This document shows, piece by piece, positions 1-38,620 of a DNA stretch of 38,620 bases. The first letter of the stretch is position 1, and every line of letters begins with the position of its first letter. The position numbers and the translations under genes are program-made. This DNA is from Bacteroidota bacterium (lineage in GTDB: Bacteria; Bacteroidota; Bacteroidia; Bacteroidales; JADFUO01), in the NCBI GenBank assembly GCA_030622635.1, contig JAUXFX010000007.1, positions 1 to 38,620 on the forward strand, read 5' to 3'. The notes below the pieces were generated by a model. It was not told the DNA's origin. It saw nothing but the letters and a program-made list of their open reading frames with translations, and did no database searches.

Positions 1-74
1 TCCTGAGCATCAATACCTTGAATTATAAAAATGCTAAAAATGATTATTGCAAAATATCGTAACATAATTAATGT

Positions 75-143
75 TTAAAATGTAAAATGACTAAAATGTA
101 AAATGACTAAAATGTAAAATGACTAAAATGTAAAATGTAAAAA
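75..143. repeat. Tandem repeat, 16-bp unit TAAAATGTAAAATGAC (two 7-mers TAAAATG plus AC)
   Basis: Directly visible: (taaaatgtaaaatgac) about 3 full copies plus a partial copy. Confidence 0.9.
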
Positions 144-496
144 ACACTCAATAAGCAACACACAATAATCAATAAACAAGTAAAAAAGTAAAAATAATGA
201 AAATCCATCCATACGGATTTGCTTCGCTTCATACGGACTCCCTTTGGTCGTTGAATATTGTATGTTGAGTGTTGAATGTTTATTCCTATAATAAGTTGGG
301 ATTTAATAAAACCCACTACAAACAACATAGAGCCGTATAACTAAACTCCCTTGACATTTCATATTACAGTTATTTTTAAAAATTTTACATGTACGCTTGT
401 TCGTTGACTGATTTATTACCATAACGATTGTAAAATTAATTAATTTCTTCAACTCACAGAATTCTTTTTACTTTTGTATTTCAAACTGACGCTAAT

Positions 497-1135
497 ATGA
501 ACTCTTACTCATCAAAATTGGTTGAAAACACGGTTAATGAACTGGCAAAACTGCCGGGCATCGGTAAAAAAACAGCTTTACGTCTTACACTTCATCTGAT
601 AAAGCAGGATTTGTCAGGGGTTGAGGCTTTAAGTAATAGTATTTTAAGAATGCGGAATGAGATAAAATTTTGTAAAAACTGCCATAATATTTCTGATTCG
701 GATATTTGTGAAATCTGTGCCAACCCAAAACGCGACCATTCAATAATCTGTATTGTTGAAGATATAAGAGATGTAATGGCAATTGAAAACACTGCCCAAT
801 ACAAAGGAATTTATCATATTTTGGGTGGTATTATCTCACCTATGGATGGCATTGGTCCTAATGATCTTAATATTAAATCACTCACAAATAAGGTGGCTCA
901 GGGAAATATTAATGAAATTATTATGGCTCTTTCCACCACCATTGAAGGCGATACAACAATTTTTTATATTTATAAAAAAATCAAAGATTTTAACATTAGT
1001 ATCACTACAATCGCACGGGGTGTTGCAATTGGTGATGAATTGGAATATACAGATGAAATTACTTTAGGACGCTCAATTATTAACAGAACCCCGTATATAA
1101 GTTCTCTTGAAAAATCAGAGGGAAAGATGGAATGA
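497..1135 (+). CDS. recR: Recombination mediator protein RecR
   Basis: ORF with HhH-like [20 protein letters not shown], Cys4 zinc finger [16 protein letters not shown], Toprim-like [23 protein letters not shown] promoter-like word just upstream. Confidence 0.96.
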
Positions 1136-1189
1136 AGGAATGTTGGAATATTGGAATATTGGAATGCTGGAATGTTGGAGTAATGGAAT
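1130..1189. repeat. Degenerate 8-bp tandem repeat (GGAATRTT)n overlapping the recR stop codon
   Basis: ggaatgaa ggaatgtt ggaatatt ggaatatt ggaatgct ggaatgtt ggagtaat ggaatg. Confidence 0.85.
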
Positions 1190-1292
1190 GATATACCGGA
1201 GGCTGTCAATCAAAATTCAGACATGGAAAAGCTGGTTAGCGGTTTCAAACCGCTTACCGGATTATTTATTATAAAAAATTGTTTGGCATCAA

Positions 1293-1373
1293 AAACATTC
1301 CATTTCTAAAACACTTAACTATGACTTAATTTTAAACTTCTTTCAATCTAAAATAGCAAGAAATGGAATGTTT
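1293..1373. repeat. Dispersed inverted repeat AAACATTCCATTTCT...AGAAATGGAATGTTT (copy 1)
   Basis: 15-bp perfect arms at 1293-1307 and 1359-1373; same arms recur at 5877-5958 and 16513-16594. Confidence 0.85.
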
Positions 1374-1481
1374 AATCCATCTATCCATTAAGTCACCTGT
1401 CCTATAAAATTCAACTAAGTTGAAGCGAAGCATTTCACAGGATTTAACTCCCGAACACTTCGCATAAAGGACAGTTCTTTA

Positions 1482-4400
1482 TTATCTTCCAGAAACAAAA
1501 AGCTTTTTCGTATAAATCCTGTTATTCAATATAATTTTAACAATATAAACTGAATTTGCAACAATTACATGAATGCTGTTGATTGTGGAATTTTTTAATT
1601 TTTTACTTATAATAGGTTCTCCATTAATATTATAAATATTTACCTGCCCTTCAATTTTTTCCAAACCTTTAATATTTATGTAAATAATATTTTTTATACT
1701 GAAAATTTTAACAATTGGAGTATTTTGCAGATCATCAATTCCAGTGTATAAAGTGGTAACACTTATAGTATTTGAGTTCCCGCTTGTTCCACCGATATTA
1801 TATGCTCTCACACAATAATAATACATGATGCCCGGATTTAATCCTGAAACATTATATGTTGTTACATTACCTACATCCAGATTTTCATAACCAGAAACGA
1901 AGTTTGTAAAGGCATCATCTAAAGCTACATCAAGGCGATAACCGTCGGAATCACCTGATTCTTCCCAGTTTGCATCAAAGCTTGTTTCAGTTATATTTGT
2001 TGCATTAGTAACTTGTGGTGGCAAAGGAGGATAAGGCAAAGTTGTAACAAAAATAATATTTGAATTTCCGCTTATTACGCCGACGGTATTTTCAGCCCTT
2101 ACCCTATAATAATAATCTGTGTTTGCTGTTAAGTATGATACATTATAAGTAGTTACATTACCGACATTTAAATTTTCATATCCGTAAACAAAATTTGTAA
2201 AATCAATATCATAAGCAACATCAAGATAATATGTTATGGCATCAGGAACAGGTTCCCAATTTGCATCAAAGCTTGTTTGCTGAACATTTGTAGCCGGATT
2301 TGCAATTGGAGCACTCGGGTCATAAGGTAAGGTTGTAACACTAATTACATTTGAATTTCCACTTGTTCCTCCTGTATTAAATGCCCTGACACGATAAAAG
2401 TATTCAGTATTGGCGGCTAAACCAGATACAGTATAAGTAGTAACATTCCCAACATTAAGATTATCGTAACCACTTACAAAACTTGTAAAACCATTATCTG
2501 TTGCAACATCAAGATAATATCCGTCAGCACCTGCTGAAGCATCCCAGTTGGCTTCAAAAAATGTTTGTTGAATATTTGTTGCAGCAGTTGCATTTGGTGC
2601 TGGAGGAATTTCAGGTAAAGTTGTAACACTTATCACATTTGAATTACCGCTTGTTCCACCTGTGTTAAAAGCACGTACTCTGTAATAATAATCAGTATTA
2701 GCACTCAAGCCGGAAACATTATAAGTAGTAACATTTCCAACATTAAGATTTTCATATCCGCTCACAAAACTTGTAAAACCATTATCTGTTGCTACATCTA
2801 AATAATATCCATCGGCACCTGTTGCTGCATCCCAGTTGGCATCAAAGCTTGTTTGCTGAACATTAGTCGCTGATGTCGCATTTGGTGCCGAAGGTTCATT
2901 CGGCAAAGTTGTTAAGCTGATTACATTGGAGTTACCACTTGTACCGCCTGTATTAAAAGCACGTACTCTGTAATAATAATCAGTATTTGCAGTTAAACCC
3001 GAAACATTATAAGTGGTTACATTTCCAACATTAAGATTATCATAACCGCTTACAAAACTTGTAAAACCGTTGTCGGTTGCAACGTCAAGATAATATCCGT
3101 CTGCACCTGTAGAAGCATCCCAGTTGGCATCAAAACTTGTCTGCTGAATATTTGTAGCTGCTGTTGCATTAGGGGCAAGTGGCGGATCAACCAATGTTGT
3201 TAAACTAATTACATTTGAATTACCGCTTGTTCCACCGGTATTAAAAGCACGTACTCTGTAATAGTAATCAGTATTTGCAGTTAAGCCGGAAACATTATAA
3301 GTTGTTACATTTCCAACATTAAGATTATCGTATCCGGTTACAAAACTTGTGAAACCATTGTCAGTAGCTACATCAAGATAATATCCGTCTGCACCGGAAG
3401 AAGTATCCCAGTTAGCGTCAAAGCTTGTTTGCTGTATGTTGGTTGCTGCTGTTGCATTTGGGGCAGAAGGTGCATTAGGTAAGGTAGTCAAACTTATAAC
3501 ATTTGAGTTACCACTTGTACCATAAGAATTAAATGCTCTTACACGATAATAATAATCTGTATTTACACTTAAACCCGTAACATTATATGTAGTTACGTTT
3601 CCAACATTCAGATTATTGTATCCTGTTACAAAATTTGTAAATCCATTATCAGTAGCGACATCAAGATAATATCCGTCGGCACCTGAAGAAGCATCCCAGT
3701 TAGCATCAAAGCTTGTTTGCTGAATATTGGTTGCTGCAGTTGCATTAGGTGCAAGAGGTGGTGCTTCAAAAAATACTCCATAATCTTCCGATTGTCCAAT
3801 ATGAGGATTGCTGCATGGACCCGAAATAGTTGCATAATCACTAATAACCCTCATTCTAATCAGTTGGTTTACTGTGGGATTTGAAGGCATCACAATTGAA
3901 CTTGTAAAAGTGTTCGCAGAACTTGCTGTAGTACTGATCACATCATTTATTATAAGTTCGCCCGTATCATCAAAATCACCATCATTATTAAAATCAATAT
4001 AAGCGTTAGTATGAGCATTGCCGGATGTTCCAACCCTGACGGTTATCTCCATTGAGTATGTATTTCCGGGTGTTAATGTAGTTGAATACCGGCATGTAAA
4101 ATCCATACAACCTCCATCCGAATATGCATCTCCTGTTGAATGATCAAGATTGTTCAGGGTTACATTCAATATTCCATACCAGTAATTTCCCAGAGTTTGA
4201 GTAGATAGGGTACAGGAAGGTGCTGCCGGGCTATTATAAACATTAATGTAATTTGTTCTTGTCTGTGTATTACCTGTTCCTGAGACATTAGATGCTGTCA
4301 GGGTAACATCATAGATTCCCGCTGTGTTATATATAATTGAAGGATTTTCATTTGTTGATGAAGCAGGTGATCCGCTTGGAAAAGTCCAGCTCCAGCTACT

Positions 4401-5633
4401 TGGTCCGTTCGTTGACTGGTCAAGGAAATTTACAGTATTTCCTACACAAGGGCAATTCCCATCGGAACTAAAATCACTGTATGGAACAATGGTGGTTTTA
4501 GGTTCAATCCCAAAACCTGCTGCCTGATCATTAGTGAAATTATGAGAACCGGGATTAAGATTTGTAAGCTGGTAATACCCATTATGAGATCCGCTCCAGC
4601 CCCAGTTAAAATGAAAATACAAAGTTCCTGTACTTTGATAATCATCATCATAACCATCACAAACAAAAGCATGTCCACCGGTTCCATATCCCCTGTATAG
4701 CAATGGCCTGTCATTATCCAACTCTGTAATTAACATATTATTCCAAACAGTATTAGTATAATTAACTTTTTGGTCATAAAAAGCACTTGGTTTATATTCA
4801 AAATATGTTTTTAATGAAGTTACAGCAGCCGAAGTACTGGCACTTGATCCGGTAGGTCCATAATTCATATCAACTGAAACTCCCACATGATATAATAACA
4901 GAGCAACATCTTCATTACTTCCTGAAACCGGCATATTCGCCCAGTCATAAGTTGTAGAACCAAAATCTGCAGATAAAGTTCCATAGGTTGCATGAAAATA
5001 ACTATTTGAACCAACACCCTGATGTGGATGATGATGATATTTCATTATCATTCCTGTAGCTGTTGCAACACAACCTGCATAAGCATGTCCGCATGGTCCG
5101 GCTGCATCCGGCGGACAAGAATCATTATAAAGACAACCCTGATCCCATTTAATATCAGCTAAAAGCGGACCAACAACTGTCCTGTTCTCATAAAAACCAT
5201 TATCTTTTTCTGTTCTTGTTTCATATTTTTCCCACACAGAAATTATCTCTTCTGATGCAGGAAGATTATTTTCTTTTACAAATAATATCTGTTCTTTGTA
5301 ATTCTGCATCCAGAAAATGAATTGAGGTGGCTGATTATTTTCATAATAATTACCTTCAAATGAATATCCGAGTATAGGCAACACATGGTCTTCGGCAGAT
5401 ACAATTACAAAACCATTTTCATTTGATATATTAAAAACATAATAAACCGGAGTTTTACTATCATAAATCGTAAAATCCTCAATAAATCTAATATCATTAT
5501 AATTAACGTCAGATTTTTGAAAATAAAGATTTTTTGCAACTTGCCTTGCTTTATCTACAGATACTTCACCTGCAAATAAAATTAAATTGAAAAAAATCGA
5601 AATTAAGATTGTGGTAAAAATTTTGATTTTCAT
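1482..5633 (-). CDS. C10-family (streptopain/SpeB-like) cysteine peptidase with PKD, GEVED-like and 7 FN3 domains and a C-terminal T9SS sorting domain
   Basis: Signal peptide; catalytic Cys context CGHAYAGCVATATGMIMKYHHH and His context GGHAFVCDGYDD...HFNWGWSG; PKD VNFLDQSTNGPSSWSWTFPSG; seven ~95-aa FN3 repeats. Confidence 0.93.
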   Translation of the reverse strand: MKIKIFTTILISIFFNLILFAGEVSVDKARQVAKNLYFQKSDVNYNDIRFIEDFTIYDSKTPVYYVFNISNENGFVIVSAEDHVLPILGYSFEGNYYENNQPPQFIFWMQNYKEQILFVKENNLPASEEIISVWEKYETRTEKDNGFYENRTVVGPLLADIKWDQGCLYNDSCPPDAAGPCGHAYAGCVATATGMIMKYHHHPHQGVGSNSYFHATYGTLSADFGSTTYDWANMPVSGSNEDVALLLYHVGVSVDMNYGPTGSSASTSAAVTSLKTYFEYKPSAFYDQKVNYTNTVWNNMLITELDNDRPLLYRGYGTGGHAFVCDGYDDDYQSTGTLYFHFNWGWSGSHNGYYQLTNLNPGSHNFTNDQAAGFGIEPKTTIVPYSDFSSDGNCPCVGNTVNFLDQSTNGPSSWSWTFPSGSPASSTNENPSIIYNTAGIYDVTLTASNVSGTGNTQTRTNYINVYNSPAAPSCTLSTQTLGNYWYGILNVTLNNLDHSTGDAYSDGGCMDFTCRYSTTLTPGNTYSMEITVRVGTSGNAHTNAYIDFNNDGDFDDTGELIINDVISTTASSANTFTSSIVMPSNPTVNQLIRMRVISDYATISGPCSNPHIGQSEDYGVFFEAPPLAPNATAATNIQQTSFDANWDASSGADGYYLDVATDNGFTNFVTGYNNLNVGNVTTYNVTGLSVNTDYYYRVRAFNSYGTSGNSNVISLTTLPNAPSAPNATAATNIQQTSFDANWDTSSGADGYYLDVATDNGFTSFVTGYDNLNVGNVTTYNVSGLTANTDYYYRVRAFNTGGTSGNSNVISLTTLVDPPLAPNATAATNIQQTSFDANWDASTGADGYYLDVATDNGFTSFVSGYDNLNVGNVTTYNVSGLTANTDYYYRVRAFNTGGTSGNSNVISLTTLPNEPSAPNATSATNVQQTSFDANWDAATGADGYYLDVATDNGFTSFVSGYENLNVGNVTTYNVSGLSANTDYYYRVRAFNTGGTSGNSNVISVTTLPEIPPAPNATAATNIQQTFFEANWDASAGADGYYLDVATDNGFTSFVSGYDNLNVGNVTTYTVSGLAANTEYFYRVRAFNTGGTSGNSNVISVTTLPYDPSAPIANPATNVQQTSFDANWEPVPDAITYYLDVAYDIDFTNFVYGYENLNVGNVTTYNVSYLTANTDYYYRVRAENTVGVISGNSNIIFVTTLPYPPLPPQVTNATNITETSFDANWEESGDSDGYRLDVALDDAFTNFVSGYENLDVGNVTTYNVSGLNPGIMYYYCVRAYNIGGTSGNSNTISVTTLYTGIDDLQNTPIVKIFSIKNIIYINIKGLEKIEGQVNIYNINGEPIISKKLKNSTINSIHVIVANSVYIVKIILNNRIYTKKLFVSGR
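1745..3765 (-). repeat. Seven tandem FN3-encoding repeats (~285 bp each) inside the C10 peptidase gene
   Basis: Repeating APNATAATNIQQTSFDANWDASSGADGYYLDVATDNGFTSFVSGYDNLNVGNVTTYNVSGLTANTDYYYRVRAFNTGGTSGNSNVISLTTL; first five nearly identical. Confidence 0.92.
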
Positions 5634-5662
5634 GGCTTTAAGTTTTAGTGAATATTTAATAA

Positions 5663-5794
5663 TGAGTACAGTTTAAAAAGCCATCGGATGACTAATCTTC
5701 AAAATCCGTCAAAAAAATTGAACTGTGTATCAATTAATTAATTAATTCATCCGATGGCTATCATTTTAATTTTTTACTTTTTAGATCAGACTCA
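5663..5794 (-). mobile_element. MITE-like element, copy I (132 bp) with TGAGT...ACTCA termini and ATAA target duplication
   Basis: Imperfect ~18-bp TIRs (TGAGTCTGATCTAAAAAG / TGAGTACAGTTTAAAAAG), flanking ATAA direct repeats at 5659-5662 and 5795-5798, inverted-orientation homolog at 25165-25320. Confidence 0.78.
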
Positions 5795-5876
5795 ATAATC
5801 TTATTTAATTTGATAAAAATAATAAGAAATTGGATTGAAGTCAAGAAAATAAGGGAAAATTTCTTAAAAATAACTT

Positions 5877-5958
5877 AAACATTCCATTTCTATAAAACCC
5901 ATAGCAGGAATTATTTTAATTTTCTCACCCATCTATCTATAAAAGAAATGGAATGTTT
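5877..5958. repeat. Dispersed inverted repeat AAACATTCCATTTCT...AGAAATGGAATGTTT (copy 2)
   Basis: Arms 5877-5891 and 5944-5958. Confidence 0.85.
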
Positions 5959-5960
5959 TA

Positions 5961-7589
5961 TCAGTTTTTTTCTTCCTCAAAAAGATTCAACTGATTTTCA
6001 GTAACATAGTATTCGTCAGGTACATTTTTCTCAAACCTGTTTAAATAAGGGCGTATTACTTTTTTAATAAGTTTCAGTGGGGTGGTTTTTCTTGCCCGGC
6101 AGTAATTTTCAATAGATTTTTTTTGCTTTGCAGTAAGTTTTAAAACAAACGGTTTGTATTTAACTGCTTTTCTTGATTTTTTCTTCCTTCCGGATCTTAC
6201 AATTTTGTTAATTTCTTTTATTATTTGATTTGATAATGTTTGAGCATTTTCTTCAGAAGTGCTTTCAGAAAAAATACGGATTATCGGCTCAGTATTTGAT
6301 TTTCTGAGATGTACCCAATTTTTTTCAAATTCAATTTTTACACCGTCAATCGTGTTAATATTTTTTTCTTTATATAAATTTTGAATTTTTAAAAGCAAGT
6401 CATCAACATTGATTTTACGACTTAATTGAATTTTATTTTTTGATATAAAATAATTCGGATAGGTTTTTCTGAGAGCCGAACAACTTAAACCTGATTTTGC
6501 CAAGTGTGTTAAAAATAAAGCTATTCCAACCAAAGCATCCCTGCCGTAATGTATATCCGGATAAATAACGCCGCCATTTCCTTCTCCGCCGATAACTGCA
6601 TTTTTCTCCTTCATTTTTTCAACAACATTAACCTCACCAACTGCTGAAGCAAAATAATTTCCACCGGCTTTCTCGGTAATATCGCGTAAAGCTCCTGTTG
6701 ATGATAAATTTGAAACTGTATTCCCAACTTTATTTTTCAGTATATAATCAGCAACTGCAACAAGAGTATATTCTTCACCGAACATTGTTCCGTCTTCGCA
6801 AACAATTGCCAAACGATCAACATCAGGGTCTACAACAAAGCCGATATCTGCCTTTTTATTCACAACTAATTCGGAAATTTCATTCAGATTTTCCGGCAAA
6901 GGTTCGGGATTATGAGGAAAACAACCGTTCGGCTCGCAATAAAGTTCGTGTATTTTTTCAATGCCAAGGGCTTTAAGCAACGGAGGAATTGAAATACCAC
7001 CGGTTGAATTAACACAATCAATAGCTATGCTAAAATTTGCTTTTTTAATTACCTCAACATCAACCAACGGTAAATTAATAATTTTATCAATATGCTTTTT
7101 TATATAAGAATCATCAGTTGTGTAAGTCCCGATATTATCAACTTCACTGAAATTAAAGGCTTGTTTTTCAGCAATTTTCAATACTTCTGCCCCGTCATCT
7201 GCTGAAATAAATTCTCCTTTGTCATTGAATAATTTTAATGCGTTCCATTGTTTTGGATTATGGCTTGCTGTTAGAATTATTCCACCATCAGCATTAGCAT
7301 CAGTAACAGCAATCTCAACGGTTGGTGTTGTTGAAAGTCCTAAATCAAGAACATCCGCTCCCATACTCAATAAAGTACCTGAAACAAGGTTGTTCACCAT
7401 TTCACCAGAAATCCTTGCATCTCTTCCTAAAATTATTTTTAATTTTTCTTTTCCCGAATGCTTTTTTAAAAAAATAATAAATGCAGCGGTGAACTTAACA
7501 ATGTCAATAGGACTTAAACCTTCGCCGGGCTTCCCTCCTATTGTTCCTCTTATACCTGAGATTGATTTTATTAATGCCATAATTATCAA
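5961..7589 (-). CDS. glmM: Phosphoglucosamine mutase (GlmM-type) with a ~80-aa basic C-terminal extension
   Basis: Phosphoserine loop GGIILTASHNPKQWNALKLF, metal loop DPDVDRLAIV, sugar loop GEGNGGVIYP, phosphate loop RKSNTEPIIRIFSES; extension follows from about IVRSGRKKKSRK. Confidence 0.9.
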   Translation of the reverse strand: MIIMALIKSISGIRGTIGGKPGEGLSPIDIVKFTAAFIIFLKKHSGKEKLKIILGRDARISGEMVNNLVSGTLLSMGADVLDLGLSTTPTVEIAVTDANADGGIILTASHNPKQWNALKLFNDKGEFISADDGAEVLKIAEKQAFNFSEVDNIGTYTTDDSYIKKHIDKIINLPLVDVEVIKKANFSIAIDCVNSTGGISIPPLLKALGIEKIHELYCEPNGCFPHNPEPLPENLNEISELVVNKKADIGFVVDPDVDRLAIVCEDGTMFGEEYTLVAVADYILKNKVGNTVSNLSSTGALRDITEKAGGNYFASAVGEVNVVEKMKEKNAVIGGEGNGGVIYPDIHYGRDALVGIALFLTHLAKSGLSCSALRKTYPNYFISKNKIQLSRKINVDDLLLKIQNLYKEKNINTIDGVKIEFEKNWVHLRKSNTEPIIRIFSESTSEENAQTLSNQIIKEINKIVRSGRKKKSRKAVKYKPFVLKLTAKQKKSIENYCRARKTTPLKLIKKVIRPYLNRFEKNVPDEYYVTENQLNLFEEEKN

Positions 7590-7734
7590 ATAATTTTACA
7601 GCAAAAATAATTATTTTTTTGTTCTTTTCAATTTTGAATTTAAAATAGGAGATTAATAGAAAGTTATTGAAAATTATTTCGCATCAAAAACATTACATTT
7701 TTGAAACAGTTATCCGGATAAAGTTAATTACTTT

Positions 7735-8040
7735 CAAGTGTCATCCTGATGATTGAAATGAATCCGCATGGACGACCTCGCCTCGTTTGAAACGAGGCGA
7801 GGGAGGAAGGACCTCCCGGCAGTTTGGTATAAGCTGGCAAGTACTACCTGCCAACGACCTGGAAATTCGCCAGCAAATATCATCTGTCAATCAAGCACTT
7901 TGTCAACTTCCTTGTAAAACGCCGGCAAAGTGCTTTGTTAACTTTTCTGTAATATATTGACAAGGTATTTTGGCAGCAGCAGTGCAGGACGATGGAGGTC
8001 CCTCACCCCCGCTAAAGCGGGAGATTCGGGATGACACTTG
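7735..8040. repeat. ~306-bp intergenic element bounded by 12-bp perfect inverted repeats CAAGTGTCATCC/GGATGACACTTG
   Basis: Arms at 7735-7746 and 8029-8040; internal 12-bp-stem palindrome CTCGCCTCGTTTGAAACGAGGCGAG at 7777-7801. Confidence 0.7.
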
Positions 8041-8053
8041 CCTATTTACAAAC
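7888..8053 (+). repeat. Direct repeat R1 (left copy), similar to 9628-9834
   Basis: Shared ttgtaaaacgccggcaaagtgctttgtta.cttttctg.aatat...gtgcaggacgatgga...ccctcacccccgctaaagcgggagattcgggatgacacttgcctatt.acaaact. Confidence 0.9.
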
Positions 8054-8082
8054 TTCTTACCTTATCATTAAGAAATTTTAAT

Positions 8083-8138
8083 TGGGGATTAAATTTTACA
8101 ATTAAGGCATCTTTCTTTTCTCTACGCCAACCTTTAAT
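8083..8138 (+). repeat. Direct repeat R2 (left copy), similar to 9503-9563
   Basis: gattttaattggggatt...caattaa.g.atctttcttttct.tacgcca.cctt in both places. Confidence 0.85.
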
Positions 8139-8233
8139 TTGTTTCTCACGTCTAATGGCAAGATTAATATCTCATAAAACCCAATTTCATGTAAAGTATA
8201 GTTAATTCATAATATATTTTTTAATATTGATTT

Positions 8234-8262
8234 AAGTATAGTTAATAAATATTGTATATTTG
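8234..8262 (+). promoter_or_regulatory. Bacteroidetes-type promoter (-7 TATATTTG at 8255-8262) with a repeated 12-mer AAGTATAGTTAA (8194-8205, 8234-8245) upstream
   Basis: TAnnTTTG consensus match upstream of the ATPase gene; duplicated 12-mer 40 bp apart. Confidence 0.55.
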
Positions 8263-8296
8263 CATCATAAATTAATTATAATTAAACTAAAAAGAT

Positions 8297-9511
8297 GTGA
8301 TTTTACATAATAAAGAGTACATAAAGCGCCAGTATTACTTACAGAAAGCTCTCTCTTTTGTGGATAAAAACCTGATAAAAGTCTTTACTGGTCAAAGGCG
8401 TACAGGTAAAAGTTATATGATGTTGCAGGTTATGGACGAAATACTTGAGATTCATCCCCTGGCACAAATCATATTTATTGATAAGGAATTAATGGCTTTT
8501 GATTTTATAAAGAATGCTGAAGATTTAATGAACTACCTGTCAGAAAAAATCAATAATAAGAAACGTGCATATATTTTTATTGATGAAGTGCAGGAAATAT
8601 TTGAATTTGAGAAAGTTCTTCGCAGCATTTTAAATGAAGGAATAGCTGATATCTGGTGCACGGGCAGTAATGCAGAAATCCTAACAGGCGAACTGGCTGA
8701 CCGTTTGAGTGGCCGTTATGTTGAGATACAAATACACGGACTGAGTTATCTTGAATTTCTCGAGTTTCATTCTTTAGATAATGTAAATGAAAGCCTGTTT
8801 AAATACTTAAAATACGGCGGTCTTCCAAATTTAAGAAACATACCATTGGAAGAAAATACTGCTTTTGATTATTTAAAATCAATAAATTCCACGGTATTGC
8901 TTAAAGATGTTATTAAAAGACATCAAATAAGAAATGTTTCAGTACTTGAAAATTTAATACGTTACCTCGCTGATAATACAGGCAGTTTGTTTTCTGCCAC
9001 CAGTATAAGCAAATTCCTGAAATCACAGGGACAAAAAATTTCTTCTTCCATTATCTCAAATTACCTCTCCTACATTTTGGATTCCTATTATCTTATCAAA
9101 GCCCGGCGTTTTGACCTTCAGGGAAAAAGAATTTTTGAAATCAATGAAAAATACTATTTTGAAGACCTTGGTTTACGAAATGCATGGCTTGGGTATCAAC
9201 CGATGCATATCAACAAACTCATAGAAAACGTGGTATTTAAACATATTTTGGAACAAGAATTTAAAATAACAATAGGCCAACTTGGTGATAAAAAAATTGA
9301 CTTTGTATCGGAAAAACCCGGTAAAAGAATTTATATTCAGTGTGCTTATTTAATCCCCGATAACAAAACCCGCGAAAGGGAGTTTGGCAACCTTTTGAAA
9401 ATAAAGGACAATCATAGAAAGATGGTAATAAGCATGGATGAACCATCCGGGGGAAATATTGAAGGTATTGAACACATACATTTAAGGGATTTTTTAAGCA
9501 CGAGATTTTAA
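8297..9511 (+). CDS. AAA ATPase with DUF4143-type C-terminal domain (AAA_14 family), GTG start
   Basis: Walker A FTGQRRTGKSYM, Walker B-like AYIFIDEVQEI, sensor-like WCTGSNAEILTGELADRLSGRYVEIQIHGLSYLEFLEF, C-terminal region typical of DUF4143. Confidence 0.9.
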   Translation: MILHNKEYIKRQYYLQKALSFVDKNLIKVFTGQRRTGKSYMMLQVMDEILEIHPLAQIIFIDKELMAFDFIKNAEDLMNYLSEKINNKKRAYIFIDEVQEIFEFEKVLRSILNEGIADIWCTGSNAEILTGELADRLSGRYVEIQIHGLSYLEFLEFHSLDNVNESLFKYLKYGGLPNLRNIPLEENTAFDYLKSINSTVLLKDVIKRHQIRNVSVLENLIRYLADNTGSLFSATSISKFLKSQGQKISSSIISNYLSYILDSYYLIKARRFDLQGKRIFEINEKYYFEDLGLRNAWLGYQPMHINKLIENVVFKHILEQEFKITIGQLGDKKIDFVSEKPGKRIYIQCAYLIPDNKTREREFGNLLKIKDNHRKMVISMDEPSGGNIEGIEHIHLRDFLSTRF

Positions 9512-9563
9512 TTGGGGGTTGGTATTAGCAATTAAAGAATCTTTCTTTTCTATACGCCAGCCT
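9503..9563 (+). repeat. Direct repeat R2 (right copy) overlapping the ATPase stop codon
   Basis: See 8083-8138. Confidence 0.85.
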
Positions 9564-9578
9564 TTTTTATAGAAAATT

Positions 9579-9602
9579 CTCCAGATTTTAAAAAATCTGG
9601 AG
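9579..9602. terminator. Stem-loop CTCCAGATTTT-AA-AAAATCTGGAG downstream of the ATPase gene
   Basis: 11-bp perfect stem just past the stop codon. Confidence 0.6.
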
Positions 9603-9627
9603 GATTTAGACAACGACATACATAACG

Positions 9628-9834
9628 CCAACCAAACACTCTGCTAATTTTATTGTAAAACGCCGGCAAAGTGCTTTGTTAGCTTTTCTGCAATATGCTT
9701 ACAAGGCAATTTTACCGGCAGAGGTGCAGGACGATGGATGAAGTACTTTGCCGACAGAGGTGCAGGACGATGGAGTTCCCTCACCCCCGCTAAAGCGGGA
9801 GATTCGGGATGACACTTGCCTATTCACAAACTTT
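9628..9834 (+). repeat. Direct repeat R1 (right copy) with an internal duplication of GGTGCAGGACGATGGA
   Basis: See 7888-8053; gcagaggtgcaggacgatgga / gacagaggtgcaggacgatgga internal duplication. Confidence 0.9.
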
Positions 9835-9851
9835 ACTTGTCAAGTGGTCAA

Positions 9852-10050
9852 CACTCAGTCCTTGAGGCAACGGACGGAGTAACCGTAGCCCTTATCTCGG
9901 CCTCCACTGTAGACGCCATCGCCATTGTAGTAGAGCATCCGGTGCCAAGCGGTCGAACTACTGCTCTCGCTCGACGACCAGAATTGGCCGTAGAAGATGA
10001 GGCTGTGGAACGAACCAGTGAGGGAGTGGCGGTTGCCCCCGGGTAGACCT
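9852..10050 (-). other. Candidate DGR variable region (VR) at the 3' end of the FISUMP gene
   Basis: Coding strand: ggc aac cgc cac tcc ctc act ggt tcg ttc cac agc ctc atc ttc tac ggc ... tgg cac cgg atg ctc tac tac aat ggc gat ggc gtc tac ... tac ggt tac tcc gtc cgt tgc ctc aag gac tga; NNC-rich, GC-richer than the rest of the gene. Confidence 0.72.
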
Positions 10051-11171
10051 GTGAACCCACTGGAATTTGTTGCTCCTGTATTCGGTGATTTCCAATGTGC
10101 TGTGCCGACTTCTTTCATTTTTCCACCTGCTACACTACTTCCTCCAAGAAAATCAGTTAGAGTTGTCCATTCATCATAACTCGGCAGATGCCACCCATTT
10201 GGGCAAATACCCTGTGTGCCTTGTTGGGTTGTATATTGCATCATTTCGTTCCATTGGTATAAAGCTCCATATTCATCACAATTAGCTTCGTTGTCATCAT
10301 AACAGAATTTTTCAATAGTTCCGTTATTACTCATATTTTGAGAACCATTAATACGTGTTCCAACATTAAGGTTTTCTTTTAACCAGCATTGATTACCTAT
10401 TAAAACAGTGTTATAAACATTACCGTCTTCATCGGTAACTGTTGGTATACCCGGGCATGGTATCCCTTCAATTATCTCAAATATATAAATTTTATTATTC
10501 TGCGGAGCATCCTCAATCACATCGCTTCCTGCAATTCCTTCAATTGTTTTTGCATAACCAATATACTGTAAATCATCACCAGGATTAAATACAAAATTAT
10601 TAATAGCTTTTTGAGATTTAAAACTAATAATATTGTTATCAAAACCATTATAAACTAATTTGCATTGTATTTTATTATTGCTATTTATATTTACCATTTT
10701 AATTGTTTTACTTACACTGTTTCCTTTTGCAGTAAACAAATAATACTTTTCTTTCCCTATATAAAAGGTGAATGAATGATTGCCGGAAATTAAAGTATTC
10801 TCAAAAAAAGCTACTTCTCTGCCTACAATATCCCGAATAGTGATTCTAATATGTTCTTTTTCCGGTAAATACAAATTAACTGTTGTTTTTCCTTCAAAAG
10901 GATTGGGATAATTCTGCGAAACAAAAAAGCTGTTTTTCTCTACTCCATCATTATTAGTAATACCAACAATATATTCCAATAGCAGTGTAGTATCAGGTGC
11001 ATAAAGCATTGTATCTCCACCTTGCGTCAGGTTCTTGATAAAGATACTGTCCAAAGGAACATACTGCCCGTTGTTTTCTGCTGTGAAAGTTAATTCCATT
11101 GTGGGTTTTTGGCTAAAGGCATTTACAAAAAACCCAACTGCCAAAATTGAAAGAAGAATTTTTGTTTTCAT
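9855..11171 (-). CDS. Secreted FISUMP (Fibrobacter succinogenes major paralogous)-domain protein; probable DGR variable protein
   Basis: Signal peptide MKTKILLSILAVGFFVNAFSQ; internal T9SS-like domain SQNYPNPFEGKTTVNLYLPEKEHIRITIRDIVGREV; FISUMP motifs VTDEDGNVYNTVLIGNQCWLKENLNVGT...ICPNGWHLPSYDEWTTLTDFLGG...GYSVRCLKD at the C-terminus. Confidence 0.9.
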   Translation of the reverse strand: MKTKILLSILAVGFFVNAFSQKPTMELTFTAENNGQYVPLDSIFIKNLTQGGDTMLYAPDTTLLLEYIVGITNNDGVEKNSFFVSQNYPNPFEGKTTVNLYLPEKEHIRITIRDIVGREVAFFENTLISGNHSFTFYIGKEKYYLFTAKGNSVSKTIKMVNINSNNKIQCKLVYNGFDNNIISFKSQKAINNFVFNPGDDLQYIGYAKTIEGIAGSDVIEDAPQNNKIYIFEIIEGIPCPGIPTVTDEDGNVYNTVLIGNQCWLKENLNVGTRINGSQNMSNNGTIEKFCYDDNEANCDEYGALYQWNEMMQYTTQQGTQGICPNGWHLPSYDEWTTLTDFLGGSSVAGGKMKEVGTAHWKSPNTGATNSSGFTGLPGGNRHSLTGSFHSLIFYGQFWSSSESSSSTAWHRMLYYNGDGVYSGGRDKGYGYSVRCLKD

Positions 11172-11248
11172 AAAATTCGATTTTAAAAATACATAATATG
11201 GGTAAGGATTGTATAAAAATTCAAATTATGTTCCTATGAAAATATTAT

Positions 11249-11262
11249 AGAAATGGAATGTT
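11249..11262. repeat. Solo arm of the dispersed repeat (AGAAATGGAATGTT)
   Basis: TGAAAATATTATAGAAATGGAATGTT, shared with 16569-16593. Confidence 0.75.
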
Positions 11263-11342
11263 AAACCATTCAACTATTTAGTTAGTCCATAAAGTCAAAC
11301 AAATTACGAATTAAAGCACCAAAACTTGGTGCTTGTCATTTG

Positions 11343-13553
11343 TTATTTTTGATATTTATTCAAACTATCAATCCTTGTAGCTTTATTAACTCCTTTAATT
11401 TTTACCAATTTAAACAGCAACTCATCCAAATGCTTGGTGTCTTTTACACTAACTTTAATTTTCCCTTCAAACATTCCGTTTTTTGAATCAGCAGAAATTG
11501 ACATCATATTAACTTTCAGGTCGTTTGAAATTACTTTTGAAATTTGCTTTAACAAACCAATTTCATCAACACCTGTTACTTTTATAATTGTTTGGAAATG
11601 TATCTGATCCGCATCTTTCCATTTTACATCAATTATACGGTAATCATATTTTGAAAGCATTTGTGCTGCATTAGGGCAGTTTACTCTGTGGATTGTAATT
11701 CCTTTGCCAACAGTAATAAATCCAAAAACAGCATCTCCCGATATTGGATTACAGCACTTGGCTAAACTATAGGTGATATTTTTTATTTTATCATCAATTT
11801 CTAAAAACTCTTCCTCAGATTTTTCAAGCTGTTTGCTTATTTCTTCATAGGCAATAGTTTTACTCTCACCATTTTTTTTCGGTAAAGCATTACCGGCCTT
11901 TTCAACTAAAAGCTTTTTTACTTCTGCTAAATTCACTTTCTCAACTGCAATGGAATAATACAGATCAACCGACGATTTAAATTTATAATGTTTTATCAAC
12001 TTGTCAATTGACTCATCATTAAAAGGTATTTTCCAGTTTTTCAATTTTCGTCTTAAAATCTGATTTCCATTATCTGCTTCTTTATATTTATCTTCCAGCA
12101 ATGAACGTTTGATCCTACTTTTTGCTTTATTAGTAACAACTAAATTCAACCAGTCAAGCTTTGGTTTTTGATTTTTAGTTGTAATAATTTCAACTTTATC
12201 TCCGTTTTGAAGCACATGTTTAATCTGGACTAATCTATTATTAACTTTAGCACCGCTGCATTTAGAGCCGACATCAGTATGTATTTCGTATGCAAAGTCC
12301 AGCACGGTCGAACCGTATTCTAATTTTTTAAGGTCGCCATTTGGAGTGAAAATATAAACTTTATCATTCGGACTGTCTTTTTTCCTACCTGCTTCAATAT
12401 CAAAGTTAATTTGTTCAGGATTTTCCAAAATATCCCTGATTTGATTTAACCATTCCTCGCTATCTTTTTTCTTATCAAGCCCTTTGTATATCCAGTGAGC
12501 TGCCCTGCCTTTCTCTGCAACCTCATCCATTCGTTTGGTTCTTATCTGAACTTCAACCCATTTTTTGTTCTGACCAAGCACAGTTGTATGTAATGATTCA
12601 TAACCACTTGCTTTAGGAGTTGTTATCCAGTCACGAAGCCGTTTTGGATTTGGCTGGAAAATATCAGTTACAATTGAATAAATCCGCCAGCAGTCTAATT
12701 TTTCATTTTTTAATTTACTATTGCTAATTATCCTGATTGCAAAAAGATCAAAAACCTGTTCAAATTCCAGATTTTGCTTTTTCATCTTATTCCATATACT
12801 ATGGATGGATTTCGGACGCCCGATAATATCACAGTCTATTTTTTGAAGGATCAGTTTACGTTGAATCGGGTCAATAAATTCCTGTATAAAAACATTTCGT
12901 TTGGATTTTGTTGCCTGAAGATTTTTTGATACCTCATTATAGATTTCAGGGTTTTCGTATTTCATTAACAGCTCCTCCAGCTCCGACTTAATATTATACA
13001 AACCAAGGCGGTGGGCTATTGGAATATATAAATATGAAACCTCAGAAGAGAATTTTTGTTGCTTTTCCTTAGAAAATGAATTAATATTTCGCATATCATT
13101 AAGCCGATGGGCAAGCTTAATCAGGATTACCCTGATGTCATTAATTAGAGTAAGAAAGAGTTTTCTGAAATTTTCAGATTGCAGGGAAATTTTTTCTGTG
13201 CTTAATTCTGAAACTTTAGCAATGTCCTCAATAATCACAGCAACTGATTTTCCGAACTGATTTTCAATTTCTTCTAATGTAAGATATTTGAATTTAACAA
13301 CATGATATAATAAAGCACAAATAATAGAAGTAATACCTAAGCCAATCTGGTCAACACAAATTTTAGCTACATCAATATTATGACAAATATTAAACTCTCC
13401 TGTATTTGCATAATTTTCAATTTCGGCATTATATGCAATTTCATAGGCACGGTTAACCAAACTTATATCACCCCTTTTCATTAAGGGCTTACATTTATCA
13501 ATTAATTCAAGATATTTTGAATTAATCTGAATTTTAGTTTCTTCACTAATCAT
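11343..13553 (-). CDS. RelA/SpoT-family (p)ppGpp synthetase with degenerate HD hydrolase motif, TGS and ACT domains
   Basis: Synthetase motifs IGRPKSIHSIWNKM, DLFAIRII, PKASGYESLHTTV, VEVQIRTKRMDEVAEKGRAAHWIYK; TGS VYIFTPNGDLKKLEYGSTVLDFAYEIHTDVGSKCSGAKVN; C-terminal ACT-like domain. Confidence 0.93.
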   Translation of the reverse strand: MISEETKIQINSKYLELIDKCKPLMKRGDISLVNRAYEIAYNAEIENYANTGEFNICHNIDVAKICVDQIGLGITSIICALLYHVVKFKYLTLEEIENQFGKSVAVIIEDIAKVSELSTEKISLQSENFRKLFLTLINDIRVILIKLAHRLNDMRNINSFSKEKQQKFSSEVSYLYIPIAHRLGLYNIKSELEELLMKYENPEIYNEVSKNLQATKSKRNVFIQEFIDPIQRKLILQKIDCDIIGRPKSIHSIWNKMKKQNLEFEQVFDLFAIRIISNSKLKNEKLDCWRIYSIVTDIFQPNPKRLRDWITTPKASGYESLHTTVLGQNKKWVEVQIRTKRMDEVAEKGRAAHWIYKGLDKKKDSEEWLNQIRDILENPEQINFDIEAGRKKDSPNDKVYIFTPNGDLKKLEYGSTVLDFAYEIHTDVGSKCSGAKVNNRLVQIKHVLQNGDKVEIITTKNQKPKLDWLNLVVTNKAKSRIKRSLLEDKYKEADNGNQILRRKLKNWKIPFNDESIDKLIKHYKFKSSVDLYYSIAVEKVNLAEVKKLLVEKAGNALPKKNGESKTIAYEEISKQLEKSEEEFLEIDDKIKNITYSLAKCCNPISGDAVFGFITVGKGITIHRVNCPNAAQMLSKYDYRIIDVKWKDADQIHFQTIIKVTGVDEIGLLKQISKVISNDLKVNMMSISADSKNGMFEGKIKVSVKDTKHLDELLFKLVKIKGVNKATRIDSLNKYQK

Positions 13554-13609
13554 TAACCGGCATTTTATATATAATGCTAAAATAAAAAATATTTTTAAGA
13601 AATAAAATA

Positions 13610-13676
13610 AAAAAGCGTTTATATTTTCAAAAACATAAACGCTTTTTGATAACCAACGGGTTAACCCGTTGGTTAT
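13610..13676 (-). terminator. Tandem hairpins between floA-like and relA/spoT-like genes
   Basis: AAAAAGCGTTTAT...ATAAACGCTTTTT (13610-13622/13635-13647) and a 28-bp perfect palindrome ATAACCAACGGGTTAACCCGTTGGTTAT (13649-13676). Confidence 0.75.
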
Positions 13677-13717
13677 TCTGAATCTTTTTCTTTTAGTATA
13701 ACTACTTTTTACTTATA

Positions 13718-14713
13718 TCATCCCTTATTTTTCTCTTTTGGCTTTGAAATAGGCGTTTCAGCTATTGAATCACGCATTTTTGTATCGGCTTGAATATTCT
13801 GGAATTTATAATAATCCATAATTCCTAAATTACCTTCTCTGAATGCTTCAGCTATAGCTTTCGGAATTTCAGCTTCTGCCTGAATAACATTTGCACGGGC
13901 TTCCTGTGCTTTTGCTTTCATTTCCTGCTCTACTGCAACAGCCATAGCACGGCGCTCTTCTGCTCTTGCCTGTGCAATGTTTTTGTCAGCATTTGCCTGG
14001 TCCATTTGTAACACAGCACCAATATTTTTGCCAATATCAATATCAGCAATATCAATTGAAAGTATTTCAAATGCCGTTCCTGAATCCAGCCCCTTCTCTA
14101 AAACAACTCTTGATATTGAATCAGGATTTTCCAAAACAGATTTATGAGAATCAGCAGAACCGATTGACGAAACCACACCTTCGCCAACCCTTGCAAGAAC
14201 TGTCTCCTCACCTGCACCACCAACCAATTGCTTGATATTTGCACGAACTGTAACACGTGCTTTTGAAATCAACTGAATCCCATCTTTTGCAACAGCAGTA
14301 ACCGGGGGCGTATCAATAACCTTTGGATTTACCGACATTTGAACTGCTTCCAATACATCCCTGCCTGCAAGGTCAATTGCAGTTGCAACTTTAAAATCAA
14401 GTTCTATGTTTGCCTTTTCAGCCGAAATAAGTGCATTTACAACTGATTTTACATGACCTCCTGCTAAATAGTGTGCCTCCATTTCGTTCCTGTTTAATTT
14501 TAAGCCGGCTTTGGTAGCTGCAATCAAACTGGTAACTATAACAGAAGGAGGAACTTTTCTCCATCGCATAAGCACTAACTGCAATAAAGAGATTTTTACT
14601 CCGGATACCAGTGCGGTAAACCATAATCCTACAGGGATAAAATAAAAAATTATCCACAAGCCAAATAAACAACCTATGCCTATGGCGATAATAACTAATA
14701 CATTTGCTTCCAT
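13718..14713 (-). CDS. floA: Flotillin-like protein FloA (SPFH/UPF0365)
   Basis: N-terminal [27 protein letters not shown]...[38 protein letters not shown]; coiled Ala/Glu-rich tail. Confidence 0.93.
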
Positions 14714-14718
14714 AATAT

Positions 14719-15186
14719 TTATATTTTAGGTTTAACAATAATTTTATTAAAATTTATTTTTACAACAACAATTTCTGTTTCCTGATCAATAAAATCTCCA
14801 AGTGTATGAACTTCGTAAAATTCTCCATTAATAAGTGCTTTTCCGACAGTAGACAATTTTGACACAGTCTTACCGGTATCCCCTACTTTTAATTTTTTTT
14901 CGTCTATTACATTAACTTTACTTTTTACTTCGGATTTTAGCATTATTTTCTTCCATGTTTTTGATCTAAGTGAAAAACAAAGTGTTATAATTGTCAGTAA
15001 TCCTGTAGCTGCCAAAGTATAATGCCCTGCAGTGCTTCCGTAAACCGAATATGCCTGCCATATTCCAATAGTCATCATAATAAATCCCAATATCCCGAAT
15101 ACTGCATGTCCGGGAATCACTAATATTTCAAGGATTATAAAAATCAATCCGACAACAATCAATACGGCTATAACGGTCCAGGTCAT
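14719..15186 (-). CDS. NfeD-family membrane protein
   Basis: TM helices [36 protein letters not shown]-terminal OB-like [42 protein letters not shown]; adjacent to floA. Confidence 0.88.
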
Positions 15187-15390
15187 TTTATTTTAATATT
15201 TTATTAAGAATTTCCATTTATTATAGTTATACGTTATTTGTTATATATTATTATCCTGAAAACTTTGCTAAAAAACAAAGTTATTTAGCAAATCCACAAT
15301 TAGTAAGCGATTGCTGAATAACATGTAACTTTTAACATTTAATAATACTACCTGTCAACACACTAAGTAACATAAATTTAACATCATTAA

Positions 15391-15663
15391 TTATTCTATA
15401 GAAACAGTCAAATTTCTGTTGGTCATTTCATCATAAACCGGTTTAAGTTCATAATGTGTTCCTGATTTCACGGCACATTTTCCTTTATAATGAACAATCA
15501 AAGTACATTGTTCTGCCTGATGAGAATCAAGTTCACATACGTCAATTAATGTTTCAATAACAAAATCAAAAGAATTAAAATCATCATTATAAAGAATAAG
15601 TTCTTTAATTTCAGATAAATCTTCCTTTGTGTCTTTTAAAACCTGAACTTTTTCTTTAACCAT
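15391..15663 (-). CDS. clpS: ATP-dependent Clp protease adaptor ClpS
   Basis: LILYNDDFNSFDFVIETLIDVCELDSHQAEQCTLIVHYKGKCAVKSG matches the ClpS core. Confidence 0.92.
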   Translation of the reverse strand: MVKEKVQVLKDTKEDLSEIKELILYNDDFNSFDFVIETLIDVCELDSHQAEQCTLIVHYKGKCAVKSGTHYELKPVYDEMTNRNLTVSIE

Positions 15664-15836
15664 TTTTTAACAAATTAATGAAACAAAAATAAGTTGTTAA
15701 AATTACAATAAATTTCTTAAAAAAAATTAATTTTACCAAAAACGTTAAATTTTTTTATAATTTTAGTCTCATTTACTTTTATATTTTTACTTTCGACCAA
15801 CGGGAGTCCGTATGGATGTCTTTTATCTTTTCACAT

Positions 15837-16481
15837 ATGCTTGATTTCAATAAATTCATAACAGCTTTAAAAGGAAGAATTTCAATGCCTTTACCCGGCA
15901 AGGAAGCACAGTTGCTAATGGCGCCGCCTACAAGGTCGGAATATCTGAAAAATTTACCGGATAATTATAAAATTAAGAAAAGCAGCATACTGATACTTTT
16001 TTATCCCTGCAACAATTCGGTTAAAACAGTACTTATCCGGCGTGCTAAATATAATGGTATTCACAGCGGACAAATTTCATTTCCCGGCGGACAATTTGAA
16101 AAACCCGATAATAACCTTACTGAAACTGCCTTAAGAGAAACAAAAGAGGAAATCGGTATTGATATTTCAAAAATCAATATTATCGGTAATATTTCAGAAT
16201 TATTTATACCTCCAAGCCTTTTTTTAGTACTTCCTGTATTAGGATATACTAAAAAAATTCCTCATTTTGTTGCAGACAAAAAAGAAGTGGATGAAATTTT
16301 TCAAATCAATTTATCCGACCTTCTTGATAAAAACAAAATCTGCGAAAAGCAAGTAATAAACAGTGAAAATATTAAGATTAACGTTCCTTGCTTTTTTATT
16401 GAAGATTCAATAATCTGGGGTGCAACAGCAATGGTAATCAGTGAATTGATTCAGGTTATCAGGGATGTGATTGATAATTAG
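15837..16481 (+). CDS. CoA pyrophosphatase-type NUDIX hydrolase (track ORF begins 15816; MLDFNKF start preferred)
   Basis: NUDIX box GQISFPGGQFEKPDNNLTETALRETKEEIGI; the upstream ATG at 15816 abuts a dispersed repeat word (gtccgtatggatg). Confidence 0.9.
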   Translation: MLDFNKFITALKGRISMPLPGKEAQLLMAPPTRSEYLKNLPDNYKIKKSSILILFYPCNNSVKTVLIRRAKYNGIHSGQISFPGGQFEKPDNNLTETALRETKEEIGIDISKINIIGNISELFIPPSLFLVLPVLGYTKKIPHFVADKKEVDEIFQINLSDLLDKNKICEKQVINSENIKINVPCFFIEDSIIWGATAMVISELIQVIRDVIDN

Positions 16482-16512
16482 TGTCAGTCCATAAAGTCCG
16501 ATAGTTTATACA

Positions 16513-16594
16513 AAACATTCCATTTCTCTTGTTGAAAGATAGTCGGAAAAAATAAATTATGTCCATCTGAAAATATTATAGAAATGGAATGTTT
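16513..16594. repeat. Dispersed inverted repeat AAACATTCCATTTCT...AGAAATGGAATGTTT (copy 4)
   Basis: Arms 16513-16527 and 16580-16594. Confidence 0.85.
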
Positions 16595-16600
16595 ATGAAT

Positions 16601-17017
16601 TTACTTGAGAATTACAATTTCATGAGTAATTTCAGCACTTTTCTTTATAAGTTCACTTACACCGCAATATTTATCCTGCGAAAGATTAATTGCTTTTTTA
16701 ATTTTATCCAAAGGCAAATTATCACCTTTAAAAGTATATGTAATATGGATTTTGTAATAATATTTCGGATGTTCCTCTGTTAATTCCCCGTCAACCGAAA
16801 CATTAAAATAATCGGGTTTTACACGCATTTTGGCTAATATTGAAATAACATCCATTCCTGTACAACCTCCCAAAGAAGCAAGTGTTAAAGGTTTGGGACG
16901 CGGACCTGTGTTTTTGCCACCAACCTTTTCTTCAGCATCAATTCTTATTTTAAAATCATTAACATTAGCTTCAAATGCCATTTCACCAAGCCATGTGCAA
17001 TCAACTTTATTTTTCAT
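16601..17017 (-). CDS. OsmC/Ohr-family protein
   Basis: NTGPRPKPLTLASLGGCTGMDVISILAKMRV and HITYTFKGDNLPLDKIKKAINLSQDKYCGVSELIKK. Confidence 0.92.
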   Translation of the reverse strand: MKNKVDCTWLGEMAFEANVNDFKIRIDAEEKVGGKNTGPRPKPLTLASLGGCTGMDVISILAKMRVKPDYFNVSVDGELTEEHPKYYYKIHITYTFKGDNLPLDKIKKAINLSQDKYCGVSELIKKSAEITHEIVILK

Positions 17018-17023
17018 TATATT

Positions 17024-18586
17024 TTAATTTACCAGCAATTTTTCACTTCCAACAATTCCAATATCAGATATCAACCTAACCAAATACAATCCCTTCTTCC
17101 AGCCCTCCACATTCACCTCAACCTCCGTTTGCCCTTTGGTAACCTTTATTTCCTTAACCTTCCTACCAAAAAGATCGAATACTTCAATTACACAAGGACT
17201 AACTTGAAACCTGATCCCGAAAACTTTCGTTATTGAAACATGGAATTTATCGGTTGCCGGATTAGGATAAACCCACCCCTGCAATTCCTTTTCTGCCTGT
17301 TTTACTATTTCCTCAATATCTACAATTGTACAATTACAATCTATTGTATCCGAAGCAATGGGATAAGGACAGAGCGTGTCATATTCATACTGGCCATTGT
17401 ATAAAGTATCAAACTCCAGGTTGCTGTTAATTTTCCATAAATAAATATCACAATTGCCGTCTAAGCAAAAACCTCCGGTCATTACAATTTTACCATCATG
17501 GGTGATATCTGCACCTTGAATACAATTAAGGGCAATTATTAAAGTACGCTCATTAATAACATTACCAAGTGTATCAAGCAAATAACAATTATTATAACAG
17601 GAATCCAAATTCATGCACCAGCTTGCACCAACTACGAGCGTTGAATCGTTTAAGAAATCAAGAGTTGATGCCTGTCCATATTCTGAAAAAGAGACAATAT
17701 CTTTATAATAAAGTTGCTCCCCGTTGTTGCTTATTTTGAACAATGCAGGATGGTCCATTTCATTTTTATCGGCTATTTCAATATGCTTACCAACGGAATA
17801 GTAATTGTTGTATTGGTCTTGTTTCGAATAAAATGCAATTCCATAAAAATACTCTTCAATTCCCCAGGGCAGTTCCCACAACTCGTTACCGGATGAATCA
17901 ACCTTGATCCAGTAAGGCCTGATCCAACCCGGATCTACCTGTCCGGGTTGGGGGTAATAACACTTTCCTGTGATCAGAAAATTTGTATCAGACGTGACAA
18001 TTATTTCATAAGGATCTTCATTAAATAGCTTTGGATCGCTTTGGGCATAGAGTTTTTGCCAGATAAGTTCCCCATCAGTAGTTAACTTGAATAACCAGAT
18101 ACGTTCATCATGCAAATTTGTTCCATGATACTTGACAAGTGCAATGACATTACCTCCGGGTATTTTCTTTATATCCACACCATATTCCGAATCATGCGGT
18201 ATATGGAATATTTTGCACCATTGTTCTTCACCACATGCATTGAGTTTTAGGATATATGTATCCCACCATGGATCGAGCAATGCAGTTGCTCCGATTATAT
18301 AAAAGTCTCCATTATCTGACTGAAATATTGTACTCATGGGAAAAATTTCATCCGGACGTAAATATTTCTGCCACAGGATTTCCCCGTTAATATCCGTTTT
18401 TATTATCCAGCCATGTTTTAAAATATCTCCTTCCATAAGATTTCCAACAATTATATATCCAAAATCATAAGTTTCAAATACTTCATTACTATAAACCGAA
18501 ATATTATCTCCATATATTTTTGGCCAGTTTTGTGCTTCTGATAGGAAGTTAACAAATAATAATATTATCAAAAAAAGATTTTTCAT
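17024..18586 (-). CDS. T9SS-sorted secreted beta-propeller-like protein (solo paralog of the 32-38.6 kb 'A' family)
   Basis: Signal peptide; GWIIKTDINGEILWQK, LKLNACGEEQWCKIFHI; DTLCPYPIASDTIDCNC; C-terminal YPNPATDKFHV...VIEVFDLFGRKVKEIKV. Confidence 0.85.
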   Translation of the reverse strand: MKNLFLIILLFVNFLSEAQNWPKIYGDNISVYSNEVFETYDFGYIIVGNLMEGDILKHGWIIKTDINGEILWQKYLRPDEIFPMSTIFQSDNGDFYIIGATALLDPWWDTYILKLNACGEEQWCKIFHIPHDSEYGVDIKKIPGGNVIALVKYHGTNLHDERIWLFKLTTDGELIWQKLYAQSDPKLFNEDPYEIIVTSDTNFLITGKCYYPQPGQVDPGWIRPYWIKVDSSGNELWELPWGIEEYFYGIAFYSKQDQYNNYYSVGKHIEIADKNEMDHPALFKISNNGEQLYYKDIVSFSEYGQASTLDFLNDSTLVVGASWCMNLDSCYNNCYLLDTLGNVINERTLIIALNCIQGADITHDGKIVMTGGFCLDGNCDIYLWKINSNLEFDTLYNGQYEYDTLCPYPIASDTIDCNCTIVDIEEIVKQAEKELQGWVYPNPATDKFHVSITKVFGIRFQVSPCVIEVFDLFGRKVKEIKVTKGQTEVEVNVEGWKKGLYLVRLISDIGIVGSEKLLVN

Positions 18587-18717
18587 ATTACAAAAATATA
18601 TAAATCCAGTTTAAAAAGTAAGAATTAAAATGATACTCAACCATAATATTCAATATATAACTATTTTTTTGCAAAAATATTTAAAATCCAAACACATAAA
18701 CTTTAAAAAATATAGCA

Positions 18718-19791
18718 CTAATTAAAATAAAACTCACCCGGAATAATTCCAACTTTAAACGAATCAACAGCAGTACCGGTAACTGCATTATATCTAAAAA
18801 ACCATCCGTCCTGAACAAAATCAAGTGGGTCGGTAGCGTAAATATACTCTGTTGAATTATCAAATCCCAAACCATAAAAACCGGCAGGACGATCAATCAA
18901 TAATGTTAAATTTAATTCTGTTGAATTAATATCAAAGCTATAAACTCCACCGGGATATTTATAATACAAAATATTTTCATTCTTATTTATTATTAGTTTT
19001 TCGGGATGTTCTGATGTTGTGGGGAAAGCAAAATCCTCTTCAATTGAATAATCATCAGGATTAATACAAATAAAATGACCTTCGGTATCATCCGGCTGCG
19101 GCCAGCCATTCCATCCGTTACCTGAACACATAACCCAAACTTTGCCGTTCATATCAAGTTGAATCCCAGTTGGCTTTTTTTCAACATTAATTGTTGCTAT
19201 TACATTATCTGTTTGAGTATCAATAACTGTAATTGTACTATCAATACCAAATCCGCCCTGATTTAATACAAAAACTTTGTTTCCGGACAAAAGCATTTTT
19301 TCAGGACCTGTTCCTGTCGGAATTGTTTTTATTTCTGTATTAGTATTCAAATCTATAACCGATACAACATTATTCCAGCTTGTAACATAAGCTTTAGTAT
19401 TGTTAATGCCTAAAAAATATCTCGGCAAAACTATACCTTCAATAGTAGCTGTTGAAACAAAATCTTTTTCATCAACAACTTCAATTTTATTTGCATTATT
19501 TACAACAATATACGCCTTTTCATTAAATACTTCAATTGACTGAACAATGTTTCCCAAAACTTCACCATTTACTTGTTCAAAAACATTATTCAAAACTTTT
19601 AAACTGTCCCTGTAAAAAATACTTACAGTACCTGTCCCGGTCTGAAACGGTCCTTCATTTGCAATAAATACCCTGTTGTCGGATATTTGCGGAATTGGTG
19701 CCGGTTCATCTTTATCTTTTTTACAACCGGTAATTGTAGCAATTAAAATACTACTGATAATTAATAACTGTGTAATTTTCATTTTTTTCAT
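18718..19791 (-). CDS. BtuG-like / YncE-like seven-bladed beta-propeller surface lipoprotein, probable cobalamin-binding partner
   Basis: Lipobox IATITGCKKDKDE; repeated VSVIDLNTNTEIKTIPTGTGPEKMLLSGNKVFVLNQGG blades; overlaps the 3' end of a riboswitch-controlled TonB receptor gene. Confidence 0.82.
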   Translation of the reverse strand: MKKMKITQLLIISSILIATITGCKKDKDEPAPIPQISDNRVFIANEGPFQTGTGTVSIFYRDSLKVLNNVFEQVNGEVLGNIVQSIEVFNEKAYIVVNNANKIEVVDEKDFVSTATIEGIVLPRYFLGINNTKAYVTSWNNVVSVIDLNTNTEIKTIPTGTGPEKMLLSGNKVFVLNQGGFGIDSTITVIDTQTDNVIATINVEKKPTGIQLDMNGKVWVMCSGNGWNGWPQPDDTEGHFICINPDDYSIEEDFAFPTTSEHPEKLIINKNENILYYKYPGGVYSFDINSTELNLTLLIDRPAGFYGLGFDNSTEYIYATDPLDFVQDGWFFRYNAVTGTAVDSFKVGIIPGEFYFN

Positions 19792-21700
19792 AATAATTAA
19801 TTTTAAGGTTTAACAATATATTTATTGATCTTCCAGGCATTTGCCTGTATTTAATTGCCTGATAATTTACATTCCAAAGATTATTTATGTTAATCTGAAG
19901 ATTTAAAGCACTACTTTTAAAATGAAATTCCTTTGATATGCTGAAATTTCCTAATGAATAAGCAGGGACAAAGTCTTTATTATCCCTGCTTGTATAACTT
20001 TTCCCTGTATAATTTTGATTATAGGAAAGACTAAAAGTTCTGTAATCAAAACTTATTTGCACAAAGAAATTATGTAAAGGAGTATATATTAATTGTTTTT
20101 TATAAGTGTTATCATTGCCGGATAATTTTTTTTGATTAGTTGATTTTGAATATGTGTAGCCCTCTGAAAGATTTATTCCAAGATTATTGAAATTTAATTT
20201 AGTTTTTCCGGAAAATTCAAATCCCCTTGCCCATACTTTTTGAATGTTATCAGGCGTCCAGAAATTATAAACACTATCGGGATGCCAGATAATCCAGTTG
20301 TCAACCGATGAACTGTAAGCCGTTAATACAAATTCGGAATAATATAATTTATTACTTTTATTTTCGATTTTAAAAATAATGCTTGCTTCCTCGTTCCAGC
20401 TTATTTCGGGTTTAAGGTTTTCATTACCGCCGGGTTGCCAGTAGCGATCGTTAAGAGTTGGTGCCCTGAAATTTCTTGAAATATTAATTTTACCATAAAT
20501 AATTTTCCAGATTTTTCCTTCAAATCCCAATGAAGGATTAAGCTGTGCAACATACCCCTGAATAAACTCCTGCCTGATATTTAGGTTTGACAACCAGTTT
20601 ATTTTTGGTATCTTTTGCTGAAAAGAAAGAAAAACTGCAAACAGGTTCTGTTGTTTAATTCCATTATAATATTGTACATCAGCATTATTAAATGTAAAAT
20701 TTGCTCCTATGTTGACAACAGAATTTTTCCAAAAACTTTTCTTTAGCTCAAATTCGGAAATTAATTTGTTTGTTTTAATTACTGAATTAATATCACAAAC
20801 ACTATCTACATAATTCAGGTAATCAAAAAAATAAGCTGCTTTTGCAGTTAACAAACCATTATTAATGTTTTTTAACCAATAAACCGAAGAGCGAACAGAT
20901 TTATCAATCTGATAAGCCGAAAAGTTTGCGGTTGTCAGGGTTGGAGGTATTTCCCTGTTGGCATATTGAAACCATATACTTGCTTTCAAATATTGTTTGT
21001 TTGAAAATTGCCTGCTTAATTCCTGTATAATTCCAAAATTTGTTAATGCAGCATTTTTCTGGTATTCAATTTTATCATTATTTTCAAATGGAAAATCATT
21101 TTTTTGTTTATTAAAAATAACTCCTGTTGACGAATTCCAATTTTTATTTGAGAATGTTGCCTTTAACTGTGCTGAATATTTTTGGAAGCTTCCATAAGAA
21201 ACTCCGGCATCAATTCCGGTATATTTACTAAAAACCGGCGAATTATTCAAATGAATGCTTCCTCCGATATTTCCGCTTCCATATAAGGAGCTTGTACCTC
21301 CGTTTTGGATTTTAATTGATTTAAAGAAAAATACAGGAATTAATGAAAGGTCAACAATTGCAATATTAGGCGGGTCAATAGCAAAACCGTTCCAGAAAAA
21401 ACCTGTCTGACTTGCTGATGTTCCCCTGAATGAAATAGTAGCAAGACTGCCTTGCCCATAAGATTTAATATACAGAGGAGTTTGTTCGGTTAAAAGCTGG
21501 CTCAACGATGATGTTCTGTGCCTTTCGATTACAACAGAATCTATGTTGGTTATATTCAATCCTGTTGAAAAATCATTTAATCTGCCGGCACTGATATTTA
21601 CTTCTGATAACTGATAAACCGTATCAATTGTATTACTTTGAGAATGTAATTGTATTGAAAACAATACGACAAAAAATATTAATATAAAACGTATTAACAT
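19751..21700 (-). CDS. btuB: TonB-dependent outer-membrane receptor, BtuB-like
   Basis: Plug domain VYQLSEVNISAGRLNDFSTGLNITNIDSVVIERHRTSSLSQLLTEQTPLYIKSYGQGSLATISFRGTSASQTGFFWNGFAI; preceded by a cobalamin riboswitch. Confidence 0.85.
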   Translation of the reverse strand: MLIRFILIFFVVLFSIQLHSQSNTIDTVYQLSEVNISAGRLNDFSTGLNITNIDSVVIERHRTSSLSQLLTEQTPLYIKSYGQGSLATISFRGTSASQTGFFWNGFAIDPPNIAIVDLSLIPVFFFKSIKIQNGGTSSLYGSGNIGGSIHLNNSPVFSKYTGIDAGVSYGSFQKYSAQLKATFSNKNWNSSTGVIFNKQKNDFPFENNDKIEYQKNAALTNFGIIQELSRQFSNKQYLKASIWFQYANREIPPTLTTANFSAYQIDKSVRSSVYWLKNINNGLLTAKAAYFFDYLNYVDSVCDINSVIKTNKLISEFELKKSFWKNSVVNIGANFTFNNADVQYYNGIKQQNLFAVFLSFQQKIPKINWLSNLNIRQEFIQGYVAQLNPSLGFEGKIWKIIYGKINISRNFRAPTLNDRYWQPGGNENLKPEISWNEEASIIFKIENKSNKLYYSEFVLTAYSSSVDNWIIWHPDSVYNFWTPDNIQKVWARGFEFSGKTKLNFNNLGINLSEGYTYSKSTNQKKLSGNDNTYKKQLIYTPLHNFFVQISFDYRTFSLSYNQNYTGKSYTSRDNKDFVPAYSLGNFSISKEFHFKSSALNLQININNLWNVNYQAIKYRQMPGRSINILLNLKINYYEKNENYTVINYQ

Positions 21701-21929
21701 TGTATTTGATTCTTTGTTGGTTTTAAATATAGTTCAAAATTAAAACCAAATTCGTTGAGAATTAATAAACAGTTGCGGGTTACCTATTACGGGTTGTTTA
21801 AAAACTCGAAACACGCAACTCGCAACTCGCAACTGTATTCAAAACCTTAGGAAATAAACCGGAATAAATTTATGTTTGAAAAATTTACTCATTGCCTTTT
21901 AACCCGAAAGCTTTGAAATTTTTAATAAA

Positions 21930-22115
21930 AATGGCAGGTCTTCTGACTTACTCCCCTTTTGAATGCCTTCCCATCTAACAATTAACAGACAGTGACAAGA
22001 GAACTTCAAAAAGTTGAAAAGAGCTTACAGCAGCGGGAACTGTTCAGGACTTTCACCTGATTCCCTATTATGTTTTATTTCTAAGAAGCAGAAATAAAAA
22101 CACCATTAATTTGTG
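21930..22115 (-). ncRNA. Cobalamin (B12) riboswitch
   Basis: On the minus strand: AATAGGGAATCAGGTGAAAGTCCTGAACAGTTCCCGCTGCTGTAAGCTC...CACTGTCTG...GGGAAGGCA...AAGTCAGAAGACCTGCC, matching the conserved B12-box core. Confidence 0.93.
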
Positions 22116-22203
22116 CAAATATATAAAAATTTAAATTATAAATGAAAAATTTTAAATTAAAAAACCTTATGGAATAATATATAAATTATAACAATGATAA
22201 TTT

Positions 22204-22287
22204 GTTTGACGTTTGACGTTTGATGTTTGATGTTTGACGTTTGACGTTTGATGTTTGATGTTTGACGTTTGACGTTTGATGTTTGAT
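22204..22287. repeat. Twelve 7-bp units GTTTGAY in a CCTT-CCTT-CCTT higher-order pattern (3 x 28 bp)
   Basis: (gtttgac gtttgac gtttgat gtttgat) x3 read directly. Confidence 0.95.
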
Positions 22288-22568
22288 GTTTATTAAAAAA
22301 TTTCAGTCATTCAGTCCGGAATAATATGTAATATTTAATTGCTTTTCATACTGCATTTGAAGAAGCTGGTAAGCGGTTAAAAACAAACAAGCTACTGTTG
22401 ATTCTAACTGGATAAAATATCTTGAAATTAGTATAAGCCAGTAAATAGTTCATAACCGCTAACCAGCTTTACCATTAACTGATTTAATTCAACCTTTAAC
22501 TGATTCATAGTTGACAAAAATTGAATTTATTTTGTATATTGCAATTTCTTTCCTAAAATAATCTTATC

Positions 22569-25163
22569 ATGAAAAAAATTAAAATTTTATTTCTTTCATT
22601 AGCATGTTTCTTAAATGTTAATATTTCTATTTCCCAAACCATTTGGCAACGTGTAAATCCATCAATACCCCTTATTGATTTAAATGATGTGTTTTTTGTA
22701 AATGATCAGCAAGCTTGGGCTGTTGGAGATGATGGCTTAGTTATTAAAACTATTGACGCTGGAGTTACCTGGCAGGAACAAAATTATTTTAACACAAATA
22801 ATCATACCAATGTATTTTTTGTTAATGAAAGTTTTGGCTGGATTATAGGTTATTATTCAAATGTTTACAAAACTATAAATGGTGGTGAAGAATGGAATAA
22901 AGTAATTGTAGATAGTAATAATTATACTTATTATTATTCAATTTATTTTATTGACGAAAATACAGGTTGGACAGGAAACTCTTATGGAGGTATCTATAAA
23001 ACAATGGATGGAGGACAAGTATGGAATTTCCAAAATTCTAACAGCACCTCTCGTATTAAAAAATTATTTTTTATTGATGAAAATACAGGATGGGCAATTA
23101 CAGGAAAGACAGAGCTATTAAAAACCACTAATGGAGGACAGGAATGGATTAAAACGGAATTTGTGGAATATGGAAATCTTTTTTATGATATTTTTTTTAT
23201 TAATGAATTAAAAGGTTGGGTTGGAGCTTATAACGGTTTTTTATTAAAAACAAATAACGGAGGAGAAAATTGGGATACGGTTTTTTTAAATACAAATAAA
23301 AGTATAATAAAAGTGCAATTCTTTGACAATAATAATGGTAAAGCATTAACTAAAAATGAATGTTTCATTACAACAGATGGAGGTGAGAACTGGACAATAA
23401 TACAATTTGGCGGATATGAAGACATAAATGCTGCATATTTTGTCAATGAAAATTTTGGATGTGCAGTTGGTGAAAACGGGAAAGTGTTTCATACTTATGA
23501 CGGTGGTTATGTCTGGGAACAATATTATCCGGGTACTATTGAAGCTCTTAGTAGCATTTGTGTTGCAGATGAAAATAAAGTTTATGCAGTAGGGAGTAAT
23601 GGGACTATAGTATTTAGTGATAATGCAGGTGAATCATGGTTTGACCAAAATTCAAATACCACAGAGTTTTTGAATGATGTTTGTTTTATTGATGAAAATA
23701 CAGGTTGGGTTATTGGCAACTCAAGTACAGTATTATATACAAGCAATGGTGGAACTGACTGGATTACAAAATATATTTATACTTATAAAGATTTAAACGC
23801 AATTACATTTACTAATCCTGAAACAGGATGGATAACAGGTAATTCCGGTATTATTTTTAAGACTATTGATTCCGGTGAAAATTGGCTTGAACAATCATCC
23901 GGTATAACAACTGATTTTAATGATATTGAATTTATTGACACTGAAAATGGATGGATCGTAGGTGACAACGGGATTATTATGCATACCTCTGACGGAGGAA
24001 CTAATTGGATAATTCAGGATACGGTTGGAGATAAGCCCTTAAACTCTGTATGCTTTGTTGATCAAAATAAGGGTTGGATTGCAGGATATGATTATATTTT
24101 GAATACAATAAATGGCGGTGATGAATGGACAATTCAATACACTTCAAGTTTTTCCCCACGTCTTTACTCAATAATATTTACAGATGATTTAAACGGCTGG
24201 GTTTGTGGCAGAAAAATTGCCTTGCATACTACAAATGGAGGTTTAAACTGGGTTGAACAAAACACAGGTACAGGTGTACACGAGTTTTTATATAGTATAA
24301 CTTTTATTGATAATCAAAACGGGTATATTGCAGGAGCAAATGGCAACGTATTATTTACAAATAATGGCACATGTCTTGCTCCATATATAATCCAGAAGCC
24401 TGGAGATACGGTTGTTTGTACAGGCGGTGAAATCTCAATTGAATTGGATGTAATCGGAACTTCATTAAACTTCCAATGGTTTAATACAGGGGATTCTGTT
24501 TCGGGTGCAACAACAAACACCCTAATTATAAATCCTGTTACTGTTTATGATGCCGGTTTGTATAATTGCCAAATTTTTAATGAAGGAGGATCAATAATGA
24601 GTGGTATTTTTATGCTTACGGTTATGACTCCTCCTGAAATTACCGGACATCCCACAGACATTACAGCTAATATCAATACTTATATTACATTTAATTTAGC
24701 AGTAACAGGAACATTGCCTTTTTTTTATCAATGGCAAAAAAATGGAGTTGACATTCCCGGAGGTAATTTTCATATCTATCCAATTGAATCAGTCCAATTA
24801 AGCGATACCGGCTATTATAGTTGCAGGATTATTAATGATTGTGATACGGTATATACTGATGCTGCTAAATTAACTGTAATTGATAATACTGGAATTAATG
24901 AAATGGATATTAGTCAATGCATTAATATTTTTCCAAACCCTGCTTCCAACGAAATATTTATTAAATTCAATAAAATATTTTGGAATGAATATGTTCAAAT
25001 ATCTGTTTTTGATATAATGGGTAATAATATCCATCTGATAAAATACAGAGCAGATAATAATAATGTTTTAAAAATCAATTGTACGAATTTCCCCGGAGGA
25101 ATTTATTTTTTAAAAGTTCAGGATAAAAAAATGTCAGTAATGAAAAAAATTATTTTATTATAA
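22569..25163 (+). CDS. YCF48/BNR-repeat beta-propeller protein with Ig-like domains and T9SS sorting domain
   Basis: Many FFVNENFGWIVGxxGxIxKTxDGGxxW repeats; Ig-like FQWFNTGDSVSGATTNTLIINPVTVYDAGLYNCQIFNEGG; C-terminal NIFPNPASNEIFIKF. Confidence 0.92.
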   Translation: MKKIKILFLSLACFLNVNISISQTIWQRVNPSIPLIDLNDVFFVNDQQAWAVGDDGLVIKTIDAGVTWQEQNYFNTNNHTNVFFVNESFGWIIGYYSNVYKTINGGEEWNKVIVDSNNYTYYYSIYFIDENTGWTGNSYGGIYKTMDGGQVWNFQNSNSTSRIKKLFFIDENTGWAITGKTELLKTTNGGQEWIKTEFVEYGNLFYDIFFINELKGWVGAYNGFLLKTNNGGENWDTVFLNTNKSIIKVQFFDNNNGKALTKNECFITTDGGENWTIIQFGGYEDINAAYFVNENFGCAVGENGKVFHTYDGGYVWEQYYPGTIEALSSICVADENKVYAVGSNGTIVFSDNAGESWFDQNSNTTEFLNDVCFIDENTGWVIGNSSTVLYTSNGGTDWITKYIYTYKDLNAITFTNPETGWITGNSGIIFKTIDSGENWLEQSSGITTDFNDIEFIDTENGWIVGDNGIIMHTSDGGTNWIIQDTVGDKPLNSVCFVDQNKGWIAGYDYILNTINGGDEWTIQYTSSFSPRLYSIIFTDDLNGWVCGRKIALHTTNGGLNWVEQNTGTGVHEFLYSITFIDNQNGYIAGANGNVLFTNNGTCLAPYIIQKPGDTVVCTGGEISIELDVIGTSLNFQWFNTGDSVSGATTNTLIINPVTVYDAGLYNCQIFNEGGSIMSGIFMLTVMTPPEITGHPTDITANINTYITFNLAVTGTLPFFYQWQKNGVDIPGGNFHIYPIESVQLSDTGYYSCRIINDCDTVYTDAAKLTVIDNTGINEMDISQCINIFPNPASNEIFIKFNKIFWNEYVQISVFDIMGNNIHLIKYRADNNNVLKINCTNFPGGIYFLKVQDKKMSVMKKIILL

Positions 25164-25164
25164 T

Positions 25165-25320
25165 TGAGTATGGTCTAAAAAGAAAAAATTAAAATGATAG
25201 CCATCCATACGGACTAGCTTCGCTTCGTACGGATGACTTTATTAATTAATTGATACACAGTTCTATTTTTCTGATGAATTTTGAAGATTAGTCATCCGAT
25301 GGCTTTTAAAACTGGTCTCA
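25165..25320 (+). mobile_element. MITE-like element, copy II (156 bp) with TGAG...CTCA termini and TAAT target duplication
   Basis: Homologous to 5663-5794 (reverse orientation); flanking TAAT at 25161-25164 and 25321-25324; ~24-bp internal insertion CATACGGACTAGCTTCGCTTCGTAC. Confidence 0.78.
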
Positions 25321-25340
25321 TAATTAAAAAACCAATAAAA

Positions 25341-27686
25341 ATGAAAATAAAATATTTATTAATTGCAGCAATGTTTTGTATCGCAACTATTAATAATAAT
25401 GCACAAAACAATCCACCAGTTGCCGTAAACGACAGCAGTATTGTGATTTATAATTATCCATACAATACTACTATCCAATTTAACGTCCTTTTAAATGATT
25501 ACGACCCTGATGGCGATCCAATAAAAATTGCCGAAGTTTTTCAACAGGGGAATGGAGAATATTTTAATTATACTGATAGTACAATTATATATACTATCAA
25601 TAGTTTATTTGAAGTCGTTTTTCAATACCGAGTTTGTGAAACAATAGATACAAGCTCATTATCCAACCGGGCATATTTATACATAAACCCGCAAATGGAT
25701 ATAAATGCGCCGATAGCGAGAAATGATACAATTATTTGTGTGCCGGGTTATCTTGCAACGGCGAATGTCTTGTTAAACGATTATGATCCAAATGGAGACT
25801 CTTTTTATCTGTATAGAAATAATAATATAATTTACGATAGCACTATTGAAATAATAATAAATTTTAATGAATACTACACTTTATATAAAGGATATAAAAA
25901 AAGATACTATTTAATAACTGAAGATACTAACAATATCTATAATTTATTTGACTATGGATTATTATATTATAAAATTGATAATATTAATTTCTATGATTCA
26001 CTAAATATCAACAATGTTAATGCCCGTTTCAATTGTTTCGGTAACCATTTCTGGGATTTACCGGGTGGTACCGGTGCAAAATATTTTGTTCCCAACGGCA
26101 GCACTAAAACTTCAATTTTCTCAAACTCATTCTGGATAGGAGGACTTGATGAAAATGATAATATTCATCTGGCAGGTGAGAGATACAGGCAGATAGGTGA
26201 AGATTACTGGCATGGTCCCGTTTCCAATATTTATGATTCGATTTATGATGCAAAATGGTTTAAAATATGGAAGCTAACAAAACAAGAAATTAATTATCAT
26301 AAGGCACACTGGTGGGAAAGCGGTTACGCACCAATTGAAAATATATTAACCTGGCCCGGAAATGGTAATGAATCAGCCGGTCAGCTTGCACAATTGGCGC
26401 CGTATTATGATAAAAATAATGACGGAATTTACGAACCAATGGATGGCGATTACCCTGTGATAAAAGGAGACCAGGCATTGTTTTTCATTTTTAATGATGC
26501 AAGAGATTATCATTCCGAAACCGGTGGATTACCTCTTGGAATTGAGATACATGCTATGGCTTATGCTTTTGATACTCCTGATGATTCTGCTTTATGGAAT
26601 ACTACATTTTTACATTATGATATCATAAACCGTTCCGATACAACTTATCACGATACTTACATGGGTGTTTTTACTGATATTAATCTTGGTTATGCCTGGG
26701 ATGACTATGTTCAATGCGATGTTCAAAGAGGTTTCTACTTTGTATATAACGGATTAGAGATAGATGGCAGTGGCGAACCCGAAGCATATGGAGCACATCC
26801 ACCTGCACAAGGTGTATTGTTTTTAGGAGGACCCTTTATGGATAATGATGGGATTGATAACCCGAAATACGACATCAATAACCAGCAAATATGTGATGTA
26901 AGCATTAATGGTTTGGACTTTGGCGATACAATTATTGATAATGAAAGGCTGGGAATGACCGGGTTTTTTTATTATACTAGTTCTTGCGGTGTGCAAGGTG
27001 AACCTCATTTTGCCTCTGATTATTATAATTTAATGAAGGGTTATTGGAAAGACAATACCAAGTGTTTATATGGTGGTAATGGACATATTAATTCAGGCGC
27101 TTTGGGGCCTGAGTGTGAGTTCATGTTACCGGGTGATTCAGATACATGTAACTGGGGGACAAACGGAATGCTACCTTTTGGAGGGTTTAATCAGAATGGT
27201 CTATACTGGACAGAGGAGACCATTTGGAGTAATCCTTCCCACAAGATAGGGCTTGGATCATCAGGTCCTTTTACTTTTAAACCGGGAGATGTGCAGCAGA
27301 TAGATATTGCTTTTGTCTGGGCAAGAGATTATAATGGTACACCCTGGTCCTCTGTTGAATTGCTGAAAGAATATTGCAATTATATTAAAGATAAATTCGA
27401 AAATGATTATAATTTCTTTTCAAGCATAAATAATAATTTTATTACTGATAATAACATTCTGTTGTTTCCTAACCCTGTATCTGATTTTTTTACCGTTAAA
27501 TTATCTCATAAAATAACAAATGGAACTTATGCTGTATTTAATGTTTTGGGCGAAAATGTTATTTCAGGAAAAATTACCGGTAAAAACAGTTTCAGGATAA
27601 ATACAATAAACCTGCATAAGGGATTGTTTATTATTAAAATCAATGATGGAAAATATAATTATATAGCTAAGTTTATAAAAAAATAA
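25341..27686 (+). CDS. T9SS-sorted secreted protein with tandem cadherin-like (NDYDPDGD) domains; true start likely ATG 25341, not the TTG 25281 of the track
   Basis: MKIKYLLIAAMFCIATINNNAQ signal peptide; VLLNDYDPDGDPIKI and VLLNDYDPNGDSFYL; C-terminal LFPNPVSDFFTVKL. Confidence 0.88.
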   Translation: MKIKYLLIAAMFCIATINNNAQNNPPVAVNDSSIVIYNYPYNTTIQFNVLLNDYDPDGDPIKIAEVFQQGNGEYFNYTDSTIIYTINSLFEVVFQYRVCETIDTSSLSNRAYLYINPQMDINAPIARNDTIICVPGYLATANVLLNDYDPNGDSFYLYRNNNIIYDSTIEIIINFNEYYTLYKGYKKRYYLITEDTNNIYNLFDYGLLYYKIDNINFYDSLNINNVNARFNCFGNHFWDLPGGTGAKYFVPNGSTKTSIFSNSFWIGGLDENDNIHLAGERYRQIGEDYWHGPVSNIYDSIYDAKWFKIWKLTKQEINYHKAHWWESGYAPIENILTWPGNGNESAGQLAQLAPYYDKNNDGIYEPMDGDYPVIKGDQALFFIFNDARDYHSETGGLPLGIEIHAMAYAFDTPDDSALWNTTFLHYDIINRSDTTYHDTYMGVFTDINLGYAWDDYVQCDVQRGFYFVYNGLEIDGSGEPEAYGAHPPAQGVLFLGGPFMDNDGIDNPKYDINNQQICDVSINGLDFGDTIIDNERLGMTGFFYYTSSCGVQGEPHFASDYYNLMKGYWKDNTKCLYGGNGHINSGALGPECEFMLPGDSDTCNWGTNGMLPFGGFNQNGLYWTEETIWSNPSHKIGLGSSGPFTFKPGDVQQIDIAFVWARDYNGTPWSSVELLKEYCNYIKDKFENDYNFFSSINNNFITDNNILLFPNPVSDFFTVKLSHKITNGTYAVFNVLGENVISGKITGKNSFRINTINLHKGLFIIKINDGKYNYIAKFIKK

Positions 27687-27825
27687 TCTTTACTGAATCA
27701 TAAAAAGCATTTTATATCTTAATATTTAAAATAAAAAATTATTCAACTTTTTGCTAAATACAAATTTTTAAGTATTTTTACCACATAAAAATATTTTACT
27801 CAATCTTATAAAAAAACTGTTTTAT

Positions 27826-28062
27826 ATGAAACTGATTAAGAAACTGTTAGCTTTAATTATAATTACAATATTTTCAGCCGGTATTTTAATTTCATGTTCG
27901 GGATCAAAAAATTCCTGCGGAGGTCTTATTCCTGATTACAAAAAAAAATCCAATTTTAAAAAGACATCAACAAGCAGAAAAAATTTAGCAAAACATTCAA
28001 CTCCGGTACGAAAAAAATATATCATCAAGTATAAACATAAAAATATTCTCGGACATAAATAG
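27826..28062 (+). CDS. Small basic lipoprotein of unknown function
   Basis: Signal/lipobox SAGILISCSGSKNSC then Lys-rich tail. Confidence 0.65.
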   Translation: MKLIKKLLALIIITIFSAGILISCSGSKNSCGGLIPDYKKKSNFKKTSTSRKNLAKHSTPVRKKYIIKYKHKNILGHK

Positions 28063-28129
28063 TGTTTGCAAGGACTAAATAAGTTACTTGTTGACTTCTT
28101 ATCAACCTAAAAGCAGAAATTTCCTGATA

Positions 28130-28160
28130 CTCATCCGATGACTCCAGGTCATCGGATGAG
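28130..28160. terminator. Perfect hairpin CTCATCCGATGAC-TCCAG-GTCATCGGATGAG
   Basis: 13-bp perfect stem, 5-nt loop; downstream of the small lipoprotein gene. Confidence 0.6.
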
Positions 28161-28273
28161 TTAAATAACATCATTCCACAATTCCATAAAACAATTAATC
28201 ACTGAACATCTAAATTTTTTTATGTAAATCATCAATAATCCATTAGTTTCTTCATTATTTCAAAAAATTTTCG

Positions 28274-28281
28274 TATATTTG
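28274..28281 (+). promoter_or_regulatory. Bacteroidetes -7 element TATATTTG upstream of the KamA-family gene
   Basis: TAnnTTTG match 27 bp upstream of ATG 28308. Confidence 0.5.
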
Positions 28282-28307
28282 TAAAATAACAAATAACTAA
28301 ATCTAAA

Positions 28308-30500
28308 ATGGATAAAATTAAAGAACTCGAACAAATTGCTATAAACGTTAAATCACATAAGATTTTAAAGCAGCTTTTATACGAAAATCCTAAGCTTGAG
28401 CAGATAATGCGAAAATCAAACAATAAGACGGAAGCCATTGTTATGATGAAAAGCTGGGTTATGAATTATATGAAATCCAGACCAAATGCTTTAAAATTTT
28501 ACAATGGTAAAAATACCGGACGTGAACAATATAATAAATTATCATGGCGCGATTATGCAGCAATAAGATTACTTGATTACATTGATAATGCAGGCAGGAA
28601 ATTTGAAGACCTGAATTTAAGAGGAGATATAACCGGAAGTAATCCAATTAAATATATCTGGATGGCAGTAAAATTTGGGACCGGTGGTGCGGAAACAGAT
28701 TTTTTTAAAGATATGCTTCATCTTTTCAGGCAATTTTCAGGAAAAAGTAAAAGAGAATTACCTTCAAAAGAAAAAGTTCTGGAATGGATGAGCAGGCATC
28801 CATCAGGGCTTGACCCCCAAATAATTAAAATAAGGAAAAAAAACCGCGACAGAATATTAAATGTTATAATTAGAAAATTAGATTCCGGAGAAATCAAAAG
28901 TAATAGGTATCAGTTTGTTCCAGGAATGTCGGAAGAACAAAAATTTTTACTAACACTTGAATGGTGGAAGGATAAAAATTTTCATTTAAAATTTGCAATA
29001 AGGTCGCCGGAGCTTTTAAATGAAATGCTTAATTATTCGCTGAGCCAGGAAACAATGAAACTTTTGTATGATGCTAAAAAAGCCGGCATTCCGTTTTTTG
29101 TCAATCCTTATTATCTCTCTCTTTTAAATATTTGCGAACCGGGATTTGCTCCTGGTGCCGACCTGGCCATCAGAGATTATATAATATACAGCAAAGAGCT
29201 TATTAATGAGTTCGGACATCTTGTTGCGTGGGAAAAAGAAGATGTTGTTGAACCTGATAAACCTAATATTGCCGGATGGCTGTTACCTTCATTTTATAAT
29301 GTTCACAGACGTTATCCGGAGGTCGCTATTCTTATACCCGAAACAATAGGACGTGCATGCGGCGGATTATGCGTTTCCTGTCAAAGAATGTTCGACTTCC
29401 AGAGCGGAAACCTGAATTTTAATCTTGTAGAATTAAAACCTAAAGAAACCTGGCCTCAAAAATTATCCAGATTAATAGAGTATTTTGAAGAAGACTCTCA
29501 ATTAAGGGATATATTAATTACCGGTGGCGATGCACTTATGAGCTCTGACGATTCACTGAAAATACTCCTGAATGAAGTTTATAAAATGGCTGTTAAAAAA
29601 ATTGAAGCAAATAAAAAAAGAGCTAATGGGAAAAAATTTGCCGAAATGCTAAGAGTGAGACTTGGAACACGATTGCCAATTTATCTTCCCCAAAGAATCA
29701 CACCCGAATTAGTTGATATTTTAGCTGAATTCAAAGAAAAAGCATCAAAAATCGGTATAAAACAATTTATTATTCAAACCCATTATGAAACAGCTATGGA
29801 AGTTACACCAGAATCCCTTGTTGCCGTTAAACGCCTGTTATCATCCGGTTGGATAGTAACCAATCAGCTTGTATTTACAGCAACAGCTTCGAGAAGAGGA
29901 CATACTGCCAAATTAAGAAAAGTACTAAACGAAATCGGTGTTTTACCTTATTACACTTTTACGGTTAAGGGATACATGGAAAATTTCCACAATTTCGCTA
30001 CAAATGAAAGAGCAGTTCAGGAGCAAATTGAAGAAAAAGTCATTGGTAGTATTCCTGAAAAATATTATGATACTATCAAAGAATTTCCTTTGGACGCCGA
30101 GAATCTTGTAAAAAACATAAAAGAACTTGAAAACAAAGCAAATCTTCCATTTCTTGCTACAGACCGTAATGTTTTGAACCTGCCCGGAGTTGGTAAAAGC
30201 TTAACTTTCAGAACTATCGGCATTACAAGGGAAGGCAGAAGAATACTGGAATTTGAACATGACTCAACAAGAAACCACAGCCCAATTATAAAAAAAATGG
30301 GAAAAGTGACAATAATTGAATCCAAATCAATCGGGCAGTATTTAAGACAATTAGAAGAAATGGGAGAAGATATTTCGGAATATGAAAGTGTTTATGGATA
30401 TTCAATCGGCGAAACTGAAAAAGTTATGCCAATTTATCAATACCCTGATTATGATTTTGAAATTACCGGTGAATTAACTAATTTTCAGATGGATGATTAG
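28308..30500 (+). CDS. KamA-family radical SAM protein (lysine 2,3-aminomutase-like, long form)
   Basis: GRACGGLCVSCQRMFDFQSG cluster motif (CxxxCxxC), DILITGGDALMSSDDSLKILL, VRLGTRLPIYLPQRITPELVDIL, FIIQTHYETAMEVTPE. Confidence 0.85.
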   Translation: MDKIKELEQIAINVKSHKILKQLLYENPKLEQIMRKSNNKTEAIVMMKSWVMNYMKSRPNALKFYNGKNTGREQYNKLSWRDYAAIRLLDYIDNAGRKFEDLNLRGDITGSNPIKYIWMAVKFGTGGAETDFFKDMLHLFRQFSGKSKRELPSKEKVLEWMSRHPSGLDPQIIKIRKKNRDRILNVIIRKLDSGEIKSNRYQFVPGMSEEQKFLLTLEWWKDKNFHLKFAIRSPELLNEMLNYSLSQETMKLLYDAKKAGIPFFVNPYYLSLLNICEPGFAPGADLAIRDYIIYSKELINEFGHLVAWEKEDVVEPDKPNIAGWLLPSFYNVHRRYPEVAILIPETIGRACGGLCVSCQRMFDFQSGNLNFNLVELKPKETWPQKLSRLIEYFEEDSQLRDILITGGDALMSSDDSLKILLNEVYKMAVKKIEANKKRANGKKFAEMLRVRLGTRLPIYLPQRITPELVDILAEFKEKASKIGIKQFIIQTHYETAMEVTPESLVAVKRLLSSGWIVTNQLVFTATASRRGHTAKLRKVLNEIGVLPYYTFTVKGYMENFHNFATNERAVQEQIEEKVIGSIPEKYYDTIKEFPLDAENLVKNIKELENKANLPFLATDRNVLNLPGVGKSLTFRTIGITREGRRILEFEHDSTRNHSPIIKKMGKVTIIESKSIGQYLRQLEEMGEDISEYESVYGYSIGETEKVMPIYQYPDYDFEITGELTNFQMDD

Positions 30501-30537
30501 TGTCTATTCATAAAGTTGTTGTGTTTTGCTGGTAAGC

Positions 30538-30780
30538 GTTCACAGAACGCTGAAATTGGAAATTAGAAATTAGAGAAAAATGAAAATAGTTTACGAATTA
30601 GACGTTTACAACCTAGTGGAAAAATTGTCGGATTTAGTTTGGTGCGACTTTGACAAGTGGAAAAAAAGGTTCAAAATAGTAATTGAAAAACTTGGTCCAA
30701 AGTTGAATGCGTTTATCAACAGCACAAAAATAGGATAACATAAATTTCCAATTTCTAATTTCTAATTTCAAACTGTGAAC
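30538..30780. repeat. ~243-bp intergenic unit bounded by inverted heptamer-type repeats (TGAAATTGGAAATTAGAAATTAGA ... AAATTTCCAATTTCTAATTTCTAATTTCAAA) plus GTTCACAG/CTGTGAAC
   Basis: Inverted repeat ends visible in sequence. Confidence 0.75.
30580..30738 (+). pseudogene. 52-aa remnant resembling the N-terminus of an S23/IVS-type four-helix-bundle protein
   Basis: MKIVYELDVYNLVEKLSDLVWCDFDKWKKRFKIVIEKLGPKLNAFINSTKIG*; the LxVYxLxEKLSDLVWxxFDKW start is typical of the family but the rest is missing. Confidence 0.5.
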
Positions 30781-30833
30781 GGATACTTTTGCTGTTATTA
30801 TTTATAATTTTAGATTTGATATTAAACCCCAAA

Positions 30834-31946
30834 ATGAATATATATAGAAAATTTATATTTTATTTCTTAATTATGAGTTTATTGTCTTCCTGCCATGTTG
30901 CCCGGTTCATTTTTTGGAATACGGCTGATATTAAAGATTATAAGAAATTTCCTTCATACAAAATTAAAAAAAAGGAACCTGTATTTAATTTTTATGAAGC
31001 AGCAACACCTGTACAACTTAATATCCCAGAAAATTTTATAACCGGAAATAATACCGATTCATTTGAAAATTTCCTTGAAGACCATAAAACCGTTGCTTTT
31101 CTGATTATCAGAAATGACACTGTTATTTATGAAAAATATTTTAAAAAATATAACCATAATTCAATATTACCTTCTTTCTCCGTATCAAAATCTTATGTTT
31201 CGGCATTAATGGGAATTGCAATTGCCGAAGGGTATATCTCTGATACAAATCAGCCTATTACAAAATTTGTCCACGAACTAAAAAATAAAAATTTTAAAAA
31301 TATCACTATTGAAAATTTACTAAATATGCAGTCGGGTATAAAATTTAGTGAGGCATACTTGAATCCATTCGGGCAGATGGCAAAATATTATTACGGAACC
31401 AATCTTAAAAAGTATATTACAAAATTAGAGGTAAAAGAACCGCCAGGTATTAATTATGAATATATGAGTGTTAACACTCAATTGCTTGCATTGGCAATTG
31501 AAAATGCTACAGGAAGAAAATTCACAGATTATTTTGAAGAAAAAATATGGCAGCCTCTCGGAATGGAATCTGATGCAAGCTGGAACTATGACAGTAAAAA
31601 ACACGGAACAATCAAAGCATTCTGCTGCCTGAATGCAAGAGCAATTGATTTTGCAAAATTCGGCAGGTTATACCTGAATAATGGCAATTGGAACGGAAAA
31701 CAAATAGTTCCTGAAAAATGGGTTGAGAGGTCAACATCAATTATTAATAATTCATTGGATTCACAAAATTATCCATACACTTATTTTTGGCGGGCAAAAG
31801 AAGACGGTGCATTTTTTGCAAAAGGAGTGCTGGGTCAATACATTTATGTTTTCCCGGAGAAAAATTTAATTTTTGTAAGATTAGGCAAAAAATACGGCAA
31901 AATTGACTGGGCTGACCTTTTTGAAGAGATTTCAAAGCAGCTTTAA
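30834..31946 (+). CDS. Serine hydrolase (class C beta-lactamase/penicillin-binding-protein-like) lipoprotein; track ORF from 30789, start at 30834 preferred
   Basis: SxxK motif PSFSVSKSYVSALMG, YMSVN; lipobox-like LIMSLLSSCHVARF. Confidence 0.87.
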   Translation: MNIYRKFIFYFLIMSLLSSCHVARFIFWNTADIKDYKKFPSYKIKKKEPVFNFYEAATPVQLNIPENFITGNNTDSFENFLEDHKTVAFLIIRNDTVIYEKYFKKYNHNSILPSFSVSKSYVSALMGIAIAEGYISDTNQPITKFVHELKNKNFKNITIENLLNMQSGIKFSEAYLNPFGQMAKYYYGTNLKKYITKLEVKEPPGINYEYMSVNTQLLALAIENATGRKFTDYFEEKIWQPLGMESDASWNYDSKKHGTIKAFCCLNARAIDFAKFGRLYLNNGNWNGKQIVPEKWVERSTSIINNSLDSQNYPYTYFWRAKEDGAFFAKGVLGQYIYVFPEKNLIFVRLGKKYGKIDWADLFEEISKQL

Positions 31947-32060
31947 TCATTTGCGTATAATAAAAACTGTTTTATTGATTTTGACGCAGATAAACGCAGA
32001 TTTATTATGATTAAAAAAAATATAAAAGTAACTAATCCCGAACTCACGTTATATTTTGCA

Positions 32061-32093
32061 AGCCGCTTAGCAGTTCCAAACTGCTTAGCGGCT
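32061..32093. terminator. Hairpin AGCCGCTTAGCAGTTCCAAACTGCTTAGCGGCT between convergent genes
   Basis: 14-bp stem with one mismatch. Confidence 0.6.
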
Positions 32094-32123
32094 GATTTAT
32101 TTAAAAAATCATTGCAGTAATAA

Positions 32124-33701
32124 TTATCTGATTATCATAAACTTTTCTTTTGCAATCAACTTTCCGTTTTGCCATAAAACTGCAATATATATACCTCTGT
32201 TCCATTTACTGACATCCACAATAACTTCAGTTTGACCTTTAGGAACTTTTATTTCTTTTGCTTTCCTTCCAAAAATATCAAAAATTTTAATTATGCACGA
32301 ACTAACCTGAAACCTGAAACTTGAAACCTGAAACTTATTTTGTGCCGGATTCGGATAAATTAAAATCCCATCACTCTCTTCCTCTTTCTCCGGTTTTACT
32401 TCCTCCATTCCCACTATCAAGCCACAATCATCCTGAACGATGGTGTCCGAAATAATGGAGTAAGGGCACAGGCTGTCGTAAGTGAAGGGTTGGGTGTAGA
32501 TAGTGTCGTCTTCTAAATTCTGGTTGAGTTTACGAAGATATACATCAAACTGTGAATTTTGGTAAGTGTTATACATATATACAAGCTTTCCATCAAATGT
32601 AACTTGAAGAATGCTTCTGTAAAGATCCTCCACCAGTACAGTAGAATCTAAAAGATTTCCTAGTGTATCTATGATGACAGCATAACTCACAATGTCTTCT
32701 TCGTCATTTCCCCAACCGGCACTGGCAGCCAGAATAGTATCATTAAGAAAAGTAGCATATCCTAAACCTCCATTCTCATAGCCACTAACAATATCATAAA
32801 TATCTAGTACATTTCCATTTAGATCCATTTTTACAATGGCTGGTGCAGCGCTGGAAGGATTATAATAGTAATGTTTTATAGATGAATAGTAATAAGACTG
32901 ATTTGGATTTAAAGTTGTAGTTCTTCCTATGCCACCAACATTGCTTACTTCTTTATGTACTATAGTTTCCCATTGGAAATTACCCAAAGAATCCGTTTTA
33001 ATATAATAAGGTTTTGACCAATAAAGATTTGGATTATTTGGGTCTAAATAATCGCAAGTGCCTGTAATTAAAAACCCACTATCTGGAGTAATATTTAAAT
33101 ATGCTGCATCAGCATTTATCAGACCGGTATCCGTACTATTATAACATTGTTTCCATATTAAATCCCCTTCACCTGAAAGTTTTGCAAGACATATCCTATC
33201 AATCTGTCCTGTAGGATCATCACCTGTATATCTTAATATGGCAACACATCCACCGTCATCCATTGCTAAAATAAAATTTGAATAATCAAAATTTTCCGGA
33301 GTATAAAATACCTTGCACCATTCTTTCTCTCCACATGAATCCAATTTAATTATTATTGGATCTCTATATGCATCATAGTAATTCGTTATTCCAGCACAAA
33401 ATAATCCTCCTCCTTCATTCATGTCCATATGCAAAATAGTAATATATGAATTTGCATCACCTATGGTTTTCTCCCACAATATTTCACCATTTACATCAGT
33501 TTTTATTAGCCAATTATAATGTACATAATTATGCCCGTGTTTTCCAAAAATAAGATAACCATTATCATAAGATTCAATAAAATAACTACCAACTGCATCC
33601 TTCTCATCGTAATATGCTTTAACCCATCGGTTTTGACATTCTGCTTTAAGTATAAATATTATAAGCAGGATGCTTATTATATATATTCTCAAATTCATCA
33701 T
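32124..33701 (-). CDS. T9SS-sorted secreted beta-propeller-like protein, family A copy A1
   Basis: Signal peptide; NWLIKTDVNGEILWEKTIGD, IKLDSCGEKEWCKVFY, YDSLCPYSIISDTIVQDDCGLIVGMEE; C-terminal ILIYPNPAQNKFQV...IIKIFDIFGRKAKEIKV. Confidence 0.87.
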   Translation of the reverse strand: MMNLRIYIISILLIIFILKAECQNRWVKAYYDEKDAVGSYFIESYDNGYLIFGKHGHNYVHYNWLIKTDVNGEILWEKTIGDANSYITILHMDMNEGGGLFCAGITNYYDAYRDPIIIKLDSCGEKEWCKVFYTPENFDYSNFILAMDDGGCVAILRYTGDDPTGQIDRICLAKLSGEGDLIWKQCYNSTDTGLINADAAYLNITPDSGFLITGTCDYLDPNNPNLYWSKPYYIKTDSLGNFQWETIVHKEVSNVGGIGRTTTLNPNQSYYYSSIKHYYYNPSSAAPAIVKMDLNGNVLDIYDIVSGYENGGLGYATFLNDTILAASAGWGNDEEDIVSYAVIIDTLGNLLDSTVLVEDLYRSILQVTFDGKLVYMYNTYQNSQFDVYLRKLNQNLEDDTIYTQPFTYDSLCPYSIISDTIVQDDCGLIVGMEEVKPEKEEESDGILIYPNPAQNKFQVSSFRFQVSSCIIKIFDIFGRKAKEIKVPKGQTEVIVDVSKWNRGIYIAVLWQNGKLIAKEKFMIIR

Positions 33702-33703
33702 TT

Positions 33704-34648
33704 CTATTTTATTATGTTGATTTTACTGCTTTCTTTCAGTTCACCATTTACGAATAACTGAATAAAATACATACCAGTAGGGTATGCTTTTGTGGTAATA
33801 ACCCTTTGATTTTGTCTGTCTTCAAGGTAAAAGTTCAATATATGTTTTCCTGTTATATCCGATATCAGTATCATTGCAGTCCCCTCAAGTTCTCTAAGGT
33901 CGTAATCGATGATAAAATAGCTGCCTGCTGGGTTAGGGAAAATTCTTAAGAGCGATCCTTGGGTTTGACCCGATTGTTTAAAATATTCCCAGGAAGGAGA
34001 ACTTTTGAGATTATCGGGTAAATAAACCGGCTCCTGGTAACTCATCAGGCCATTGTCAATTAATATATTCCTGGCATATACACCGGGTAAATTATTATGG
34101 TTTGCTGCTATGTCTTGTAAAGTTTGTATATTTATGCTATCTAACACTAAAGAATCTGTCTGTATATCAAGCAATACGTCAAAAAGATCATCATAAAGAT
34201 CGTGTAAGGTTTGCTGATTGTCATCAAGAGTAAATTCAACAGGTATATTAGTTAATGTGTTCACAACTGATAGGGAATCTTCCATATCAAGATATATAAA
34301 TGCAAGTTGATAACGGGCACAGGGGCTTTGTTCATTCTGTAATAATGCCATAATACTATCGTTTGCCCAGGTATTTAAAGTATCATTTTTATAATGCCTT
34401 AGCAGTTTTGAAAGTGACTTTGCCCTTGTTGAAGAATGTTTAGCCAGTTTCCGTTCAAGAACTTCTTTTGTACCAGTAATATTTAATCCACCCATGATCT
34501 CTGCCATCATATAATCAGGCATTGGCACGAAGCGATCATCTAATACGTTTATTACTTCTGCTGATTTGTCCGATTGTGGGTTGGCTACCAAAATATCACG
34601 TATCATAGCATTTGGTAGTACGTTCTCTTTATAGATAGCTGATTTCAT
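33704..34648 (-). CDS. Family B protein (copy B1): helical C-terminal module plus T9SS sorting domain, no recognisable signal peptide
   Basis: MKSAIYKENVLPNAMIRDILVANPQSDKSAEVINVLDDRF...; LLRIFPNPAGSYFIIDYDL C-terminus. Confidence 0.8.
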   Translation of the reverse strand: MKSAIYKENVLPNAMIRDILVANPQSDKSAEVINVLDDRFVPMPDYMMAEIMGGLNITGTKEVLERKLAKHSSTRAKSLSKLLRHYKNDTLNTWANDSIMALLQNEQSPCARYQLAFIYLDMEDSLSVVNTLTNIPVEFTLDDNQQTLHDLYDDLFDVLLDIQTDSLVLDSINIQTLQDIAANHNNLPGVYARNILIDNGLMSYQEPVYLPDNLKSSPSWEYFKQSGQTQGSLLRIFPNPAGSYFIIDYDLRELEGTAMILISDITGKHILNFYLEDRQNQRVITTKAYPTGMYFIQLFVNGELKESSKINIIK

Positions 34649-34672
34649 TGCAGTTTTAAAAATTCTTAAGAT

Positions 34673-36247
34673 TTAATTCACAATCACCTTTTCACTCCCA
34701 ATAACACTATTCTTGTCTCTCACCATTATTAGATAAAGTCCTTTTTTCCATCCTTCAACATCTACTTCAATCTTATTTTGCCCTTTAGGAACATTTATTT
34801 CTTTTGCTTTCCTTCCAAAAATATCAAAAATTTTAATTATGCACGAACTAACCTGAAACCTGAAACTTGAAACCTGAAACTTATTTTGTGCCGGATTCGG
34901 ATAAATTAATATCCCATCTCTCTCCTCCTCTTTCTCCAGTTTTACTTCATCCATTCCCACTATCAACCCACAATCATCCTGAACAATTGTATCTGATACA
35001 ATTGAGTAAGGGCACAGGCTGTCGTAAGTGAAGGGGAAGGTGTAGAGGGTATCGTCTTCTAAGTTTTGGTTGAGTTTAAAAAGGTAGGTGTAGAATTGAT
35101 CACTATCTTCTTCATATTTATTAGTAAAAAATAATAATTTATTATCAAAAGTCTTCTCTGTTTTAGCCATCCAATCATTGTCCAATAATACTTTTTGGGT
35201 TAAAATGTTACCCAGTGTATCAATAATTATTGCTTTTGGAGTATGATCTGATTCTGTTCCCCAACTTGCACTCGCAGCAAGTGTTGTATCATTAATAAAA
35301 AGAAGACTGATCATTTTTCCATATTCATTGGGTGGAGCAATATCATAAATATCAATTAAATTACCATTCAAATCCATTTTTAACATTGCAGCCGCATCTT
35401 TTGATTGATCATAATAATAATGGCTAATTGATGAATAATAGAATGTAGAATTCGAATTTATTACCGTGTTCCAGGCATATCCACCTAATTCAGATATTTC
35501 TTTATGAACAATGGTTTCCCATTCAAAATTACCCAGCGAATCAGTTTTTATATAATAAGGTTTACTCCACCAATAATGAGGAGGATTGGGATCAACATAA
35601 TCACAAACACCGGTAATTAAGAATCCACCATCAGGTGTAATAATTACATCCTTTGCATCATCGTTATATAAATTCGTATCAGGACTATTATAGCAATGTG
35701 TCCATTGAACCGTTCCATCTTTATCCAGTTTTGAAAGGCATGTGCGGTCTGTAAAATGTATAGTACTCATATATCTTAATAATACTACTACCCCATTATC
35801 CTGAGTGATAACCAAATCGTTTGAGAAGTTGTTTCCCTCCTCAAAAAATACATTGCACCATTCTTTTTCTCCACAAGAATCCAATTTCATAATTATGGGA
35901 TCATAATCGCTTGTATTATATGTATCTGTAGAACCTACAAGAAAAATATTTCCTTCCTTGTCAGTTTTTGTATTAGCAGTCAGTACAAGGTAGTCCATTC
36001 CATTGCCAAGCGTCTTATTCCACAGTACATTCCCATTTATATCTGTTTTAATCAGCCAATTAAGTTTTGGATAATTTGGCCCATATCTGCCTGTAATAAG
36101 ATAACCCTTATCATAATACTCACAAATGCTTTCACCAACAGGATTTAGCCCAGAAAGATATGTATTGGTCCATCGTTCCTGACCTTGAACCTTGATAATT
36201 AGTTGAAAAAATATTAACAGTATTATTAACCAACTTTTCATTAACAT
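34673..36247 (-). CDS. T9SS-sorted secreted beta-propeller-like protein, family A copy A2
   Basis: Same motifs as A1; signal peptide MLMKSWLIILLIFFQLIIKVQG. Confidence 0.87.
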   Translation of the reverse strand: MLMKSWLIILLIFFQLIIKVQGQERWTNTYLSGLNPVGESICEYYDKGYLITGRYGPNYPKLNWLIKTDINGNVLWNKTLGNGMDYLVLTANTKTDKEGNIFLVGSTDTYNTSDYDPIIMKLDSCGEKEWCNVFFEEGNNFSNDLVITQDNGVVVLLRYMSTIHFTDRTCLSKLDKDGTVQWTHCYNSPDTNLYNDDAKDVIITPDGGFLITGVCDYVDPNPPHYWWSKPYYIKTDSLGNFEWETIVHKEISELGGYAWNTVINSNSTFYYSSISHYYYDQSKDAAAMLKMDLNGNLIDIYDIAPPNEYGKMISLLFINDTTLAASASWGTESDHTPKAIIIDTLGNILTQKVLLDNDWMAKTEKTFDNKLLFFTNKYEEDSDQFYTYLFKLNQNLEDDTLYTFPFTYDSLCPYSIVSDTIVQDDCGLIVGMDEVKLEKEEERDGILIYPNPAQNKFQVSSFRFQVSSCIIKIFDIFGRKAKEINVPKGQNKIEVDVEGWKKGLYLIMVRDKNSVIGSEKVIVN

Positions 36248-36254
36248 GCATTGT

Positions 36255-37196
36255 TTATTTTGAGATTGTTAGCTTTATTACTTCTTTTAAGTTGTTGCCC
36301 AAATATAATTGTAACAAATATACACCATCTGAATATTCGTTAGTTGAGATAATTTTTTGAGTATGTGTGTTTTCTAAATAAATAAGATCACATCTTTTAC
36401 CCATTGCATCAGAAACCATAAAAAATGAATGTTCTACACTTTCAGATAAATCATATTCAACGATAAAATAATTACCGGCTGGGTTTGGGAAAACTTTCAT
36501 TATATAATCTATTTTGGATTTATCTGGATTAACAGGATAAAAAGGTATTGTTTTGAGAAAATCAGGAAAATAAACCGGCTCATCATAATCAATTATACTG
36601 TCATTGATAAGCAGATTTCTTGCATAAGTTCCAGGAAGAGTTGCATGAGATGATAAAGATAATAAGGATTGTGTAATTGTGCTATCAAGGTTAATGGTAT
36701 CTGCTTGCAAAGTCCATAATATTTCAACAAGATCCTCGTATTGCTGATGTAATAATTGTTCATACAAAGATAATTCGAAAATCAATGGAATGCTATCCAA
36801 TGTATTAAACAAATTGACAGAATCAGATCTTTCAAGATACAGTAAAGATAATTTATACCATGCCTTAGGGTATGGTTCCCTGTGCCATAGAGCAATCAAA
36901 CTATCGGTTGAGGTTGGAATATTGGCAGTATCACTTTTGTAAAATCTCTCCAGCTTAGAAAGAGATTTCATACGATTTTTTTTGTGTGAAGCAAGTTTAT
37001 GCTCAAGCTCCTCCTTAGCACCAATTGTATTTTGTCCGGCCATAATTTCACCCATCATATAATCCGGCATAGGATTAAACCTGTTATCTAATGTATTGAG
37101 TACATCCGGTGTTTTGGCCGACTGGGGGTTGGATACCAAAATATCACGTATCATAGCATTTGGTAGTACGTTCTCTTTATAGATAGCTGATTTCAT
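36255..37196 (-). CDS. Family B protein (copy B2), no recognisable signal peptide, T9SS C-terminus
   Basis: MKSAIYKENVLPNAMIRDILVSNPQSAKTPDVLNTLDNRF...; VFPNPAGNYFIVEYDL. Confidence 0.8.
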   Translation of the reverse strand: MKSAIYKENVLPNAMIRDILVSNPQSAKTPDVLNTLDNRFNPMPDYMMGEIMAGQNTIGAKEELEHKLASHKKNRMKSLSKLERFYKSDTANIPTSTDSLIALWHREPYPKAWYKLSLLYLERSDSVNLFNTLDSIPLIFELSLYEQLLHQQYEDLVEILWTLQADTINLDSTITQSLLSLSSHATLPGTYARNLLINDSIIDYDEPVYFPDFLKTIPFYPVNPDKSKIDYIMKVFPNPAGNYFIVEYDLSESVEHSFFMVSDAMGKRCDLIYLENTHTQKIISTNEYSDGVYLLQLYLGNNLKEVIKLTISK

Positions 37197-37221
37197 TGCA
37201 GTGTCAGAAAATTCTTGAGAT

Positions 37222-38620
37222 TTAATTCACAATCACCTTCCCGCTCCCAATAACACTATTCTCATCTCTCACCCTTATCAGATAAAGTCCTTTTCTCCAT
37301 CCTTCAACATCTACTTCAATCTCATTTTGTCCTTTTGGGATTTCTTTTTCTTTTACCTTCCTCCCGAAAATATCAAAAACTTTAATAACACATAAACCAA
37401 CTTTAAACTTTAAACATTGAACCTTAAACTTGTTTTGTGCCGGATTCGGATAAACTTTTAATACCGCCTGCTCTTCAGCTTTCTCCGGTTTTACTTCCTC
37501 CATTCCAACTATCAAACCGCAATCATCCAGCACGATGGTATCTGATGCAATAGGATACGGGCAAAGGGTATCGTATTGGAAGGGATAGGTATAAAGGGTA
37601 TCGTCTTCAAGGTTTTGGTTGAGTTTGCGTAGATAAACATCGAATTGGCCACTTTGATAGGTATTATACATGTACACAAGTTTATTGTCATAAACAGTAT
37701 CCATATAAATTGTATAAATATCCTGTACAAGGAATGTTGAATCTTTAATATTGCCAATGGTATCTATTAATACTGCATAATTCATGATGTCATTAACGGT
37801 GTTACCCCAGCCTACACCTGCAGCCAAAGTGGAATCATTTATGAATGTCGCATAAGTTAATCCACTATGTGCATAACCATAAACAATATCATAAATATCA
37901 ATAACATTTCCTATAAGGTCCATTTTCAGCAGTGCAGGAGATTTTGATCCCGGATAGTAATGGCTTATTGATGAATAATAATATGTTCCGGAAGGATTGA
38001 TTGATGTACTCCATGCACTCCCTCCTTTTTCACTTCCAACATCTTTATGAACCACTACTTCCCACTCAAAATTACCTAAAGAGTCAGTTTTGATGTAATA
38101 AGGTTTTGACCAGAATAAATTTGGTTGATTGGGGTCTTCGTAACCACAATGTCCCGTAATAAGAAATCCACCGTCTTGAGCCCTGATAAAAGACTGGGCA
38201 AAAGCATTCATCAAACTAGTATCTTGACTGTTATAGCAATCTTTCCATAAAAGATCGCCATCTATATCTAATCTGGCAAGACAAATACGATCAATTTGGG
38301 GATCATATCCCGAAAATAAAAGTGCAACACAGCCACCATCATCTGTTGCCAAAACATGAAAAGCATAATCTAAGTAACCTGGATTATGAAAAACCTTGCA
38401 CCACTGTTTTTCGCCACAAGAGTCAAGTTTTAAAATAATTGGATCTTGCATTTCATCATAAAATGTTGTTGAGCCTGATAAATATAATTCCCCATTCAAA
38501 CCATCTGCTAAACATGCAAATGCAGAATAAGAATTCGCCTCACCTATGGTTTTTTCCCATAATATTTGACCGTTTATGTCAGTTTTTATTAACCAATTAA
38601 AATGAGGATAACTACTGCCA
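37222..38620 (-). CDS. T9SS-sorted secreted beta-propeller-like protein, family A copy A3, truncated by window edge
   Basis: Frame stays open past the track start (TTG 38499) to the window end (NWLIKTDINGQILWEKTIGEANSY upstream); C-terminal YPNPAQNKFKVQCLKFKVGLCVIKVFDIFGRK. Confidence 0.85.
   Translation of the reverse strand, partial: GSSYPHFNWLIKTDINGQILWEKTIGEANSYSAFACLADGLNGELYLSGSTTFYDEMQDPIILKLDSCGEKQWCKVFHNPGYLDYAFHVLATDDGGCVALLFSGYDPQIDRICLARLDIDGDLLWKDCYNSQDTSLMNAFAQSFIRAQDGGFLITGHCGYEDPNQPNLFWSKPYYIKTDSLGNFEWEVVVHKDVGSEKGGSAWSTSINPSGTYYYSSISHYYPGSKSPALLKMDLIGNVIDIYDIVYGYAHSGLTYATFINDSTLAAGVGWGNTVNDIMNYAVLIDTIGNIKDSTFLVQDIYTIYMDTVYDNKLVYMYNTYQSGQFDVYLRKLNQNLEDDTLYTYPFQYDTLCPYPIASDTIVLDDCGLIVGMEEVKPEKAEEQAVLKVYPNPAQNKFKVQCLKFKVGLCVIKVFDIFGRKVKEKEIPKGQNEIEVDVEGWRKGLYLIRVRDENSVIGSGKVIVN

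Follow-up and report, generated by a model that had tools for sequence, protein, structure and literature searches.

Diversity-generating retroelements (DGRs) are systems that randomise adenine positions. In human microbiomes, the Fib_succ_major or FISUMP domain is one of the domains listed for DGR targets (PMC4159848). DGR surveys begin from the reverse transcriptase (RT), and it has been noted that they miss targets distant from an RT (PMC8144416). In Pseudogulbenkiania sp. NH8B, the RT and targets are over 370 kb apart, with a strongly mutated RT near these targets (PMC3521204), and inactivated DGRs with broken RTs have been documented as well (PMC3521204, Figure 4). As for phage-related DGRs, a GC-rich inverted repeat with a 7-10 bp stem and a 4-nt GRNA loop is located 4-34 bp past the variable region (VR) (PMC3240598).

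The locus described here lies in a stretch of 38,620 nucleotides of a Bacteroidales genome, this whole stretch being called the window (Table 1). Like the Bacteroidota DGRs with FISUMP targets of the C-type-lectin-like type, it has a C-terminal FISUMP tail in which variable codons are of the NNC type and the end, ...GxSVRCxxD, is conserved; unlike them, it has no avd, template (TR) or RT, whether linked to the target or elsewhere in the assembly, and no hairpin-ATCGA flank. It resembles remote DGR targets and multi-VR DGRs, such as those of NH8B, in that the VR is far from any RT, several genes are VR-like and the remains of a lost cassette lie beside one of them. However, in those an intact RT elsewhere serves the targets, whereas none was found in the window's genome, in which the VR-like genes moreover resemble different templates (the Dive96 TR for that of contig C67, the G049 TR for that of contig C209). 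It is also similar to the inactivated DGRs (PMC3521204), as the function of the machinery appears to be lost and diversified targets remain, but those keep a broken RT and a TR, while in the window's genome nothing but 39 codons of an avd is left, and at a different locus. There is no new mechanism here: the literature already describes DGR targets of the FISUMP family, remote targets and dead DGRs (PMC4159848, PMC3521204, PMC8144416). What is unusual is that a genome without detectable RT or TR combines an avd stub with several VR-like genes.

Table 1. Features of the target locus and related elements (positions are those of the window unless a locus is named)
Feature	Position	Strand	Basis or remark
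Candidate DGR target gene, FISUMP-domain protein, 438 aa	9855..11171	-	Profile and full-length homology matches
Signal-peptide-like hydrophobic stretch, protein N-terminus (MKTKILLSILAVGFFVNAFSQ)	within gene 9855..11171	-	
N-terminal region typical of target family	10455..11120	-	
T9SS sorting-domain-like segment, mid-protein, residues 88-137 (weak)	10761..10910	-	PF18962 and TIGR04183 below cut-off
FISUMP (Fib_succ_major) domain	9858..10430	-	TIGR02145 residues 248-438; PF09603 residues 256-437
DGR-type VR of 64 codons, NNC-rich, with a GC3 of 0.77	9858..10049	-	Composition, codon-position and template tests
Conserved VR 3' end (TCCGTCCGTTGCCTCAAGGAC)	9858..9878	-	At the place of the IMH; putative IMH function
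GC-rich inverted repeat (CTCCCGC-TTTA-GCGGGGG)	9784..9801	-	7-bp stem, 53 nt past stop codon
Repeated element directly downstream of target gene	9629..9833	.	Second copy 7888-8055 (73%)
avd 5' stub, 39 codons	G000 contig C67, L180:9221-9346	minus	Between VR-bearing FISUMP gene and putative lipoprotein gene
Truncated or stop-containing avds	L271:6220-6357; L259:6484-6606; L287:6297-6374; L284:1018-1344; L267:8759-8842		
Short accessory ORF	L173:4995-5348 (minus); L171:3583-3918 (minus); L303:1262-1579; L093:2862-3225		

The target protein, P0001, belongs to the FISUMP/Fib_succ_major family (PF09603, E 1.3e-36; TIGR02145, E 2.8e-42), and its C-terminal domain is that of a known DGR target family with the VR at the 3' end of the gene. 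Its N-terminal family is present in 98 of the 393 genomes of the order, often in several copies. The segment resembling a T9SS sorting domain, which scores 21.6 bits with PF18962 (cut-off 27) and 18.5 bits with TIGR04183 (cut-off 23), sits in the middle of the chain and not at its C-terminus. No relative of the target was found by sequence in the PDB, and an AlphaFold2 model based on an alignment of three sequences has a mean pLDDT of 33.9. The target had no match among phages and plasmids, and viral contigs matched neither the target protein nor a TR pattern. Viral contigs with related RTs carry FISUMP-like targets and one TR/VR pair, but no close template.

The original prediction was built on a jump from AT-rich to NNC codon usage at the end of the gene, and this jump is clear. 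On entering the last 64 codons of gene 9855-11171, GC3 rises from 0.22 to 0.77, and third-position C/(C+T) from 0.18 to 0.77 (Fisher p = 6.4e-12). The switch is abrupt, at codon GGT CTA CCC (10049), and the GC content is 59% at 9860-10039 against about 0.18-0.41 across 10220-11980. Among 39 FISUMP or VR-type genes measured, this GC3 jump is the largest. The codons quoted in the prediction and the end that it reads (TAC GGT TAC TCC GTC CGT TGC CTC AAG GAC TGA) are exact, with the tail corresponding to 9858-10049, and the three overlapping shadow ORFs that it lists (9816-10046, 9848-10060 and 9997-10179) are present. The GTCCGTTGCCTCA of the VR 3' end is identical in the TR and the VR of G049, the relative in the order with the closest complete DGR system. 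No RNA was detected near the VR with Rfam. The prediction also relied on the amino-acid frame GGNR..GSF..FWSSxE..AWxR..GxSVRC. The frame is present, but it is general to FISUMP domains and by itself not diagnostic of DGRs, because much of it recurs in paralogs that have no DGR signal, with variation at identical residues. The diagnostic signs are conservation of third bases with saturation of first and second bases, together with a match to real templates.

We compared the window VR with the VR of congener G001 (contig C115, which is also L043). Over 63 codons, the two VRs have 24, 22 and 16 differences at codon positions 1, 2 and 3, whereas the upstream FISUMP cores have 32, 27 and 64 over 137 codons (Fisher p = 9e-4). 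The VR differences are concentrated at the sites where the G049 TR has an A (41/68, against 22/121 elsewhere; p = 5.6e-9), and likewise with the A sites of the Dive96 TR (p = 5.5e-6). In the AAN codons of the template, positions 1 and 2 differ at 34 of 54 sites and position 3 at 8 of 27 (OR 4.0, p = 0.0045); the same test gives an OR of 4.8 for the known VRs of G049 and Dive96 and of about 1 for most control pairs of paralogs. The codon-position test is nevertheless imperfect on its own, since one control pair, C60-G200, unexpectedly gave p = 0.0145.

Because no template was found in the genome itself, A-restricted change could be judged solely against the templates of other genomes. Five foreign TRs were used, one each from the relatives G049, Dive96 and G204 and two from a fourth relative, G211. 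Compared with them, the window VR has an excess of change at template A, with p values between 9e-6 and 5e-3 that are, like the others given here, guides rather than exact probabilities, because many comparisons were made, the sequences are related and sites were treated as independent. Between 28 and 39% of non-A sites also differ, which we read as divergence of the templates. The TR/VR pairs serving as positive controls were G049 (44/68 A and 0/121 non-A sites changed), G204 (31/69 and 0/117), Dive96 (21/57 and 2/129) and G211 (19/59 and 2/127). Among the FISUMP paralogs of the window's own genome, C60 and C36 have no A-site excess (p >= 0.4 with all five TRs) and C99 gave p = 0.04-0.23; the three are devoid of a composition jump. 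An 18-base pattern scan of genome contigs returned mostly chance matches in GC-rich genomes, and also found L043 and L093.

Could the tail be that of an ordinary FISUMP protein, shaped by diversifying selection or biased gene conversion with no DGR involved? The motif frame is family-wide, and the tails of paralogs without DGR signs vary at the same residues, as this explanation would have it. However, the conservation of third positions with saturation of the first two is unlike what is seen in most control pairs, the A-site excess relative to the G049 template is strong, and paralogs C60, C36 and C99 have neither the composition jump nor a consistent A-site excess. We consider this explanation very improbable. 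The codon-position signature, the template-A excess and the presence of a full-length homolog in the complete DGR locus of G049 bear out the original view of the tail as a DGR target region, and the sequence evidence supports that it behaves as a DGR variable region. A target can thus be recognised without its RT or template, from the GC3 jump, the saturation of bases 1 and 2 with third-base conservation, and the templates of relatives.

The part of the prediction that is not supported is the placing of the RT and the template elsewhere in the genome. The assembly is a draft MAG of 3.13 Mb in 279 contigs, 92.6% complete, and neither element was found in it. RTs were sought with PF00078, with one DGR RT as query and with a profile of five DGR RTs. 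For the TR, the queries were the VR, a hypothetical TR with its A's restored and the joined G049 and Dive96 TRs, and they matched only VR-like genes in the genome. No intact DGR-type avd was detected either, the best matches to the bAvd profile in the assembly scoring 20.7 and 17.7 bits (cut-off 40); PF22296 was used in place of PF05635, which was dropped as an Avd marker because it matches everywhere, owing to 23S IVP proteins. The search that had been proposed, for a near-copy template, a DGR RT and an Avd gene, thus returned only VR-like genes and the 39-codon avd stub. The absence of template and RT from the complete genome had been named, together with a lack of excess nonsynonymous variation at the NNC codons among strains, as evidence against a DGR target; both are absent from the assembly, but the genome is incomplete.

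This incompleteness leaves room for an active remote target, with RT, avd and TR present in the organism but missing from the draft because they sit on a replicon left out of the bin, on a mobile element or in a repeat that was collapsed. The VR would then still be diversified in trans. The fragmentation of the assembly is in line with this idea, as is the precedent of targets located far from their RT (PMC3521204, PMC8144416). Furthermore, the VR is still GC-rich although the genome is AT-rich, a sign that the writing was recent. In contrast, an RT match is lacking in all four congeneric MAGs (77-93% complete), three congeneric MAGs yielded neither RT nor TR, and no TR was found for any of the VR-like genes of the genome. 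On balance an active DGR acting from a distance appears rather unlikely, and the absence of RT and TR would be explained by loss rather than by missing sequence.

On contig C101 of G049, two FISUMP targets, avd, TR and RT follow one another in that order, and the nearer target aligns end to end with P0001 (45% over 455 columns, E 2.6e-118). The RT of G049 (L170:4053-5024, minus strand) lacks about 70 residues through an in-frame gap, among them the GLPIGNLTSQ region present in other RTs; its TR/VR pair is nonetheless free of non-A change. Given the missing residues, the C101 locus may be recently dead. A second DGR-like locus of G049 (L171, contig C23, 2151-3318, minus strand) has a TR-like ORF and an RT split in two frames, and in the DGR RT at L093:4140-5330 the catalytic YVDD is interrupted between YV and DD by a 9-residue insertion. 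In G204 and on contig C237 of G211, a target is accompanied by avd, TR and RT, and no RT defects like those of G049 were seen. The RTs of G211 C87, G332 and G147 also look intact. The fact that G332, G204, G147 and G211, which have P0001-like targets, carry intact-looking DGR RTs speaks for an active system also serving the window target. Several cassettes of the group have a short accessory ORF of about 110-170 aa near avd and TR; that of L171, the sole one tested, has no Pfam match. In L043, the first ten codons of this ORF may persist after the VR.

A trace of a lost DGR is on contig C67 of the window's genome. There, a FISUMP VR gene is followed by the avd stub, placed as in DGR cassettes, and then by an unrelated putative lipoprotein gene. 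Over its 39 residues the stub is 72-79% identical to the avds of three DGR cassettes of G015. The C67 tail differs from the Dive96 TR at 26/57 A and 20/129 non-A sites (p = 2e-5). The FISUMP tail of C209 (L205, stop at 2293, minus strand) fits the G049 template better than the window VR does (32/68 A and 20/121 non-A sites changed, p = 9e-6). From the C67 and C209 results, the genome has several VR-like genes related to different templates and one truncated cassette. That the avd beside the C67 target is truncated is a further argument against an active DGR serving the window target from a distance. Stubs or broken avds after targets are also found in G303, G223, G043 and G007. G303, which is 96% complete in two contigs, has a P0001-like target and an avd stub with no RT match, and is thus a precedent for orphaning. 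Five further genomes of the order have truncated or stop-containing avds 3' of their VR-type targets (Table 1).

The 3' flank of the target gene is unlike those of the cassettes. After the VR stop codon, a recurring pattern consists of TTTGACTATTTG-like repeats, followed by a GC-rich hairpin and (A)TCGA, and then by a T-run and usually the ATG of avd; it was seen in the 3' flanks of L271, L259, L287 and L283, and a similar stem with TCGAT in L172 and L176. The GC-rich hairpin and ATCGA of several DGR-type 3' flanks are absent at 9735-9854. The sole strong stem of the window flank has a TTTA loop and lies 53 nt from the stop codon, and it thus differs from the phage-related hairpin (PMC3240598) both in its distance and in its lack of a GRNA loop. 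It is doubtful as a DGR target hairpin, because it is inside a repeated element and unlike the cassette hairpins, which themselves differ in detail from the phage geometry. The repeated element is related to flanks of G079 homologs, and its two copies (7888-8055 and 9629-9833) flank an AAA_14/DUF4143 gene at 8297-9511. The missing hairpin-ATCGA flank is compatible with orphaning, if one assumes that targets in this order need the hairpin, and it also weighs against the VR being diversified in trans at present.

Alternatively, a DGR of another lineage might have written the tail, which would then have arrived ready-made, transferred horizontally or through recombination with a FISUMP gene that bears a DGR. 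In that case no DGR would ever have acted on this gene in this genome. The abrupt join between an AT-rich body and a GC-rich tail could be taken as a sign of such an event, and the most similar congener VR is indeed on a protein with a different N-terminus, between different neighbour genes. Writing from a GC-rich TR would yield the same join with no donor gene, however, and the avd stub indicates that a DGR cassette once resided in the genome. A tail imported as such seems improbable to us.

The preferred reading, which we regard as probable, is that the VR was written by DGR mutagenic retrohoming and is now orphaned after loss of the DGR; orphaning is suggested by the lack of RT and template in the assembly and by the shortening of the C67 cassette, of which a target and an avd stub are left. 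In such a scenario, reverse transcription of a DGR template RNA would have introduced errors at its adenines, and the resulting cDNA would have replaced the 3' end of the FISUMP gene to give the VR, in a target unlinked to any DGR cassette. One cassette of the genome would have been reduced to the target and the first 39 codons of avd (C67). The DGR would have been lost afterwards, and the VR kept, frozen but still coding, as one variant of a surface that putatively binds ligands. The VR tail presumably binds ligands. The writing was probably fairly recent, because the VR keeps a template-like GC3 while the tails of other paralogs match the AT-rich genome. The case points to a diversified receptor that was retained although its DGR was lost, which bears on the worth of a diversified surface protein once diversification stops.

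It is tempting to extend this reading to the whole order, although we do so tentatively and would not yet bet on it. DGR cassettes might turn over, with RT, TR and most of avd deleted and stubs of about 26-46 codons recurring, and often leave their FISUMP targets behind as a frozen repertoire drifting towards host codon usage. If this is true, the tails of the genome form a graded series in which C162 and C67 are fresh and C60, C99 and C36 fully ameliorated, and orphan VRs could serve to date past DGR activity.

As for the other genes of the window, recR and those coding for a C10 peptidase, a phosphoglucomutase/phosphomannomutase-type enzyme, the AAA_14/DUF4143 protein and a RelA/SpoT-type protein, as well as floA, nfeD and clpS, were considered as DGR parts and ruled out. 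The C10-family peptidase (1482-5633, minus strand) is large and combines a Spi inhibitor domain with PKD, GEVED and several fn3 repeats. Finally, a Cobalamin riboswitch (RF00174, 100.9 bits) is located at 21916-22122 on the minus strand, upstream of a gene coding for a TonB-dependent receptor plug domain.
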